From Phycisphaeraceae bacterium (GTDB lineage Bacteria; Planctomycetota; Phycisphaerae; Phycisphaerales; SM1A02): a stretch of 64,000 bases of DNA. The stretch covers positions 1-64,000 of the forward strand of contig JAHBWZ010000008.1 in NCBI GenBank assembly GCA_019636755.1, read 5' to 3'. This document shows, in pieces, positions 1 to 64,000 of this stretch. The translations under genes were made by a program, and so were the position numbers. A model generated the notes under the pieces. The model searched no databases and was not told the DNA's origin. It saw only the letters and a list, made by a program, of their open reading frames with translations. How positions within the stretch are numbered: the stretch's first letter is position 1; the number at the start of each line of letters is the position of its first letter.

Positions 1-1
1 C

Positions 2-892
2 GACGGCACCGTCGCTTCCGCGGAGCATGTCGCGCGACCGGTGTCGCGCCAGGTGCACGCGGCGCCCGTGCGGACGGACGCCGCGCCCGCCGACCCCGCC
101 CCGGGCGCGGACGCGGTGGTCCGGGACCCGGCGACGAGGGAGATCGAGGCGCGCGGCGCCCGTCCGCACGCGCTCGCACCGCTCTGGCCGCACGCGGACC
201 AGCCGTCCGCGGATGGGCGCGCGGCGGCGGCCGTCGGCCGCGGGTTCGTCGCCGCGCTCCTGCGCGGACACGGCGGCACCGCCGAGACGCCCGCGCTGGG
301 CCGCGCGGTCGAGGTGCAGCAGGCGCTGCTGGGCGTGTCGGACGCGGGATCAGCCGGCGGCGCGACGCCGGCGCTTCCGGGCGCCGGCGCTGCCGTTCCC
401 GCGAGCACCGGTGGTGACGCGTCGATGGTGCGCACGATGCAGGCGATGCACACGCTCATCAGCGCGCGCGGCGGAACGATGACGTTCTCCCTGGAGCCCG
501 CCGAACTGGGCCGGGTCGAAGTGCGCCTGGCCGTGCGCGGCGGCGTGGTGCGCGTGGATCTGCTGGCCCACGCGCGGGAAGGCGCCGAGCGACTCAGCGG
601 GCAGATGCACACGCTCCGGCAGGCGCTGGAGTCGCAGGGACTCTCGGTGGAACGGCTGACCGTGCATGTCCGCGCGGAATCTTCGAACGCCGACGACCGG
701 GGCGGACAGCGACACGCGTCGCACGGCGGGTCCGACTCCGGACGTGACCGGGACGCCGCCGGCGAACAGAGCCGCGGTCGCCATGACCAGGACAGGGGGC
801 GATGGGGCCGCCGGCCGGACGGCGGAACGGACGGCGAGCGCCTGCCGCCGTCGTTCCCGGTGTCCGCCATTCGAGGAGCAGCGCACACATGA
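2..892 (+). CDS. fliK: Flagellar hook-length control protein FliK, C-terminal part (5' end outside window)
   Basis: The frame is open to the window edge, so the N-terminus is missing and 297 codons are visible. The first 130 residues are Ala/Arg/Pro-rich and low in complexity, as in the disordered N-terminal ruler part of FliK. The last half holds the Flg_hook domain: residues around TFSLEPAELGRVEVRL, followed by VRVDLLAHAREGAERLSGQ and QALESQGLSVERLTV, the conserved beta-alpha core that interacts with the FlhB export gate to switch secretion from hook to filament subunits. The tail is Gly/Asp/Arg-rich. The stop codon overlaps the flgD start (ATGA), so the two are translationally coupled in a hook-assembly operon. 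The family call is confident; the start is unknown. Confidence 0.88.
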   Translation, partial: DGTVASAEHVARPVSRQVHAAPVRTDAAPADPAPGADAVVRDPATREIEARGARPHALAPLWPHADQPSADGRAAAAVGRGFVAALLRGHGGTAETPALGRAVEVQQALLGVSDAGSAGGATPALPGAGAAVPASTGGDASMVRTMQAMHTLISARGGTMTFSLEPAELGRVEVRLAVRGGVVRVDLLAHAREGAERLSGQMHTLRQALESQGLSVERLTVHVRAESSNADDRGGQRHASHGGSDSGRDRDAAGEQSRGRHDQDRGRWGRRPDGGTDGERLPPSFPVSAIRGAAHT

Positions 893-1305
893 CCGTCAAC
901 GGAACCACGTCTCTCACCGGGCGATCACCGGCGGCCACGCCGCCCAACCGGTTCTCCGAGGTCTCGACGGAGGACTTCGTCCGCATCATCTTCGCGGAAC
1001 TGACGAACCAGGATCCGCTTCAGCCGAGCGACACCTCCGCACTGCTCCAGCAGCTCTCGGCGATCCGTTCCATCGAATCGGACATGCAGCTCGGCAGACG
1101 ACTCGAGTCGCTGGTCACGGAGAACCAGCTGGCCTCCGCGAGCGGCATGATCGGGCGGCTCGTCGGCGGACAGACGGCGGACTTCGAACGCGTGGCCGGG
1201 CGCGTGGTGTCGGTCGTGCGGCAGGGCAGCGACGTGTCGCTCGAACTGGACTCGGGCTGGTTCGTGCCCGCGTCGCAGGTCGAGGTCATTCTCGGCGATT
1301 CCTGA
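889..1305 (+). CDS. flgD: Flagellar hook-capping / assembly protein FlgD
   Basis: A 138-residue protein with the FlgD N-terminal signature FAELTNQDPLQPSDTSALLQ followed by LSAIRSIE. FlgD caps the growing hook and guides polymerisation of FlgE outside the cell. The end (VVSVVRQGSDVSLELDSGW) fits the tudor-like strand region. The protein is much shorter than the roughly 230-residue enteric FlgD and lacks the Fn3-like insert. The ATG at 889 was chosen because GAGGAG lies 10 nt upstream, it overlaps the fliK stop, and conserved sequence begins shortly after; a longer frame from 802 would run through fliK. The next gene starts 8 nt after its stop. Confidence 0.92.
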   Translation: MTVNGTTSLTGRSPAATPPNRFSEVSTEDFVRIIFAELTNQDPLQPSDTSALLQQLSAIRSIESDMQLGRRLESLVTENQLASASGMIGRLVGGQTADFERVAGRVVSVVRQGSDVSLELDSGWFVPASQVEVILGDS

Positions 1306-1313
1306 AAGGGTGC

Positions 1314-1814
1314 ATGACCGTGCTGGTGACCTCCCGTGATCTTCTCCGTCGACTCGGCACCGTGCCCGGCACCGGGACCGACGGCGCGCCGGCGGCAGGC
1401 CCGCGCCTGCCGTTCGAGGCGCGCACCTTCGACACCCTGCTCGCCGAGGCCCGCGCGGGGACCGCGCGCCGCGGTGCGCCGCCGGTCATCGATCCGGATG
1501 CGGCGCTGACGGCGCCGCTTGACGAGGACGCACTGGGGCGACTGGGCGCCGCCATCGATCGCGCGACGGCGCTCGGCGCCCGGCGCGCGGTGGCGCTGGT
1601 GGACGGCCGGGCCCTCGTCGTGGAGACCGGTGATCGACGTGTCGTCGGAGAACTCGACCCCGCGCGTCCGGGCGCCCCGGAGCCGGTGGATGTCGCGGTG
1701 CAGGCGGCGCCGGCCGCGGGCATGCCGGCGCCGCTCCCGCCGCCGGGCGCGCTGCCGCCGCCCGGGCTCCAGGGCGCCGACCCGGCGACGGACCATCGCC
1801 GGCGCGCCTCGTGA
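1314..1814 (+). CDS. Flagellar operon protein of TIGR02530/DUF3766 type
   Basis: This 166-residue protein sits between flgD and flgE, the usual place of the small 'flagellar operon protein' family. The central segment (DEDALGRLGAAIDRATALGA, then RRAVALVDGRALVVETGDRRVV) matches that family's pattern of a helix followed by a hydrophobic hairpin ending in a VV motif. Its biochemical role is not established; a regulatory or hook-assembly accessory role is inferred from the fixed position. The C-terminal 45 residues are Pro/Gly/Ala-rich and look disordered. ATG 1314 is preceded by AAAGGG as a modest ribosome-binding site. No signal peptide is visible. Confidence 0.72.
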   Translation: MTVLVTSRDLLRRLGTVPGTGTDGAPAAGPRLPFEARTFDTLLAEARAGTARRGAPPVIDPDAALTAPLDEDALGRLGAAIDRATALGARRAVALVDGRALVVETGDRRVVGELDPARPGAPEPVDVAVQAAPAAGMPAPLPPPGALPPPGLQGADPATDHRRRAS

Positions 1815-1892
1815 CGTCCGACCGCCGGACCGCATCGTGACATGACCCAGGCGCGGGACCGACGCCGTCCCGCATGATCGGAGAAACGACCC

Positions 1893-3665
1893 ATGGCATC
1901 GACGAACTCGCTCTACACAGGCCTCTCCGGACTCACCGCGAACGCGCGGCGGCTCGACGTCATCGGCAACAACATCGCGAACGTCAACACCACCGCGTTC
2001 AAGTCCAACCGCCTGGAGTTCGCACCGACCTTCAGCCGGAACTTCTCCCTGGGGACCGCGCCGGGAGACACCACCGGCGGTACGAATCCGGGCCAGATCG
2101 GGCTCGGCGTCACGATGGCCGGGACGCAGCGCAACTTCGCGAACGGCGCGATCAGCGCCACGGGCGTCGCGACCGACGTCGCCATCGAGGGCGACGGCTT
2201 CTTCGTGGCCGAACTCGCGGGTGAGCGGTACTTCACCCGCTCCGGCGCGTTCCAGCGGAACCAGGAGAACGACCTGGTCACGCTCAACGGGGCGAGGGTC
2301 ATGGGATTCGGCGTGGACGGCCAGTTCAACATCGTCGACGGCACGCTGATCCCGATGAACGTCCCGCTGGGAACACTCACGATCGCCGAGGCCTCCCGGA
2401 GTGTCGTGTTCAACGGCAATCTCAACGCCTCGGGCCAGGTCGCGACCACGGGATCCGAACATCGCAGCCGCGCGTTCTACAGCGACGCCGCGCTGACGAC
2501 GCTGGTCAATGACGCGTCGGTCGATCTCACCGACCCGCTCGTTCAACTGTGGATCGACGACGGCGCAGGCGGTTCCTACCTCGCGCTCCAGGGCGGTGAG
2601 CCCGGACCGACCATCACGATCGAGGGCATCGAGAAGGCCGGCAAGGACATCGGACGTCACGTGTTCCAGTTCACCGCGGGTCCCGCGGGTGCCGGCGTCG
2701 ACGCGACCGGCACGACGCTGCAGGACTACCTGGACTGGCTGGGTCCCGTCCTCGGTCTCTCCGATGCGACGATCAACGGACAGACGCTCGGCGGCGGCGT
2801 GTCGTTCGACGGCGGCACCGGCGAGATCGTGATCCGCGGCAACGAGGGTACGGTCCAGGGACTCGGCATCGCGACCGGCGACTTCGTCGTCACGACGAAC
2901 GGCGCCGGCATCTCCTCGCCCTTCGTCATGACGCAGACCGCCGCCGCAGACGGCGAGTCGGTCCGGACCAGTTTCGTGGTCTACGACTCCCTCGGCACGC
3001 CGATCACGGTGGATCTCTCCTTCGTGCTGCAGGAGACCGTCCCCGGCACGGGCACGATCTGGACCTTCATCGCGGAGTCCACGGCAAACGCGGCGCCGAC
3101 CAGCGTGATCGGTCTCGGCGTGGTGGAGTTCGACTCGAGCGGGCGCTTCGCGACCTCGAGCAATCTCTCGTTCTCCATTGCCCGAGACAACGGCGCCGTC
3201 AGTCCGCTCTCGGTGTCGATGGCCTTCGACTCCGGCACGGACGCGATCACCGCGCTGACCGACTCCGCCAGCAATCTGGCCGCCGTCTACCAGGACGGAT
3301 CGCCGATCGGAACGCTGAGCGCGTTCTCGATCGGCGCGGACGGGATCCTGACCGGCGCCTTCACGAACGGCCTGACGCGCCCGATCGGGCAGATCGTGCT
3401 GGGCAAGTTCGCCAACCCGGAGGGCCTGGTCGATGTCGGAGGCGGGCTCTTCCGCACCGGTCCGAACTCCGGCACGCCGATCATCGCGCGACCGCTCGAC
3501 TTCGGCACCGGCCGCGTGATCGGCGGCGCGCTGGAACTGTCCAACGTCGATCTCTCGCAGGAGTTCATCAACATGATCCTGACCTCCACGGGCTACTCCG
3601 CGTCGAGCCGGATCATCTCGACCACCAATGAACTGATGAATCAGCTCCTGGTCCTCGGCCGCTGA
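1893..3665 (+). CDS. flgE: Flagellar hook protein FlgE
   Basis: A 590-residue protein. The N-terminus (NSLYTGLSGLTANARRLDVI, then GNNIANVNTTAFKSNR) is the flagellar rod/hook signature. The middle has the FlgE/F/G beta region (VAIEGDGFFVAE, FTRSGAF) and the C-terminus ends in the hook motif NVDLSQEFINMI with a helical coiled-coil tail. FlgE polymerises into the curved hook joining rod and filament. It is longer than the enteric protein (about 400), with the extra length in the Gly/Thr/Ser-rich surface region, as is common outside the Proteobacteria. GGAGAAA lies 8 nt before ATG 1893. Base composition is slightly lower in GC and more regular than its neighbours, as expected for a highly expressed structural gene. 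Confidence 0.96.
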   Translation: MASTNSLYTGLSGLTANARRLDVIGNNIANVNTTAFKSNRLEFAPTFSRNFSLGTAPGDTTGGTNPGQIGLGVTMAGTQRNFANGAISATGVATDVAIEGDGFFVAELAGERYFTRSGAFQRNQENDLVTLNGARVMGFGVDGQFNIVDGTLIPMNVPLGTLTIAEASRSVVFNGNLNASGQVATTGSEHRSRAFYSDAALTTLVNDASVDLTDPLVQLWIDDGAGGSYLALQGGEPGPTITIEGIEKAGKDIGRHVFQFTAGPAGAGVDATGTTLQDYLDWLGPVLGLSDATINGQTLGGGVSFDGGTGEIVIRGNEGTVQGLGIATGDFVVTTNGAGISSPFVMTQTAAADGESVRTSFVVYDSLGTPITVDLSFVLQETVPGTGTIWTFIAESTANAAPTSVIGLGVVEFDSSGRFATSSNLSFSIARDNGAVSPLSVSMAFDSGTDAITALTDSASNLAAVYQDGSPIGTLSAFSIGADGILTGAFTNGLTRPIGQIVLGKFANPEGLVDVGGGLFRTGPNSGTPIIARPLDFGTGRVIGGALELSNVDLSQEFINMILTSTGYSASSRIISTTNELMNQLLVLGR

Positions 3666-3709
3666 TCCGCGTCGCGCCGTCGCACCGAATCTCGATCGGA
3701 GCCCCTGAC

Positions 3710-3910
3710 GTGATCGCCGTCACCCGACTCAACGGCAAGAGCCTCGTCGTGAACGCCGAACTCATCCGGACCATCGAGGAGAACCCGGACACGACGATCA
3801 CCCTCATCAACGGCGACCGGATCATCGTGCGCGAGAGCATGCGGGAGATCGTCACCCTGACGATCGAGTACGGCAGGCACCTGCGCCGCGCCCTGTCGGC
3901 GATGGAGTGA
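3710..3910 (+). CDS. flbD: Flagellar FlbD family protein
   Basis: A 66-residue protein recognisable as the small FlbD family found after flgE: MIAVTRLNGKSLVVNAELI at the start, a TIEENPDTTITLINGDR core and a VRESMREIV helix. The family function is unresolved; the location suggests hook or motor assembly. It starts with GTG 3710, with CGGAG about 11 nt upstream. It is the last visible gene of the flagellar operon. Six bases after its stop begins a strong stem-loop of the inverted-repeat element, which probably terminates the operon transcript. Confidence 0.9.
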   Translation: MIAVTRLNGKSLVVNAELIRTIEENPDTTITLINGDRIIVRESMREIVTLTIEYGRHLRRALSAME

Positions 3911-3916
3911 CAGGGT

Positions 3917-4157
3917 GCGCAGGGGGGCTGAAGCGCCCCCTGCAACCCCCCTCGCGGATGGATGATTCCGGGTGCGCCCTGACTCGCAACCAGGCGATCA
4001 CGGACGCGCCAGGTCCGCCACGCCGTCGTCGCCGGACGTCCTCGGCGCGCGAGCCTGAACGCCATGCGCGAAGAGACACCACCACTCGCGCGCCGGCTGA
4101 CGCCAACGACCGTCATGCGCGCCAGGGGGTTGCAGGGGGGGCCTCAGCCCCCCCTGC
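3917..4157. mobile_element. Inverted-repeat element, copy 1 (MITE/BIME-like)
   Basis: About 240 bp bounded by imperfect terminal inverted repeats of roughly 38-40 bp. The left end (GCGCAGGGGGGCTGAAGCGC onward, 3917-3956) is nearly the reverse complement of the right end (4119-4157). Each end is itself a hairpin: a G6 arm, a short CTGAAG-type loop and a C6 arm. The core has no plausible gene; short ORFs there are low in complexity. It lies between convergent genes, 6 bp after the flbD stop. A nearly identical copy follows at 4332 and a diverged one lies at 61743. There is no transposase in the window, so mobility is inferred. Confidence 0.6.
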
Positions 4158-4234
4158 GCTCGCGCACCCGTACGGAAATCCGAGTGATCAGGGAGACCCG
4201 CGGTCAACCGCGGTCCTTGAACGACATCGAGCGA

Positions 4235-4263
4235 GCGCGCGCGCGCGCGTCCATGCATGGACG
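4235..4263. repeat. Alternating GC run followed by a perfect 16-bp palindrome
   Basis: An uninterrupted purine-pyrimidine run (4235-4250) leads into CGTCCATGCATGGACG (4248-4263), a perfect palindrome. The second tandem copy has the same arrangement with one mismatch at 4664-4679. Such sequence can adopt Z-DNA or a cruciform, or bind a dimeric protein. No function can be assigned. Confidence 0.6.
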
Positions 4264-4331
4264 ACTCAGCGACCTTGACGATGCCCCAGCGCGCTCCGCC
4301 GTGCACGCCATTGCGCTCTCTGGACGCGCGT

Positions 4332-4575
4332 GCGCAGGGGGGCTGAAGCGCCCCCCTGCAACCCCCCTCGCGGATGGATGATTCCGGGTGCGCCCTGACT
4401 CGCAACCAGGCGATCACGGACGCGCCAGGTCCGACGCGCCGTCGTCGCCGGACGTCCTCGGCGCGCGAGCCTGAACGCCATGCGCGAAGAGACACCACGA
4501 CTCGCGCGCCGGCGGACGCCAACGACCGTGATGCGCGCCAGGGGGTTGCAGGGGGGGCCTCAGCCCCCCCTGCGC
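4332..4575. mobile_element. Inverted-repeat element, copy 2 (MITE/BIME-like)
   Basis: A second copy, nearly identical to copy 1. The left end is at 4332 and the right end at 4575 (GGGGGCCTCAGCCCCCCC hairpin followed by TGCGC). A roughly 235-bp separation from the aminotransferase stop (4810, other strand) holds the spacer repeat and no gene. Both ends can fold as G6/C6 stem-loops and could act as terminators in either direction. Confidence 0.6.
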
Positions 4576-4809
4576 TCGCGCACCCGTACGGAAATCCGAG
4601 CGATCAGGGAGACCCGCGGTCAACCGCGGTCCCTGAACGACATCGAGCGAGCGCGCGCGCGCGCGTCCACGCATGGACGAAACAGCGACCGTGACGATGC
4701 CCCAGCGCGCTCGGAAGTCCGCATGATCATCGGGACCTGACGTCCTCCCTGGTCCCTCAAGGACCTTCGAGCGAACAAGCAGGTCTGCGCGCGCGCGAGC
4801 GCCCGCACG

Positions 4810-5985
4810 TCACGATCTGCGGAACGTCGTCCGCTGGATCATCAGTTCCAGTGTCTGGCAGACCAGGTCGATCTCGCGCGCCGTCAGGCGGGTGAAGAAC
4901 GGCAGGGCGATGGTGCGGTGCGAGACCGACTCCGCGCAGGGGAAATCACCGGGGCTGTATCCGAAGACCCGCCGGTAGAACGGCTGCTGCGGGATCGCGG
5001 GGAAATAGTTCGCGGCGCCGACCTCGTGTCGGCGCAGGCCCTCGATGATCTCGTCGCGCTCCACGCGGGTGAAGCGGTCGCTCAGGCGGACGACGTAGAC
5101 GAACCAGCTCATGAACGTGCCGGGCTCGACGGTGGGCAGGATGAGGTCCGGATGCCCGAGCAGGCGTCGCGTGTACGTGTCCGCCACCATCTGGCGGCGC
5201 TCGATGAGTTCATCCAGTCGCTGCATCTGCGAGACGCCGAGCGCGGCGCTCAGTTCATTGAGCCGGTAGTTGTAGCCCAGCCGCTCGTGCTCCAGCCATG
5301 AGCCGAGCGACGCGGGCGTTTCCATCGGGTTCGTCGGCGTGTTCGCGCCGCGTCCGTGATTCCGGATGGATCGGCAGAGCGATGCCAGCCGGTCGTCGTC
5401 GGTCACGATCATGCCGCCTTCGCCGGTGGTGATCTGCTTGTTCGGGTAGAACCCGAAGACGGCCAGCCTTCCGAAGGCGCCGATGGGATCGTCGCCGCAG
5501 CGGCCGCCGAGGCCTTCGCACGCGTCCTCCAGCAGGGGAATCTCGTACCGGGCACAGAGGGCGGCGAGATGGCGCATGCCGCTGGGATTGCCGAAGACTT
5601 CCACGCCGATGACCGCGCGCGTGCGCTCGGTGATCGCCGCCTCGACATCCTCCAGGCGCATGTTGAGCGAGCCCGGGTCGCAGTCGACGAAGACAGGACG
5701 CGCCCCGGCGTGCAGCACGCAGTTCGCGGACGCGATGAAGGAGAACGCGGGGGTGATGACCTCGTCGCCGGGGCCGACGCCCAGCGCCAGCAGTGCCGTG
5801 TGCAGGCCCGCGGTCCCCGAACTCACCGCGACCGCGTGCGTGCGCCGCGTGCGCCGCGCCACCAGGCGCTCCAGGGCCTCCACCTGCGGTCCGATCGACA
5901 GGCGCCCGCTGCGAAGCGTCTGGACGACGATCTGCACGTCGTCGTCGGTGATGTCGGGCAGGCTGAGAGGAATCGCGTCCGTCAC
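4810..5985 (-). CDS. DegT/DnrJ/EryC1/StrS-family PLP-dependent aminotransferase
   Basis: A 391-residue fold-type I aminotransferase of the sugar aminotransferase family, which transfers an amino group to keto-sugar nucleotides for surface glycans. It shows the substrate/PLP region SSGTAGLHTALLALGVGPGD, PAFSFIASANCV, the DACEGLGG aspartate segment and the Schiff-base lysine in FGFYPNKQITTGEGGM. The GTG at 5985 was chosen: it overlaps the TGA of the upstream gene (GTGA) and starts right at the conserved PLSLPDITDDDV. A longer frame upstream would run through the neighbouring gene. The sugar substrate cannot be read from sequence. Translational coupling to the upstream helical-repeat gene is likely. 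Confidence 0.92.
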   Translation of the reverse strand: MTDAIPLSLPDITDDDVQIVVQTLRSGRLSIGPQVEALERLVARRTRRTHAVAVSSGTAGLHTALLALGVGPGDEVITPAFSFIASANCVLHAGARPVFVDCDPGSLNMRLEDVEAAITERTRAVIGVEVFGNPSGMRHLAALCARYEIPLLEDACEGLGGRCGDDPIGAFGRLAVFGFYPNKQITTGEGGMIVTDDDRLASLCRSIRNHGRGANTPTNPMETPASLGSWLEHERLGYNYRLNELSAALGVSQMQRLDELIERRQMVADTYTRRLLGHPDLILPTVEPGTFMSWFVYVVRLSDRFTRVERDEIIEGLRRHEVGAANYFPAIPQQPFYRRVFGYSPGDFPCAESVSHRTIALPFFTRLTAREIDLVCQTLELMIQRTTFRRS

Positions 5986-7517
5986 GGCATGGTGCCTCTC
6001 TCCGCGGCGGCGGCCAGGGTGTTGATCGCGCTGGTGGCGGCCTCCGCTCCGACGCTGTGACGGAGATAGAGCCATGCCGCCTGTACCCGGATGGTCTCGG
6101 AGACCCGGCCACCGCCGGCGGCGACGGCGCCGAGGCGCCGCAGGTCCTCGTCGTCCAGTCGCTCCCGCACGCGCGCTGCCAGCACGAGCGCCAGCGTGTC
6201 GGCGCGCGAGGCGCTGACCCGGCGGATGTCCGCGGTGCCGGCCACGCCCTCGGGATGGCGCGCCGCGAGCAGGCCGAGGAGCATGATCTCCTGTGCGGAC
6301 GTGTCATCGCCGGCCGCCGCGAGCCGCGCCGCCGCCCGCTCCGGCGCCCGGTCGGCAAGCAGCGTGGCCGCCCGCACCGACAGCGCCACGAGCTGCGCGC
6401 GGTCGCGCGGGTTGCGGTCCGACGCGAGGACGATCGCGTCCAGGACATCCGCGGCGTCCGGACCATCGAGTTCGTCCGTCAGGGCCAGCAGCCAGGTCGA
6501 CGCGGCGGGATGCGCCGCCTCCGCGAGATCGCGCAGCGCGGCGCGGCGTGCCGCGCCGTCCCGCAGCGACTCGCCGCTGCGGCGCAGTGCGGCGAGCAGC
6601 GGCTCGTCCATCGGAAGGAGATCCCACAGGCCGCGCGGCGCGGTGGCGCCATGTTCAGCCAGGACGAGCGCGCAGCGGATCCGGTGACCCAGCGTGTCGC
6701 GCCGCGCCAGGAGCCGGCGCCACGACTCGGCCGCCTCGCGCGGCGCGATGGTCAGCAGCGTGCGCACCGCGGCGAACTCGATCTCCTGGGACGGCGCCGG
6801 CGCGATGTCCGGTCCGAGCAGCGACTGCACCCATCGCGCCGATCCGCTGAGGCGGTACTGGCGGATGGCATCGAGGATCCAGAGCGTCAGGCGCTCGCGC
6901 GTGGGCGGCGGGACCGCGGCCAGCCGGGTCCGTGTCGTGCTCTCGGCATCGGGATCGCCATGTTCGCGCCGCAGCGCCGCGGCCAGCAGGGCGACCGTGT
7001 CATCGGCGTCCGCGAGCAGCGGTGCGAGGTGTCCGGCGGTCCATCCCGCGCGCTCCCTGCCCGGATCCGCGCCGAGGCCCGCCTCGGCGAAGAGCAGGAT
7101 GCGCGCGGCGGGCGCCAGCGTGGTCCGCGCCGTCCAGGCGCGGCGCAGATCGGGAGGCACGATGCCGAGATCGAGTCCGTTGGCGACGATCGCCTGCTGC
7201 GACCGCGCATCCAGCCGTTCCAGGGGTCGGGTGGCATCCGGATCAATACCGAGTTCGAGCAGGCCGAGCGCGCCGTGGACCTGTCGTGACCACTCGTCGC
7301 TGCGGAGCGCCGACTGAAAGATCGGCGCGAGCATCCGGTCGTTCAGCATGCGCAGGCCGTGCAGTCGACCGAGATGACCGCCCCCGGGGTCAGGGACGAT
7401 GCTCCGGTGGAGTTCATCCCGCGCCGCGCGCTGCAGATCGATCGGCTGGGCGGCGGGCGCCACCGCGTGCACGACGGCGGTCAGGAGGCACGCGGGCGCG
7501 AGGAACCGGACGCGCAT
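5982..7517 (-). CDS. Secreted alpha-helical (HEAT-like) repeat protein, function unknown
   Basis: A 511-residue protein starting with MRVRFLAPACLLTAVVHAVA, a clear Sec signal peptide ending near AQP. The rest is rich in Ala, Leu and Arg, in amphipathic helical segments typical of HEAT/ARM-like solenoids (for example VRTLLTIAPREAAESWRRLL and AADVLDAIVLASDRNPRD). No catalytic motif is seen. The ATG at 7517 was chosen for the signal peptide and because TAGACT lies 7 nt upstream (7525-7530), giving a probable leaderless mRNA; a further 49 codons upstream are compositionally unlike it. It is followed by the aminotransferase with a 4-bp overlap. It may be a periplasmic scaffold, but this is a guess. 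Confidence 0.75.
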   Translation of the reverse strand: MRVRFLAPACLLTAVVHAVAPAAQPIDLQRAARDELHRSIVPDPGGGHLGRLHGLRMLNDRMLAPIFQSALRSDEWSRQVHGALGLLELGIDPDATRPLERLDARSQQAIVANGLDLGIVPPDLRRAWTARTTLAPAARILLFAEAGLGADPGRERAGWTAGHLAPLLADADDTVALLAAALRREHGDPDAESTTRTRLAAVPPPTRERLTLWILDAIRQYRLSGSARWVQSLLGPDIAPAPSQEIEFAAVRTLLTIAPREAAESWRRLLARRDTLGHRIRCALVLAEHGATAPRGLWDLLPMDEPLLAALRRSGESLRDGAARRAALRDLAEAAHPAASTWLLALTDELDGPDAADVLDAIVLASDRNPRDRAQLVALSVRAATLLADRAPERAAARLAAAGDDTSAQEIMLLGLLAARHPEGVAGTADIRRVSASRADTLALVLAARVRERLDDEDLRRLGAVAAGGGRVSETIRVQAAWLYLRHSVGAEAATSAINTLAAAAERGTMP

Positions 7518-7524
7518 GCCGTGC

Positions 7525-7530
7525 AGTCTA
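7525..7530 (-). promoter_or_regulatory. -10-like box TAGACT, probable leaderless promoter
   Basis: On the minus strand TAGACT lies 7 nt before the ATG of the secreted helical-repeat protein. There is no Shine-Dalgarno and no good -35 box. The position would place the transcription start at or next to the start codon. Confidence 0.4.
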
Positions 7531-7557
7531 TCAGCCGGCCGGACCCGCCGCACACCG

Positions 7558-9384
7558 TCACGGCGATCCCGCGGGCCGTGTGGCGCACTCCCGGACGATG
7601 CGCCGGCGCAGCTGTTCGATGAACGCGTGCGGATCGAGGTCGGGCATGCCGTCACCGACGGCAAGCGGCGTTCCCGCCGCCAGCGCCGCCTCGATCCGCC
7701 GGGCGGCGGCGTGCACGGTCGAGTGATTCCGGCGGCCGAGCAGGTGCGCGATCTCCGGGTAACTCATCGTGGTCAGCGATCGGGCGAGCCACGCGACGAC
7801 GCCGCGCCCGGCCACGAGACGACGATGCCGGGACGCGCCCAGGAGGTCGCCTCGGGAGATCTGGAGCTGCGCGCACACGGCCTCGATGATGGCCGGCAGC
7901 GACACCGGATGCGCCGGTCGCCGGGCGCGCTCGCCCAGGAGGCGGTCCAGCGCCAGGGACTCGGCCTCGGCGGAGGGCTCGGTCGGGAGCAGTGTCCGCA
8001 GGGCGAGCATCTTGCTCACCGCGCCTTCGAGTTCGCGGACCGACCCGACGCAGCGCCGTGCGATGGCGTCCACCGTCGCGTCGTCCAGGGCCAGGTCCCG
8101 CTGCGCCGCGAGCCGCCGGACCAGCGCGATCCGCGTCGACTGATCCGGCGGGTCGATGCGGACGACGCATCCGGCGACGAACCGGCTGACCAGCGCCTGG
8201 TTCAGCCGGCCGATGAGCTGGGGATGCTCGTCGGAGGCGAGGACCACCCGGGACCCGGTCAGGTCGATGGCATCGAGCGTGTGCAGGAACTCGCTCTGCG
8301 TCCGGACCTTGTTGGAGAGGAAGTGGACATCGTCGATGGCAAGCAGGTCGAGGCGCCGGTAGCGCAGCCGGAACGCGGCAAGCCCGTCGGAGCGCACCGC
8401 CGCGATGTACTCGTTCGTGAACTCCTCTCCGGTGACGTACCGCACGCCGCCCGGCGCCCCGTCGCGCCCCGCCCCGCCGCGGCGCTCCAGGACGGCACGG
8501 CAGATGCCCTGGAGAAGGTGGGTCTTGCCGACGCCGCACTCTCCGTGGATGAACAGCGGTCCCATCGCGGCGCCGGCGCCGTCGGCCAGCGCGGACGCCG
8601 CGGACCACGCCAGCCGGTTGGAGTCGCCGACGACGAAGTCCGAGAGGAGGCGCAGGCCCCGGAGTCGCGCACCGGCGCGCATCCTGCCGTCGGCGGCGTC
8701 GCGCGGCGCCGCGGTCCGGACCGGGACGGGGCCGCGTGCCGGTCGCTCGGATCGCGGCGCGCCGGGGGGCGCATCCGCCGTCGGCGCGTCATCCGCCGGC
8801 CCGTGCCCCGACCGCCCGCGCTCCGGCGGCGCCGGCTCCGCCGGGGCGATCTCGCGGGCGCGGACCTCCACGATCGCGGCGCCACCGAAGGTCTCGCGCA
8901 CGACATCGCGCAGCGGCCCGGCCAGGTGTCGATCGATCCATCGCGCGGAGAACGCATCATCGGTCACGACGTGAACGCACGAGCCGACGATCGAAAGGTC
9001 GGCGTCCTGGAACCACCGGTCGAATCGGACGGGACCGATCCGATCGCGCAGCGCTCGGCGCAGCGCGGGCGTCGCATCCGCGCCGCCCCCGGCGGCGCGC
9101 TCCTGTCCGCCGTCGCCCGGTCCGGAGGCGCCGCGGGCCCGAGGCCGCGCCGGTGACCGCTCCGGGGCGACGATCCCCCCATCGACAGCGCGCCCGTGCG
9201 CGCCGGGACCGCGCTGCGGCGGCGCGTCCGCGGCCGGGCCGTCGGAGTCCGGCCGGTGCCCGGTCGGGCGGCTGTCCGGCGCTCGCTCCGTGGTCGCCGG
9301 GGTCGGTCGCCCGTCGGCGGTCTGGGGACGGGTGCCGGGGACACGGAGGGCGGCGCGTCGTGCGGGGTGGCGTGTTGCCTGCAT
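7558..9384 (-). CDS. dnaA: Chromosomal replication initiator protein DnaA
   Basis: 608 residues. Domain I lies near residues 105-175 (LRDRIGPVRFDRWFQDADL) and is followed by a Pro/Arg-rich linker. The AAA+ domain starts near 245, with Walker A GECGVGKT (281-288), Walker B LLAIDD (347-352) and sensor segments. Domain IV (495-565) has the DnaA-box-binding signature YPEIAHLLGRRNHSTVHAA. DnaA melts oriC and loads the helicase. Two oddities: an extra 100-residue disordered N-terminus before domain I, and a 40-residue tail after the helix-turn-helix. The start at 9384 is the first ATG giving a complete domain I, but no Shine-Dalgarno supports it. No dnaN or gyrB is adjacent. Confidence 0.93.
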   Translation of the reverse strand: MQATRHPARRAALRVPGTRPQTADGRPTPATTERAPDSRPTGHRPDSDGPAADAPPQRGPGAHGRAVDGGIVAPERSPARPRARGASGPGDGGQERAAGGGADATPALRRALRDRIGPVRFDRWFQDADLSIVGSCVHVVTDDAFSARWIDRHLAGPLRDVVRETFGGAAIVEVRAREIAPAEPAPPERGRSGHGPADDAPTADAPPGAPRSERPARGPVPVRTAAPRDAADGRMRAGARLRGLRLLSDFVVGDSNRLAWSAASALADGAGAAMGPLFIHGECGVGKTHLLQGICRAVLERRGGAGRDGAPGGVRYVTGEEFTNEYIAAVRSDGLAAFRLRYRRLDLLAIDDVHFLSNKVRTQSEFLHTLDAIDLTGSRVVLASDEHPQLIGRLNQALVSRFVAGCVVRIDPPDQSTRIALVRRLAAQRDLALDDATVDAIARRCVGSVRELEGAVSKMLALRTLLPTEPSAEAESLALDRLLGERARRPAHPVSLPAIIEAVCAQLQISRGDLLGASRHRRLVAGRGVVAWLARSLTTMSYPEIAHLLGRRNHSTVHAAARRIEAALAAGTPLAVGDGMPDLDPHAFIEQLRRRIVRECATRPAGSP

Positions 9385-9754
9385 CGGGAGACGTCTCGAG
9401 ACCGATCGCGCCCGCGGCCGCCGGACGCAGGGTTCCGGGCAGCGCGCCCCTGGGGGCAGCGGCCGTGGCCGGCCGCCTTCGCCGGACGATGGATGGAAGG
9501 GTGATCGAGTCCGTTCGTCGCTTCGCCAAGGGTGCCGGATGACTCCGGTCCGGTGAAGGTTCCCGATCCGTGCGGAACGCGTGCAGACTAGCGGATCCGC
9601 GCGTCGTCTCAAGGGGCGGAACGCCCGTCGCCGCGCGCGGCTCCGCAGGAAATGCCGAGATATCGAGCAGATCCGTTCGCGCAGAGTTTTTTGTCCACCA
9701 TGGACCCCCGCGCGCCTTGGCGTCCGGTGGATGACGCAGGCGCGCGACCGCATC
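9385..9754. other. dnaA upstream region, no clear origin
   Basis: 370 bp between the dnaA start and the stop of the GNAT gene, both on the minus strand. It holds one AT-richer patch (AGTTTTTTGTCCACCATGG, 9685-9703) with a single weak DnaA-box-like word TTGTCCACC. No cluster of TTATCCACA boxes, AT-rich unwinding element or gene is visible. Long minus frames that cross it are low in complexity. It may hold the dnaA promoter; there is not enough evidence to call oriC. Confidence 0.4.
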
Positions 9755-10738
9755 TCACGAAGTCGGAAGAGGATGCACGAAAGCAAGTCGTCGCGCGACC
9801 GCGCGGAAGCCCGCGCGGCGGTACAGCGCCACGGCGGGCGCATTCGCGTCGTCGACCGCGAGCGTCATGATGCGCTCGCGCCGATGCGCGACGCTGCGCA
9901 GTGCGTGGGCAAGCAGCCGGCGACCGAGTCCGGCACCGCGCGCCGGCATCGCGAGTCCCATGTAGACCAGTTCGATGACATCCAGTGAACGGGCGATGCT
10001 CAACAGGCAGCAGCCGACGGCCTCGCCGTCCTGTTCGAGGATGTGCCAGAGCGCCGGATCGACGAGGCCGCTGGCGAGATGGCCGTCCAGGATGTCCGGA
10101 ACCGATCGAAGCGCATGGAGCCCGGGACAGTCGAGCGTGGCTTCGTAGGTGGCCTCGAGCAGATCCTCCATCAGGGCACGCTCGGACCCGGGATCGAACG
10201 GCCGGACCGCCAGCCCGTCCGGCCAGGCCGGCGCCGGGGGAACGCGCATCCGGGTGAGCGGCCGCTCCATCGACGTCAGGCTCGCGAGGCGGTCGAAGCC
10301 CGCCCGTGCGCAGACGGTGGTGAGGTCGGTCCGGTTCGGATCGATGAGGATCTGGACCAGTCCGACATCCGACTCCTGCGCGCACGTGATCGCCTCGCGG
10401 AGCAGCGCGTTGGCCGGCGCCGCCTGGAGCGATGCGACGGACTCGGAGAGGAAGAGCAGCGCCGTGCGGCCCGGCGTCGGCACCACCAGCACGGACGCGG
10501 CATATCCGGGGGAGTCGGGGTCGCGGAGCCCGATGAGTCGATCGATCGATGCGCCGTGCGTCCGCGCATGCTGCTCGAATCGCCCGATGTCGGCGGCCGA
10601 GGCGTCCCGGCCGTGGGACGCGAGCAGGCATGAAAGAGCCGCACCGCGCCGCGCCGCGGGCACCCGTTCGACCGCCGCTCCGGGATGCCCCGGGCCCGGG
10701 TGGGATCCTGAGAGCGGAGGTGGCGTCAGACCCGTCAT
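9755..10738 (-). CDS. GNAT-family N-acetyltransferase, probably two GNAT-like halves
   Basis: 327 residues. The C-terminal half has a canonical acetyl-CoA-binding motif A (MGLAMPARGAGLGRRLLAHA), followed by LAVDDANAPAVALYRRAGF, the usual motif B. The N-terminal half (SVLVVPTPGRTALLFLSES, then VQILIDPNRTDLTTVCARAG) resembles a degenerate GNAT fold, so a tandem-GNAT arrangement as in mycothiol synthase-like enzymes is plausible. The acceptor is unknown. The ATG at 10738 is the best supported start; an upstream frame to 10912 is Arg-rich and overlaps the divergent gene's leader. It is followed by dnaA after 370 bp. Confidence 0.8.
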   Translation of the reverse strand: MTGLTPPPLSGSHPGPGHPGAAVERVPAARRGAALSCLLASHGRDASAADIGRFEQHARTHGASIDRLIGLRDPDSPGYAASVLVVPTPGRTALLFLSESVASLQAAPANALLREAITCAQESDVGLVQILIDPNRTDLTTVCARAGFDRLASLTSMERPLTRMRVPPAPAWPDGLAVRPFDPGSERALMEDLLEATYEATLDCPGLHALRSVPDILDGHLASGLVDPALWHILEQDGEAVGCCLLSIARSLDVIELVYMGLAMPARGAGLGRRLLAHALRSVAHRRERIMTLAVDDANAPAVALYRRAGFRAVARRLAFVHPLPTS

Positions 10739-10806
10739 CGCTGTCCGTTGACCGCAGGGAGCGGTTCCGCCAGAATACCCGCCGCCTGCCACGGAGTGCT
10801 TCCCGC

Positions 10807-11547
10807 ATGAAGGTGTTTCACCGCCCGCCCGACCATCGAGCCGCCGCCCCCGTTTCCGCGTCCGTGCCGGCAGCAGCCACGGCGCGTCTGCCCGGGGGGT
10901 CGGACGGGGCAAGCCGCCGGGGGCGATCCGGCGCGCGCGTGATCGCCGCGGGGCTGGTCGCGATCGCGTGCGCGGCGACGGCGTTCCTGCCGGCCGCGCG
11001 GACGTTCGCGCAGCATCCGACGCCCTCGGTGGTCCCGATCCGGTGGGAACTCGCCTTCGAACCGGGCCCGCTTCGCACGTACGTCGACCCGGTGGAGGGG
11101 ACGGCGTACTGGTACATGCCCTACGTCGTGACCAACCTCACCGGGCAGGACCAGACCTGGGCGCCGGAGTTCGTCCTCTTCGCCGACACCGGTGAGATTC
11201 TCCGGTCGGGCGAGAGCGTCCCCAGTCGCGTGGAGGAGCGCATTCGCGAACTCCTCGGGAACCCGCTGCTGGAGACGCAGAACGAGATCATCGGCGATAT
11301 CCGCCAGGGGCGCGAGCATGCCCGCGACGGCCTCGCGGTCTGGCCGCTCCGCCGCACCCGTCTCACCGAGTTCTCCGTCTTCATCGGCGGGATCAGCGGG
11401 GAGACCGCCCGGGTCGTCAACCCGGTGACCGGGGACCCGGTCATTCTCCGCAAGTCGCTGGAGCGCCGCTACCGGGTGCCCGGCGACCCGCTGGCCCGGG
11501 GGTCGGCGCCGGTCGAACTGGTGTCCGAGCGCTGGGTGATGCGCTGA
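10807..11547 (+). CDS. Exported or membrane-anchored protein of unknown function
   Basis: 246 residues. There is a 45-residue Ala/Arg/Pro-rich N-terminus, then a hydrophobic segment (ARVIAAGLVAIACAATAFLP) ending in a possible cleavage site ARTFA-Q, then a soluble region. The mature part contains IRWELAFEPGPLRTYVDPV, GTAYWYMPYVVTNLTG and FSVFIGGISGETARVVNPV; the aromatic-rich beta-sheet look suggests an extracytoplasmic domain. I do not recognise the family. GGAG about 12 nt before ATG 10807 supports this start over the longer frame from 10549. It is transcribed divergently from the GNAT gene, and the rpmA promoter follows. Confidence 0.65.
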   Translation: MKVFHRPPDHRAAAPVSASVPAAATARLPGGSDGASRRGRSGARVIAAGLVAIACAATAFLPAARTFAQHPTPSVVPIRWELAFEPGPLRTYVDPVEGTAYWYMPYVVTNLTGQDQTWAPEFVLFADTGEILRSGESVPSRVEERIRELLGNPLLETQNEIIGDIRQGREHARDGLAVWPLRRTRLTEFSVFIGGISGETARVVNPVTGDPVILRKSLERRYRVPGDPLARGSAPVELVSERWVMR

Positions 11548-11574
11548 GCCGGGACGGGGGGCCCCCGCGCTGTA

Positions 11575-11603
11575 TGGACAGCGCGCACACGCTCCTGTAC
11601 ACT
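11575..11603 (+). promoter_or_regulatory. Sigma70-type promoter for rpmA-obg
   Basis: TGGACA (11575-11580), a 17-bp spacer and TACACT (11598-11603). It lies 140 bp before the rpmA start in the 195-bp gap after the preceding stop. It is one of the clearest -35/-10 pairs in the window and fits a ribosomal-protein operon. Confidence 0.6.
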
Positions 11604-11742
11604 GCCCGGCTCGGTCCACCGGTCGATCGATCCGCGGTCGCGGTGATCGCCGGCCCGCGAATCGTCCTGTCGTCAGCCTCCCGTTCGTCGTCTCGAGTCC
11701 GCTCGAGATCCCGGAGCGCCGGGCCACCCGGCGAGCATCGCC

Positions 11743-12030
11743 ATGGCACATAAGAAGGGTCAGGGTTCGACCCGCAACGGACGTGATTCCAATCCGCAGT
11801 ACCGCGGCATCAAGCGGTATGGCGGAGAGCAGGTGACGCATGGCACGATTCTCGTCCGGCAGTGCGGGACGAAGTTCCGAAACGGTTACCTGGTGGGACG
11901 CGGGAAGGACGACACCCTCTTTGCACTGAGCGACGGCGTCGTGCGCTTCCGCGGACGCACCATCGACATCGTGCCGTCCGATCCGGGCGTTCCGCGCTAC
12001 ACGCACGTCGAGCGCGGCGGCGCTGCCTGA
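11743..12030 (+). CDS. rpmA: 50S ribosomal protein L27
   Basis: A 95-residue bL27 with the hallmark start [20 protein letters not shown] and the conserved [21 protein letters not shown]. It sits near the peptidyl-transferase centre, with its flexible N-terminus contacting tRNA. The N-terminus begins directly with the mature sequence, with no cleavable extension as in Firmicutes. The usual partner rplU (L21) is not upstream, whereas the obg gene follows after 54 bp, so the common rplU-rpmA-obg order is broken on one side. The promoter at 11575-11603 serves this pair. Confidence 0.97.
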
Positions 12031-12084
12031 CACCGCGGCGCGCCACGCCTTCGCCGGGGCCGAGACCCCGGCCGGCCGATCTCC

Positions 12085-13137
12085 ATGTTCATCGATCACG
12101 CGGTCATCTTCGTCCGCTCCGGCAAGGGCGGCGACGGGTGCGTGTCGTTCCGGCGCGAGAAGTACGTTCCGAAGGGCGGCCCCGACGGCGGCAACGGCGG
12201 GCGGGGCGGTGATGTCGTCCTGACGGTCGACCCCGCGCTGACGACGCTGCTGCCGCTGACGCCGCGCCCGCACTATCGCGCGGAGGCCGGCGGTGCCGGC
12301 GGGGGCCGGCAGATGACCGGCGCCGACGGCGCGGACTGCATCGTCGCGGTTCCGCCGGGCACCACCGTCTTCGACGCCGAGACCGGCGAGCGACTCGCGG
12401 ATCTCACGCGCCAGGGTGAACAGTGGATCGCGGCGCCGGGCGGGCGCGGCGGATTCGGCAACGAGCATTTCAAGTCCGCGACGAATCAGACGCCGCGTGA
12501 TGCGACGCCCGGCGAGCCGGCGGTGGAGCGGAGACTCCGGCTGGAACTCCGGCTGATCGCCGACGTGGGCCTCATCGGGCTGCCGAACGCGGGCAAGTCG
12601 ACCCTGCTCCGGGCGCTGTCACGCGCCACCCCGAAGGTGGCCGACTATCCGTTCACGACGCTGCACCCGCATCTCGGGATCGCGACGATGCCCGCGGGTC
12701 CCGGCCAGGAACGCCGGCTGGTCTTCGCCGACAATCCCGGCCTCATCGAGGGCGCCGCGGAGGGCGCGGGCCTGGGACACGAGTTCCTCCGGCACATCGA
12801 GCGCACGCGCGTCCTGGTCCATGTCGTCGATGCCGCGTCGGATGATCCGGTCCGGGCGTACGAGGTGGTCCGCCGGGAACTGGAGGCATACGCACTGCCC
12901 CTGGCGGAGCGACCGGAGATCGTGGCGCTCAACAAGATCGACCTCCTTCCGCCCGAGTCACGCGATGCGCGTCTCGCGGCCGTGACGGCGGCGCTGCGCC
13001 TGCCGCCGGAGACCGCGGTGGTTGCCATCAGCGGCGCGGCGCGCGACGGGCTGCGCGAACTGCTGGAGGTGTGCTGGGCGCGCGCGGGCCGTGAGGAAGC
13101 GGCGGGCTGGAGCGCCCGGGCGGCCGCGACGGAGTGA
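12085..13137 (+). CDS. obgE: GTPase Obg/CgtA
   Basis: 350 residues. The glycine-rich Obg fold is at the N-terminus (VRSGKGGDGCVSFRREKYVP, PDGGNGGRGGDVV), followed by the TRAFAC GTPase domain: G1 GLPNAGKST (near 172), G3 DNPGLIEGA and G4 NKIDLL. Obg binds the 50S subunit and links ribosome assembly to growth state. G3 reads DNPG instead of the usual DIPG, a small variation. There is no separate C-terminal OCT domain. It is co-transcribed with rpmA. Confidence 0.97.
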   Translation: MFIDHAVIFVRSGKGGDGCVSFRREKYVPKGGPDGGNGGRGGDVVLTVDPALTTLLPLTPRPHYRAEAGGAGGGRQMTGADGADCIVAVPPGTTVFDAETGERLADLTRQGEQWIAAPGGRGGFGNEHFKSATNQTPRDATPGEPAVERRLRLELRLIADVGLIGLPNAGKSTLLRALSRATPKVADYPFTTLHPHLGIATMPAGPGQERRLVFADNPGLIEGAAEGAGLGHEFLRHIERTRVLVHVVDAASDDPVRAYEVVRRELEAYALPLAERPEIVALNKIDLLPPESRDARLAAVTAALRLPPETAVVAISGAARDGLRELLEVCWARAGREEAAGWSARAAATE

Positions 13138-13141
13138 GCGA

Positions 13142-13468
13142 TCACGCCGCGAGCGGCAGCGTCGCTGCGGCATCGTCGCGCGGATCTGCGTCCGCGGATC
13201 CGTCCATCCGGGCGCCGGTGGCATCGCGTGTTTCCGGGGACGTCCGCATCGCCGCGGCGCCGTGCTCGGTCGGCTCCGGCGCGAGCCGAGGCGCATGCAT
13301 GGCCGCGATCCGCCGGCGGTGCTCGATGCACAGGTGCGCGACGCGCCGGGCAAGGTCCAGTTCCTCGCGCCGTCGCTGAAGACCGCGCGCGGTCATGCGC
13401 AGCACGGCGCCCGCCGCGGCGATCGCGATCAGGCACGGCACGGCCAGCATGAGCAGCGAGTCCGTCAC
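13142..13468 (-). CDS. Small single-pass membrane protein, unknown function
   Basis: 108 residues with a GTG start. A hydrophobic N-terminus (SLLMLAVPCLIAIAAAGAVL) forms one membrane segment. It is followed by a basic helix (QRRREELDLARRVAHLCIEH) and a 50-residue disordered Ala/Asp-rich tail. It lies convergent to obg with 4 bp between stops, and divergent to the large membrane protein gene at 13627. No family is recognised. Coding status is supported by the membrane-helix pattern and by placement without overlap, but remains uncertain. Confidence 0.5.
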   Translation of the reverse strand: MTDSLLMLAVPCLIAIAAAGAVLRMTARGLQRRREELDLARRVAHLCIEHRRRIAAMHAPRLAPEPTEHGAAAMRTSPETRDATGARMDGSADADPRDDAAATLPLAA

Positions 13469-13626
13469 GGGTGTGGTATCGGTCCGCGGTCGGGCGGGGT
13501 TCAGCGCGACCGGTCCGGCCGCCGCGGGCGACGCGCGGATCCACCGCCGTCGCCGCGCCGCGACCGGGACGATCCCGGAGGCGGGACCCCGGCGATCGAC
13601 CGCCTGATCGGTACACTCTCGCCACG

Positions 13627-16272
13627 ATGGCGGGCCGGTCGCGATTCCCGAGTGATTTCCGGACGATGTCGGGGGGCCTCTCCCGGTGGGCGGGCGGCGT
13701 GGAACGCGGTCAGCGGGGCGGATTCCGCGCGTGCTTCGCGATCCTGGCCGCCCTCGTCCTGCTCGGTACCGGCGCGCGAACGGCCCTGGCGGACGCGGAG
13801 ATCCGCATGGTCCAGTTCGGTCTCGCCGGCCAGTACCGTCCGGGCGAACTCACGCCCGCTCGATTCGAGGTGACCCTTGCCGAATCCTGGCCCGACGCCG
13901 CGGTGCCCGCGTGGGTGCAGTGGGAAGTGCCCGGGGACGATGGCGACATCCTGGAACATGGGCGCCCGGTCACGCTCAACCGCGGGCGCGCGGTCGGCGT
14001 CTGGCTCTACGCGTTCACGCCGCCGCTGACCGATGATCGGACCCGATGGACCGCGCGCGTCTTCGAATACCGCGGCGGTCTCCGCGGCGCGGAACTCGGC
14101 GCGGTCCGGTTCAGTCCCGGCGGCGGCAGCGTGCCGCTCGGCACGGCGGTGATGGCGTCCGTCGGTCCGCATGGCGGGCTGGCGCAGTATGCACGGCCGC
14201 GCGCGGCCGGCGGCGCGGAGATCCTGTCGGCGCATGAGGAAGTACGGACGATCGCGAACCTGCGCGCGCCCGACGAACTGCCTGACCTCTGGTTCGGGTA
14301 CGCGATGCTGGAGACGCTGCTCTGGAGCAGCGGCGATCCGGCGCTCCTGGGGACCGATCGCGTGCTGGCGCTGCGCGAGTGGATCCGGCGCGGCGGGCAT
14401 CTCGTCATCTCGCTGCCGGCGTCGGGCAATCCGTGGGGACTCGGCGAGACCGCGCGGACGGAGCTGGAGGACCTGCTGCTGCGGCGCGCGCCCAGGCGCG
14501 ATGAGCGCGAGCCGCTGACGGCGCTGCTGCCCATCCTGGCGCGCGGCACCGCCTTCGCCGATGAGCGGTTCGTCCGCACCGTCACGGTGCACGTCTTCCG
14601 CGATCGCGCCGGCTTCGATGTCATCGACCCGGCGTGGACGCCGGTTCTCGCCATGCCGGACGGCCGGGTCCCGGTCATCACGCGCTCCTTCGGTTTCGGG
14701 CGCCTGACGCTGGTGGGCGTGGACCTGTCCGACCCGAACCTCCTGGCCGTCCCGCCGCTGCGCAACGGCCTGCTCGGTGCGCTGCCGCACGCCGACGTCT
14801 TCTGGAATCCCATTCTCGGGCGGCGGCAGGACACGCCGACGGGCGCGGAGATCGCGGCGCTGTTCGAGCGCGATCGGACGCGCCTCTCGCGACTGGAACC
14901 GGCGATGGTGGCGGTCGGCGACGGCGCGGTGATCGAGCAGGAGATCAATCTCGCCGCGCGGGCGGGTCGCGGCCTGCTCGTCTCGCTGCTGCTCTTCATC
15001 GCGTACTGGGTGCTGGCGGGTCCGGCGGGCTTCTTCGCGCTGCGGACGCGCGGACTGGTCCGGCACGCATGGCTTGCCTTCGCCGTCACCGCCGCGCTGT
15101 TCACCATCGTGGCGTGGGTGGCCGTCGTCCTTCTGCGCGAGAACCGGGTGGAGGTCCGTCACCTCACCGTGCTGGACGGCCAGGCGCGGCGCGGCGCCGC
15201 GGACGAGCCTCCGGACGCCGGCTCCGTGGACCCGCCGATCCTCCGCGCGCGGAGCTGGTTCTCGCTCTACACGCCCGGCTACGGCCCCAGCGTCATCGAA
15301 CTGCCGCCGTCGTCGATCGCTGGCGTCCCCACGCCGCTCAACCTGCTGGCGTCGTGGACGCCGCCCCCGCGCGGATCGGGGCAGGCGTATCCGAACCTGA
15401 GCCGGATCCCGGTGGACCTGCGCCGACCGGCCGAGCGCCTCGTGCTTCCGTCCCGATCCACGTCCACCCGCCTGACCGCGTGGTGGATCGGGTACCCGGC
15501 CGCCGGCTGGAAGGACGCGATGCTCCGGAGCGATCCGGCGGATCCGGTCCGCATGGAGCCCGATGCGCGCGGTGAGCCCCGGCTGCGCGGCCGCATCCTC
15601 AATGAACTCGGCCACGCGCTTGCCGGTGTCACGTTCATCTGGGTCCACGGGCCGCCGCCGCCGCCGCGCCGCTACGCGCCGGGACCGGGCGGCGGCGATG
15701 ACGTCGTCACCACGCTGCGACAGAGCGGACAGGCGATCCGCCCCGGCGCCGCGTGGCGCCTGGACGCGACCGCGATCTGGGCGCCGGGCGAGGGGCTGAC
15801 CGTGGACGTGCCTGCCGAGATGCGCAGCACGCTGGAGACGACGATTCTGGAGCGCTACGTCCGGCCGCTCTCGGACCGCTCCCTCGGCGAACTGTTCGGT
15901 TCGGCGATGAGCGACGAACGGCGGCGGATGGCGCTGGAGATGCTCACCATCTTCGGGATGCTGACGCCGCCACCCTGGCTGCGCGAACCGTCCGACACCA
16001 CGACGGCGGCCGCGGCGCCGGCGCGGGCGGCACTGCTGGCGCGCCGGAACCTGGGGCAGGAACTGGACCTCAGCAGCCGGCTCACGGGCCCGGCGCTGCT
16101 GGTGATCGGGTACGTCGACGGGTCGCCGCTGGTGCATCCGCTGCGCGTGCGCGGCGAGGAGGTGCGCGGTTCCGGACGGACGATGGTGCGATGGCTCTTC
16201 CCGCTCGAAGAGATCACGGCGCCGACCGGCGCCGCGGGCGGTCCCCGGGCGGGCGGAGGAGCGACGGAATGA
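13627..16272 (+). CDS. Large membrane protein with GATase1-like domain, unknown function
   Basis: 881 residues. An N-terminal signal or anchor (FAILAALVLLGTGARTALAD) precedes beta-sandwich sequence. A class-I-glutaminase-like region follows (LPDLWFGYAMLETLLWSSGD, LREWIRRGGHLVISLPASG), the type seen in BatA-like or gliding-associated planctomycete proteins, but without a catalytic Cys-His set. Two transmembrane helices lie near 455-510 (LVSLLLFIAYWVLAGPAGFF, LAFAVTAALFTIVAWVAVVL), then a soluble C-terminus. TACACT lies 9 nt before ATG 13627, so the start may be leaderless. The next gene is a GldA-type ABC ATPase 34 bp downstream, suggesting a role with that exporter. No permease is adjacent. 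Confidence 0.7.
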   Translation: MAGRSRFPSDFRTMSGGLSRWAGGVERGQRGGFRACFAILAALVLLGTGARTALADAEIRMVQFGLAGQYRPGELTPARFEVTLAESWPDAAVPAWVQWEVPGDDGDILEHGRPVTLNRGRAVGVWLYAFTPPLTDDRTRWTARVFEYRGGLRGAELGAVRFSPGGGSVPLGTAVMASVGPHGGLAQYARPRAAGGAEILSAHEEVRTIANLRAPDELPDLWFGYAMLETLLWSSGDPALLGTDRVLALREWIRRGGHLVISLPASGNPWGLGETARTELEDLLLRRAPRRDEREPLTALLPILARGTAFADERFVRTVTVHVFRDRAGFDVIDPAWTPVLAMPDGRVPVITRSFGFGRLTLVGVDLSDPNLLAVPPLRNGLLGALPHADVFWNPILGRRQDTPTGAEIAALFERDRTRLSRLEPAMVAVGDGAVIEQEINLAARAGRGLLVSLLLFIAYWVLAGPAGFFALRTRGLVRHAWLAFAVTAALFTIVAWVAVVLLRENRVEVRHLTVLDGQARRGAADEPPDAGSVDPPILRARSWFSLYTPGYGPSVIELPPSSIAGVPTPLNLLASWTPPPRGSGQAYPNLSRIPVDLRRPAERLVLPSRSTSTRLTAWWIGYPAAGWKDAMLRSDPADPVRMEPDARGEPRLRGRILNELGHALAGVTFIWVHGPPPPPRRYAPGPGGGDDVVTTLRQSGQAIRPGAAWRLDATAIWAPGEGLTVDVPAEMRSTLETTILERYVRPLSDRSLGELFGSAMSDERRRMALEMLTIFGMLTPPPWLREPSDTTTAAAAPARAALLARRNLGQELDLSSRLTGPALLVIGYVDGSPLVHPLRVRGEEVRGSGRTMVRWLFPLEEITAPTGAAGGPRAGGGATE

Positions 16273-16306
16273 GTTCGACAGCGCCTGGATCCAGGGAGCG
16301 CCGTGC

Positions 16307-17254
16307 ATGGCGATGATCGAGACGATCAATCTGACGAAGAAGTACGGCGACCTCGTGGCGCTGGACAACCTCAACCTGGAGATCCAGGAGGGCGACTGCT
16401 TCGGCTTCATCGGGCCGAACGGCGCCGGCAAGACGACGACGATCAAGATCCTTGCCACGCTCCTCAAGCCGACGTGGGGCGAGGCGCGGATCGACGGGAA
16501 GGTGGTGGGATACCAGAACCCGCTGATCCGTCCGATCATCGGGTACGTGCCGGACTTCATGGGCTCGTACGACGACATGGTCGTGAGCGAGTACCTGGAG
16601 TTCTTCGCCGCGTGCTACGACATTCACGGGAAGCAGCGCGCCCAGGTGGTGCGCGACGTGCTTGAACTGACGGAGCTTGCGTACAAGGCGAACGCGGAGG
16701 TCAACGGCCTGTCGCGCGGCATGACGCAGCGGCTCTCGATCGCGCGCGTGCTGCTGCACGATCCGAAGGTGCTGCTGCTGGACGAGCCGGCGTCCGGACT
16801 GGATCCGCGGGCGCGGATCGACATGCGGGAACTGCTCAAGGAACTGCGCCGCATGGGCAAGACGATCGTCATCTCCTCGCACATCCTGCATGAACTGGCG
16901 GAACTGTGCAACACGGTGGGAATCGTGGAGCAGGGGAAACTGGTCTTCTCCGGCGCGGTGAGCGAGATCATGGCGAAGGCGCGCATGGGCGTCCTCGTGC
17001 ACGTTGTCGTCGATGAGCGCGCGGAAGAGGCGGCACGGCTGCTCGCGGAGGTCGCCGGGGTGACGCAGGTCGACATCACGAGCGAGGACGGACGTCCCCG
17101 GATCGACGTGACGATCGATCCGCGCAGCGGCCTGCCGGTCTCCGACCTGCCCAGCCGCCTCATCGCCCGCGGATTCCGCGTCTCCGCGTTCTACCAGGAG
17201 CAGGTCAACCTGGAAACGGCGTTCATGCGGCTGACCCGGGGGCTGGTGTCATGA
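16307..17254 (+). CDS. ABC transporter ATP-binding protein (GldA / ABC-2 exporter type)
   Basis: 315 residues with all NBD motifs: Walker A GPNGAGKTTT (near 43-52), a Q-loop region ending YVPDFMGSYDDM, signature LSRGMTQRLSIARVL, Walker B LLLDEPASGLDP and the switch His in ISSHILHEL. The C-terminal 100 residues resemble the extension of GldA/CcmA-like ATPases of ABC-2 exporters. The signature reads LSRG rather than LSGG, common in this subfamily. Start ATG 16307; another ATG lies two codons further on. It ends in an ATGA overlap with nadK. No permease gene is adjacent; the large membrane protein upstream is the only candidate partner here. Confidence 0.9.
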   Translation: MAMIETINLTKKYGDLVALDNLNLEIQEGDCFGFIGPNGAGKTTTIKILATLLKPTWGEARIDGKVVGYQNPLIRPIIGYVPDFMGSYDDMVVSEYLEFFAACYDIHGKQRAQVVRDVLELTELAYKANAEVNGLSRGMTQRLSIARVLLHDPKVLLLDEPASGLDPRARIDMRELLKELRRMGKTIVISSHILHELAELCNTVGIVEQGKLVFSGAVSEIMAKARMGVLVHVVVDERAEEAARLLAEVAGVTQVDITSEDGRPRIDVTIDPRSGLPVSDLPSRLIARGFRVSAFYQEQVNLETAFMRLTRGLVS

Positions 17255-18144
17255 GTGCGCGGCCGCGGGCAGCGCTGGTGGGGGACTGGGCCCGCCCGGA
17301 CGCGCAGGCGATCCGCGCGCAGGTGGTGGCCATCATGTCGCGCCACGTGGACGTCGCGTGGACGGTCCAGTCGCAGCCCGGCGAACTGGCGCCGGCCATC
17401 CGGCCGGCGGTCGCGGTCGTGATCGGCGGTGACGGCACGCTGATCCGCGAGGCACGGCGCTTCTCAGGCGTCGGCTGTCCGCTCATCGGCATCAACGTGG
17501 GGCGCCTGGGGTTCCTCGCCGAGTTCGACGTGGAATCGCTGGCGGAGCACGCGGCGGTCGTGCTGGGCCCCGAGCCTCCGGTCCAGGAATCGATCATGCT
17601 GCGCACGGTCGTCCGCGATCGCGACGGCGAGGTGCGCTTCGATGAACCGGCGGTGAATGACACGGCGGTCGCCGCCGGCCGCCCGTTCCGGATGATCGAA
17701 CTCGCCTCGTTCATCGACGGCGTGCCGGGGCCGCCGCTCGCGGGGGACGGCCTGGTCGTCGCGACGCCGGTCGGCTCCACCGCGTACAGCGCCTCGGCCG
17801 GCGGGCCGATCCTGTACCCCACGCTGGACGCGCTGGTGCTGACGCCGCTGGCAGCGCACAGCCTGGCATTCCGCCCGACGGTGCTTCCCGGGGGGGTGCG
17901 CCTGCGCCTGGAGGTGATCCGCGCCAACGAGGGCACGTCGCTCGTCCAGGACGGGGTCCACGCCGCGGTGCTCCGACAGGGCGATCGGATCGAGATCCAT
18001 CGTGACGAGCGGCGCGTGCGCCTCGTGCTCAGTCCCGATACGACCTACTGGGCGATCCTGCGCAACAAGTTGCGCTGGGCGGCTCCGCCGCTCTACCGCG
18101 AGCCGCACGAGCCGGCGCCGCCCGCGCGTCCGGGTGATGCATGA
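17251..18144 (+). CDS. nadK: NAD kinase
   Basis: 297 residues. It phosphorylates NAD to NADP using ATP. The family GGDGTL motif appears in VVIGGDGTLIREARRF, with the catalytic Asp in the second Gly-rich loop. NVGRLGFLAEF, the NDTAV variant of the NE motif and GDGLVVATPVGSTAYSASAG are also present; the last is the most diagnostic block. The start overlaps the ABC ATPase stop by 4 bp (ATGA). The C-terminal 20 residues are Pro-rich. It precedes serS by 52 bp. The physical link to an ABC exporter has no obvious metabolic meaning. Confidence 0.95.
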   Translation: MSARPRAALVGDWARPDAQAIRAQVVAIMSRHVDVAWTVQSQPGELAPAIRPAVAVVIGGDGTLIREARRFSGVGCPLIGINVGRLGFLAEFDVESLAEHAAVVLGPEPPVQESIMLRTVVRDRDGEVRFDEPAVNDTAVAAGRPFRMIELASFIDGVPGPPLAGDGLVVATPVGSTAYSASAGGPILYPTLDALVLTPLAAHSLAFRPTVLPGGVRLRLEVIRANEGTSLVQDGVHAAVLRQGDRIEIHRDERRVRLVLSPDTTYWAILRNKLRWAAPPLYREPHEPAPPARPGDA

Positions 18145-18183
18145 GATGCGTGATCCGGCGCGGGAGACGTGACGCCATCCGGG

Positions 18184-18189
18184 TACCAT
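18184..18189 (+). promoter_or_regulatory. -10-like box TACCAT upstream of serS, probable leaderless start
   Basis: TACCAT with 7 nt to the serS ATG and no Shine-Dalgarno. No convincing -35 is present. Read-through from nadK is also possible. Confidence 0.4.
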
Positions 18190-18196
18190 CCGCCCC

Positions 18197-19600
18197 ATGA
18201 TCGATCTGAAGGAACTGCGGGCCGATCCCGATCGCTTCAAGCGCGGCGCGCGGGAGAAGCGCGTCGACGTTGACATCGAGCGGCTGCTTCACCTCGACGA
18301 GGCGCGGCTCCGGCTGCTGCGCGACCTGGAGACGACGCGGTCCGAGCAGAACCGCCTCTCCCGGGAGATCGGTCCGCGCCTCGGCGCGATCAGGGGCCGG
18401 CTGCGCGGGCTCACGGGCGCGGAGCGCGATGCGCTGGAGGCGGAACTGCGCGAACTCGAACAGGTGCCGCTTCGACTGAAGGCGGAGATCCAGGCATTCG
18501 AGGACGGCATCGCCCGCATCGAACCCGAGTGGCGCGGACTCTGGCTCCGCGTGCCGATGCCCGCCGACCCCGACGTGCCGCGCGGCGCCTCGAGCGAGGA
18601 CAACGTGCCGATCCGCACCTGGCATCCTGCGGACTTCGATCCGGGGCGCCCGTTCTCCGGGAGCCGGGGCTTCGCGCCACGGACCCACCTGGAACTGCTG
18701 GAGATCGGCGGCATGGTGGACTTCGCGCGCGCGGTCAAGATCGCGGGGACGCGGCACTACTCGCTGCGCGGCGACGGCATGCGGCTGCACCTCGGCGTGC
18801 TGCGCTTCGCGATGGACCTCATCTGCGAGCACCACGGATTCATGCCCGTGTCCGTCCCCGTGGTCGTGCGTGAGGAGTGCATGGTCGGCACCGGCTTCTT
18901 TCCGGACGGCCGGGAGCAGGCGTACGAGATCAACGAGCAGGCGCGGGGCGGCGGCGCCGATCTCTTCCTGACCGGGACCGGCGAGGTCGGCCTCATGGGG
19001 CTGCACGCGGACGAGATCCTGGAGGAGGCGGCGCTGCCCCTGCGGTACGCGACCGTGTCCACCTGCTTCCGCCGCGAGGCGGGCGCTGCCGGCCGCGACA
19101 CCGCGGGGCTCTATCGGATCCACCAGTTCGACAAGGTGGAGCAGGTGGTGCTCTGCCGCGCGGATGAAGCGGAGAGCCGCGCGTGGCACGCGAAGATGAT
19201 CGGGATCGTGGAGGACCTCCTGCAGCAACTGGAACTTCCGCACCGGCTGCTCCAGTGCTGCACCGCGGACCTCGGCATCAAGAACGCGGACATGATCGAC
19301 ATCGAGTGCTGGATGCCGGGGCGCGGCGAGGCCGGTCCGGACGGCCGTCCCCTGGGCGCGTGGGGCGAGACGCACTCCGCCTCGCGCCTCTATGACTACC
19401 AGTGCCGGCGGCTCAATCTCCGGTACCGCGACCAGGCGAAGCAGATCCGGTTCTGCCACAGCCTGAACAACACGGTCCTCGCGTCGCCGCGGATCCTCAT
19501 CCCGCTCCTCGAGATCCACCAGAACGAGGACGGTTCGATCCGCGTTCCCGCCGCGCTGCGACCCTATGTCGGGGGCCGGGAGACGGTGGGAGGGGGCTGA
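18197..19600 (+). CDS. serS: Seryl-tRNA synthetase
   Basis: 467 residues. The N-terminal coiled-coil arm that holds the tRNA-Ser long variable arm spans roughly 20-110 (MIDLKELRADPDRFK, ETTRSEQNRLSREIG). The class II catalytic core follows: motif 2 near TCFRREAGAAGRDTAGLYRI, then HQFDKVEQ, and motif 3 near LASPRILIPLLEIHQNEDGS ending VPAALRPYVGG. In motif 3 the usual NGT is NNT, a mild deviation. The 3' end overlaps the convergent glycosyltransferase gene by 104 bp, so the last 34 codons are read on both strands. Confidence 0.97.
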   Translation: MIDLKELRADPDRFKRGAREKRVDVDIERLLHLDEARLRLLRDLETTRSEQNRLSREIGPRLGAIRGRLRGLTGAERDALEAELRELEQVPLRLKAEIQAFEDGIARIEPEWRGLWLRVPMPADPDVPRGASSEDNVPIRTWHPADFDPGRPFSGSRGFAPRTHLELLEIGGMVDFARAVKIAGTRHYSLRGDGMRLHLGVLRFAMDLICEHHGFMPVSVPVVVREECMVGTGFFPDGREQAYEINEQARGGGADLFLTGTGEVGLMGLHADEILEEAALPLRYATVSTCFRREAGAAGRDTAGLYRIHQFDKVEQVVLCRADEAESRAWHAKMIGIVEDLLQQLELPHRLLQCCTADLGIKNADMIDIECWMPGRGEAGPDGRPLGAWGETHSASRLYDYQCRRLNLRYRDQAKQIRFCHSLNNTVLASPRILIPLLEIHQNEDGSIRVPAALRPYVGGRETVGGG

Positions 19601-20417
19601 CCATGGCGCCGCGGAGGCGCGGGGCCGCGCCGGTTGCGCCGTCGGGCGCGTCGATGCACGCGACCGCGCGCCGCGATCGCATCCAGCGGACCGCGAGGCA
19701 GTCGATGAGCCCCGGCAGCGCACGATCGAAGGTGCCGTAGTGACTGCGTCCCGCGCGACGGGGCGCGTGCGACACGGGATGCTCGATCACCCGGTAGCCC
19801 AGGTCCCGCGCGCACACCGGAATGAAGCGGTGCATGCCGCGATAGGACAGCGGGAGCGCCCGGGCCACTTCCGTCCGCATCAGTCGGAGGCCGCAGCCGG
19901 TGTCGCGCACCGGGTCGCCCAGGAGCAGGCGCCGAGCGGTGCGGCCGACGCGGGCGCCCAGACGCCGCCTGAGCGGATCACGCCGCTGACGGGAGCGATC
20001 GCCCTGCACCAGGTCCGCATCCTGCGCCGTCAGCGCCGCCAGCAGCGCCGGCAGGTCCGCGGGATCGTTCTGGAGATCCGCATCCAGCGTCGCGACCAGC
20101 GCGCCGCGGGCGGCCAGGATGCCGGCGCGCAGCGCCGCGGACTGTCCGTGGCCGCGCCCGTCCGCGCGGGCGGGCAGGTGCAGCGGGCGCAGGAAGCCGT
20201 GTGCACGTGCGAGCGCGGCCAGGAGGGCGCCGCTTCCGTCGCGCGAGGCATCGTCGACGATGATGCACTCGAAGGCGAACGGCAGCCGCGCGCCCGTCTG
20301 CGCGATCCGATCGACCAGTTCCGCGAGCGTGCCGGACTCGTCACGCGCGGGGGCGATGATCGAGAGCCCGGGCGCCTCGGCGGACGGCAGGATGGCGTCT
20401 GCGGACGCAGGGGACAT
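19497..20417 (-). CDS. Glycosyltransferase family 2 (DPM1/GtrB-like)
   Basis: 306 residues. GT-A fold motifs: LSIIAPARDESGTLAELVDR, IIVDDASRDGSG (the first Asp pair) and ATLDADLQNDPADLP (the DxD metal-binding site). It also has the acceptor-side segment GCGLRLMRTEVARAL seen in polyprenyl-phosphate sugar transferases. No C-terminal transmembrane helices are present, so it resembles soluble dolichol-phosphate-mannose-synthase-type enzymes. The C-terminal 40 residues, which overlap serS, are Arg/Pro-rich and may be poorly constrained; the true functional end may be earlier. TACCAT lies 9 nt before ATG 20417. Confidence 0.87.
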   Translation of the reverse strand: MSPASADAILPSAEAPGLSIIAPARDESGTLAELVDRIAQTGARLPFAFECIIVDDASRDGSGALLAALARAHGFLRPLHLPARADGRGHGQSAALRAGILAARGALVATLDADLQNDPADLPALLAALTAQDADLVQGDRSRQRRDPLRRRLGARVGRTARRLLLGDPVRDTGCGLRLMRTEVARALPLSYRGMHRFIPVCARDLGYRVIEHPVSHAPRRAGRSHYGTFDRALPGLIDCLAVRWMRSRRAVACIDAPDGATGAAPRLRGAMVSPLPPSPGPRHRVAARRERGSNRPRSGGSRGAG

Positions 20418-20467
20418 GGCGCGGCCATGGTACCCGGGCGGTCGTGGGCCGCACCGGTCCCGCCGGT

Positions 20468-21589
20468 TCAGGCATCGGGGGTGCGGCGCGAGCGCGACGC
20501 CTCGACCGGACCGTCATCCTCCAGCGCGACGGTGCGGTGTGTGACGAGCACCACGATGCCCCGCGGGAGCCGGAATCGACGGGGGCGCCGGACGTCGTCG
20601 CGCACCGCGTCCGCGATGCGCTCCAGCGTGCGCCAGGAAAGACGATCGCCGCCCGTGCCGGTGCTGTGGCGGAAGGCCCGGCGCAGACCGAACGCGATGA
20701 GCGCGGGCGCCAGCGGGCGCAGCGCCGCGCGCTCCCATCGGCGGATCCCGGCCGGGCCGAGGCATCCGCGGGCGGCGCGGCGCAGGGCCGCATGCGCCAC
20801 GCCGATCATCTCCGCGGTCCCGGTCGCGCGGCGGGCGACGCCGGGACGGATCGCTTCAAGCAGCGGCACGATGCCGCTGCGCAGGCGCGTGCGCAGGCGT
20901 GCCGGGTCCTCGTTCGACGGATCGTCCCGGCAGGCAACACCCTCGGCCACGCAGAATGCGCTGCACGCCGCGCGCGGTGAACTCAGCAGCGGGCGGACCA
21001 GGTGGACCGGAGGCGCGCGATCGACGTCGATCGGCCGGCGCCAGCGCAGTCCGCGCAGCCCGGCGCTGCCGGTGCCGCGCAGGAGATGGGCAAGCAGCGT
21101 CTCCAGCTGGTCGTCCGCCTGGTGGCCGGTGGCGACGGCGACCGCGCCGTGGGCCCGGGCACACGCCGCCAGCGCCGCGAGCCGGTGCCGCCGCGCCGCG
21201 GCCAGTCGATTGCCTGGATCCGCGCCGGGGTAGACGTCCAGGCGGACGAACGGCCGGGAGAGCCGCGCCGCGAGCGCCTCCACGTGGGCGGCGTCGGCGT
21301 CGGCGGAGGCGCCGCGCAGGTGATGGTGCACGTGCGCGATCACGGGGCGGATCGGTGAACTGCGACGGCGGGCGATCGCCGTGCACGCCAGGGCCAGCGC
21401 GGTCGAGTCCGCGCCGCCGCTGACGGCCAGCAGGATCGTCGCATCCCGCGGAAGGCCGCACGTGCTGAACAGCCGCCGCGACACCTCCGCGATCAGGTCG
21501 CGCGAGGCGCGCGGTCGTCCACCGGGTCGATCGCCCTCGGCGCGGCGCCGGGCCTGCGCGGGAACGTGCTCGGACTCGGATGCCGCCAC
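20468..21589 (-). CDS. tilS: tRNA(Ile)-lysidine synthetase TilS
   Basis: 373 residues. The N-type ATP pyrophosphatase PP-loop SGGADS (57-62) lies in TILLAVSGGADSTALAL, followed by AHVHHHLRG and VATGHQADDQLETLLAHLLR, all typical of TilS. It converts the wobble C34 of tRNA-Ile2 (CAU) to lysidine, so that the tRNA reads AUA. The C-terminal half is diverged. GTG 21589 was chosen because TACTAT lies 6 nt upstream (21596-21601 on the minus strand); a longer frame to 21913 crosses the divergent gene. No Shine-Dalgarno is present, so the mRNA is probably leaderless. Confidence 0.9.
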   Translation of the reverse strand: MAASESEHVPAQARRRAEGDRPGGRPRASRDLIAEVSRRLFSTCGLPRDATILLAVSGGADSTALALACTAIARRRSSPIRPVIAHVHHHLRGASADADAAHVEALAARLSRPFVRLDVYPGADPGNRLAAARRHRLAALAACARAHGAVAVATGHQADDQLETLLAHLLRGTGSAGLRGLRWRRPIDVDRAPPVHLVRPLLSSPRAACSAFCVAEGVACRDDPSNEDPARLRTRLRSGIVPLLEAIRPGVARRATGTAEMIGVAHAALRRAARGCLGPAGIRRWERAALRPLAPALIAFGLRRAFRHSTGTGGDRLSWRTLERIADAVRDDVRRPRRFRLPRGIVVLVTHRTVALEDDGPVEASRSRRTPDA

Positions 21590-21595
21590 GGGCCG

Positions 21596-21602
21596 ATAGT
21601 AT
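21596..21602. promoter_or_regulatory. Overlapping divergent -10 boxes (tilS and the 21621 gene)
   Basis: The 7-bp word ATAGTAT gives TACTAT on the minus strand (6 nt before the tilS GTG) and TAGTAT on the plus strand (18 nt before the 21621 GTG). One AT-rich word could serve two diverging transcripts, which would then compete. No -35 boxes are evident. Confidence 0.4.
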
Positions 21603-21620
21603 GACGGGCGGCGCGCCTGC

Positions 21621-22220
21621 GTGAGCGCCGCCGGAGTCCATGCCGTGCCCGAGGCCGCCCAGGAATCGTTCCCCTTTGCCGTGACGATGCTCGGCGTGCT
21701 GGGCATCGTCATCGTGGGCATCACGCTGATGGTCTCGGTCCGCCGGAAGATCGATCGACGGAACGACGCGATGGGAACCGCCCGCGAGCAGATCGACCGC
21801 GTGCGGGAACAGGCGCGGAACGCCGCGCGCAGCGACGCGCTCCGCGAGGGCACCGGCGACGGCGCGGCCGGGGTCGAACTGGCCACGCGGCTGGCATCGC
21901 AGCTCGATGTCAAGGCGGCGCGGCTCGAGATCCTGCTGGCGGAGGCGCGCGAGGTCCTGCAGCGGATGGAGGCCGCGGTCGGGTCGGCGGTGCGCGCCGA
22001 TCACCCCGGGGCGCGATCGCGCCGGGCCGGCGCGGGCGGGTCCGGGAGCACGGCCGGCACCAGGGGGGGGGCCGACGGTGGCGCCGATCCCGTGCTGGCC
22101 AGGGTCTGGGCGCTTTCGGACGCCGGGCGCGATGCCCGGGCGATCGCCCGTGAACTGGACGAGCCGATCGGAAAGGTCCAGCTGATCCTCTCGCTTCGCG
22201 CCGACAGCGAGGCCGGGTAG
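21621..22220 (+). CDS. Single-pass membrane protein with coiled coil and DUF6115-like C-terminal HTH
   Basis: 199 residues. A GTG start is followed by a membrane segment (AVTMLGVLGIVIVGITLMVS), a charged helical region (VRRKIDRRND to MEAAVGSAV) that looks like a coiled coil, a Gly/Ala-rich linker, and a C-terminal helix-turn-helix-like module VWALSDAGRDARAIARELDE then PIGKVQLILSLRA. That module resembles the DUF6115/DUF2802 pattern (aLs..G.s..eIAreL..p.GevqLILsL) found in membrane proteins near flagellar or cell-division genes. Function is unknown. It shares a regulatory region with tilS and precedes rnd by 22 bp. Confidence 0.7.
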   Translation: MSAAGVHAVPEAAQESFPFAVTMLGVLGIVIVGITLMVSVRRKIDRRNDAMGTAREQIDRVREQARNAARSDALREGTGDGAAGVELATRLASQLDVKAARLEILLAEAREVLQRMEAAVGSAVRADHPGARSRRAGAGGSGSTAGTRGGADGGADPVLARVWALSDAGRDARAIARELDEPIGKVQLILSLRADSEAG

Positions 22221-22242
22221 GATCGGCAGGCTGAGCCCCGAC

Positions 22243-23550
22243 GTGACGAAACCGCCGAACACGCCCGAATCACCGCAGACGCGGTCGCGCCGCCGCGGTC
22301 GCGCGTCACGGCGCGCCGAGAGCCATGCGCTGGCGGCCGGGATGGACCTGCCGCCGAGCGGCCCCGTGCCCGAGCATCCGCTCATTCCCGGCGGCGAGCC
22401 GGTGGTGATCACCGATCGAGAGGGGATCCGCACGATCGAGGAGGAGATCCGGCGGCACCGCGTCTTCGCGTTCGACACGGAGTTCATCGGCGAGTCGTCG
22501 TACGACGCGCAGATCTGCCTGGTGCAGGTGGCGACGCCGTCGAATGTCTGGCTGATCGACCCGCTTCTCGGTGCGGACTTCGCGCCGATCCGTGACCTGG
22601 TGGCCGATCCGGACATCCGGACGATCGTTCACGCGGGGCAGCAGGACCTCGAGCCGGTCGCCCGGCTCGCCGGGCGGCCGCCCGCGTCGATCATCGACAC
22701 CCAGATCCTGGCCGGGTTCGCGCGCCTGCCCTACCCGATCAACCTGCGCGAACTGGCCGGTCGATTCGCCGGCGTGCGCCTGGGGAAGGCATTCACGTTC
22801 ACGCGGTGGGATGCGCGCCCGCTGGCGCGCTCGCACCTGGCCTATGCCGCCGACGATGTCCGGTACCTCTTCGCGATCGAGCAGGGACTCATGGACGAGA
22901 TCGGGCAGACGGACCAGCGCGGATGGGCGCTGGCGGCATGCGCTGAACTGGAGCAGCCCCAGCGGTACCGGTTCGACGCCGCGTCCCGCGCACGGCGCCT
23001 GATCGCCGGGCGGCGACTCTCCGGGCGGGCGCTCGCCGCGCTGATCGGGCTCATCGAGGTGCGGGAAACCATCGCGCAGCAGGAGAACGTGCCGCCGCGG
23101 ACCGCCCTGCGGGACGATGTGCTGGTCCGGCTTGCCAAGGACCTGCCGAAGTCCGAGGCGCAGCTCGTCGCCACGCGCGGCCTGCCCCGTCCGGTCGTGC
23201 AGCGCTACGGCGCCAGGCTCCTGGACGCGATCGCCCGCGCGGTGGCGACGCCGTCCGCCCAGCTTCCGGAGCGGGAACTTCCCGATGAGCGGCCGGTGGA
23301 TCGTGTCCGGATCGATGCGCTCTGGGCGCTGTGCTGCGCCTGGTGCCACGCGCATGGTGTGGATCCCGCGGTCGTGGCCAGCCGGCGCGAGGCGGCGGGC
23401 TGGTACTTCGCCGCGTGTTCGGGCGAAGCGTCCGGACCCGCGGAGCCGTGGCGGCGGGAACTCCTCGGCGAGCCGATCGCCGCGTTCCTGCGCGGTGACC
23501 GGACGCTCGGGTTCACGTGGGCGGACGGCCCGCGCGTGCGCAGCCCCTGA
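22243..23550 (+). CDS. rnd: Ribonuclease D with HRDC domain
   Basis: 435 residues. DEDDy 3'-5' exonuclease: ExoI FAFDTEFIGE (Asp, Glu), ExoII HAGQQDLEP (His, Asp) and ExoIII LAYAADDVRYL (Tyr-Asp). The C-terminal HRDC domain starts near NVPPRTALRDDVLVRLAKDL. RNase D trims tRNA 3' ends. A 40-residue basic N-terminal extension is present. The start is taken as GTG 22243, but TAGGAT (22218-22223) lies exactly 7 nt before an in-frame CTG at 22231, so a leaderless CTG start is an alternative. It is convergent with the S9 peptidase, with 53 bp between stops. Confidence 0.93.
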   Translation: MTKPPNTPESPQTRSRRRGRASRRAESHALAAGMDLPPSGPVPEHPLIPGGEPVVITDREGIRTIEEEIRRHRVFAFDTEFIGESSYDAQICLVQVATPSNVWLIDPLLGADFAPIRDLVADPDIRTIVHAGQQDLEPVARLAGRPPASIIDTQILAGFARLPYPINLRELAGRFAGVRLGKAFTFTRWDARPLARSHLAYAADDVRYLFAIEQGLMDEIGQTDQRGWALAACAELEQPQRYRFDAASRARRLIAGRRLSGRALAALIGLIEVRETIAQQENVPPRTALRDDVLVRLAKDLPKSEAQLVATRGLPRPVVQRYGARLLDAIARAVATPSAQLPERELPDERPVDRVRIDALWALCCAWCHAHGVDPAVVASRREAAGWYFAACSGEASGPAEPWRRELLGEPIAAFLRGDRTLGFTWADGPRVRSP

Positions 23551-23603
23551 CCCGGACCGCACCCCCGCTGTGTACCGGAGGCGCGGACGCGGCCGGGGCG
23601 CCG

Positions 23604-26600
23604 TCACCGCGGCGCCGGCGCCTCCTGCCGATGGCGCAGGATGGCGCCGAGCACGCCGCCCCCGGCACCCGCGACGGGCGGATCGGACGGTGCGTCGCCG
23701 GCGCGGGCCGGGGCGTCCTCGCTCCGGCCGAGACAGCGCAGCAGGAACTCCTCGTACTTGCGGTAGCGCGCCTGCGTCTTGACGTCACCGCCCAGCCCGT
23801 GGCCGCCGGTGGGATCCAGGAACAGCTCGACGAGCGCTTCCTTGCCCGCCTTGAGCAGTTCCCGGTAGACGCGCACGGTGTCCTGGTAGAGGACGTTCGC
23901 ATCCTCCATGCCGTGGACCAGGAGGAGTTTCGCCCGCAGGTTCTTCGCGAGCGGAAGCAGCGACCACTTCTCGTGCGCCGTCCTGCCGCGCTCCGCCGGG
24001 CCGATCGTGCCGGTGGTGTACCACGTGTTGTAGTTCTCCCACTCGGTCGGTCCGGCGCCGGCGATGCCGCACGCGAAGACGTCCGGCTCCAGGTAGAGGC
24101 ACATCTGCGTCTGGAATCCGCCGAACGACCAGCCGTGCAGGCCGACGCGCGCGGGATCGATGCCGCCCCGGCCGATCATCCAGCGGACGGCATCGACCAG
24201 ATCCTCCGCCTGCGGTCGGCCGACCTGTTCGAAGCTGGACTTCTCGAAGAGACCGCCGAATCCGGAGGCACCGCGCGGGTCGACGGTGACGCACACGTAG
24301 CCGTGCCGCTCCGCCATGTACCGCGCGAAGAAGTAGCCCGGCGCATCGAACGACCCGCGCGAGATCATCTTCCGCGTGCCGAGCGGACCGCCGTACACGT
24401 AGACAAGCAGGGGGCGCCGGTCCTGCGGCGTGAAGCCGGGCGGGCGGAACATGTGTCCGTGGATCTCCTGGCCGTGGCGATTCTCGAACGTGAAGTACTC
24501 CGGCGACGCCTGCGTCAGTGCCTTCGCCTCATCGCTGTGCGAATCCGTCAGGATGGTCGTGCGGTCGTCGGACGGGTCGTGCAGGACGAGTTCGGGCGGT
24601 GCGCCGTAGTCCGCGCGCAGCGCGATGCAGCGCATGCCGGCGGGATCCACGGCGGGGTCGCTGTGGAATCCGCCCGGGGGCGAGAGCGTGCGATGCTCGC
24701 CGGTGTCCAGATCGATGCGCTCGACCGCCTGCTCCGCGGCGTGCGGACGGGTCGTGAGCGCGAAGGCGAACCGGTGATCGCGCGAGAACTCGAAGGGATA
24801 GACCTCGAAGCGGCCGGAGGTCAGTTGCGTGAGGTGTTCATAGCGCGGGTCGAGGCGGTGCAGGTGGCGGTAGCCGCTCAGTTCGGTCAGCAGGATGATG
24901 TCGCGGCCGTCCGCGGCGTAGCGCGGATCGAACATGCGCGGCGTGTTCGGGCCGCCGGCGTGCAGGAATCGCAGGGCGAGGCGCGCCGGGGGCCCCTCCT
25001 CCGCGGCGGCGTCACCGGACGCCGGCGCTGCCGGGCGCGCCGGCGGCGTGGCGGCCGGCGGTGCGGCGGGCGCACCGTCCGGATCACCCGCGGGGACCGG
25101 CGGGTCGGGGTCCAGCCGGACCTCGCGCACCTCGGCCTGCCCGGTTGCCTGCGCGAAGGTGGCGAAGACGAACCGGTCGCTGCCGGGCGACCAGTTCGGT
25201 GTCGTGGCAATGTCGCGCGGGCCGGTCATCGTGTGCGTGTGCACGCGCCGCGGCTTCGCGTCCTCGCGGATGCCGTCGCGGAGATCCAGGAGATACCAGT
25301 GCCACCGGAACTCCGGCAGCTCCCGGTCCGGCATGTGGCGCGTGACCTGTGTCACGCCGGCGAAGCGGCCGCGGTAGTTCACGATGTTGACCTGTTCGCC
25401 GGTCGAGAGCGGCGGACTGCCGGTGGTCGCCACGAAGGCCAGGTGCGACCCGTCCGGACTGAGCCTGAACGCGGTCATCGTCGCACCGCCGCCGAGCGGC
25501 GGATCCACGTGCTCGATGCGGTGATCGCCGAACCGGACCCGCTGCAGCCGGCCGCCGCGGAGGAAGAGGTACCCGCTGCCGTCCGGCAGCCACTGCACGC
25601 CGCCGGCCGGTTCGCGCGTCCGCGTGAGCCGCTCGATCGAGTCATCGCCGATCCGGTAGAGGTAGAGATCGCCCGCGGAGACGAAGATGAACTCATCCGC
25701 GACCGGCGACCAGACGAACGACTGCACGCCGCCGTACCGCGGCGCCTTCGTGTCGTCGGCGTCGTCGTCGCCCACCTCGTCCTCGTCCAGCGTGGTCGTT
25801 CCGCCGGTGTCCGCGGCGCCGGCCTGCCGTGCGGCTGCGGCGCCGTCCGACGTGCCGGTCCGACCGGTCCCGTCGGCGTCGTCCGTCCCGGCGCTCCGGC
25901 GCACCATGCGGACCGCCAGCGTCGCATCGAAGGCGTCGATCCGGAGGGTGCCCTCCAGGACGTCGTCGGCGATGCGCGCGGTGAGGCGCGCCACGAGCCC
26001 GGACTCCGGATCCGTGAACTCGGCCTCCAGTCGACCGGCGAGCTGGTCATGGAGTCCGGCGGTGAGCGTGGATGATCGGTCGTTCAGGCGCAGCGTCCCG
26101 TCGAGCGTGCGGTCCTCGCGCCGCGCGAGCGTGAGGGCGAGGGTGATCTCGTCTGCCCCCAGGCCGAGCGCCGCGGCGCCGCTGAGCGTGCCCGACCACT
26201 CGCCGACGAGCCCGTCATCGGAGCGCACGGTCGTCTCCGTGCGTGCACTGCGCTTCTCCCGGGCGCGCCGCTCCTCCGCCTTGCGCCGGCGGTCATCGCG
26301 CACGCGGCGCGTCGCCTCCTGGAACCGGCTGAGGACCGAGACGCTGGTCAGCCGGCGCATGCTGCCGGTCCCGGCATCGACCAGCCAGAGATCGCTGCCG
26401 TGCCGGCGCTCGCGAAGCGGGCGCCAGAGGAACACCGCGTGCGCTCCGTCGTGGGAGAACGCGGGCGAGACGGGGCGCGGGCCGAAGAGGTCCTTCTCGG
26501 GAAAGATGCGCTCCAGCGTGAGCGCGCTGCCTGCGTCGGTCCCGGCGGACGCGGCTGCATCCGCGCTTCCGGCGGCGCCCGCGGGCGGCGCGGAGACTCC

Positions 26601-26717
26601 GGCCAGCAGGCACAGCAGCAGGGCGCTGCCGATTCCGCGCCGGCCGGGCGCGCGGGCGGTGACACGCGAGGGCGGCGCGGCGGGACGCGCGGACGGTCGG
26701 GCGAGGGCGGCGGGCAC
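23604..26717 (-). CDS. Secreted prolyl-oligopeptidase family (S9, DPP4-like) serine peptidase
   Basis: About 1037 residues. A signal peptide (GIGSALLLCLLAGVSAPPAG) precedes a beta-propeller (repeated SPDG/SPGSD-type strands), then an alpha/beta-hydrolase domain with triad Ser864 (HGWSFGG), Asp939 (GMEDANVLYQ) and His973 (GGHGLGG). It cleaves dipeptides or oligopeptides outside the cytoplasm. An approximately 110-residue beta-rich insert near 165-275 (VGEWSGTLSGAAAL, DRTLDGTLRLND) interrupts the propeller, and acidic linkers follow. The start is uncertain: GTG 26717 has GGAG 10 nt upstream, while GTG 26825 would add 36 Pro/Arg-rich residues. A longer open frame to 28655 is a shadow of comM. 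Confidence 0.9.
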   Translation of the reverse strand: MPAALARPSARPAAPPSRVTARAPGRRGIGSALLLCLLAGVSAPPAGAAGSADAAASAGTDAGSALTLERIFPEKDLFGPRPVSPAFSHDGAHAVFLWRPLRERRHGSDLWLVDAGTGSMRRLTSVSVLSRFQEATRRVRDDRRRKAEERRAREKRSARTETTVRSDDGLVGEWSGTLSGAAALGLGADEITLALTLARREDRTLDGTLRLNDRSSTLTAGLHDQLAGRLEAEFTDPESGLVARLTARIADDVLEGTLRIDAFDATLAVRMVRRSAGTDDADGTGRTGTSDGAAAARQAGAADTGGTTTLDEDEVGDDDADDTKAPRYGGVQSFVWSPVADEFIFVSAGDLYLYRIGDDSIERLTRTREPAGGVQWLPDGSGYLFLRGGRLQRVRFGDHRIEHVDPPLGGGATMTAFRLSPDGSHLAFVATTGSPPLSTGEQVNIVNYRGRFAGVTQVTRHMPDRELPEFRWHWYLLDLRDGIREDAKPRRVHTHTMTGPRDIATTPNWSPGSDRFVFATFAQATGQAEVREVRLDPDPPVPAGDPDGAPAAPPAATPPARPAAPASGDAAAEEGPPARLALRFLHAGGPNTPRMFDPRYAADGRDIILLTELSGYRHLHRLDPRYEHLTQLTSGRFEVYPFEFSRDHRFAFALTTRPHAAEQAVERIDLDTGEHRTLSPPGGFHSDPAVDPAGMRCIALRADYGAPPELVLHDPSDDRTTILTDSHSDEAKALTQASPEYFTFENRHGQEIHGHMFRPPGFTPQDRRPLLVYVYGGPLGTRKMISRGSFDAPGYFFARYMAERHGYVCVTVDPRGASGFGGLFEKSSFEQVGRPQAEDLVDAVRWMIGRGGIDPARVGLHGWSFGGFQTQMCLYLEPDVFACGIAGAGPTEWENYNTWYTTGTIGPAERGRTAHEKWSLLPLAKNLRAKLLLVHGMEDANVLYQDTVRVYRELLKAGKEALVELFLDPTGGHGLGGDVKTQARYRKYEEFLLRCLGRSEDAPARAGDAPSDPPVAGAGGGVLGAILRHRQEAPAPR

Positions 26718-27041
26718 GGACGGTGGTCTCCGGGGGGCGAGGGGCGAGGAAACGCCGGACCGGCGGGTGCCCGGTTCGGCGGGCGGGGGCGGGGGAGCGG
26801 CCCGGAAGTCCGGATCATGACTCACCTTCGGCGATTCCGGGCCGCGGCTTGGTATCGGTCGGGGCCCCTCGGGTTCCAGCGTCCGTGGGGTGGTCGTCGA
26901 CGGGGTGGAGACGCGACGTGCCCCGGGGCGCCCCCGGGGCGCCGTCGTGGCCGGCCATGGTCGCCGCCGCCCCGGACCCCGGGCGGTGGCGTTTCGGGGG
27001 CGCCGGGCCGGACCGGCGTCGGCCGCCGGTACGGTGGCGGG
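26718..27041. other. Divergent region between the S9 peptidase and comM
   Basis: About 324 bp, extremely GC-rich, with runs of G and C. It could include a longer start of the S9 peptidase (GTG 26825) on the minus strand. On the plus strand the only promoter-like word is TACGGT (27030-27035), 6 nt before the comM ATG. I see no RNA gene or operator in it. Confidence 0.4.
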
Positions 27042-28583
27042 ATGCTCGCGCGCATCCTGAGTTTCGTCCTCCGCGGCATCGACGGCGTTCCGTGCGAGAT
27101 CGAGGTGGATCTCGGACCACCGGCCGATCGCGATCGGGTGGTCGTCGTGGGTCTGCCCGATGCCGCCGTCCGCGAATCCGCGGAGCGCGTGCGATCGGCG
27201 ATCGAGAACTGCGAACTGCGCTTCCCGCTCTTCCGGCGCGTCATCATCAACCTGGCACCGGCGGACCTCCGCAAGGAGGGGCCCGTGTACGACCTGCCGA
27301 TCGCGCTGGCGATGCTCCTGGCCAACGGCGGGATCACGCCGATCGATCCCGAGGCGCCGGACCCGGACCACGCGATCTTCGCCGGTGAACTGGCGCTGGA
27401 CGGCCGCCTGCGCCCGGTGCGCGGCGCGATCAGTCTCGCCCTGCTGGCGCGCGCGCTGGGTCGCCGGTATGTCGTCGTGCCCGCCGAGAACGCGCCCGAG
27501 GCCTCGGTCGTGAAGGGCGTGACCGTGCTGAGCGCCTCGACACTCCAGGAGGTCGTGGACTGGCTCAACGGCGCGGGGTCGCTCCCGGTCCGCGCGCCGG
27601 TCGAGGTGGACGCGCTCGTCGCGGCACAGGAGCCCGAGATCGACTTCGCGCTGGTGCGGGGACAGGAACCGGCCAAGCGCGCCCTGACGGTCGCGGCGGC
27701 AGGCGGTCACAACCTGCTCATGATCGGGCCGGCGGGCACCGGCAAGACGATGATGGCGCGGGCGCTCCCCGGGATCCTGCCGCCGCTGCTGCCGGACGAG
27801 GCGATCGAGGTGACGCGGATTCACTCCGCCGCCGGGGCGCTGCCGCCCGGCACGCCGGTCCTCGTGCACCGGCCGGTGCGCACACCGCACCACACGGCCT
27901 CCGCGCCGGCGCTCGTCGGCGGCGGATCCGTCCCGCGCCCGGGCGACGTCAGCCTTGCCCATCGCGGCGTGCTCTTCCTGGATGAACTGGCGGAGTTCTC
28001 GCGCGACGCGCTGGAGACCCTGCGCCAGCCGCTGGAGGACGGCTTCGTGACCATCGCCCGGGCGCAGGGATCGGTGCGCTTTCCCGCGCGATTCATGCTG
28101 GTCGGCGCGGTGAACCCGACGCATCGCGGCGGGTTCGGGCGCGGCAGCGAAGGCGCCCGCGACATGTCGAAGTACCTGTCGAAACTCTCCGGGCCGCTCA
28201 TCGACCGGATCGACCTGCACGTCGAGGTGCCGGCGGTGCCGTTCTCGGAACTGGGCGGGCCGCCGAAGGGAACTGGCTCGGCGACCATGCGCGAGCGCGT
28301 CGCCGCGGCGCGGGCCCGGCAGCGGGAGCGGCAGGGTGCCGTGCTCAATACGGACCTGCGCGGGCGGGCCCTCGACCGGCATGCGCACATCGAGCGGGCG
28401 GGTGTGCGCCTGCTGGAGCGCGCGATGGAGGAACTCGGTCTCTCCGCGCGGGCGTACGACCGAATCCGCCGCATGGCGCGCACCGTTGCGGACCTGGACG
28501 GCGAGGCGGAGATCGCGGCCCATCACGTCGCGGAAGGCGTCGCGTACCGGCTGCTCGATCGTCCGGAGATGGCGCTCCGATGA
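27042..28583 (+). CDS. comM: ComM/YifB-type AAA+ Mg-chelatase-like ATPase
   Basis: 513 residues. The N-terminal ribosomal-S5/LonP-like domain (VDLGPPADRDRVVVVGLPDA, RVIINLAPADLRKEGPVYDL) is followed by the Mg-chelatase ATPase: Walker A GPAGTGKTMMARALPGILP, Walker B GVLFLDELAEFSRDALE and GAVNPTHRGGFGRG. A C-terminal helical domain ends in HHVAEGVAYR. ComM is a bidirectional helicase that promotes branch migration during natural transformation. The zinc-type Cys motif present in many homologues is replaced here by VNPTHRGGFG. ATG 27042, with TACGGT 6 nt upstream, was preferred over a frame opening at 26400 that is antisense to the peptidase. Confidence 0.94.
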   Translation: MLARILSFVLRGIDGVPCEIEVDLGPPADRDRVVVVGLPDAAVRESAERVRSAIENCELRFPLFRRVIINLAPADLRKEGPVYDLPIALAMLLANGGITPIDPEAPDPDHAIFAGELALDGRLRPVRGAISLALLARALGRRYVVVPAENAPEASVVKGVTVLSASTLQEVVDWLNGAGSLPVRAPVEVDALVAAQEPEIDFALVRGQEPAKRALTVAAAGGHNLLMIGPAGTGKTMMARALPGILPPLLPDEAIEVTRIHSAAGALPPGTPVLVHRPVRTPHHTASAPALVGGGSVPRPGDVSLAHRGVLFLDELAEFSRDALETLRQPLEDGFVTIARAQGSVRFPARFMLVGAVNPTHRGGFGRGSEGARDMSKYLSKLSGPLIDRIDLHVEVPAVPFSELGGPPKGTGSATMRERVAAARARQRERQGAVLNTDLRGRALDRHAHIERAGVRLLERAMEELGLSARAYDRIRRMARTVADLDGEAEIAAHHVAEGVAYRLLDRPEMALR

Positions 28584-28647
28584 GGCCGGGCCTCCGCATC
28601 CGACTCCTGCGCACCGCGCGCCGAGGATCGGCCGGCGCCGCGGACGA

Positions 28648-31314
28648 TCACGCATCCGCCGCGACGCGCAGGCGCTCCAGCCACTTCTCCGCCTCGCGGC
28701 GGACCGGCGGGGCGGGATGGCTCTCGGCCATCGCGCGGATGCGCGCCAGTGCGCGGGCGTCGCCGATCTCCGCCAGCGCGCTTCCGGCGGCGAGGAGCGA
28801 GCGGCGCTCCGGATCGTCGAGCAGCGCGATCAGGAAAGGGACCGCGGTGTCGGGATCGTGGTGCGCGAGCTTCCCGACCGCCTCGATCGCCGGCGGCCTG
28901 GCGCGGTCGAGCGTGCCGAAGCGGGCATGGCGCAGCGCGAGCGGGAGCGCCTCCGCGCCGTCGAGCGCGGCCAGGGCGCGGAGCGACGCGGTCCGGATCT
29001 GCTCGTGCTGGCTCGGGACGTCGACCAGCCGCCGCAGCAGCGGCAGTTCCTCGACGGCCTTCAGCGTGCGCAGGCCGTCGATGGCGCGGGCACGGATGGC
29101 GTAACTGGCTTCCTCGGCGGCCGCGCGGGCGAGTCGCGGCACGGCGCGGTCCCGCGGAAGATCCTCCAGCGCCTCGATCACCGCGAGGCGCACGCGCGGA
29201 TCGGCGAGGACATCCCCCGGCTCGTCCAGCGTCGCGAGGAGCGCGGCCAGGGCGTCTCCACCCATGCGGCGCAGGCCCTGCGCCGCGGTCCGCCGGAGCG
29301 TGTGGCGCGTCGACGTGTCGTGCAGGAGTTCGAGCAGCAGCGCGCGGTCCGCGTCACCGCCCGTCCGGGCGAGCGCCTCGGCGGCATCGTGCCGGGCCGC
29401 GATCGTCGGGCCGGAGCGCACCTGTTCCCGCCAGAGCGGCGCGGCCTTGGTCTCCTCCATCCGCTTGAGCACATGCAGGTCGGGGTCGATCGCGATCAGG
29501 CGCGGCATGCCGCGGATCGGTCGCCGATGGACCGTCCGTCGCTCCCGCACCGCGATGGCATAGCGATGCTCGCCCTCGTCGGTCCGGACGACCACCGGCA
29601 GGTCGAAGCGCTTGGCGGGCGTGCGCGCGTCCTGGTGCTGGCGCTGCTCGATCTCGATGACGACGGCGTTCTCGGCCGGATCGAACGCGGTGGTGACGTG
29701 CAGGTCGGGCGAACCGGGTCGCCGGCACCACTGGTCGAAGTACCACTCCAGGCTCAGGCCGGAGACATCCTCCATGGCGCGCCGGAAGTCGTCCGTCTCC
29801 ACCGGCGTGTGCGCGTGCCGCTGCACGTAGAGGTGGGTGCCCGCGCGGAAGAGTTCATCGCCGAGCATGCAGCGCAGCATGTGCAGGACGGACGCGCCCT
29901 TCGGATAGGGATTCGCCGGGCGGCGGAACGTCTCCCATGCCTCCGTGTAGAGCGGTGAGGCCATGCCGGCGGCGTGCGTGGGCAGATCGCGACGCGCGAC
30001 GCCGAACGATCCGCGGATCGCGTCCAGGTATCCCTCCCGGCCGTCGCGCGCCTCGTACCACAGGGCGGTGGCGTACGTCGCCCAGCCCTCGTTCAGCCAG
30101 ATGTGCTCCCACGAGCGGCACGTCAGCAGGTCGCCCGTCCACTGGTGCGCGAGTTCGTGCGAGATGAGGCCGTCCAGGTCTGCGTCGCGCAGCGCGATCC
30201 CGTCGAAGATCGCGGAGGGATACATCGACGTCGCCGACGTGTTCTCCATGCCGCCGGCGCCGAAGTTCCGCACGACGAGCTGGTCGTAGCGCGCCCAGGG
30301 ATACGGCAGGCCGAACCAGTGCTCGAAGACGTCGATCATGGCGCCGGTGCGCCCGTACGTGCCGGGGACGAGGTGCCCGAGTCCCTCCGGAACCCAGACG
30401 GTCATCTCGACGCGCGGATGGTCCAGCGGCACGCGATCGAAGCGGCCGATGACCAGGGAGACGAGGTACGTGACATGCGGCGCGTCCTGGAGCCAGTGCC
30501 AGGTCTCCCGCCCGTCCCGGACCTCGTGCGCCACGAGCCGTCCGTTGCCCGAGACCTGGAACCCGGCCGGCACGTCGACGACGAGTTCCGTGGTGAGCAT
30601 GTCGTTCGGGAAGTCGTGCGCGACGAACCAGTGGCGGTTGTGCTCCGTCTGGCCCTGCGTGTGCACTTCCGGCCCGTAGCCGGGCGCGTCGGGCGCTGAC
30701 GGCGTGAACACCATGCCGGCCCACGGGCGCGTGCATGCATACTCGATGACGACCGCATGCGGGCGGTCGGCGGGCAGGGGCGGATCGAAGCGGAGCGAGA
30801 GCCGGCGGCCGTCATGGAAGAAGTCGACGACGTCTCCGTTCTCCAGCGTGACCCGCCGGATCGAGAGTTCGACCGCGTCCAGGTCCAGTCGCTCGACCGG
30901 GCCGGCGATCGGATGGAAGTGCAGGGTCTCGCGCGCCACGAAGTGCGGCTGGTCGAGATCCTCGAAGCGCATCTCCAGCCGCATGTGCAGGTAGTCCACC
31001 ACCGGATCGGGCGGGAAGTTGCGCAGGTCGCGACCGGAGTCCGGATCCCACGCCAGCCCGTCGAGTGCGCCGTACAGGTGTGCCCGCAGCAGCTTGCCGT
31101 GCAGACACCCGGCGCCGTGCTCGCATGACTCGAACGCCTCGAAGGTCTCGGCGCCGCCGCCGGCGAGCGCGGGCGCGGCGGGACCCGCGGGGGCGAGAAG
31201 CAGGATGGAGAGCGCGATGCGAGCGCGCCGGGTCCAGCGCCTGGCCCGCGCGCGAACGGGCGTCTGCGGGCGGGCGTGGACCGCCGGATGGATGACTGCT
31301 GGCTCGTGAGACAT
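28648..31314 (-). CDS. Secreted M1-family metallopeptidase with C-terminal HEAT repeats
   Basis: 888 residues. A signal segment (ARIALSILLLAPAGPAAPAL) precedes the aminopeptidase-N-like fold: substrate loop GAGGMEN (352-358), zinc site HELAH (386-390) with Glu409 in NEGWATY (HExxHx18E), and the Tyr region later. From about residue 640 to the end are several HEAT-like helical repeats (RTAAQGLRRMGGDALAALL, AVIEALEDLPRDRAVPRLA, SALAEIGDARALARIRAM) replacing the usual ERAP-type C-terminal domain. The protein probably trims peptides in the periplasm. The start is the only Met before the signal peptide. It is convergent with comM, 64 bp apart. Confidence 0.92.
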   Translation of the reverse strand: MSHEPAVIHPAVHARPQTPVRARARRWTRRARIALSILLLAPAGPAAPALAGGGAETFEAFESCEHGAGCLHGKLLRAHLYGALDGLAWDPDSGRDLRNFPPDPVVDYLHMRLEMRFEDLDQPHFVARETLHFHPIAGPVERLDLDAVELSIRRVTLENGDVVDFFHDGRRLSLRFDPPLPADRPHAVVIEYACTRPWAGMVFTPSAPDAPGYGPEVHTQGQTEHNRHWFVAHDFPNDMLTTELVVDVPAGFQVSGNGRLVAHEVRDGRETWHWLQDAPHVTYLVSLVIGRFDRVPLDHPRVEMTVWVPEGLGHLVPGTYGRTGAMIDVFEHWFGLPYPWARYDQLVVRNFGAGGMENTSATSMYPSAIFDGIALRDADLDGLISHELAHQWTGDLLTCRSWEHIWLNEGWATYATALWYEARDGREGYLDAIRGSFGVARRDLPTHAAGMASPLYTEAWETFRRPANPYPKGASVLHMLRCMLGDELFRAGTHLYVQRHAHTPVETDDFRRAMEDVSGLSLEWYFDQWCRRPGSPDLHVTTAFDPAENAVVIEIEQRQHQDARTPAKRFDLPVVVRTDEGEHRYAIAVRERRTVHRRPIRGMPRLIAIDPDLHVLKRMEETKAAPLWREQVRSGPTIAARHDAAEALARTGGDADRALLLELLHDTSTRHTLRRTAAQGLRRMGGDALAALLATLDEPGDVLADPRVRLAVIEALEDLPRDRAVPRLARAAAEEASYAIRARAIDGLRTLKAVEELPLLRRLVDVPSQHEQIRTASLRALAALDGAEALPLALRHARFGTLDRARPPAIEAVGKLAHHDPDTAVPFLIALLDDPERRSLLAAGSALAEIGDARALARIRAMAESHPAPPVRREAEKWLERLRVAADA

Positions 31315-31386
31315 GGGAAGCGTTTCCGGAGACGGGGCGCGGCGGGTGGAACGGCATCCGGCGCCGTCCCGCGGTCACTGTACCAG

Positions 31387-31560
31387 TCATCTACGGACCG
31401 GCTTCATGGCGGCGGCGGCGCCGCGGTCATCGAAGTCGCGTGGGCAGGGTGCATCAGGCAGGTCGGCAGGATCGATCGCCTCGATGTCCGGATTGAACGG
31501 ACCGGGCGGGCCACCGGGCGTCACGGGGCACGACGGGCAGGTCTGTCCCGGGAACGTCAT
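31387..31560 (-). CDS. Possible 57-residue Cys-pair protein, unrecognised
   Basis: A short minus-strand frame just downstream of ribD (36 bp). The start MTFPGQTCPSCPVTPGGPPG contains a CxxC, followed by an acidic middle (NPDIEAIDPADLPDAPCPRD) and a basic end (AMKPVRR). ATG 31560 has GGAG almost adjacent upstream, so initiation signals are poor. The acidic run and Cys pair look more protein-like than shadow frames nearby, but there is no homology evidence. It would be the last cistron of the SpoIIE-ribD unit. Confidence 0.3.
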   Translation of the reverse strand: MTFPGQTCPSCPVTPGGPPGPFNPDIEAIDPADLPDAPCPRDFDDRGAAAAMKPVRR

Positions 31561-31596
31561 ACTCCACGACCACTGTGTCGCCGAGACGCAGGCCGG

Positions 31597-32751
31597 TCAG
31601 CATGACCCGGGAGGAGCGTGCGCCTCACAGTCGCCCGCCGCGAGTTCCAGCATGGCGTCGCCGCCGCGCCGGCGGACGGCAAGCGGTCGGAGCCGGCGGG
31701 CATGGGCGAGGTCCGGCTGCGGACCGCCGAGAAACGGCGGGATGCCCATCGCGTCGCCGAGCAGGCGCGGCGCGATGAAGACCCAGACGCGCTGCACCAG
31801 GTCCTCCCGGAGGAGCCGCGAGACGAGGCCCGGGCCTGCCTCGACGAGCACGTGCAGGATGGCATGACGCCGGACGATCTCCCGGAGGGCCACGGTCAAC
31901 GGGATCTCTCCCTGTCCGTCCGGATCGATCGGAAGGATCTCCGCGCCGGCACGGGCGAGGGCGGCCGCATGCCCGGCACCGGACGCGGCGGCGCGGGTCG
32001 TCGTGATGAGCGTGAGCGGATGCGTGGCCGCGGACCGGACGAGCGCGGATTCCACGGACGTCTCGAGCCGGGGATCGATCACCACGCGGCGCGCCGTCCG
32101 GCGCCGCGGGACATCGCGCGCCGTCAGACTCGGGTCATCGCGCCGCACGGTTCCGATGCCGGTCAGGATCGCGCAGGATCGGGCCCGTTCACGATGCACG
32201 AGCGCCCGGCTGCGCTCGCCGGAGATCCAGCGGCTGTCGCCGGTCCGGGTGGCGACGAAGCCGTCGATCGTCTGGGCCCACTTGACGAGGACCCACGGCA
32301 GTCCCGTGGTGACGCGGCGCACCCACGGCGCCGACGGCGCCTGCGCGACCGGGTCCTCCAGCAGGTCGCAGCGGACACCGTGCGTGCGGAGCCGCTCGGC
32401 GCCGCCGCCCGCCGCGGCGGTCGGATCGCGCCGGGCGAAGACGACGCGCGCGATGCCCGCGTCCCGGATGGCGTCGATGCACGGCGGCGTCCGGCCGTGG
32501 TGCGCACACGGTTCCAGCGTCACGTACATCGTCCCACCGCGCGCGAGCATGCCCGCGCGGCGCAGCGCGACGACCTCCGCGTGCGCGTCGCCGGCGCGCC
32601 GGTGGTAGCCCTCGCCGACGATCCGGCCCGACGTGTCCTCGACCAGGCACCCCACCATCGGATTGGGGGCGGTCCCGCCGTGTCCGCGCAGCGCCAGGCG
32701 TGCCGCCCGGCGGAGCCGGTCGAGATCGCGGGCCGGGTCGTCCCCGCTCAT
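31597..32751 (-). CDS. ribD: Bifunctional riboflavin deaminase/reductase RibD
   Basis: 384 residues. The N-terminal cytidine-deaminase-like domain has zinc site HAE (57-59), Cys82 and Cys91 in LEPCAHHGRTPPC and the substrate motif GGTAPNPMVGCLV. The C-terminal RibD reductase domain starts near PWVLVKWAQTIDGFVATRTG, with SRWISGERSRALVHRERARS and a VEAGPGLVSRLL nucleotide region. It catalyses the second and third steps of riboflavin synthesis. A strong GGGGAGG lies 6 nt before ATG 32751. It follows the SpoIIE-type phosphatase by 40 bp on the same strand. No other rib gene and no FMN riboswitch is seen nearby. Confidence 0.96.
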   Translation of the reverse strand: MSGDDPARDLDRLRRAARLALRGHGGTAPNPMVGCLVEDTSGRIVGEGYHRRAGDAHAEVVALRRAGMLARGGTMYVTLEPCAHHGRTPPCIDAIRDAGIARVVFARRDPTAAAGGGAERLRTHGVRCDLLEDPVAQAPSAPWVRRVTTGLPWVLVKWAQTIDGFVATRTGDSRWISGERSRALVHRERARSCAILTGIGTVRRDDPSLTARDVPRRRTARRVVIDPRLETSVESALVRSAATHPLTLITTTRAAASGAGHAAALARAGAEILPIDPDGQGEIPLTVALREIVRRHAILHVLVEAGPGLVSRLLREDLVQRVWVFIAPRLLGDAMGIPPFLGGPQPDLAHARRLRPLAVRRRGGDAMLELAAGDCEAHAPPGSC

Positions 32752-32791
32752 CGACGGCCTCCCCGGGACGGATCACTCGGAACCGGCGCGC

Positions 32792-34300
32792 TCATTCCCG
32801 CGCCGCCGTCGCCACCGGGGTCGCGCGTTCGCCGATGCGCAGGGCGTTGAGGCGCAGGCTCGCGATGAGCACGTCGTCGTCGGCGTGTCCGCCGTGATGC
32901 TCGGCGATCGCGGCGGCGAGGAAGCGCGGCCAGGAGCGCGGCGGCGGATCGAACGAGAGCAGGTCCCGCACGCGCGGCATGCCGAAGGGATGACCCTCGG
33001 CGTTGCGGACCTCGAACGCGCCGTCGGTGTAGAGCACGATGGTGTCGCCCGGCTCCAGTCGGATCGCGTGCGGACAGGGATCGAACTCCTCCGGCCCGAT
33101 GGCGCCGAGCATCATCGTGGAGGCGGTCACCGGTTCGACCGTGCCGGTGCCGCGGCGCAGGAAGGGCGGCGGGTGACCGGCGTTCACGATGGAGAGCGTG
33201 CCGTTGTTCGGATCCAGCCGCACCGAGGCGCCGGTGGCGAAGAGCCCGTGCCGTGCCATCGTGAGATGGATGTACCGGTTGAGCAGGCAGATGATCGTCT
33301 CGGGACACGCTTCGCCGAACTCCGCGACGATCCGTTCGATCTCGCCGAACAGGCGGTTGACCGACAGCGCGGCGGCCAGGCCGTGGCCGGCGACATCCAG
33401 CATGGTCAGTGTCACGCGGCTCGTCGTCGGGCACGTGAAGACGTGCACGTAATCGCCGCCGATCTCCTGGATCGGCGCGTAGAAGTAATCCAGCGAGACC
33501 GGTCCGCTCGAGAAGGGCTTCGGGAACATCGCATCGTGCACGATGCGGGCGCGGGAGAGTTCGCCGCCGATCTGCTCCACCTGCCGGCCCAGCAGCAGTC
33601 GCTCCGACTCCTCGTTGCGCCGCCGCCGGCGCCATTCGACCAGCATGAGCGCGGGGGCGATGGCGAAGGGGCTCATCAGCACGCCGACGAGTCGATCGAC
33701 CACGGAAGTCGTGACGCCGCGGGGCGTGAGCAGGCAGACCCACCACACGACGAGCAGGGTCACGGCCGGGATGAGCAGGTCCATGCCCGACCAGCGCATG
33801 ATCGCCGCGCCGAGCAGCGTGAGCACGATGACGTCCGCGATGCCCCACGCCGCGTAGTCGTGCAGCGGGGCGCCCTGGACCGCCAGCCTCGAGGCCAGGT
33901 GCAGGAGACCCGAGACGATGAGCAGGACGGTGACGACGTTCGAGGCGGCGGTGAAGGAGCGGACGCGCGACCGCTGCACGAACACGATCCAGAGCGAGAG
34001 CAGGACGATGATCGTCAGAAAGATCCAGCGGATCGCCGACCGCACGGCCGTCGCCGCGGGAACGGCCTGGTCGGTCAGCGGATCGATGACGGTGACGGAC
34101 CGGAGCGCCTCGTGGGTGTTGAGGGCGAAGAGCACCATCATCACGAGGGCATGCACGAGGCAGCCCGCCGCGACGAGCGCGACGGTCCGCGGCGCGGACC
34201 GTGCCTCCTCCGGATCGCCGCCCGGGCGCCGTCGAGCCGCCGCCGGGCCCGCCGGGGCGGGTGGGCGTCCGAGTGCGTGGCGGAGCGAAGCGATCGACAC
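32792..34300 (-). CDS. Membrane-bound PP2C/SpoIIE-type serine phosphatase
   Basis: 502 residues. The N-terminal half has about six membrane segments (TVALVAAGCLVHALVMMVLF, WIFLTIIVLLSLWIVFVQ, ADVIVLTLLGAAIM and others). A short coiled linker leads to a SpoIIE/RsbU phosphatase domain: GGDYVHVF, LDVAGHGLAAALSVNRLF, VNAGHPPPFL and YTDGAFEVRN, all metal-site blocks. Such enzymes dephosphorylate anti-anti-sigma factors in partner-switching stress circuits, but no STAS or anti-sigma gene is adjacent. GTG 34300 has GAGAGGTGA 7 nt upstream, and CATAAT at 34354-34359 may be its -10. It is upstream of ribD on the same strand. Confidence 0.9.
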   Translation of the reverse strand: MSIASLRHALGRPPAPAGPAAARRRPGGDPEEARSAPRTVALVAAGCLVHALVMMVLFALNTHEALRSVTVIDPLTDQAVPAATAVRSAIRWIFLTIIVLLSLWIVFVQRSRVRSFTAASNVVTVLLIVSGLLHLASRLAVQGAPLHDYAAWGIADVIVLTLLGAAIMRWSGMDLLIPAVTLLVVWWVCLLTPRGVTTSVVDRLVGVLMSPFAIAPALMLVEWRRRRRNEESERLLLGRQVEQIGGELSRARIVHDAMFPKPFSSGPVSLDYFYAPIQEIGGDYVHVFTCPTTSRVTLTMLDVAGHGLAAALSVNRLFGEIERIVAEFGEACPETIICLLNRYIHLTMARHGLFATGASVRLDPNNGTLSIVNAGHPPPFLRRGTGTVEPVTASTMMLGAIGPEEFDPCPHAIRLEPGDTIVLYTDGAFEVRNAEGHPFGMPRVRDLLSFDPPPRSWPRFLAAAIAEHHGGHADDDVLIASLRLNALRIGERATPVATAARE

Positions 34301-34403
34301 GGCGGGGTCACCTCTCAGGAACGTCGGCGTGATCCGGCGGGACGCCGGCGTGGATTATGACCGAAGGCGGGGCGGCGGCGGTGTCGCTTCCCCGGGATGA
34401 GAA

Positions 34404-34444
34404 CAGAACGATGCCGCGGGAGGATGTCCCGCGGCATCGTTCTG
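34404..34444. terminator. Perfect 18-bp stem-loop downstream of fusA
   Basis: CAGAACGATGCCGCGGGA (34404-34421), a 5-nt loop, then its exact reverse complement (34427-34444). It lies 54 bp after the fusA stop in the fusA direction and just upstream of the SpoIIE-type gene. No long T-tract follows, only TTCTC, so it is either a Rho-assisted terminator or an RNA-stabilising hairpin. Confidence 0.65.
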
Positions 34445-34497
34445 CCGGTCATGCAGCGCGGTGCGTGCACCGCGCGGTCGACCTCCCCCCCGGGGAA

Positions 34498-36612
34498 TCA
34501 CGCCTTCTGAAGCACCTCGTCGCGCAGCCGGTCGGGCATGAGCCGGTACTCGCCGGGCTCCATGGTGCTGCTGGCGCGACCCTGGGTCATGCCGCGAAGC
34601 ACCGTCGTGTATCCGAACATCTCCGAGAGCGGCACCTCGGCGAAGATGAGCCTGGTGTTGCCGCGCATCTCGGAGTCGACGATCTGGCCGCGCCGGGAGG
34701 CGAGATCCCCGGCGACCGACCCGAAGAACTCGTCGGGCGTGGTGACGGTGACCTTCATGATCGGCTCCAGCAGCGAGAGCTTGGCGCGGTCGCACGCCTC
34801 GCGGAACGCGAGCGCGCCGGCCTGTTCGAACGCGACCTGGCTGGAGTCGACGTCGTGGTACGAGCCGAAGACCAGCTCGACCAGGACGTTGACCACCGGG
34901 TATCCGCCGAGGATGCCCGACGCGGCGGCCTGCCGGACGCCGTACTCGACGCTGGGGATGTATTCGCGCGGGATGACGCCCTGCGAGATCCGGTCTTGGA
35001 AGACGATGCCGTCCTTCATCTCCAGGCCGCGCGCTTCCGCCTCGGCCTTCGTGATCGGGGACACGCTGACCACCGCGTCGCCGTACTGGCCGCGGCCGCC
35101 GGTCTGCTTGACGAACTTGCCGCGGACGTCGCTGGCGCTGCCGGTGATCGTCTCGCGGTAACTCACGCGGGGCGTGCCGACCTTGACGCCGATCTTCATG
35201 TCGCGGACGAGCTTGTTCTTGACGATCTCCAGGTGGAGTTCGCCCATGCCGGAGATGATCGTCTCGCCGGTCTCATCGTTGTAGCTGGAGCGGAACGACG
35301 GGTCCTCGCGCCGGATGGTCTGGAGCGCCTCGCCGAGCTTCTTCTTGTCGTCGGCGGTGAGCGGCTCGATGGACATCGAGATCACCGGCTCCGGGAAGTC
35401 CATGCGCTCGAGCACGATCGGTGCATCGGGATCGCAGAGCGTGTCGCCGGTCATCGAGTGCTTCAGGCCGATCACCGCGGCGATCTGCCCGGCCTGGATC
35501 TCGTCGAGCGGCTGCCGGTCCTTCGCGTGCATGGCGAAGATCCGGCTCACGTTCTCCTTCCTCCCGTTCCCCGGGTTCAGGACGCGGCTGCCCTTGGACA
35601 GCGTGCCGGAGTAGACCCGGATGTAGGTGAGGTCGCCGTGGGTGTCGGACACGACCTTGAAGACCAGCGCGGAGAACGGCGCGGCGGGGTCGTGCGGACG
35701 GGCGATCTTCAGCTCCGTGTTGCGCGGGTCGACGCCCTGGACCTCGGGCACCTGGGTCGGATCCGGGAGATAGTCGATGACGCCGTTGAGGACGCGCTGC
35801 ACGCCGATGTTCTTGAGCGCGGAGCCGCAGAAGCAGGGGAAGCACTTCATCGCGATCGTGCCCTTGCGGAGCGCGGCGCGGATCTCCTCGCTGGTGATCG
35901 CCTTCTCGTCGGTCAGGTACTTCTCCATGAGGTCGTCGTCGATCTCCGCCGCCTTCTCCACCAGTTCGTGGCGGTAGAGTTCGGCCATCTCGCGGAGATT
36001 CTCCGGGATGTCCTTCTCCGTCACGACGGAACCGAGTTCGCCCTCGTTGAAGTAGTACGCGCGCATCGAGAGCAGGTCGACCATGCCCTCGAACGTCTCG
36101 GACTGCCCGATGGGGATCTGGACCGCGATGGGATTGACGCCCAGCCGCTGCCTGATGGACTTGAAGGAGAAGTCGAAGTCCGCGCCGATCTTGTCCATCT
36201 TGTTGATGAAGCAGATCCGCGGCACCTCGTAGCGGTCCGCCTGCCGCCAGACGGTCTCTGACTGCGCTTCGACGCCCTCCTTGCCGTCGAAGACCACGAT
36301 GGCGCCGTCCAGGACGCGCATCGATCGCTCCACCTCGATCGTGAAGTCGACGTGGCCGGGGGTGTCGATCAGGTTGATCGTGTAGTCGACGCCCTTGTAC
36401 TCCCAGGGGCAGGTCGTCGCGGCGGCCTGGATGGTGATGCCGCGCTCCTGTTCCTCCTGGAGGAAGTCCATCGTGGCGGTGCCCTCATGGACCTCGCCCA
36501 TCTTGTAGTTGCGGCCCGTGTAGAACAGGATCCGCTCGGTGACCGTGGTCTTGCCGGCGTCGATGTGGGCACAGACACCGATGTTGCGTACGCGGGAGAG
36601 GTCGAGAGGCAT
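34498..36612 (-). CDS. fusA: Translation elongation factor G
   Basis: 704 residues, the usual EF-G length. GTPase domain: G1 [10 protein letters not shown]2 near [20 protein letters not shown]3 DTPGHVDFT and G4 NKMDKIG. Domains II-V are complete, including [24 protein letters not shown] and the C-terminal [14 protein letters not shown] block. EF-G translocates tRNA and mRNA and, with RRF, recycles ribosomes. It lies outside the str operon (no rpsL, rpsG or tuf here). Its third-position composition is slightly less GC-extreme than its neighbours. Only a weak purine stretch precedes the ATG, while a strong promoter lies 670 bp upstream. Confidence 0.97.
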
Positions 36613-37281
36613 GGGTCTTCGCTCGCTCAGCGGGTATGCCGCCTCGTCCGTGGGCGGCGTTGAGATTCCGGGATCCCCGCGGATGGACGGGCCGCGCGGG
36701 CGTGCTGGTTCGATCTGATCGGCAGAACGGTCGGGCCTCTGGACCCGGGCTCATCCCCGGAAGGCTCTGTCCCGGCCGGTCTCCGCCCGGCGGCTGGACC
36801 GCCGGAGTGGCGCCGCCGAGGCTCGGTGCGGTCGCGGGGGCCGGTGTCGACCGGTCGGGGATACCGCCCGGAGAGCGCCGGTGGTCCGGCGGCACTCCGT
36901 TCAGGTGGTCAGGGCGTTGGTGAGTTGGTTCGATCCGCCATGGGGCCCGGTCTGCGCCGGGTCCCAGCGGGGACCGTCATCGCAGCCGGGCGTCTGAGTC
37001 ATCTCCGCTTGACACCGTGACACTCCCTGTTCCGGCCCTGGCCACTGCGATGGCCCTGCCCTGGGGTGTAAGGGATGCCGGCACCGTGCCGGCCGAGGTC
37101 GATGGTCCTGATGTCCGATCCGCCCGGTCCGGTCGCCAGCAGCGATCGGGAGACGTGATCATTCACAACGTCAGACGCACGCATGATCGTCAGGCCTGCG
37201 GCTTCGCACCGGCCGGTCACGGACCGGGATCAGGATCTGGGCGGGTGCGAAGTCGGCCGGGCCGGAAGATCCGAAGCGGCG
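36613..37281 (-). other. Long presumptive 5' leader of fusA
   Basis: About 670 nt lie between the promoter at 37282-37309 and the fusA ATG, with no convincing gene; short minus-strand frames (73 and 61 codons) lack start signals. It contains several self-complementary blocks: CTTCGCACC / GGTGCGAAG (37202-37210 with 37244-37252), GCCGGCAC-C-GTGCCGGC (37077-37093) and GGCCACTGCGATGGCC (37040-37055). This could be a structured regulatory leader or an independent small RNA. It is not RNase P, tmRNA or SRP RNA as far as their core motifs can be judged. Confidence 0.45.
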
Positions 37282-37309
37282 ATTGTACCTCTTGACCGCG
37301 CTGAGTCAA
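37282..37309 (-). promoter_or_regulatory. Strong sigma70-type promoter toward fusA
   Basis: On the minus strand TTGACT (37304-37309), a 16-bp spacer and TACAAT (37282-37287). It is the best -35/-10 match seen in the window. It lies between the RNase HII-like stop (37375) and fusA and reads toward fusA. It implies a long leader or an unrecognised RNA gene directly downstream. Confidence 0.7.
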
Positions 37310-37374
37310 ACATCCGCCGCCGTTCGACCGGCGGACCGCCGGCGCCCGGCCGGCGCCGCGTCGCGCGCCGGCCC

Positions 37375-38331
37375 TCAGCGGCTTCGCACCAGGACCTCGG
37401 GATCCACCGCGAGCGTCCGGAGCAGCGGCGTGATGTCGGCGAGGAAACGACGGCCGTCCTCCACGTAGCCGGCGGTCGGCTGCAGGGCCGGCTGCCGTGC
37501 CGTGAAGAACCGGTTCAGGCGGGTCATCGCGAGCTCCCGGAGGTACTTCGCCGTCATGGAAGCGAGCGCCACGGGGAGATGTGCGTCTTCGGCCTCGGTC
37601 AGGAACGCGATCTGAAGCGGGCACGCATGCGGCGTTTCCACCCGGTACGCGGACATGCGATCGCCTTCCGAGAGGACGCGGATGGACGCATCTTCGATCG
37701 CCCAGGCGAGTTCACGCCGGTGGTCCCGCCGGCCGCCCTGCCTGTCGCACACGATGCGCAGTTCGGCCTCGGGCCAGCGCCGCCGGATGCGCTCGACCAG
37801 GCGGATGACCGCGGCGAAGACCGCCTCGCTCTTGTTGTCCGTGCGGGCGACGCGGTCGTTGAACTCGCCGGCATCGATCAGTTCAGCGAGCAGCACCGGC
37901 GCGCCGGCGAGTTCGCGCAGGCAGGCAAGGTGCGTCCGCGCGGCATCGATCCCGAGCAGGCCCGCGTCACCGTCGACGGGAAGCGGGACCGGGTCGGCGT
38001 ACCACGGAAGCGGGGGCAGGCCCGCGCCCACGCGCTCCAGCAGTGCGGCGTCGGTCGGCGGCACCGGCGGACCGAGAAACGCGAGGACGCCGCGCTCCAG
38101 CGCCGCGAGCGGCCGGGCGGAACCGCGCGCTCCCTTGAGCCTCTTGGAATCGGCGATCGTGATCCGGCCGCGCGCCGCGCGTCGCTCGCGTGCGACGATC
38201 GACGGGAGGCGCGCCCAGAGATCGGGCACGCGCGAGGCCGCCTCGTGCAGCGGGAACGCGGTCGCCGCGATCGCGAGCGGTCCCAGGAGCGGCCCGTATC
38301 CCGCCTCATCGATGCCGGCGTAGATCACCAC
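37375..38331 (-). CDS. Divergent RNase HII-like protein
   Basis: 318 residues, against about 200-250 for RNase HII. The first acidic motif is AGIDEAGYGPLLGPLAIAAT, where RNase HII has DEAGRGPLAGP. DSKRLKG and ASMTAKYLRE correspond to its DSKKL and AS-AK-RD blocks. A segment RIVCDRQGGRRDHRRELAWA occupies the place of the central catalytic Asp. It probably retains an RNase H fold, but the replaced Arg and about 100 inserted residues (LERVGAGLPPLPWYADPVPL and onward) make the substrate uncertain. TAGGAT (38339-38344) lies 7 nt before GTG 38331, favouring that codon over the next GTG at 38328. Confidence 0.75.
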   Translation of the reverse strand: MVIYAGIDEAGYGPLLGPLAIAATAFPLHEAASRVPDLWARLPSIVARERRAARGRITIADSKRLKGARGSARPLAALERGVLAFLGPPVPPTDAALLERVGAGLPPLPWYADPVPLPVDGDAGLLGIDAARTHLACLRELAGAPVLLAELIDAGEFNDRVARTDNKSEAVFAAVIRLVERIRRRWPEAELRIVCDRQGGRRDHRRELAWAIEDASIRVLSEGDRMSAYRVETPHACPLQIAFLTEAEDAHLPVALASMTAKYLRELAMTRLNRFFTARQPALQPTAGYVEDGRRFLADITPLLRTLAVDPEVLVRSR

Positions 38332-38338
38332 GCGCGCG

Positions 38339-38344
38339 ATCCTA
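38339..38344 (-). promoter_or_regulatory. -10-like box TAGGAT, probable leaderless promoter (RNase HII-like gene)
   Basis: TAGGAT on the minus strand, 7 nt before the GTG-GTG start pair. No Shine-Dalgarno and no clear -35 are visible. Confidence 0.4.
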
Positions 38345-38418
38345 CCGGATGCCGGACCCGCGGGACGGCGCGCGTCCGGGCGCCGGAAGACCTCCGCGCC
38401 GGACCGCGCCGATGCAGG

Positions 38419-38424
38419 TACGCT
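38419..38424 (+). promoter_or_regulatory. -10-like box TACGCT, probable leaderless promoter (NUDIX gene)
   Basis: TACGCT lies 6 nt before the NUDIX ATG at 38431. No ribosome-binding site is present. The divergent RNase HII-like box lies 75 bp away. Confidence 0.35.
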
Positions 38425-38430
38425 GCGCGC

Positions 38431-38988
38431 ATGACCGAACGGGCGGATGGGGCGGCCGGGGCGGACGGGATCCTGTGGGAAGGCCGGTTCCTCCGCATGG
38501 TCCGGCGCGGCGGCTGGGAGTGCGTGGACCGGCCGCGCGTCTCCGGCCTCGTCGGGATCATCCCGGTGACCGCCGACGGTGAACTCGTGCTGATCGAGCA
38601 GCGACGGCCGCCGGTCGATGCGGTCGTCGTGGAGCTTCCGGCCGGCGCGGCGGGCGATGAACCCGGCTGTGAGCACGAGCCGCTCGCGGAGGCGGCGCGG
38701 CGGGAACTGCTGGAGGAGACGGGCTTCGCCGCGGACGTGCTCACGCCGGCGTTCGACGGCGTCACGTCGCCCGGCCTGACGAGCGAACACATGCACTGGT
38801 TTCTCGCCACGGGTCTCAGGCGCGTCCATGCGGGGGGCGGTCATGCCGGCGAGTCCATCCGCGTGACGCCCGTGCCCCTCGGAGAGGTTCCGCGCCACCT
38901 GGTGCGGCGCCGCGCGGCGGGATGTGCCGTCGATCTCAGGATCTACGCGGCGCTCTGGCTGTGTGCTCAGTCCGGGCTGACCGGCTGA
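38431..38988 (+). CDS. NUDIX hydrolase, ADP-ribose pyrophosphatase-like
   Basis: 185 residues. The Nudix box is GDEPGCEHEPLAEAARRELL followed by EETGFAADVL (G-x5-E-x7-REUxEExGU), preceded by VDAVVVELPAGAAG, the usual strand of the ADP-ribose/GDP-mannose pyrophosphatase subfamily, and followed by SPGLTSEHMHWFLA. Likely substrates are ADP-ribose or nucleotide sugars; the exact one is unclear. ATG 38431 was chosen since the frame upstream is antisense to the RNase HII-like gene. Its last 22 bp overlap the convergent kdsB end. Confidence 0.9.
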   Translation: MTERADGAAGADGILWEGRFLRMVRRGGWECVDRPRVSGLVGIIPVTADGELVLIEQRRPPVDAVVVELPAGAAGDEPGCEHEPLAEAARRELLEETGFAADVLTPAFDGVTSPGLTSEHMHWFLATGLRRVHAGGGHAGESIRVTPVPLGEVPRHLVRRRAAGCAVDLRIYAALWLCAQSGLTG

Positions 38989-39725
38989 CGCGCATGCCAG
39001 CGGCGGACGAACGCATCGTACTGCGCCTCGGTGTCGATGCCGTGCTGGCGGCACGGGTGGATGCCGACGGCGATCTGGAGCCCGTGCTCGAGGAGACGGA
39101 GCTGCTCGAGCGACTCGGTCTGCTCGAGCGGCGTCGGCGCGAGCGTCGGATAGGCGAGCAGCGCGTCGCGACGGAACGCGTAGAGGCCCACGTGCTTGAG
39201 CGGCGCCGCGGCCGGCGCGGCGCCGGCGGATCGATCGCGGTGGAACGGGATCGGGTGCCGCGAGAAGTAGAGCGCGCGCCCGTGCCGCGTGCAGACGACC
39301 TTCACGATCGCCGGGTCCGACGGATCCTCGTCCGGCGCGAAGGGCGACGCGATCGTCGCCGCGGCCGCCTGCGGATCCCCTTCGAGGCACGCGACGGAGA
39401 GATCGATGATCGCGGGATCGATCTCCGGTTCGTCTCCCTGCACGTTGACGATGATCCCGTCCGCGGGCAGGTCCGCCGCGACCTCCGCGCATCGGCTGGA
39501 GCCGTTCGGATGATCCACGCGGGTCATCCGGCACTCGCCGCCGAATCCGCGCACGGCCGCCGCGATGCGCTCGTCGTCCGTGGCGACGATCACCCGCGCG
39601 ATGCGGGACGCCGCGAGCACACGCCGGTACACGTGTTCCGTCAGGGTCATGCCGGTCCGGTCCGCCAGCGCCTTCGCCGTGAAGCGCGTCGAACCGATCC
39701 GCGTCGGGATGATCGCGACGGCCAT
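38967..39725 (-). CDS. kdsB: 3-deoxy-manno-octulosonate cytidylyltransferase (CMP-Kdo synthetase)
   Basis: 252 residues. The nucleotidyltransferase start AVAIIPTRIGSTRFTAKALA (PaRlgStRlPgKpL in the family), VIVATDDERIAAAV, the metal-site block IIVNVQGDEPEIDPAII and HVGLYAFRRDALLAY near the Kdo site are present. It activates Kdo for lipid A-core synthesis in the cytoplasm, implying an LPS-bearing outer membrane. The lysine in FTAKALAD keeps the catalytic pattern. ATG 39725 follows the TPR gene stop by 4 bp, so the two are probably co-transcribed. Confidence 0.94.
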   Translation of the reverse strand: MAVAIIPTRIGSTRFTAKALADRTGMTLTEHVYRRVLAASRIARVIVATDDERIAAAVRGFGGECRMTRVDHPNGSSRCAEVAADLPADGIIVNVQGDEPEIDPAIIDLSVACLEGDPQAAAATIASPFAPDEDPSDPAIVKVVCTRHGRALYFSRHPIPFHRDRSAGAAPAAAPLKHVGLYAFRRDALLAYPTLAPTPLEQTESLEQLRLLEHGLQIAVGIHPCRQHGIDTEAQYDAFVRRWHARQPVSPD

Positions 39726-39729
39726 CGCT

Positions 39730-41223
39730 TCACTCGCCGGAGAGCCGGCGGATGATCTCGTCCACCTGCACGCGCCGCTGCCGGATGTCTCGGTACGCGA
39801 TGTTGCGCCGCATGATCTCCGAGCAGAGCGTCTTCGCATCGCGTGCGTGATCGATCGACTGCTCCTGCTCCGCCGCGCCCAGGAGCGCCTCGAGGAGGTC
39901 GTACTTGAGCGCGAGTTCGGTGTCCTTGTCGGTCAGGTCGACCGACCGGATCGCCTCCTCGAAGACGGGAATCGCATCGGTGAACCACTGTTCCGCGAGA
40001 AAGCAGCGACCCAGCATGTGACCGGCCCGCGCCTGGAGTTTCGGTTCGTCCATCGCCGCCTGGAACTGCACCATGGCATCCTGGTAGCGACCGAGCTGGT
40101 ACTGGACGTCGCCGAGGTCGTACTTGCGGAAGCGATCGGTCGGATAGCGGGCGACGCGTTCCTCGTATTCCGACAGCCGCAGGGCGAGCAGTTCGGCGCG
40201 AAGCGACGCCGCGCGCCCGGCGCGCGCGGTGTCATCGGGATGCGCGGCGGCCTCGGCCGCCGCCTGCCGCGCGGCCTCCGACTTCTGCTCGATGCGGATG
40301 TCGCCCTCCGCCATCCGGAACCGGTATTCCCGGGTTGCCTCGTAGCCGCGCGCGTAGACGCTGCACGCCTCCTCCACCATGTCGGGGCGACCGGTCTTCT
40401 TGAGGAGCTGCGCGTAGCGGTTGATCGCGTCGGGTGACGCCGGTTCCTTCTCCAGCGCCAGCCGGGCGCGCTCCAGGGCCCGTTCCTCGGACGATCCGGC
40501 ACCGGCGAGCGATTCATCCTCGGCGATCTCGCGCTGACGATCGGCATCCCGGATCGACGCGAGGAACGAGCCTTCCTGTCCGACGTTCTGCGTGTATCCG
40601 CCCTGGTCCATCGCGCGCTGCGCCGCGAGGTTCTTCAGGTCGTTGGCAAGATCCGCGTCCGATGGGTCGAGTTCCTGGGCCATGCCGCCCGCGGCCATGG
40701 CGGCGTCCCAGGCCTCGACCTGGCGGAAGAGCGACATCGCCTGGATGCACTGCGACCGGGACTTCCTGGGCATACGGCGGAGCAGCCCGAGTACGAACGG
40801 CGAGAACCAGTGTCCCACCTCCAGCATGTCCGCCTTCACCGCGAGTTCGACCGCCCGCAGCGCGGCCTTGAGATTCTGCAGGTCGCGGACCCACTCGTAC
40901 TCGGCCGCGATCAGCCGGCCGATCGGCGTGCCGTCGTCCAGCTTCCTGAGATCCTTGCCGGACGCGGGCTTGCCGCCCTTCGCGATGAACCGCTGTCCCG
41001 CCTGGAAGAGCGCCTCGTGCGCCGGGATGCTGGTGGGGTCCTGTCGAAGCCCGCGCGCGTACAGCTCCATCGCGTACTCGTAGTTGAACGAGTCCGCCGC
41101 GCCGCGCGCATACTCGAAGAACTTCTGTGCCGTTTCCGGCTGCGGGGTGAACCCGGTCGCGGACGCCGCGGTGGTCTCACCGGCGGCGTCGCCTTCCTTC
41201 GGCTTCTTTCTGAACAGCGCCAC
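39730..41223 (-). CDS. Tetratricopeptide-repeat protein, unknown function
   Basis: 497 residues. TPR-like helical pairs are spread through the protein: FFEYARGAADSFNYEYAMEL, YARGLRQDPTSIPAHEALFQ, LVELYRYAQLL-type segments near SPDAINRYAQLLKKTGRPDM and KYDLGDVQYQLGRYQDAMVQ. A cytoplasmic protein, as no signal peptide is visible; the N-terminus VALFRKKPKEGDAAGE is a common planctomycete TPR start. GTG 41223 with GGAAGG 11 nt upstream was preferred to ATG 41307, which lies in repeat-adjacent leader sequence. It probably acts as a scaffold. It is followed closely by kdsB. Confidence 0.8.
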   Translation of the reverse strand: MALFRKKPKEGDAAGETTAASATGFTPQPETAQKFFEYARGAADSFNYEYAMELYARGLRQDPTSIPAHEALFQAGQRFIAKGGKPASGKDLRKLDDGTPIGRLIAAEYEWVRDLQNLKAALRAVELAVKADMLEVGHWFSPFVLGLLRRMPRKSRSQCIQAMSLFRQVEAWDAAMAAGGMAQELDPSDADLANDLKNLAAQRAMDQGGYTQNVGQEGSFLASIRDADRQREIAEDESLAGAGSSEERALERARLALEKEPASPDAINRYAQLLKKTGRPDMVEEACSVYARGYEATREYRFRMAEGDIRIEQKSEAARQAAAEAAAHPDDTARAGRAASLRAELLALRLSEYEERVARYPTDRFRKYDLGDVQYQLGRYQDAMVQFQAAMDEPKLQARAGHMLGRCFLAEQWFTDAIPVFEEAIRSVDLTDKDTELALKYDLLEALLGAAEQEQSIDHARDAKTLCSEIMRRNIAYRDIRQRRVQVDEIIRRLSGE

Positions 41224-41390
41224 CCTGTGCTTGTCCTTCCGGTCTCGGTCCTGCGAGTGCGGATTCCCGGACGATGCCCGGACGATGTCCGGCCGACGCC
41301 CGGTCATGGCGGGTCGGCGGCGACCCCGGGCACCGTCCCGCCGGATGCCCGTTCCCGCGCGCCCGGTCCCTTCCCCCCCCCTCCCGGGGG

Positions 41391-41460
41391 CCGATCTCCG
41401 GGGGCCGATCTCCGGGGGCCGATCTCCGGGGGCCGATCTCCGGGGGCCGATCTCCGGGCA
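41391..41460. repeat. Five-copy 14-bp tandem repeat CCGATCTCCGGGGG
   Basis: Starts at 41391, 41405, 41419, 41433 and 41447, identical apart from the last, which decays into a CCGATCCC half copy. It lies about 170 bp upstream of the TPR gene and 290 bp before def. Each unit contains GATC inside a near-palindrome. It could be a regulator-binding array, but replication slippage is enough to explain it. Confidence 0.85.
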
Positions 41461-41733
41461 GGCCGATCCCGGTGACGCAGCCGTTCACCGTCCACGGTAG
41501 CCGGGCGCCGTCACCCGGTGTGCTCCCGGCCGCTCGCGTGGGAATCGCCGGGGCCGCGGAAGATAGTCGCCGCGTGGTCAGAGGGTCAATGCCGGGCGTC
41601 GGCGCGCCGTCGCCGCCGGCGTCATCGGCGCGCGATGCATGCACCTTTCGCCGCAGGCGGCCGGGCCGGTCATTCCTACGGCGTGCGCGGTCGCGGGGAT
41701 CCATCCGGCGCCCGGGAACCGGTGCATCCGCGA

Positions 41734-41739
41734 TAGCAT
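41734..41739 (+). promoter_or_regulatory. -10-like box TAGCAT before def
   Basis: TAGCAT lies 6 nt before the def ATG. There is no ribosome-binding site and no -35. A leaderless def-fmt transcript is inferred. Confidence 0.4.
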
Positions 41740-41745
41740 GAGCCC

Positions 41746-42303
41746 ATGTCGCTCGACGTGCCCGCACTTCAGATCGTCCGGTATCCGGATCCAGCGCTGC
41801 GGCGGAAGTCCGCGGTCATCGACCCGTCCGATCCGGTGGTCCGGCAGGTGGCGCTGCGGATGATCGAACTCATGCATGACGCGGATGGCGTCGGCCTCGC
41901 GGCGCCGCAGGTCGGCCTGGCGTGGCGGCTCTTCGTGACGAACGCGCGCGACGCCGATCCGACCGACCGGGTCTTCATCAATCCGACGCTCACGCTTGCC
42001 CGGGGCGCGGCCGAGGCGGACGAGGAAGGCTGCCTGAGCGTGCCCGACATCCGCGTCCAGGTCCGCCGGGCGCCGGCGGCGCGGATCGAGGCGATCGACA
42101 TCGACGGTCGGCCGGTGGTGATGGAGGCCGAGGGATTCCTCGCCCGCGTCTGGCAGCACGAGTCCGATCACCTGGACGGCGTACTCATCATCGATCGGAT
42201 GAGCCCGCTCGATCGGCTGACCCTTCGAAGCACGATCCGGGCGCTCGAGCAGGCCGCGCCGGTCGCACCGATGGCCGGCGCGCGACGGCGGACTGGTGCC
42301 TGA
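41746..42303 (+). CDS. def: Peptide deformylase
   Basis: 185 residues with the three PDF motifs in order: GVGLAAPQVG (48-57), EEGCLSV (Cys96) and QHESDHLDG (His138, Glu139, His142). These bind the catalytic metal and remove the N-formyl group from nascent proteins. The Q-HESDH form is the HExxH variant with Ser. The C-terminus is extended by about 25 Ala/Arg residues. It sits directly before fmt, the enzyme that adds the formyl group, and is probably the first gene of a leaderless operon. Confidence 0.97.
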   Translation: MSLDVPALQIVRYPDPALRRKSAVIDPSDPVVRQVALRMIELMHDADGVGLAAPQVGLAWRLFVTNARDADPTDRVFINPTLTLARGAAEADEEGCLSVPDIRVQVRRAPAARIEAIDIDGRPVVMEAEGFLARVWQHESDHLDGVLIIDRMSPLDRLTLRSTIRALEQAAPVAPMAGARRRTGA

Positions 42304-42307
42304 TCCG

Positions 42308-43300
42308 ATGGGACGGCCGCGCGTCGTCTTCGCGGGGTCCGGCCCTTTCGGCCTGCCCGTGCTGCGCGATCTCGGTCGCTGGGCGGAGGTGCGCCTCGTG
42401 GTCTCGCAGCCGGCACGACCGGCGGGGCGCGGTCGGACGATGACCGCGACCCCGGTGGCCGAGGCCGCCGCGGCGGCGGGCATCGACGTCCTGACACCCG
42501 CGTCCATCGATGACGCGGACGCGGTGGCGCGGATCCTCGCGGCCGGGCCGGACCTGCTCGTGGTCATCGCGTACGGCGGCCGCGTCGGTCGGGCACTTCT
42601 GGATCGCGTTCCCGCGTGCAATCTGCATGCATCGCTGCTGCCCCGCTGGCGCGGCGCGGCGCCGATTGCGCGCTGCATGATGGCCGGTGATGTGGAGAGC
42701 GGTCTCACGGTGATCGAACTCGCCGACCGGATCGACGCCGGGCGCATGTATGCGCGGCGGTCCACGCCGATCGATCCGCTGGAGACCGCCGGTGAACTGC
42801 ACGACCGGCTCGCCGCGCTCGGCCCCGAGGTCATCGAGGAGACCGGGCGCGCACTCCTGGCGGGTACCGCGCGGGGTGAAGTGCAGGACGAGTCGCGCGC
42901 CTGTCATGCGGGGAAACTGACGAAAGAGGAAGGGACCACGGACTTCGCGCTTCCCGCCGACCTGGTCCGCGCACGCATCCATGGCCTGACGCCGTGGCCG
43001 GGCTGCACGATCTCGGTCGACGGCGCGCGACTGCGCCTGCACCGCGTGCGCGTCATCGACGCCGGCGCCGACCCGGGAACGGCGCCCGGGACCCTGCGCG
43101 CGGATGGCGCGGTGGCATGCGCCCGCGGGTTCATCGTGCCGCTGGAGGTCCAGCCCGCCGGCGGACGGCTGATGCCGGCGGCGGCGTGGCAGCAGGGGGC
43201 CCGGACGCGGGCCGGCGCCCGGATGCGGCCGCTGGCGCCGCCGCGCGACTCCGGGGCGGCGTCTACCGCGCGCGGGACCGGCGCCGGAGGCTCGTCATGA
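42308..43300 (+). CDS. fmt: Methionyl-tRNA formyltransferase
   Basis: 330 residues. The 10-formyl-THF-binding core has RVVFAGSGPFGLPVL at the start and the catalytic signature LHASLLPRWRGAAPIARCMM (Asn-His-Asp type site), then TVIELADRIDAG. The C-terminal OB-like domain (GLTPWPGCTISVDGARLRLH) binds initiator tRNA. ATG 42308 was chosen; GTG 42296 overlaps the def stop by 8 bp and would add four residues. The last 40 residues are low-complexity Arg/Ala/Gly. The stop overlaps the next start (ATGA). Confidence 0.95.
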   Translation: MGRPRVVFAGSGPFGLPVLRDLGRWAEVRLVVSQPARPAGRGRTMTATPVAEAAAAAGIDVLTPASIDDADAVARILAAGPDLLVVIAYGGRVGRALLDRVPACNLHASLLPRWRGAAPIARCMMAGDVESGLTVIELADRIDAGRMYARRSTPIDPLETAGELHDRLAALGPEVIEETGRALLAGTARGEVQDESRACHAGKLTKEEGTTDFALPADLVRARIHGLTPWPGCTISVDGARLRLHRVRVIDAGADPGTAPGTLRADGAVACARGFIVPLEVQPAGGRLMPAAAWQQGARTRAGARMRPLAPPRDSGAASTARGTGAGGSS

Positions 43301-43803
43301 GCGGCGGTCGCGTGGCACCGCCGCCGCCGGGCGGATCGCCGGGCCCCTACGCGGCGCTGGTCGACGAGATGCTGCGCCGGCACGGACTGCGCGTCCGGCG
43401 CTGGCGCACGACGCGCAGCGGCATCGCCGTCCTGCTGCGGCACGCCGACGGCCGGATGGACCGGTGGATCGAGTCGTGCTATCCGCGGGGGCCGGTGTCG
43501 CTGGCGATCTTCCTGCACGAGATCGCGCACCACGCCATCGGGCTGGGACGCTACCGGCCGCGCTGCCTGGAGGAGTGGCACGCGTGGCGATGGGCGGTCG
43601 ACGAGATGCGGGCCCGCGGGATTGCGCCGAACGCGGCCGTCGAGCGGCGCATGCGAGCCGCGCTCATGCATGCGGTCGATCGGGGCCGGCGCGCGGGGAT
43701 GCGGCGCATCCCGGCGCTGCTGCGTCCCTTCGATCGGGCGGACCCGTCGGCGCGGCCGGTGCAGGCGGCAGACGGAGATGGACATCACGCGCGGGGGACG
43801 TAG
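43297..43803 (+). CDS. Small HExxH (zincin-like) protein, unknown function
   Basis: 168 residues. SLAIFLHEIAHHAIGLGRY carries a zinc-protease motif (His74, Glu75, His78), with a candidate third ligand Glu92 or Glu93 in CLEEWHAWRWAVDEM. No signal peptide is present, so it is probably cytoplasmic. It begins with an ATGA overlap with fmt and is thus translationally coupled to the N-terminal formylation/deformylation pair, hinting at protein N-terminal processing or quality control, but this is inference. The middle resembles other small conserved planctomycete HExxH proteins; I do not recognise a named family. Confidence 0.65.
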   Translation: MSGGRVAPPPPGGSPGPYAALVDEMLRRHGLRVRRWRTTRSGIAVLLRHADGRMDRWIESCYPRGPVSLAIFLHEIAHHAIGLGRYRPRCLEEWHAWRWAVDEMRARGIAPNAAVERRMRAALMHAVDRGRRAGMRRIPALLRPFDRADPSARPVQAADGDGHHARGT

Positions 43804-43866
43804 ACTGGGTGCCGTGCCGCAGGCCCATCGGGGGCGGGCGCGGCCCGGGAGCGCGCGGCCTCCGAG

Positions 43867-45285
43867 ATGATGACGCGCACCGTCCGGAAACCCGCTGCGA
43901 GCCCGCCGATGCCCCCAGGCCACCGCCGTCCTCTGCCCGTCCTTGCCACCGCGCTGCTGGTCTCGACCGGCGCCGACGCCGGTGGACCCGCGTACCGGGC
44001 GCTCGAACTGGAAGCGCGCAGCAACATCGTCGACGGCTTCAACCTGCCGCCGAACAGTTCGTTCAGCAGCGGCACACCGGCGATCAACGATGACCGGGTC
44101 GTGGCACTGCGGCTGATCGTGGTCGGCGGGACGAGCCGTGCGGGCCTGTTCGTCGGGCAGGGCGGCACCGGGAGCGTCGTGTACCAGCCCCTCAACGATC
44201 ACCTGGTCGGGGATCCCGGCATCAATGCCGCGGGCATCGTGCTCTTCGAGCAGTTCGACATCGTCACGGACGGGCTCTTCGCGTACGACCCCCGGGCGGC
44301 GGCCACCACCATGGTGGTGGCACCGGGCGGGCCCTTCTCCATCTCCTCGTTCACGCGGCCCGCCATCACGGACGACGGGGCGCTTGCATTCCGCGCTCGA
44401 TCGGGGAGCCTCAATCGGTGGATCCGGGTGGTGGAGGGCGTCCAGACGTCGATCGCCGTGGAGAGCGGCGGTCCGACCGGGATCGGGTTCCTCTTCTCGC
44501 CGGCGACGAACGCCTCCGGGCTGATGGCGGGAAAGGTCCGCATCGGCGGCACGGGCAATGAACGGCCAGACCAGATCCGCCGGTATGCGCCGGACGGTTC
44601 ATTCGAGATCCTGGTGCAGGACGTCGACGGTGATCCATCCTCCCCGTTCACCGCGTTCGACAACTCGGTCGCCATCGCCGCGGACGGGCGCATCGCGTTC
44701 ATCGCGAACCTCGTCGGTGGGGGGCGCGGCGTCTTCCGGCTGGAGTCCGCCGGCGTGTGGACCACCATCGCAACGACGCTGGAGCCCGGGACCTCCGAGA
44801 TCCAGTTCTTCTGGCCCGTCATCAACGCCGCGGGAACCGTCGCCTTCCGTGGCCGCGACGGCGCGAACGTCGAAGGTATCTTCGCAGGGGACGGGCGATC
44901 GCTCGTGGCGGTCGCGCGGCGGGGCGACCGGGTGTCCACCGACCTGGGCGCCGGACAGATCAATCAGCACGACACCTCGCTCAGTTTCGGCGGGTCACCC
45001 GCCATGAACGAGGCGGGCGACATCGCGTTTCTCGCCGCGCTGACGCCGGCGGGCAACACGCAGATCGAGTGGGGCACGGGGCTCTTCGTCGCGCGCGCGG
45101 CGGCGGCGCTCCATCCCGCGGACCTCAACGGTGACGGCACGGTCGACTTCGCCGACGCCCTTCTCCTGCTTGCGGCGTGGGGCACGTGCGAACCGCCCGG
45201 GCCCGGCGGCTGTCCCGGGGACCTCGACGGCGACGGCGAGGTCGGTTTCGCGGACCTGCTGCAGCTGCTCGGCGCCTGGAACTGA
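43867..45285 (+). CDS. Secreted beta-repeat protein (DUF7453-like) with two C-terminal dockerin-like repeats
   Basis: 472 residues. A signal region (PLPVLATALLVSTGADAGGP) precedes about 380 residues of repeated beta blades: PAINDDRVVALRLI, GINAAGIVLFEQFD, AITDDGALAFRARSG, SVAIAADGRIAFIANL, VINAAGTVAFRGRDG and AMNEAGDIAFLAALT. These recur every 55-60 residues and fit a beta-propeller. Then come two dockerin/EF-hand-type repeats, DLNGDGTVDFADALLLLAAW and DLDGDGEVGFADLLQLLGAW, common at the C-terminus of Phycisphaerae exported proteins. Ligand unknown. ATG 43867 (MMTR) was used; TAGACT at 43801 could be a -10 giving a 50-nt leader. Confidence 0.8.
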   Translation: MMTRTVRKPAASPPMPPGHRRPLPVLATALLVSTGADAGGPAYRALELEARSNIVDGFNLPPNSSFSSGTPAINDDRVVALRLIVVGGTSRAGLFVGQGGTGSVVYQPLNDHLVGDPGINAAGIVLFEQFDIVTDGLFAYDPRAAATTMVVAPGGPFSISSFTRPAITDDGALAFRARSGSLNRWIRVVEGVQTSIAVESGGPTGIGFLFSPATNASGLMAGKVRIGGTGNERPDQIRRYAPDGSFEILVQDVDGDPSSPFTAFDNSVAIAADGRIAFIANLVGGGRGVFRLESAGVWTTIATTLEPGTSEIQFFWPVINAAGTVAFRGRDGANVEGIFAGDGRSLVAVARRGDRVSTDLGAGQINQHDTSLSFGGSPAMNEAGDIAFLAALTPAGNTQIEWGTGLFVARAAAALHPADLNGDGTVDFADALLLLAAWGTCEPPGPGGCPGDLDGDGEVGFADLLQLLGAWN

Positions 45286-45310
45286 CGCGGACCGCGCTCG
45301 CCGGCCGGCA

Positions 45311-45339
45311 TTGCTGCGCGCACACCGGCGCGGTAGAGT
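45311..45339 (+). promoter_or_regulatory. Probable leaderless promoter of pyrG
   Basis: TTGCTG (45311-45316), a 17-bp spacer and TAGAGT (45334-45339), ending 5 nt before the pyrG ATG. The geometry would start transcription at or next to the start codon. Confidence 0.5.
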
Positions 45340-45344
45340 CAGGC

Positions 45345-47420
45345 ATGCCGCACGCCCTCGAGCCGTTCGCCAGTCCGCCGCACGGCAGCGATCCGCGCAT
45401 CCCGCGGATCGCGTCGCTTTCCGCCGCCTCGGCGCCCGGCGCCGCGGGCGACGCGGGACGACCGCGCACGCCGGCGGGTGACGCGGCGGATGCGGAGGTC
45501 CGGCGCCTGCTCGTCGGCGCCGGCAGGTCCGAGGAACAGACGGAGTTCTACTCGCCCGAGCCGCCGGGATACCGGCGCGGCCGGCACAAGTACGTCGCGG
45601 TGTTCGGCACGGTGATGAGCGGGCTCGGGAAGGGCATCTTCTCGTCCTCGCTCGCGAAACTGATCAAGGACAAGGGCCTCTCCGTCGCGCCGATCAAGCT
45701 CGAGGGGTACATCAACATCGACTCCGGCACGCTCAACCCGTACCGGCACGGCGAGGTCTTCGTGCTCGAGGACGGCACCGAGTGCGACATGGACCTCGGC
45801 ACCTACGAGCGCATGCTGGACCAGAACCTCTCCCGGCGGAACTTCGCCACGACCGGGCAGATCTATTCCACGATCCTCGAGCGCGAGCGGCGCGGCGGAT
45901 ACCTGGGCCGGGACGTCCAGATGATCCCCCACGTCACGGGCGAAGTGAAGTACCGGCTTCGGCAGCTCGCGATGACGGGCGGTCCCGACGGGCGCGAGGC
46001 GGATGTCGTGTTCGTCGAAGTGGGCGGAACCGTCGGGGACTACGAGAACGGGTTCTACATCGAGGCGCTGCGCGAACTGGCGTTCGAGGAGGGGGCGGAC
46101 TCCACCTGCTTCGTGGCGCTCACCTACATCCTCGAGCCGCAGATCCTGGGAGAACAGAAATCCAAGGCGGCGCAGCTCGGGATCAAGCTTCTCCTGGAGG
46201 CCGGCGTCCAGCCGCACATCATCGCCTGCCGCGCGAAGCATGCCGTGTCGGAGACCATCAAGCAGAAGATCTCGATGTTCTCCAACGTGCCGATGCGCCG
46301 CGTGTTCTCGATGCACGACAGGGAGTCCATCTACACGATTCCGCAGGCGCTGCGCGACGAGGGACTGGACCGGGAGGTGCTCTCGATCCTCGACCTGCAC
46401 GGGCGCGTCGATCCGCGGACGGAGGACATCGCACGGGAGCGATGGAACGCGTACGCCGGCCGGATCGTCGCATCGCGCCGATACTCGGTGACCGTCGGGA
46501 TCCTCGGCAAATACGCATCCCTCCGCGACGCCTACGCATCCATCGACAAGTCCATCGAGCACGCCTCCACCGCGCTCTCGGTGCACGCGGACGTGCGCTG
46601 GATGGAGACCGGCGACCTGACGCCGGAGAACGTCGGAACCGCGGTCGATCCCGCGTCGTTCGACGCCGTCATCGTGCCGGGCGGTTTCGGTGACCGCGGC
46701 GTCGAGGGAAAGATCGCCGGCGTCGGACATGCGCGCCGGGAGCGCATCCCGTTCCTCGGGATCTGCCTGGGCTTCCAGATGGCGGTGATCGAGTACGCGC
46801 GGAACGTCCTGGGCATCGCGCGGGCAAACAGCGCTGAGTTCATCGGCGATGATCCCGACTCGGTGATCGGGGAACTCCCCGACCAGAAGCGGATCGAGGG
46901 CCTCGGCGGAACGATGCGGCTCGGCGCCCAGGAAGTCCAGATCGCGCCGGGCACCTTCGCCGCGCAACTGCTCTACGAGCGCGCGGGCGTGTCGCGCGAC
47001 ACGGCGCTGCGCCGGCCGTTCTCCGTCCGGGAGCGATTCCGCCACCGGTACGAGGTGGAGCCGCGGTTCGTCGAACCGCTCGTCGGCGCGGGGCTCATCT
47101 TCTCCGGGCGCCATCCGCGCTCGCCGATCATGCAGGTGCTGGAACTTCCCGCCGCGGTGCATCCCTGCTTCATCGCCGCCCAGTATCACCCGGAACTGAC
47201 CAGCCGGCCGCTGTCGCCGCAACCGCTCTTCCTCGCGCTGCTCGCCGCCGCGGTCAGTCGCCGGGATCCCGACGCGGGCCGGACGCCGGAGATGGCGCGA
47301 TGGCTGCGGGATCCGGCGTTCGTCGCGACCCCGGGCGTGCCATCGGGACTCGCAGGCGCCGCCGGGGGCGCGGTCACGATCGATGCCCGACCGCGCGAGC
47401 ACGTATCGGCCGTCTCCTGA
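45345..47420 (+). CDS. pyrG: CTP synthase with long N-terminal extension
   Basis: 691 residues, against about 540 in most bacteria. After an 80-residue disordered N-terminus comes the synthetase domain: VFGTVMSGLGKGIFSSSLAK (P-loop), NIDSGTLNPYRHGEVFVLED, DMDLGTYERMLDQNL and FVEVGGTVGDYENGFYIEAL. The class I glutaminase domain has the nucleophile Cys474 in LGICLGFQMAVIEYA and His615/Glu617 in QYHPELTSRP. It makes CTP from UTP, ATP and glutamine. Another 50-residue Ala/Pro tail follows. ATG 45345 is supported by the TAGAGT box; no internal start before the P-loop looks better. Confidence 0.93.
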   Translation: MPHALEPFASPPHGSDPRIPRIASLSAASAPGAAGDAGRPRTPAGDAADAEVRRLLVGAGRSEEQTEFYSPEPPGYRRGRHKYVAVFGTVMSGLGKGIFSSSLAKLIKDKGLSVAPIKLEGYINIDSGTLNPYRHGEVFVLEDGTECDMDLGTYERMLDQNLSRRNFATTGQIYSTILERERRGGYLGRDVQMIPHVTGEVKYRLRQLAMTGGPDGREADVVFVEVGGTVGDYENGFYIEALRELAFEEGADSTCFVALTYILEPQILGEQKSKAAQLGIKLLLEAGVQPHIIACRAKHAVSETIKQKISMFSNVPMRRVFSMHDRESIYTIPQALRDEGLDREVLSILDLHGRVDPRTEDIARERWNAYAGRIVASRRYSVTVGILGKYASLRDAYASIDKSIEHASTALSVHADVRWMETGDLTPENVGTAVDPASFDAVIVPGGFGDRGVEGKIAGVGHARRERIPFLGICLGFQMAVIEYARNVLGIARANSAEFIGDDPDSVIGELPDQKRIEGLGGTMRLGAQEVQIAPGTFAAQLLYERAGVSRDTALRRPFSVRERFRHRYEVEPRFVEPLVGAGLIFSGRHPRSPIMQVLELPAAVHPCFIAAQYHPELTSRPLSPQPLFLALLAAAVSRRDPDAGRTPEMARWLRDPAFVATPGVPSGLAGAAGGAVTIDARPREHVSAVS

Positions 47421-47472
47421 TCGGCGCTGCGGAACCGTTCTGCGGGCCCGTGCTCCGGAGCCGTTCTCTGGA

Positions 47473-48273
47473 TCAGCGGCGCGGCCGCCGGACGACCATC
47501 GCCGTCGCGACGGCGAGAAAGATCGCCGTCCACGCGAGGGAGATCGAAAGCGGCAGCCCGTACGCGTCGCCGACGAGCGCGTTGCGCACCAGGGCGGTCA
47601 TCCACGTCAGCGGGTTGACCTGCATGAGCAGCGCGAGCCAGCCGGCGCTGCTCTCCACCGGGAAGAAGGCGCCGGAGAGCAGCCACATCGGCATGAGCAC
47701 CAGGTTCATGACGGCATGGAACGAGGCGCTGGTGTCGCAGCGCCAGGCGAAGGCGATGCCGAGCGCGCTGATGGCCGTGCACAGCAGCAGCAGGGCGGCC
47801 GCGGCCGCGGCAAGCCCGCCTGCGCCGACGCGGTCGTCGAGCACCAGGGCCGCGGGGAGGAGCAGGACGGCCTGGAACCATGCCGTGAGCGCGCCGCCGA
47901 TCGCCTTGCCCGCCGCGATCGACCAGCGGGGTGCCGGCGACACGAGGACCGCCTGGAGCCAGCCCGCGGTCCGATCCTCGATCAGCGAGATGCTCCCGAA
48001 GATCGACGCGAAGACCGCGACGAGCGAGAGCATGCCCGGGAGCATGAAGGCGGCGTATCCGGTCGAAAGCCCTTCCGGGCGGAACCCGGCGCCGAAGCCC
48101 GCGCCGAAGAGCGTCCACAGCAGGATCGGCGTCAGAAGCGCCGCGACGATGCGCACGGGCTGCCGCCGGAAGCGGCGCAGTTCCCGTCCCGCCAGGAGGG
48201 CGGTCACGGTGCCGCCGGATGTCCGATGGATCGGCGGTGCGTTCGATGCCGGCCCTGCGTCAGGCGCGGTCAT
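47473..48273 (-). CDS. ABC-2 type exporter permease
   Basis: 266 residues with six hydrophobic segments (IVAALLTPILLWTLFGAG, FMLPGMLSLVAVFASIFGSI, AWFQAVLLLPAALVL, LLLLCTAISALGIAFAW, AVMNLVLMPMWLLSGAFFPV and SLAWTAIFLAVATAMVV) and the loop VNPLTWMTALVRNAL typical of NodJ/DrrB-type permeases. ATG 48273 overlaps the stop of the ATPase gene (ATGA). Together they form a simple one-ATPase, one-permease exporter; substrates of this class include drugs, lipids and polysaccharides. The substrate cannot be read here. Confidence 0.9.
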   Translation of the reverse strand: MTAPDAGPASNAPPIHRTSGGTVTALLAGRELRRFRRQPVRIVAALLTPILLWTLFGAGFGAGFRPEGLSTGYAAFMLPGMLSLVAVFASIFGSISLIEDRTAGWLQAVLVSPAPRWSIAAGKAIGGALTAWFQAVLLLPAALVLDDRVGAGGLAAAAAALLLLCTAISALGIAFAWRCDTSASFHAVMNLVLMPMWLLSGAFFPVESSAGWLALLMQVNPLTWMTALVRNALVGDAYGLPLSISLAWTAIFLAVATAMVVRRPRR

Positions 48274-49196
48274 GCCGTCGGCTCCCCATCGAGTGCCCGG
48301 CCGGTCCGCGCCATGAAGACGTCGGCCAGCGTGGGGGGGGCCACGGAGAAGGGCGCCCCGCGCTCGAGCAGCAGGCGCAGGACCGTGTCCTGGTCCGCGG
48401 GATCGAAGGAACGCGTCCATCCGCCGCCGACCCGGCACCACGACGGCGTCTCGTGTGCCGGCGGCACGAAGCCGGTGTCGGGAACGACGACGCGCCGCGC
48501 GCCGAGTCCGGCACGGAGCGCCGCCGGGGCACCGTCGCAGACGATGCGCCCCGTGTCCATCAGCAGGACGCGGTCGGCGCGATCCGCTTCGTCGACGAGA
48601 TGGGTCGCGGACAGGATCGTCACGTCGCGCCGACGGCGCTCGGTCTCCAGGGCATCGAGAAACCCGGTCCGCGCCGCCGGATCGAGTCCGACGGTCGCCT
48701 CGTCCAGGAGAAGCACCCGCGGATCGTGCAGGAGCGCCCGCGCAAGGTCCGCCCGGCGCTGCTGACCGCCGGAGAGCCCGCGTGTGCGGCGCCCGGCGAT
48801 CTCCCGCAGACCCAGGGCGCCGAGGCGCCCGTCGATCGCCGCCGCGGCACGCGCGCCGCGGAGTCCGTGGAGTCCCGCCTCCAGCCCCAGGTTCTCTCGG
48901 ATCGTCAGGTGGGGATCGAGCGCCGGCTGCTGGAAGACGACGCCGAGCGCGTGGCGCGCCCGGACCGGCGCCATGCCCAGCAGCGACACCGACCCGGCCG
49001 CCGGCGCAAGCAGTCCGCAGAGCACGCGGAAGAGCGTGCTCTTCCCGCTGCCGTTCGGACCGAGCAGCGCGACGTGCTCGCCGGCGGTGATCGAGAACGA
49101 CACGCCGTCGAGCGCGAGGACCGTGTCTCCGCGCGGAAGCGCGTATGCGAACCGCAGACCGTCGGCCGAGATCGCGGGCGCCCGGTCCTCGGTCAT
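48270..49196 (-). CDS. ABC exporter ATP-binding protein (DrrA/CcmA type)
   Basis: 308 residues. Walker A LLGPNGSGKSTLFRVLCG, Q-loop VVFQQPALDPHLT, signature LSGGQQRRADLARALL, Walker B LLLDEATVGLDP and switch His ATHLVDEA are all present. The C-terminal 80 residues (ARRVVVPDTGFVPPA and later LADVFMARTG) match the DrrA-like extension. The ATG at 49196 was preferred to a start at 49265 because MTEDRAP begins just upstream of the conserved AISADGLRFAY, and it overlaps the redoxin stop by 4 bp. It is coupled to the permease. Confidence 0.93.
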   Translation of the reverse strand: MTEDRAPAISADGLRFAYALPRGDTVLALDGVSFSITAGEHVALLGPNGSGKSTLFRVLCGLLAPAAGSVSLLGMAPVRARHALGVVFQQPALDPHLTIRENLGLEAGLHGLRGARAAAAIDGRLGALGLREIAGRRTRGLSGGQQRRADLARALLHDPRVLLLDEATVGLDPAARTGFLDALETERRRRDVTILSATHLVDEADRADRVLLMDTGRIVCDGAPAALRAGLGARRVVVPDTGFVPPAHETPSWCRVGGGWTRSFDPADQDTVLRLLLERGAPFSVAPPTLADVFMARTGRALDGEPTA

Positions 49197-49807
49197 CGGC
49201 GCCCTGCCGCCGGCGTGCGCGGATGCGATCCGTCCGCCGGTTCGACCGGCGCGTCCGGGCGCCACTTGATGCTGCAGCCGATGGACGGGCGCTGGTCCGG
49301 TGCGGGCCGGCGTCCGTCGAGCAGTGCCGTGACCGCCGCGCGGAGCGCGGCCCCGGTCACGGGGATGTCGGAGCCGGGCCGGCTCTCGTCCAGACAGCCC
49401 CGATACGCCAGGCGCCGATCGGCGTCATAGACGAAGAAGTCCGGCGTGCACGCGGCCCCGAAGGCGCGCGCGGTCGCCTGCGTTTCGTCGAACAGATATG
49501 GAAAGTCCCAGCCCTGGGCGGCGGCCTCTTCGATCATGCGAGGAGGCGCGTCATCGGGATAGGACACCGGGTCGTTGCTGTTGATCGCGATGAACCGGGC
49601 GCCGCGCGGCCGCAGGTCCCGGTCGAGCTGCGCCAGCCCGGCGGCGATGTGCCGGACGAACGGACAGTGATTGCAGATGAACCCGATAACGAGGACGCGG
49701 GCGTCCTCGAAATCCTCCGGCCCGAAGGCGCCGCCGCGCGGATCGGGGAGGCGGAACGGCGGCAGCGGCGACCCGAGCGGTCGCATCGTCGATGTCAGCG
49801 GTGGCAT
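49193..49807 (-). CDS. Redoxin / thioredoxin-fold family protein
   Basis: 204 residues. VLVIGFICNHCPFVRHI has a CxxC pair (Cys45, Cys48) where TlpA/peroxiredoxin-like proteins keep their active site. ARFIAINSNDPVSYPDDAP and FGAACTPDFFVYDADRRLAY follow, the cis-Pro region, then the subfamily-specific PSIGCSIKWRPD near the C-terminus. It is probably a thiol oxidoreductase; no signal peptide is obvious, so the compartment is uncertain. The stop overlaps the ABC ATPase start (ATGA). The link with an exporter is unexplained. Confidence 0.88.
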   Translation of the reverse strand: MPPLTSTMRPLGSPLPPFRLPDPRGGAFGPEDFEDARVLVIGFICNHCPFVRHIAAGLAQLDRDLRPRGARFIAINSNDPVSYPDDAPPRMIEEAAAQGWDFPYLFDETQATARAFGAACTPDFFVYDADRRLAYRGCLDESRPGSDIPVTGAALRAAVTALLDGRRPAPDQRPSIGCSIKWRPDAPVEPADGSHPRTPAAGRR

Positions 49808-49825
49808 GACGTCAACGATACATGC

Positions 49826-50482
49826 TCAGCCGTCCCGGCGGCGCCGGCGGACGGCCAGCAGCGCGGCGACGCCCAGCAGCGGGAGCGACCCCGAAGCAGG
49901 GACGGTCGGAATCTCCTTCAGGACGAAGATCGCCGGCGCCGCGCCGCTGAGATCCACATCGATCACGAGCCCGCCGGCGACGACGCCCGGGAACCAGAAT
50001 CCACCGTCCGCGATCGAGCCGCCGGAGAACGAGACGGTCTTGAGATCCTCGGAGAAGACCATCGACGTGAATGGTTCGTAGGAGAAGTCCGCGGAGGCCA
50101 GCGGATTCCAGTGTGCGCGGGCGCCCATCAGGATCATGTCGAAGCCGTTCCAGGCCTGCCCGGTGCTGTTGAACACCGCCTCGTCGGTGATCACGATCCG
50201 GCTCACGGTCTGCGCGTCGGCGGCCGTCTGCCGGAAGGTGATGTTCAGCGGTGCCGGTCGTCCCGTGAACGGATCGATGTCCACGAACTGCGCGAACTTC
50301 TCGATGACCAGGATGTCGTCCTGGATGCTCGCGAAATCCACCGCCACGTCGAGCACGTTCGGGTCGTTGACGATGGCTTCCCAGCCGCCGGCCAGCGGAA
50401 TGACGACTGCCGCCGGCGCGGCACCAGCCAGGGCGGCTCCGGCCAGCGCGGCCACGGCCCACACGGTCCTCTCGGAACGCAT
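49826..50482 (-). CDS. Secreted protein with PEP-CTERM-like sorting tail
   Basis: 218 residues. A signal peptide (TVWAVAALAGAALAGAAPAA) precedes a beta-rich body (DPNVLDVAVDFASIQDDILV, ITFRQTAADAQTVSRIVI, TVSFSGGSIADGGFWFPG). The C-terminus is VPASGSLPLLGVAALLAVRR followed by RRRDG: a Pro-containing motif, a transmembrane helix and an Arg cluster, the layout of PEP-CTERM exosortase substrates as seen in planctomycetes. No exosortase gene is in the window. It is probably cell-surface anchored or released. ATG 50482 was chosen for the signal peptide, with a purine-rich GAGAAGAGAG upstream. Confidence 0.82.
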   Translation of the reverse strand: MRSERTVWAVAALAGAALAGAAPAAVVIPLAGGWEAIVNDPNVLDVAVDFASIQDDILVIEKFAQFVDIDPFTGRPAPLNITFRQTAADAQTVSRIVITDEAVFNSTGQAWNGFDMILMGARAHWNPLASADFSYEPFTSMVFSEDLKTVSFSGGSIADGGFWFPGVVAGGLVIDVDLSGAAPAIFVLKEIPTVPASGSLPLLGVAALLAVRRRRRDG

Positions 50483-50845
50483 CGTTTCGCTCTCTTCTCG
50501 ATGTGACCCGGGCGACCGGCCCGAGAATGATCCTCGGGGCGAGGCGCCAGGGCTCCCACGCGGATCGCGACGGCTCGAGCCCTGGTCGGCGTCCGGACGG
50601 ACCAACCGCGCAGGGGCGATGACGACGGGTTCCGGTGGGTGACTCTCTCTTCTCGTTCTCTCTGCCTGTCGGCCACGAGCGACCGCAGGCGACTCGATTC
50701 ACGCCGGCCGGGTGTGTCGGTGTTTCTCCGAGTCCTCAGGCTGTCCCCGTGACCGGGCCAGTGGATGAACCAGTGGCCCGACCGGCGGACGAGGCTCGGG
50801 AAGGTGCGTTGCCTTCACACCGCGCACCATGACGGCGCAGCGAAT
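50483..50845. other. Intergenic region with duplicated purine box and weak hairpin
   Basis: 363 bp between the PEP-CTERM-like gene and the GTPase-coaX unit, all on the minus strand. The word CTCTCTTCTCG-like (plus strand) occurs near 50490 and again near 50645, giving a GAGAAGAGAG box twice. GGGCCA...TGGCCC (50757-50781) can fold downstream of the GTPase stop and may end its transcript. No gene is seen. Confidence 0.4.
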
Positions 50846-51853
50846 CTACCCCGCGCCGGTGTCCTCCGCAAGCATTTTCTCGGAATCATCGGTCGACGCC
50901 CCCGACGGCCCGCGGAGGAGCCGATGCCGGATGCATGCCAGCAGCGCCGCGATCCCGTCCCCGGTGCGCGCCGAGACGCAGAGGTCGGCGCCGGCAAGCG
51001 CCCCGAGATCCGACTTGAGCCCGATCCGGAGGTCGGGCCGGCGCGACAGGACCGCCGGCCCTCCGGCCGGACCGTCCGCCGGACCGTCCGTCGGACACGC
51101 CGGATGATCCGGTGACCCCGCGACGATGAGCAGGTCCGCCGATTCCAGCACCGGCTGTGCGGCGCGGATGGCCGCCATCTCCAGCGGGTCCTCCGTCGGG
51201 CGCCACCCGGGCGTATCCGCCCAACGGACCACGAGCCCGCCCAGGTCCAGGCGGGTGACGGTCCAGTCGCGGGTCGTTCCCGCGCCGGGATCCGTCACGG
51301 CGGAGGCGCGACCGCAGAGCGCGTTGAGCAGCGAGCTCTTCCCGCAGCCGGGCGGTCCCGCGATCGCCACCAGCGGCGGATCGACCAGGCGATCCAGGCG
51401 GTCCACGCCGGGGATCGCCGTGTCGGCGCGGCCGGAGATCGCCCCGGTGAGAACCGGAACCGCGAGGGGACTCGCCGCCCGTGACAGCGCCTCCAGCAGC
51501 GATGCCTCGCGGGCATCGCGTGCCTCGGGGAATCGCTCGCGCGGCGCGCCGGTCGTTTCGCGAAGGCCGGCCCGCCGGAGCCGGTCGGTGATCGCGGCCA
51601 CGACCGCGGCTCCCCCGTGCGGTGTCACCAGCAGGGTGTCTGCGTCAAGGCGCGCCGCGAGCCCGGCATCCACGCCCGCGAGGTCGGCGTACGCCACGGC
51701 GCCGGGCAGCGCGGGGAACGGTCGGACCACGCGGACGAGCGTCGATGCCGGCCCGGTCAGCCGGATGATCGCGATCGCGCCGGGCTCGGCGGAGGTCAGG
51801 ACCTCGAACGCCGCCGCGGGCGCGGGCGCGGGCGCGCCCAGGGGTCCGGTCAT
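50846..51853 (-). CDS. Truncated MnmE (TrmE)-like GTPase
   Basis: 335 residues, against about 450 for MnmE. The N-terminus AIAIIRLTGPAST and LLVTPHGGAAVVAAI resembles the MnmE formyl-THF-binding domain. The G domain has G1 GPPGCGKSS (166-174), G2 region GTTRDW and G3 ADTPGWR. The G4 position reads LKSD rather than NKxD. It lacks most of the central helical domain and the C-terminal Cys-GKF motif needed for tRNA wobble-uridine modification, so it is probably not a functional MnmE. It is coupled to coaX by an ATGA overlap. Confidence 0.75.
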   Translation of the reverse strand: MTGPLGAPAPAPAAAFEVLTSAEPGAIAIIRLTGPASTLVRVVRPFPALPGAVAYADLAGVDAGLAARLDADTLLVTPHGGAAVVAAITDRLRRAGLRETTGAPRERFPEARDAREASLLEALSRAASPLAVPVLTGAISGRADTAIPGVDRLDRLVDPPLVAIAGPPGCGKSSLLNALCGRASAVTDPGAGTTRDWTVTRLDLGGLVVRWADTPGWRPTEDPLEMAAIRAAQPVLESADLLIVAGSPDHPACPTDGPADGPAGGPAVLSRRPDLRIGLKSDLGALAGADLCVSARTGDGIAALLACIRHRLLRGPSGASTDDSEKMLAEDTGAG

Positions 51854-52725
51854 GTCGAGGCCGCGCCCGATGCGGCGCGGGCCGCGATCGCGATGCCGCG
51901 CAGCACGAGGTCCGGCACCACGCGGTCGATGAGCGGCTCATCGCGGAACAGCATCGCCGCGTCGCCGCCCGTGGCGACGACGGTCGGGTAGGCCGCGTAC
52001 CGCTCGGCGTAGAGATCGATCATGCGGGCCGTCAGTCCGCGGACACCGTGGTAGACGCCCAGTCGCATGGCCGAGGCGGTGGATCGGCCGAACGGATCCT
52101 CTTCCGGCATCGCCATCGCAATGGCCGGGAGGCGTTCCGTGCCGGTGTGGAGCGCCTCGAGCTGCATCCGGAGGCCGGGCGCGATGGCGCCGCCGTGGAA
52201 CGTCCCCTCGCCGTCCACGAAGTCCACCGTCACCGCGGTGCCTGCATCGATCACGATGCACGCCTGCTGAAGGACCTCGTACGCGGCCAGCGCGGCGAGC
52301 AGTCGATCGACGCCCGGAGTCGTGTCCGGGTCCAGCGCGGTCGCGATGGGGACGGGCACGTCGGTGCCCACGCGCTGGACGGTCGCCCCGAGCGATCGTT
52401 CGAGGTGGTCGGCGATCGGATCCGCCGACTGGTCGCGGACGGACGCGAGGAGGATCCGCGGCACCGCGCCGAGGCCGGAGAGGTGCGTCCGGATCCACGC
52501 CTCGACGGCCTCCCGGACGGGCGGGTGCGGTCCGTCGGCCGCCGTCGCGCCGGTGCCCGCGGTGCCCGGCGATGGTCCGTCCGGCGCGGGCCCCGGTGCC
52601 GCGTCCGTCGCGTCGGGCCGGAGCGGGAAGGCCGCGGTGGACTCCGGCTCCGGGCCGTCCCGGAACAGCCCGATGCGCACGCGACTGTTGCCCACGCTCA
52701 GGGCGATGAGTGGCTCGATCGACAT
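51850..52725 (-). CDS. coaX: Type III pantothenate kinase
   Basis: 291 residues. ASKHA-fold motifs: LIALSVGNSRVRIGLFRDG (DxGNT-type phosphate 1, here SVGNS), TPGVDRLLAALAAYEVL, IDAGTAVTVDFVDGEGTFHG with GGAIAPGLRMQLEALH, and VVATGGDAAMLF. CoaX makes 4'-phosphopantothenate, the first CoA step, and type III forms typically need a monovalent cation. The leading Asp of the DxGNT motif is Ser here, which is unusual. Residues 35-70 form a Pro/Gly-rich insert. TAGAAT lies 6 nt upstream of ATG 52725, so it is probably leaderless. Confidence 0.9.
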   Translation of the reverse strand: MSIEPLIALSVGNSRVRIGLFRDGPEPESTAAFPLRPDATDAAPGPAPDGPSPGTAGTGATAADGPHPPVREAVEAWIRTHLSGLGAVPRILLASVRDQSADPIADHLERSLGATVQRVGTDVPVPIATALDPDTTPGVDRLLAALAAYEVLQQACIVIDAGTAVTVDFVDGEGTFHGGAIAPGLRMQLEALHTGTERLPAIAMAMPEEDPFGRSTASAMRLGVYHGVRGLTARMIDLYAERYAAYPTVVATGGDAAMLFRDEPLIDRVVPDLVLRGIAIAARAASGAAST

Positions 52726-52731
52726 GGGCGC

Positions 52732-52737
52732 ATTCTA
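52732..52737 (-). promoter_or_regulatory. -10-like box TAGAAT before coaX
   Basis: TAGAAT on the minus strand, 6 nt before the coaX ATG, with no ribosome-binding site. Confidence 0.45.
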
Positions 52738-52749
52738 TGAGACGGGACT

Positions 52750-53118
52750 ATGGTTGCCGCCGCGCCCGCGCCGTGCGGGCACCGCCCCATGCTCAAGATC
52801 GGCCTCATCCTCGGTCCGCTCGCCATGCTCCTGGGCCTCCTTCGGGACCGCGGGCCGGCCGGGCGGTTCGTCGACGCGGGCGCCATCTCCCCGGACACGG
52901 CCCGGCGCCCGTCAGCGCTGGGCATCGAGCGGCCTGGATCACTGGCGGGACTGCTTCGCGCGGGCGTGCTGACCGCGCTGCCGGATGGCCGGGTCTTCGT
53001 CGATCCCGGGCGCTTCCGGCGGCGGCGCCGCCGGACGATTGCCGCGGCGATCGGCCTGTACGTGGTTGCAGCGGCCGTGGTGGTCGTCACCGTGATGGTC
53101 GTGCGGTCCGATCGATGA
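52750..53118 (+). CDS. Small membrane protein preceding aat, unknown function
   Basis: 122 residues with two hydrophobic segments: LKIGLILGPLAMLLGLL near the start and TIAAAIGLYVVAAAVVVVTV near the end, separated by a basic loop (RRRRRR). It opens the cell-wall operon, divergent to coaX. ATG 52750 is used; ATG 52789 (MLKIGLIL) is equally possible and would start directly at the first helix. It overlaps aat by 4 bp (ATGA). No family is recognised. Confidence 0.6.
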   Translation: MVAAAPAPCGHRPMLKIGLILGPLAMLLGLLRDRGPAGRFVDAGAISPDTARRPSALGIERPGSLAGLLRAGVLTALPDGRVFVDPGRFRRRRRRTIAAAIGLYVVAAAVVVVTVMVVRSDR

Positions 53119-53813
53119 GCGCCTCCGACGACGATCCCACCCGCCAGCGCCGCGCCGGCAGTGCCGGGCCGGGCAGGCTCCGCGACGCGATTCCGCCCGA
53201 GCAGTTGATCGCGGCCTACGCCCAGGGCATCTTCCCGATGGCGGATCCCGACGGGTCGATCGGCTGGTATCGCCCGACGCACCGGGCGATTCTGCCGCTC
53301 GACGCACTGCGCATCCCGCGCTCACTGCGGCGGACCGTGCGCCGGGGCATCTTCGAGATCACGAGCGATCGGGCGTTTCCCGAGGTCGTCCGCGCCTGCG
53401 CCGAGCGGCCGGCCGCGGTCGGGTCGTGGATCGACGATCGCTTCGTTGCCGGCTACACGCGCCTCCAGGGGCTCGGACGCGCGCACAGCGTGGAGGCGTG
53501 GCGGGGGGGGCGACTGGTCGGCGGACTGTATGGCGTGCACCTGGGCAGCGCGTTCTTCGGCGAATCGATGTTCGTCCGCCCGGAGGCGGGCGGCACCGAC
53601 GCCTCGAAGGTCTGCCTTGTGCACCTGGTGGCGCACCTGCGTGCGCGCGGATTCACGCTGCTGGACTCGCAGATCATGAACGACCACATGGCGCAGTTCG
53701 GGGTGATCGAGATCACGCACGCCCGGTTCGTCCGGCGGCTGCGTGCCGCGCTCGACCGGTCGGCGGCATGGGAGCCGTTCGTGCCGGCGGATCCGGATGC
53801 GGTGATTCCGTAG
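53115..53813 (+). CDS. aat: Leucyl/phenylalanyl-tRNA-protein transferase
   Basis: 232 residues. The family blocks are all seen: LIAAYAQGIFPMADPDGSIG, WYRPTHRAILPLDALRIPRS, GSWIDDRFVAGYTRLQGLG, SVEAWRGGRLVGGLYGVHLG, FFGESMF and LLDSQIMNDHMAQFG. It adds Leu or Phe to N-terminal Arg/Lys proteins to mark them for ClpAP under the N-end rule. ATG 53115 overlaps the upstream stop. The PBP2 gene starts 10 bp after its stop. Confidence 0.96.
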   Translation: MSASDDDPTRQRRAGSAGPGRLRDAIPPEQLIAAYAQGIFPMADPDGSIGWYRPTHRAILPLDALRIPRSLRRTVRRGIFEITSDRAFPEVVRACAERPAAVGSWIDDRFVAGYTRLQGLGRAHSVEAWRGGRLVGGLYGVHLGSAFFGESMFVRPEAGGTDASKVCLVHLVAHLRARGFTLLDSQIMNDHMAQFGVIEITHARFVRRLRAALDRSAAWEPFVPADPDAVIP

Positions 53814-53816
53814 AAT
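53811..53816 (+). promoter_or_regulatory. -10-like box TAGAAT before the PBP2 gene
   Basis: TAGAAT lies 7 nt before the GTG of the PBP2 gene and overlaps the aat stop codon. It could give an internal leaderless start inside the operon. No -35 box is visible. Confidence 0.4.
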
Positions 53817-53823
53817 CGCCGTC

Positions 53824-56115
53824 GTGGCCGTCTCTTCCGTCCTTCCCTCGGCGTTCCATCGTCGGCTCACGATGATCGCGGCGGCATTCCTGGCGGTCTG
53901 CATGCCGCTGGCGGCGCAGCTGATCCGGCTCCAGGTGGTGGACGGTGCGGCGAACCTGGCCGAGGCCGAGCAGGCGCTGGTGCGTCACGAGGTGCTGCCC
54001 ACCGTGCGCGGCACGATCCGTGACCGGCACGGGCGCATCCTCGCCGTCGATCGCCCCGTGTACGCGCTCGCTCTGGAGTACACCTTCATCGACGGAACCT
54101 GGGTCGAGCGGGAGGCGCGCCGCGGAGCGATCCGGGAGGCCGGGCGCCGGCGATGGGCGGGCATGGAGCCCGATGCGCGGCGCGTGCTGCTGGATGCCCA
54201 TCGCGCCGCGCGGGAGGCGGAACGGGAGGCGCTGCTGGACGAGATCGCGGCGATGGCGGACATCCCGCGCGACGTGATCGACGCCCAGGTGGCGGCCGTG
54301 GTGCGCCGCGTCGAGGCGCTGGCCGGCCAGGTGCATGCGCGACAGCGCGACCTGGAGCGCAGCCGCCGGGGGGACGAGGCGGCGGCGGCCTTCCGGCCGG
54401 ATCCCATCCGGGAGCAGCGCCAGCCGCACGAGATCCACGCGCCGCTGCCGGACGATCGCGCGTTCCTGCTGCGCGCCCTGGAGCGCGAGCGGCCGGGCAT
54501 CCTGCGCATCATCGATACGCACCGGCGGGAGTATCCATGGCTCGATGCCGAGGTCCTGCTCGATCGGACGTCGCTCCCCGGCCTGCTCCGCGCCGGTCGC
54601 CCCGCCTTCGTGCGCGTGCAGGGCGTGGCGGATCACCTGCTTGGCCAGATGCGCCCGGCGTGGGCGGAGGACGTCGCCAGGCGGCCGATGCGCGATGCGA
54701 CGAACGGCGAGATCATCGACCTGGGCGGCTACGGGATCTCCGGTGACGTGATCGGAAGCGCTGGCCTCGAGCGATCCCTGGAGGATGTGCTGCGCGGGCA
54801 GCGCGGCGAAGCGCGATGGCGCGTCGATTCGGACGGCATCAGTCGCGTGGATCCCGTTCCCGGGCAGGACATCGATCTCACGATCGACGTCGCGCTGCAG
54901 TCCCGCGTGCAGGCGATCCTCTCGCCGGCGTTCGGTCTCTGCCAGGTGCAGCCGTGGCATGACAATCCCGCGCTTCCGCCGGGGACGCCACTCGCCGCGG
55001 CGGTCGTGATCCTGGAGGTGTCGACGGGCGAGATCCTCGCCATGGCGTCCTCGCCGTCGCGGGCGGACGCGGCCGACATGGATGCGGCCGCGCAGCGCCT
55101 GCGGTCGCCGTGGATCAACCGGCCGGCGGAGGCGATCTACCCGCCGGGGTCGATCGTGAAGCCGCTCATCCTGGTCGGCGCGGTGACGGATGGCGTGCAC
55201 TCGCTCACTGAACCGATCGTCTGCACCGGGCACTTCTTCCGGGATCAGCCCGAGGCGGCGCGCTGCTGGATCTACCGCGCGCACTTCGGTTTCGAGACAC
55301 ACGGCGCGCTGCGCGCCGAGGAAGCGCTCGCCCGCTCCTGCAACATATTCTTCTACGCGCTGGCCGATCGACTGGGGAACCGCGGGGTCGTCGAGTGGCT
55401 GGGCTGGTTCGGCACCGGTCGGCACATCGCGCCGGATCTCGCGTGGCGCGAATCGCCCCGGGCCGCGTGGACCGGCGCGGTCGCCGGCAGTCTGCCTCCG
55501 GCCGGCCGCGGCGGGCGCTTCGAGACGATCCTGCTCGGGATCGGGCAGGGGCCGGTCGCGTGGACGCCGCTGCACGCGGCGAATGCGTACGCACAACTGG
55601 CGCGCGGCGGGCTCGTCCGCGATCCGGTCATCGTGCGCGGCACCCCGCCGCGGGACTGGTCGGGCGGCGCGCCGGCCGAGGCGGAGGGCGCGACACCGCG
55701 TGCCGACCGGCGCCTGGATCCCGCCGCCGTCGCGGCCGCGCTGCGGGGCCTTCGGGACTCGGTCAGGGAGCGCTACGGGACCAGCCACCACATCCGGCCC
55801 GGCGACGACCGCGCGGAGGAGGTGCTCTTCCCGCCCGGCGCGGTGGAGGTCTTCGCGAAGACGGGTACCGCGCAGGCACCGCCGTGGGACAGGGACGGCG
55901 ACGGCGTTCTCTCGGAGACGGAGCGTGCCACGACCCCGGACCACGCGTGGTTCGTCGGCCTGGTCGGACCGACCGGCGGGGCGCCGCTGCATGCGATCGC
56001 GGTGATCGTGGAACACGGCGGATCCGGTGGCCGGGTCGCCGGACCGGTGGCGGCACAGGTCATCCGGGCGCTGCAGCGCGAACGGCATCTGCCGGACGGG
56101 GGGACGAGCCCATGA
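53824..56115 (+). CDS. mrdA: Penicillin-binding protein 2 (class B transpeptidase)
   Basis: 763 residues, a GTG start, and one N-terminal membrane anchor (LTMIAAAFLAVCMPLAAQLI). A dimerisation domain starts VRGTIRDRHGRILAVDRPVY. Active-site motifs: SIVK in IYPPGSIVKPL (acyl Ser), SCN in LARSCNIFFYALAD, and KTGTA in VFAKTGTAQ. PBP2 crosslinks peptidoglycan for side-wall elongation. Residues 90-190 (EREARRGAIREAGRRRW and onward) are an extended helical insert. It is followed by rodA with an ATGA overlap, its usual glycosyltransferase partner. Confidence 0.95.
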   Translation: MAVSSVLPSAFHRRLTMIAAAFLAVCMPLAAQLIRLQVVDGAANLAEAEQALVRHEVLPTVRGTIRDRHGRILAVDRPVYALALEYTFIDGTWVEREARRGAIREAGRRRWAGMEPDARRVLLDAHRAAREAEREALLDEIAAMADIPRDVIDAQVAAVVRRVEALAGQVHARQRDLERSRRGDEAAAAFRPDPIREQRQPHEIHAPLPDDRAFLLRALERERPGILRIIDTHRREYPWLDAEVLLDRTSLPGLLRAGRPAFVRVQGVADHLLGQMRPAWAEDVARRPMRDATNGEIIDLGGYGISGDVIGSAGLERSLEDVLRGQRGEARWRVDSDGISRVDPVPGQDIDLTIDVALQSRVQAILSPAFGLCQVQPWHDNPALPPGTPLAAAVVILEVSTGEILAMASSPSRADAADMDAAAQRLRSPWINRPAEAIYPPGSIVKPLILVGAVTDGVHSLTEPIVCTGHFFRDQPEAARCWIYRAHFGFETHGALRAEEALARSCNIFFYALADRLGNRGVVEWLGWFGTGRHIAPDLAWRESPRAAWTGAVAGSLPPAGRGGRFETILLGIGQGPVAWTPLHAANAYAQLARGGLVRDPVIVRGTPPRDWSGGAPAEAEGATPRADRRLDPAAVAAALRGLRDSVRERYGTSHHIRPGDDRAEEVLFPPGAVEVFAKTGTAQAPPWDRDGDGVLSETERATTPDHAWFVGLVGPTGGAPLHAIAVIVEHGGSGGRVAGPVAAQVIRALQRERHLPDGGTSP

Positions 56116-57338
56116 CGCCCTGGGCGGGCGCCGGGGCGGTGATCGAACCGGGGCCGGGTCCCGTCGCCGTGCCGGGACCGCCGGCGGCGCCGCGACGCGT
56201 GACCGCGTCACGGCTGAGCCTCCTGAACCCGGCGTGGATCACCGTGCTCGGCGCGACGGCGCTGTGCCTGATCGGGATCACCGCCATCGGCACCGTGGAC
56301 CCGGCGGAGGCCGCCCGGCAGGTGGCGCATCTCGGCGTCGGGCTGATCGCCGCCACGCTCATCGCGATCCCGCACTACCGCCACCTGGCACGCTTCTCGC
56401 TGCCGCTGTCGATCCTCGTGCTCGGCTGCCTGGTGATCCTGCTGGCCCCGGGCGTCCCCGAGTGGCTGGTGCGCCCCAGGAACGGTGCCCGCCGGTGGAT
56501 CAGCGTCGCGGTGACCGACTTCCAGCCCTCGGAACTGGCGAAGATCGTCTACGTGCTCGTCCTGGCGGGGTACCTGCGGTACCGGCGCAATCATCGCCGT
56601 CTCGCGGGGCTGCTGCTGCCGTTCGCGCTGACGTTCGTGCCGTGTGCCCTCATCGCCGCGGAGCCGGATCTCGGCACGGCGCTGCTCTTCCTGCCGACGC
56701 TCTTCGCCATGCTCGCCGCCGCCGGTGCCCGGATGCGGCACCTGGTCCTGATCGGGCTGCTTGGCGTGGTCTCGGCGCCGCTGGCGTACCCCTTTCTCCA
56801 GACGCACCAGCGCAATCGCGTCCAGGCGCTGTGGTACCAGCTGCGCGGAGACGACCGCTTCGAGCGGACGATCGGATACCAGGGAAGCAAGGCGATGATG
56901 CTCGCCGGTGCCGGCGGCCTGACCGGCGCCGGCAGGACGATGGCCGCGGAACTCGTCGAGCGGAACCACCTCCCGGAGCGGCACAATGACATGATCTTCG
57001 CCGTGATCGCCTGCCGATGGGGCCTGCTGGGCGCGGCGGCGACGCTGTCCCTGTTCCTGATGGCGACGCTGGGCGGCCTTCTGACCGCGGGCCGGTGCCG
57101 CGATCCATCCGGCCGTCTGATCGCCGTCGGCATGACCACGATGCTGCTCGTCCAGATGGTCGTCAACACCGGCATGACCGTCGGCGTCATGTTCATCACC
57201 GGGATGACGCTGCCGTTCGTGAGTTACGGCGGATCGAGCATGGTGACGGCGTGGCTGATGGTCGGACTGATCCTGAACGTGGGACTTCGGCGGCCGGTGT
57301 ATCTTCTGCGCGAACCCTTCGAATTCGAGGACGCGTGA
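56112..57338 (+). CDS. rodA: RodA/FtsW-type SEDS peptidoglycan glycosyltransferase
   Basis: 408 residues with about ten membrane segments. SEDS motifs: RPRNGARRWISV, VTDFQPSELAKIVYVLVL, the Asp in AAEPDLGTALLFLPTLFA, LVERNHLPERHNDMIFAVI and TLPFVSYGGSSMVTAWL. It polymerises lipid II glycan chains together with its class B PBP. The pairing with PBP2 argues for RodA (elongation) rather than FtsW, though sequence alone cannot separate them fully. It overlaps the PBP2 stop by 4 bp. Confidence 0.94.
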   Translation: MTPWAGAGAVIEPGPGPVAVPGPPAAPRRVTASRLSLLNPAWITVLGATALCLIGITAIGTVDPAEAARQVAHLGVGLIAATLIAIPHYRHLARFSLPLSILVLGCLVILLAPGVPEWLVRPRNGARRWISVAVTDFQPSELAKIVYVLVLAGYLRYRRNHRRLAGLLLPFALTFVPCALIAAEPDLGTALLFLPTLFAMLAAAGARMRHLVLIGLLGVVSAPLAYPFLQTHQRNRVQALWYQLRGDDRFERTIGYQGSKAMMLAGAGGLTGAGRTMAAELVERNHLPERHNDMIFAVIACRWGLLGAAATLSLFLMATLGGLLTAGRCRDPSGRLIAVGMTTMLLVQMVVNTGMTVGVMFITGMTLPFVSYGGSSMVTAWLMVGLILNVGLRRPVYLLREPFEFEDA

Positions 57339-57413
57339 TCGCTCGAAACGGGTGGACGGCGCGTGCACGGGAGGTCGCCCCCGGCGTTTGCAGGGCGCGA
57401 CCGCGGCAAGCCG

Positions 57414-58982
57414 ATGGATTCCGACGCGATGCGACTTCACGAACTTCTTCGCGCGTTTCCCGCGATCACGCGGATGGCCGGGGCGGGGGAGGACGATCCG
57501 GTCATTGCCGGCGTCACCGACGACTCCCGGCAGGTCGGGCCCGGCGACCTCTTCGTCGTCCGTGCGGGCCGGACCTCCTGCGGCGCGTCGTACGTCGGCG
57601 AGGCGATCGCCCGCGGCGCGGTGGCCGTGCTCTGGCCGTCACCGGACGAGGCGCCGTCCGCCGGCGGAACCCCGGCGACCGGCGGCGCTCACCTGGTCTG
57701 CCGGGCGCCCGGCGCCGTCGTCGCGCCGATGGCCGAGTGCGTCGCCGGGGCGCCGAGCCGGCGCCTGGCGCTGGTTGCGGTGACCGGGACCAACGGAAAG
57801 ACCACCGTGACCTCGCTGCTGCAGCAGATCCTGCGCCGAGGCGGCGTCGAATGCGGGCTGATCGGGACCGTGGGCATCGATGACGGTCTGACGCGAAGCG
57901 ACGCCGACCTGACCACGCCGCCGGCGTCCGCGCTGAGCCGGATCCTGGCGCGGATGGTGCGCAACGGCTGCCGCGCGTGCGCGATGGAGGCGTCGAGCCA
58001 CGCGCTCGACCAGGGACGCATGGCCGCGCTCTCGATCCGCGGCGCCGTCTTCACCAACCTGACGGGGGATCACCTGGACTACCACGGGTCGATGGACGCG
58101 TATGCCCATGCGAAGTCCCGGCTCTTCGCCGCGCTGCCCGGGGACCGGGGCGATGCGTTCGCGATCGTGAACACGGACGATCCCTGGGCACCGCGCATGA
58201 TCGAGGCGTGCCGGGTCCCGGTCATCCGGACCAGCCTGGAGGACCGCCGCGCCGACGCGTTCGCCACCGGGCGGCTGAGCGCGGCCGGAACGGCGGCGCG
58301 GCTCGTCGGGCCCTTCGGCGAGATCGCGGTGGACCTGCGCCTGATCGGCCGGCACAACCTGATGAACGCGCTGCAGGCCGCCGTGGCGGCCCACCGCCTG
58401 GGCGTGGGGACGGACGCCCTCGCGGCCGCGCTCGCGCAGGCGACCGCGCCGGCGGGGCGCCTGGAACCGGTCTTCGATCCCGCCCGCGAACTTTCTGTCC
58501 TCGTCGACTACGCGCACACGGACGACGCGCTCGACAACGTGCTCACCGCCGCCCGACCGCTCGTCCCCGAGGGACGCCGGCTCATCCTGGTGTTCGGCTG
58601 CGGCGGGGACCGCGACCGGACCAAGCGGCCGCGCATGGCGCGCGTGGCGGAGCGACTGTGCGACCGCATCGTCGTCACCTCGGACAACCCGCGCACGGAG
58701 TCGCCCGAGTCCATCATTGATGAGATCGTCGGAGGCTTCACGACGGCGGGGCGGAGCACCGTCGAGATCGAACCGGATCGCGCGCGGGCGATCGATCGCG
58801 CCGTCGATCGGGCCGCCTGCGGCGATGTGATCGTCATCGCGGGCAAGGGACACGAGACCTGCCAGATCCTCGGAAGGACGCGCGTCCCCTTCGACGACCG
58901 ACGCGTGGCCCATGCGGCGCTGGCCGCGCGCGCGGCGAAGCGCGGCGGTGCCGCCGCCCCGAGGGAGCAGGTCACGGCATGA
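57414..58982 (+). CDS. murE: UDP-MurNAc-L-Ala-D-Glu:meso-diaminopimelate ligase
   Basis: 522 residues. ATP-binding P-loop VAVTGTNGKTTV (near 122-133), AMEASSHALDQGRMA, FTNLTGDHLDYHGSMDAYA and ADPAR-type LVDYAHTDDALDNVL. The substrate-selecting TSDNPRTESP (DNPR) is the meso-DAP signature, so the wall is of A1-gamma type. It works in the cytoplasm. ATG 57414 (MDSDAMRLHE) was chosen; a GTG at 57363 would add a 17-residue Pro/Arg tail. It overlaps murF by ATGA. Confidence 0.96.
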   Translation: MDSDAMRLHELLRAFPAITRMAGAGEDDPVIAGVTDDSRQVGPGDLFVVRAGRTSCGASYVGEAIARGAVAVLWPSPDEAPSAGGTPATGGAHLVCRAPGAVVAPMAECVAGAPSRRLALVAVTGTNGKTTVTSLLQQILRRGGVECGLIGTVGIDDGLTRSDADLTTPPASALSRILARMVRNGCRACAMEASSHALDQGRMAALSIRGAVFTNLTGDHLDYHGSMDAYAHAKSRLFAALPGDRGDAFAIVNTDDPWAPRMIEACRVPVIRTSLEDRRADAFATGRLSAAGTAARLVGPFGEIAVDLRLIGRHNLMNALQAAVAAHRLGVGTDALAAALAQATAPAGRLEPVFDPARELSVLVDYAHTDDALDNVLTAARPLVPEGRRLILVFGCGGDRDRTKRPRMARVAERLCDRIVVTSDNPRTESPESIIDEIVGGFTTAGRSTVEIEPDRARAIDRAVDRAACGDVIVIAGKGHETCQILGRTRVPFDDRRVAHAALAARAAKRGGAAAPREQVTA

Positions 58983-60508
58983 GGTCCGACGCGTCTCAGG
59001 CGGGCGTGCGCGGGGCGGCGTGCCTGGCGCGGGAAGTCGCGGGCACCTGGCGCGGTGCGCCGCCGACCGGCGCATGGCGCACGCTGCGCACGGACTCGCG
59101 TGAGGTCACGCCCGGGGATCTCTTCGTGGCGCTCCGCGGCGAACGGCATGACGGACACGCGTTCGTCGCCGAAGCCCGCGCCCGCGGGGCGTGGGCCGCG
59201 GTCGTGGCGCGCGATGCGCGCGCCGGCGACCCGGACGGCATCGCGCTCCTGGCGGTCGAGGACCCGCGCCGCGCGCTCGCGGCGATCGCGACGCGACATC
59301 TGGTGGACATCGGCGCGCCGACCGTCATCGCGATCACCGGGTCGTGCGGCAAGACGACCACGAAGCGCATCCTCGCCCGGCTTCTGGAGGAAGCGGGCCC
59401 GGTGCACGCCGCGCCCGCGTCCTACAACAACGACATCGGCGTGCCGCTGACGCTGCTGGGCGCGTCGCGGGGCGACCGCGCAGTCGTGGTCGAACTCGGC
59501 ACGAATGCGCTGGGCGAGATCCGGGCGCTGGCGGAGGTCGCGCGGCCGCGCATCGGCATCGTCACGATGGTCGGCCGGGCGCACCTGGGCGGCTTCGGAT
59601 CCCCCGCGGCCATCCTGGAGGAGAAACTCTCGCTGTGCGCGGCGCTTCCGGCGGACGGGACGGCGATCCTGCCCGATGATCCTCGCATCGCGGACGCGCG
59701 GCGCGCCGGCCTCGCCGGTCCACCCGCGCTGCGCTGCATCCGGTTCGGCGAGTCGGCGGACGCGGCGGTCCGTGTCATCGAAGTCACGCCGGACGGCGCG
59801 GGGCAGCGGGTCCGGCTCGACGACGGGTTCGTCTTCCGGCTGGCGCTCGCCGGTCGTCACAACGCGCGGAATGCCGCGGCCGCCGTGGCCGGCGCGAGGA
59901 TGCTCGGCGTCGCGGATGCGGCGATCGCCCGTGCGATCGCGGACCTGCGGCCGGAGGCGATGCGACTGGAACCGACGCCGGTTCCGGGCGGGGGAACGAT
60001 TCTCAACGACGCGTACAACGCGAACCCCGAGTCGATGCGCGCGGGCCTCCATGCATTCGTGACCCACGCGCCGCCGGGCCGCCGGGCGGCGATCCTGGGG
60101 ACGATGGCGGAACTCGGCGCCGCGGCCGCCGACCTGCACGCGGAACTCGCGGCGGACGCGGGCGGCCTGGCCCGCGACGGCGCGCTCGATGCCGTCTGGT
60201 TCATCGGTGATCTCGCCGCCATGCAGGCCGCGGTGGCCGATGCGGCCGCCGGCGCCGCGGTCGCGCGCGCCTTTCCCACGGTGGAGGCGGTGGCGGAGGA
60301 CCTCCGTGCCCGGGGCATGCCCGCGATGCACGTGCTCCTCAAGGCGTCCAGGACCCAGCGCCTGGAGCGCCTGGTGCCGGTGCTGATCGCGAGCGCGGCG
60401 GCGACGGGCACCGGCGCGGCACCTCGCGACGCGGGTGCGACCCGATCGGGCGACGTCGGCGCAGATGCGACGGGAGGGCGCGCGTGCTCTACAACCTCCT
60501 GCAGCTGA
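58979..60508 (+). CDS. murF: UDP-MurNAc-tripeptide:D-Ala-D-Ala ligase
   Basis: 509 residues. P-loop VIAITGSCGKTTTKRILARL, then ASYNNDIGVPLTLLG, VELGTNALGEIRALAEVA and ILNDAYNANPESM (the MurF-specific block), all in order. It attaches D-Ala-D-Ala to complete the pentapeptide. The C-terminal 40 residues are Ala/Gly/Thr-rich and overlap the mraY start by 25 bp. Confidence 0.95.
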   Translation: MRSDASQAGVRGAACLAREVAGTWRGAPPTGAWRTLRTDSREVTPGDLFVALRGERHDGHAFVAEARARGAWAAVVARDARAGDPDGIALLAVEDPRRALAAIATRHLVDIGAPTVIAITGSCGKTTTKRILARLLEEAGPVHAAPASYNNDIGVPLTLLGASRGDRAVVVELGTNALGEIRALAEVARPRIGIVTMVGRAHLGGFGSPAAILEEKLSLCAALPADGTAILPDDPRIADARRAGLAGPPALRCIRFGESADAAVRVIEVTPDGAGQRVRLDDGFVFRLALAGRHNARNAAAAVAGARMLGVADAAIARAIADLRPEAMRLEPTPVPGGGTILNDAYNANPESMRAGLHAFVTHAPPGRRAAILGTMAELGAAAADLHAELAADAGGLARDGALDAVWFIGDLAAMQAAVADAAAGAAVARAFPTVEAVAEDLRARGMPAMHVLLKASRTQRLERLVPVLIASAAATGTGAAPRDAGATRSGDVGADATGGRACSTTSCS

Positions 60509-61647
60509 CGGACGACTGGCTGGACAGCCTCGGGCTCTTCCGGCTGGTGCAGGTGCTGTACCAGCTGGAGTTCCGCGCCTTCTTCGCGGTGATGCTGTCG
60601 TTCACCATCATGCTCGTCTTCGGCCGGCGGACCATTCTCTGGCTCGTCCGTCTCAAGGTGGCGGACAATCCGGAGTTCCATCACGCCGATCTCAACCGGC
60701 TGATGGCGTCGCGGCGCAACGTCCCGACGATGGGCGGCATCCTGATCGGCGCCTCGATCCTGGTCACCACGCTCCTGCTGGCCGACCTGCGCGAGCGCTA
60801 CGTCCACCTGGCCATCGGCACGCTCCTCTGGCTGGGCGCCGTGGGCTTCGCCGACGACTGGCTGAAACTCACCACCGCGCGGCGCAATCCCGGATCACGC
60901 GATGGCCTGCGCTCGTGGGAGAAGCTGCTCTTTCAGCTCGGACTCGGCCTGATCGTCGGGCTCTTTCTCTGGCGGCACGGCAGCGGGCTCGACGTCGGAC
61001 ACGTGCTGACGCTGCCGCTGCAGCGGACCTACCTGCCGGGATCGTTCGAACTCCAGCCGGGCGTGATCGCGCTGGGACTCCTGCCGTTCCTCTGCATCGT
61101 CACGCTGATGGTCAGCGGGACGAGCAACGCGGTGAATCTCACCGACGGCATGGACGGCCTGGCGAGCGGCCTGGTGCTCGTCGGCGCATTCACGATGATG
61201 GTGCTCTGCTACATCGCCGGACACGAAGGCGCGGCGCGGACCCTGATGTTCCCGCACCTGCCCGGGTCGGGCGAACTGATGGTCATCTCCGGCGGCATGG
61301 CCGGCGCCTGCCTCGGATTCCTCTGGTTCAACTGTTCGCCCGCGCATGTCTTCATGGGCGACACCGGCTCCCTGCCGCTGGGCGGACTGCTCGCGTACAT
61401 CGCCGCCGCGATCCGGCAGGAGATCCTGCTCATCATCATCGGCGGGGTCTTCTTCATGGAGGCCGCGAGCGTTGCGATGCAGGTGGGATGGTTCCGCTGG
61501 ACGGGGGGCCGGCGCCTCTTCCGCTGCGCGCCGATCCACCACCACTTCCACCTGGGCGGCTGGTCCGAGCAGCAGGTGGTCACGCGCTTCTGGGTGATCG
61601 GGATCGCGTGCGCGGCGGCGGCGCTGGTCTCCCTGAAGCTGCGGTGA
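60484..61647 (+). CDS. mraY: Phospho-MurNAc-pentapeptide transferase MraY
   Basis: 387 residues with about ten membrane helices. Catalytic motifs: VGFADDWLKLTTAR (Asp124, Asp125), GTSNAVNLTDGMDGLASG, FMGDTGSLPLGG and PIHHHFHLGGWSEQQ (HHH). MraY makes lipid I from UDP-MurNAc-pentapeptide and undecaprenyl phosphate. GTG 60484 lies inside the murF end, indicating coupled translation. It is the last gene of the cell-wall cluster; murD, ftsW and murG do not follow, because the third inverted-repeat element and a gene on the other strand come next. Confidence 0.97.
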   Translation: MLYNLLQLTDDWLDSLGLFRLVQVLYQLEFRAFFAVMLSFTIMLVFGRRTILWLVRLKVADNPEFHHADLNRLMASRRNVPTMGGILIGASILVTTLLLADLRERYVHLAIGTLLWLGAVGFADDWLKLTTARRNPGSRDGLRSWEKLLFQLGLGLIVGLFLWRHGSGLDVGHVLTLPLQRTYLPGSFELQPGVIALGLLPFLCIVTLMVSGTSNAVNLTDGMDGLASGLVLVGAFTMMVLCYIAGHEGAARTLMFPHLPGSGELMVISGGMAGACLGFLWFNCSPAHVFMGDTGSLPLGGLLAYIAAAIRQEILLIIIGGVFFMEAASVAMQVGWFRWTGGRRLFRCAPIHHHFHLGGWSEQQVVTRFWVIGIACAAAALVSLKLR

Positions 61648-61742
61648 TGGAGAGGTCCGCGAGCGCGCGAGCGCCAGTCCTCGATCAGGACGATGCACCC
61701 GGGCACTGCGCTGTGCACGCCATGGGCTTCAGGACGCGCGAA

Positions 61743-61968
61743 CGCAGGGGGGATGAAGCGCCCCCCTGCACCCCCCCCGGCGGATGGTCGACGGGGGGAG
61801 CGCCCTGGCTCGCGACAGAGCGATCACGGACGCGCCGCGCCGGGCGCGCCGTCGGCACCGGACATCCTGCGCGCCACCCGGGACCCTCTGCGCGCAGAGA
61901 GCACCACTCGCGCGCCGGCCTATCCCCGCCACCGTGATGCGCGCAAGGGGGTTGCAGGGGGGGCCTCA
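61743..61968. mobile_element. Inverted-repeat element, copy 3 (diverged, abuts the peroxidase stop)
   Basis: The same architecture as the 3917 and 4332 copies: left hairpin CGCAGGGGGGATGAAGCGCC onward, a core sharing GCGATCACGGACGCGCC and CACTCGCGCGCCGG words, and a right end GGGGGTTGCAGGGGGGGCCT. The right arm is cut inside its loop at the peroxidase stop codon, so the TGA of that gene lies in the element. The 30 bp before it (GTGCACGCCATGGGCTTC) match the joint between copies 1 and 2. It too lies between convergent genes (mraY and the peroxidase). Confidence 0.55.
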
Positions 61969-63777
61969 GCCGCCGGGCGTCCATCGCGCCAGCAGGTAGA
62001 GCATGTCCTGCATGTCGATGCGGCCGTCGCCGTTGAAGTCGGCGCGCGGGTCGTTCTGCCAGACCGCGACGTCGCCCCAGTTGTCGAAGAGCATGAAGAG
62101 GTCATCCGTGCCGACGGTGCCGTCCAGCGTCAGGTCGGCGAGGAGCGGCTGGTATCCGTCCGGCGCGAAGAAGACCTGCTCCGGCAGGTGCGTGAGTTCC
62201 GTGTTCCGCACGATGATGTCCGCGAGCGTGGTGCCGCGGATCATCTCGCGGTCCGCTTCCGTGAACGCGGGATCGTTCTCGAACCAGAACCGGTCACCGT
62301 CGCGCAGCCGCAGGAACTGGTCGCGGATGATGGCATGGAACGTGGGCCCGACCGCGGCGCCGGGCAGGAGGTCCTCGGCGAGACCGCCCACCCACAGGTC
62401 GATGTCCGACGGCGTGGCGTACGCCGCCGCGAGTTCCGCCTGGATGCCCGGGTCCTTCGAGATGGAACCGAACGACCTGTGCGGCCGGAGCCCGTACGCG
62501 GCGCGGACGGTGTTGAGATCCGCAAGACCGTGCTCGCGCCCGCGCATGGTGTTCATGGCGAAGAGGTCGATGGCGAACTGCGTTCCCGGCATGCCGAAGA
62601 GGAAGTTCCGCAGGCTTGCCACCAGCCTGAGGTCGACCTCCTGAGAGACCATGTGTGCGGCGCCCTTCAGCCACGCGCCGGGCGGGGCCTCCATGTAGAC
62701 ATGGGGCGCGAAGAACGTGTCACGGCTGTTGCGGTGCCCCGCGGGATGCACCGATCCGTCGTCCGTCAGCCGGAGCATGATCTCGTTGACCTGGCTGTGG
62801 CCGAACCGGAATGCCGCGGCGGAGAACTCGTTCGCGATCCTGGGATCGATCTCCGGGTCATAGCCGGCGTACGGCGGGATTGCGTCCTCGCCCAGCAGGG
62901 CCGGCAGGTACTCCTGGAAGGTGACGACCTGCATGAACGCGCCGACGATCCGCCGGGCGCGCTGGTAGATCTGCTCGTCCGTCCAGCCGGGATGGGCCGC
63001 GGCGATCTCCGCGCAGAGCCGGTTGTGCTCCCGGAGGAACACGGTGTGCAGCGCGATGAGCTGGCAGTTCTCATTCGTCCGGAGGTCACCGGAGACGAAG
63101 AGCTGATCGCCCGGCAGCGCCGAGCTGTTCCCGTTCGCCAGGTTCATCGTGTTGTACGGCATCTGGTCATCGGGACCGGTCAGCAGGCGGCCCGTGCCGT
63201 CGAACGCGCGGAGGGCCGTCGCGCGGAACGGATCGCTGCCGTAGACCAGTGAGGCGTCGATCCACGACGTGATCATGTTGAACTGTTCACGTGGATTGCC
63301 GGGCCCGGTGCCGCTGGCCGGATCGAACACGGATCGCTTGAGCAGGATCGTCCGGTCGCCCTCCCCGGCGGGATCGAACCAGGGATCGCCGGCCGGGACC
63401 GGGATGTGGACGACGGCCGGTCCGGGATCGGTGGTGTGGTCGATGTCGTGGTCGATGAACTGGCCCCAGAGCGTGTGCAGATCGCTCAGGTTCCGGGCGC
63501 TCAGCCGGTTGTCCGGCTGGGCGCCGCAGGTGTTGGAGATGAACCGCGTTCCCGCGCGCTTCGAACCGCCCGGGGCCGAGACCCCGTCGGCGTATGCGTA
63601 GCCGGCGGCGCGGCGAAGTCGCGTCTGGCGCTGGCCCCAGGTCGGATGGTCCAGGTTGTTGCCGCTGCCGTCCATGCTGCGCTCCTCCGCGAGCGCGAAT
63701 GCGGCGGCGGTGAACGTCACGGCGATTGCGGCGGCCACGCGGGTGGCCGTCCGCATCGGGGCGGTCGGGTGCTTCAT
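61966..63777 (-). CDS. Secreted animal-type heme peroxidase with dockerin-like tail
   Basis: 603 residues. A signal peptide (VAAAIAVTFTAAAFALAEER) precedes an An_peroxidase domain. The distal site is in LWGQFIDHDIDHTTD (His110, with Asp109 in the place of the ester-linked Asp of myeloperoxidase and the calcium-site Asp111). Catalytic Arg233 and ester-type Glu236 are in DLRTNENCQ, proximal His327 is in RFGHSQVNE, and SLVYGSD is the calcium loop. The C-terminus holds two dockerin-like repeats, LADLTLDGTVGTDDLFMLFD and ADFNGDGRIDMQDMLYLLAR. It probably oxidises halides or phenols outside the cell. GGAG lies 9 nt before ATG 63777. The stop is at the edge of the inverted-repeat element. Confidence 0.92.
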   Translation of the reverse strand: MKHPTAPMRTATRVAAAIAVTFTAAAFALAEERSMDGSGNNLDHPTWGQRQTRLRRAAGYAYADGVSAPGGSKRAGTRFISNTCGAQPDNRLSARNLSDLHTLWGQFIDHDIDHTTDPGPAVVHIPVPAGDPWFDPAGEGDRTILLKRSVFDPASGTGPGNPREQFNMITSWIDASLVYGSDPFRATALRAFDGTGRLLTGPDDQMPYNTMNLANGNSSALPGDQLFVSGDLRTNENCQLIALHTVFLREHNRLCAEIAAAHPGWTDEQIYQRARRIVGAFMQVVTFQEYLPALLGEDAIPPYAGYDPEIDPRIANEFSAAAFRFGHSQVNEIMLRLTDDGSVHPAGHRNSRDTFFAPHVYMEAPPGAWLKGAAHMVSQEVDLRLVASLRNFLFGMPGTQFAIDLFAMNTMRGREHGLADLNTVRAAYGLRPHRSFGSISKDPGIQAELAAAYATPSDIDLWVGGLAEDLLPGAAVGPTFHAIIRDQFLRLRDGDRFWFENDPAFTEADREMIRGTTLADIIVRNTELTHLPEQVFFAPDGYQPLLADLTLDGTVGTDDLFMLFDNWGDVAVWQNDPRADFNGDGRIDMQDMLYLLARWTPGG

Positions 63778-63964
63778 GGCGATGGCTCCGGCTCGCGCGT
63801 CGACCGGTCATCCTTACACGCCGGTGACGCGTGACTCCATCATGCCGCGATCGCGGAGAGATGCAAGAGGGCACCGGGCATCGCTCGCCGGGATTCTCAC
63901 GTCCGAGCGACCAGCCGACGCCGGCCCGGGGCAGCGGCCGTCCCGGCGGATTCCCGGACCTCGT

Positions 63965-64000
63965 TCAGAGCGCCTGGTGGCGGACGACCTGGCCGCCGAT
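63965..64000 (-). CDS. Possible C-terminal end of a gene entering from beyond the window
   Basis: Minus-strand codons ending IGGQVVRHQAL and a stop at 63965-63967 run off the window edge. Too short to identify. The roughly 187 bp to the peroxidase start would be its downstream region and the peroxidase promoter. Confidence 0.25.
   Translation of the reverse strand: MGGQVVRHQAL

Follow-up and report, generated by a model that had tools for sequence, protein, structure and literature searches.

The REPIN, an inverted doublet of REP sequences that can fold into a hairpin, was described in Pseudomonas fluorescens SBW25 (PMC3116915). Published REPINs have ends that are better conserved than the spacer between them, lie outside genes and occur in tandem clusters that take in flanking DNA, and partial excision footprints have been reported for them (PMC3116915). 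BIMEs consist of alternating REPs (PMC2817692). REP superfamilies that carry a GTAG or CGTC tag have been reported also from Planctomycetes, and further REP-like families with no tag have been noted (PMC3733652). REPs are known as targets of insertion sequences (IS), for which convergent gene gaps have been argued to be favourable sites (PMC1525189).

The window analysed here is a stretch of 64,000 nucleotides from a Phycisphaeraceae bacterium (assembly GCA_019636755.1, contig JAHBWZ010000008.1), in which an initial annotation had described two tandem copies and one distant copy of a hairpin-ended element. All three were found (Table 1), and the two tandem copies (3917-4330 and 4332-4712) share 96.9% identity across 383 bp. 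Each copy consists of ~244 bp between inverted arms of ~37 bp, and every arm is itself a G/C stem-loop whose stem is a G6-7/C6-7 block. The proposed ~240-bp element with stem-loop ends of ~40 bp was therefore recovered as an anatomical module, but the conserved repeating unit measures ~414 bp, because the spacer leading from arm B to the next arm A is also conserved. The arm hairpins fold with energies between -20.6 and -28.3 kcal/mol, the latter for arm B of unit 1, and with z of about -1.9 to -3.7; they are strong on both strands. Within the spacer of unit 1 lie a third hairpin (4184-4224), weaker than the arms, and a (GAGC)n(CG)n stretch; many arrays of the family start and stop close to the latter. 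Unit 1 begins 6 bp past the flbD stop codon. The third copy lies in a convergent gap between an MraY-like gene (PF00953) and an animal-type haem peroxidase gene (PF03098), and its arm B is cut by the latter, the TGA stop codon of which (61966-61968, + strand) falls in the arm loop. Domain matches thus bear out the gene pairs first named for both gaps, flbD/aminotransferase and mraY/peroxidase. Indels of 1, 2, 14 and 28 nt among copies disrupt every reading frame, so that a coding sequence is ruled out and the repeat has no coding capacity, as had been proposed. No curated Rfam model matched in the window at gathering scores, and membership of a known RNA family was rejected.

Table 1. Repeat copies in the window and the genes beside the tandem array.
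Feature	Position	Strand	Description
Repeat unit 1 (arm A, inner, arm B, spacer)	3917..4331	+	87.5% identity to family consensus
Arm A, unit 1	3917..3952	+	hairpin GCAGGGGGGC-TGAA-GCGCCCCCTGC, plus AACCCCCC
Arm B, unit 1	4124..4160	+	AGGGGGTT, plus hairpin GCAGGGGGGGC-CTCA-GCCCCCCCTGC; inverted vs arm A
Spacer, arm B to next arm A	4161..4331	+	
Repeat unit 2	4332..4712	+	arm A 4332-4368, arm B 4540-4576; 3' truncated
Degenerate third spacer remnant	4713..4809	+	runs to DegT stop codon; 0 bp to gene 3' end
Third window copy	61663..61974	+	~80 bp 5' spacer part 61663-61742, arm A 61743-61779, arm B 61946-61972 truncated
flbD, left neighbour	3710..3910	+	PF06289; 3' end toward array
DegT-type aminotransferase, right neighbour	4810..5985	-	PF01041; 3' end toward array

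The family extends well beyond the three copies first noticed. A similarity search of the organism's own genome (4,110,699 bp, 20 contigs) returned 158 matches, and the arm pattern, allowing ≤2 mismatches on both strands, matched 119 times as against once for a reversed control pattern. The matches fall into ~48 loci, here called arrays, which total 25.3 kb or 0.6% of the genome; the number of arrays is a minimum and the copy count a lower bound because several contigs (C8, C11, C13 and C15) end inside arrays. With ~48 loci instead of three, and with inverted ends that surpass the rest of the unit in conservation, the proposal stands against the refuting case that the initial annotation had set for it. 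Arrays range from a fraction of one unit to three and a half units, and nearly all keep a strict alternation of the arms (A -187- B -225- A). The inverted ends are the best conserved part, with a column identity of 0.95 for the arms (0.946 for arm A and 0.956 for arm B; n=30 copies) against 0.785 for the inner DNA and 0.713 for the spacer. Conservation of this kind shows that something acts on the arms, be it selection by the host, an enzyme that mobilises the repeat, or gene conversion. Next to the arm palindromes the consensus carries the flanks CGCGCAAGGGGGTT- and -GCTCGCG. The covariation term for the arm stems was +0.72; the stems are nearly invariant, which makes this value uninformative, and covariation was dropped as proof of an RNA function. 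A-B segments are 90.5% alike within an array and 83.3% between arrays, the pattern to be expected if dispersed copies were also duplicated locally in tandem.

At one locus (L051) the doublet is reduced to a single hairpin, GCGCAGGGGGGCTGAAGCGCCCCCCTGCGC, and a second locus (L032) looks likewise with small differences. Both could have arisen by deletion between the CCCCCCTGC stretches that arms A and B share, or by excision. That these loci are empty sites, the A-B doublet having inserted into an older spacer repeat, is possible; we do not claim it because deletion between the CCCCCCTGC copies yields an identical product and because there is one exact pattern match only. A second dispersed intergenic repeat of ~130-200 bp (L045:4064-4270, with similar sequences in L048, L070, L050, L066 and L046) is joined directly to the 5' end of an array at several loci, forming a mosaic.

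How does this family compare with the described systems? With REPINs it shares the inverted hairpin doublet, the less conserved spacer, the extragenic position and tandem clusters that include flanking sequence, whereas it is much longer (doublets of ~244 bp in units of 414 bp), has no cognate RAYT that we could find and no tag, and occupies ~48 loci. A typical REPIN is several times shorter than the ~414-bp unit. As in REP/BIME families there are more than ~100 palindromic extragenic copies with regular alternating spacing and a bias to gene 3' ends, and the ~37-bp arms fall within the palindrome size of 20-40 bp, though the conserved repeat is ~414 bp. The repeat resembles the enterobacterial BIME-2 and atypical BIMEs (PMC2817692) in its alternating, regularly spaced palindromes, which are tandem, extragenic, adjacent to 3' ends and targeted by IS elements, and differs from them in its much longer spacers (187/225 bp), its unrelated sequence and the lack of linkage to a RAYT. 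Short palindromic hairpins in high copy are common to it and the GTAG/CGTC superfamilies, but its arms bear neither tag and their stem is the G/C block described above.

The arrays lie preferentially behind genes. In the fetched stretches of the genome, with approximate gene calls from a simple home-made codon-usage caller, 42 arrays could be scored, and 18 of them sit in convergent, 22 in tandem and 2 in divergent gaps. Convergent gaps are over-represented relative to the gene pairs of those same stretches (18/42 arrays vs 56/349 pairs, p = 3e-5) and divergent gaps marginally under-represented (p = 0.05). The earlier statement that all members occupy convergent gaps is accordingly true of the window only, since genome-wide most scored arrays lie in tandem or divergent gaps. 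The edge of an array typically lies no more than ~80 bp from the 3' end of a gene, and gene 5' ends are several hundred bp away. Orientation is weakly biased within tandem gaps, where the element turns its 5' side toward the gene start in 17 of 22 cases (p = 0.017).

The repeat was not found in relatives. Across 100 other genomes of the same GTDB family, none of them from another species of the same genus, the arm core gave 0-2 matches per genome and strand, which equals the control level, and a DNA search of 40 relatives returned two weak partial matches only. A stricter arm pattern had no match in the collections genome_contigs or viral_contigs, where the organism's own genome may be absent. 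Presence in other lineages was rejected on these negative searches, by which the repeat family is lineage-specific. The convergent flbD/DegT pair is kept at 11 Phycisphaerales loci outside this genome, and the gap, 899 bp here, measures -4 to 176 bp in 10 of these 11 syntenic relatives and 818 bp in one. At this single locus, the one to which the orthologous-gap comparison was applied, the difference therefore indicates insertion.

In the closest relative (G020, loci L115/L196; DegT identity 74%) the same gap holds an inverted pair of a different hairpin, CACGGACAGCGAAGCGTCCGTG; thus two related lineages occupy one slot with unrelated repeats. The CACGGACAGCGAAGCGTCCGTG hairpin has 355 sites in G020, often as inverted pairs ~80 bp apart, and 0 sites in the genome studied here. 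It forms a REPIN-like family, and several G020 contigs terminate in it. A long inverted repeat in the 818-bp gap of another relative (L124), GTGGCACGGTCGAGCTTGCTCGCCCGTG...CACGGGCGAGCAAGCTCGACCGTGCCAC, may represent a third hairpin family.

Array placement and hairpin stability make bidirectional termination, which the initial annotation had in mind, a plausible activity. One could go further and propose that the arrays are kept as bidirectional terminators or 3'-end stabilisers, their arms being conserved for an RNA function on either strand. We regard this as possible but doubtful. The very stable hairpins on both strands, arms far better conserved than the rest of the unit, a position beside gene 3' ends with near absence from divergent gaps, and the different hairpin repeat in the same convergent gap of the nearest relative would all fit. 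However, there are 0 U-tract terminator-like sites at 3600-5100 of the window, so that the region does not look like an intrinsic terminator, and syntenic relatives, some with gaps of only -4 to 64 bp, do without the repeat. Moreover, avoidance of promoters and coding DNA would by itself yield a like placement, and the arms would be just as conserved if a transposase recognised them. A general terminator role is countered by the presence of only ~50 loci in the 4.1-Mb genome.

The initial annotation had proposed looking for a transposase or RAYT-type gene. A link of the family to a RAYT was not borne out. The sole Y1-type (PF01797) ORF in the genome, at C17:82063-83271, scored 43 bits against the NCBIfam model of REP-associated transposases, under its cut-off of 80 bits, and no repeat arms lie beside it. 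Mobilisation by this resident Y1/RAYT-like ORF was rejected, as it is flanked by a different repeat: its locus (L060:3870-5680; G000 C17:81.9-83.7 kb) carries inverted TGGACACACCC pairs on both sides, and of the 8 occurrences of TGGACACACCC in the genome four are found there. Y1-type genes are present in 14 of 24 relatives, where the repeat was not found. A GTAG or CGTC tag adjoining the hairpins was not found either. One trait of RAYT-dependent REP/REPIN families, doublet ends conserved above the spacer, is displayed (0.95 vs 0.785 and 0.713), but because neither a cognate flanking RAYT, which might lie in an assembly gap, nor the tag was found, we class the repeat as REP/BIME-like by description and not as RAYT-dependent. 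No clear target-site duplication was seen at 19 array ends inspected, where the ends are blurred in CG-rich spacer; the duplications that were detected belong to an IS66 element (below). Array termini are not sharply fixed, their ends scattering with many in CG-rich spacer. With MITEs and with repeats of the Correia/RUP/ERIC type the family has in common that it is non-coding, has inverted repeats and lies between genes; it differs from them in that arrays end in the spacer and not at the inverted arms, and may differ also in that no clear target duplication was seen and, with the resident IS66 as the IS family surveyed, no parent IS with matching ends was found. The ends of IS66, GTAAGCGYTCGACGAACGACG, are unlike the repeat arms.

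IS66 (TnpA, TnpB, TnpC) is represented in the genome by four copies or remnants, three of which lie inside arrays. The array-borne elements are ~2.7 kb long with the GTAAGCGYTCGACGAACGACG ends (L034:5550-8230, L055:4785-7485 and L062:5161-7824); L055 retains an intact transposase, while those of L034 and L062 have decayed. Two of them have clean 8-bp target duplications (GATTCGCC and CGCTCGCT) at different positions of the repeat unit, and these insertions are therefore independent. The L055 element has no target duplication, which suggests that it was rearranged after insertion. Derivation of the repeat from IS66 was rejected, as IS66 sits within the arrays with its own ends and target duplications.

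The surroundings of the arrays are rich in duplicated DNA. Scored among the fetched stretches only, with detection limited similarly for arrays and controls, duplicated DNA makes up 23% of the sequence lying up to 3 kb from an array and 3% of control stretches; IS66 accounts for ~8 kb. At a looser threshold, by which 12% of control windows count as duplicated and some flank matches are further degenerate repeat, the flanks of 44 arrays are duplicated on one side only in 19 cases, on both in 12 and on neither in 13. Since most arrays have at least one duplicated flank, segmental duplication is a real contributor to the spread. Gene blocks of 0.75-3.4 kb that are duplicated often adjoin an array at both copies, several of them with breakpoints inside arrays, and at two loci (L059 and L064) a near-identical repeat copy lies within a larger duplicated block. 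The duplicated blocks, in L041, L045, L047, L049, L050, L051, L052, L055, L059, L063 and L064, are ~82-95% identical, have arrays near their edges and encode mostly uncharacterised proteins, some with dockerin/EF-hand matches.

These duplications raise the question of whether transposition is needed at all, that is, whether the repeat owes its spread solely to gene conversion, homologous recombination and the segmental duplication of adjacent genes. Such an origin would account for the excess of duplicated DNA near arrays, for the many blocks flanked by an array at both copies with breakpoints often in arrays, and for the copies at L059 and L064. We nevertheless think it rather unlikely, as 13 of the 44 arrays, the two of the window among them, are bordered by unique DNA left and right, and as the flbD/DegT array sits in a gap whose convergent setting is conserved and which most relatives keep short. 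A further idea sees the arrays as joints for recombination in a cassette-like gene system, where they would bound duplicated gene blocks, promote their copying and relocation via a putative enzyme and serve as landing pads for IS66; it strikes us as a long shot.

The arrays are spread unevenly over the contigs (chi-square p = 0.02). Contigs C3, C16, C17 and C18 hold 2 arrays in ~1.03 Mb where ~12 are expected, a scarcity that may reflect chromosome position. By analogy with what has been proposed for enterobacterial BIMEs, the arrays might bind chromosome-organising or topology proteins such as gyrase or an IHF-like factor, and this uneven distribution, the alternating inverted REP-like arms as in BIMEs and their position in convergent gaps, the sites at which supercoiling builds up by the argument of PMC1525189, could be read in that sense. 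We consider it improbable, and the absence of the repeat from relatives means that any such role would go without conservation at the sequence level.

Taken together, the repeat is probably a lineage-specific, non-coding, non-autonomous element of the REPIN/BIME type that was inserted or expanded past gene 3' ends. The initial annotation had offered a non-autonomous element or a REP/BIME-like family, and the multi-copy, inverted-hairpin, extragenic repeat agrees with this and behaves as a non-autonomous insertion. The best reading is that of a REPIN/BIME-like repeat of unusual length, moved by a putative factor and spread further by recombination. We infer an order of events in which a putative trans-acting enzyme that recognises the conserved hairpin arms would have seeded copies, after which local tandem duplication and recombination between copies would have lengthened the arrays, sometimes lost the doublet and carried neighbouring genes along. 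Copies would persist past stop codons, presumably the least harmful sites, where their strong hairpins may also shield 3' ends or slow transcription in both directions.

For the REP/BIME/REPIN class, the repeat adds a long, tandem and apparently RAYT-less form in the Phycisphaerales. It also offers a clean case of turnover, in which one convergent gap is near-empty in most relatives and filled by different hairpin families in two lineages, and which opens the question of whether repeats of this kind are parasites lodged in safe sites or 3'-end devices that can be replaced. Finally, the link of the arrays with IS66 insertions and with gene-block duplications suggests that they shape genome plasticity in this lineage.
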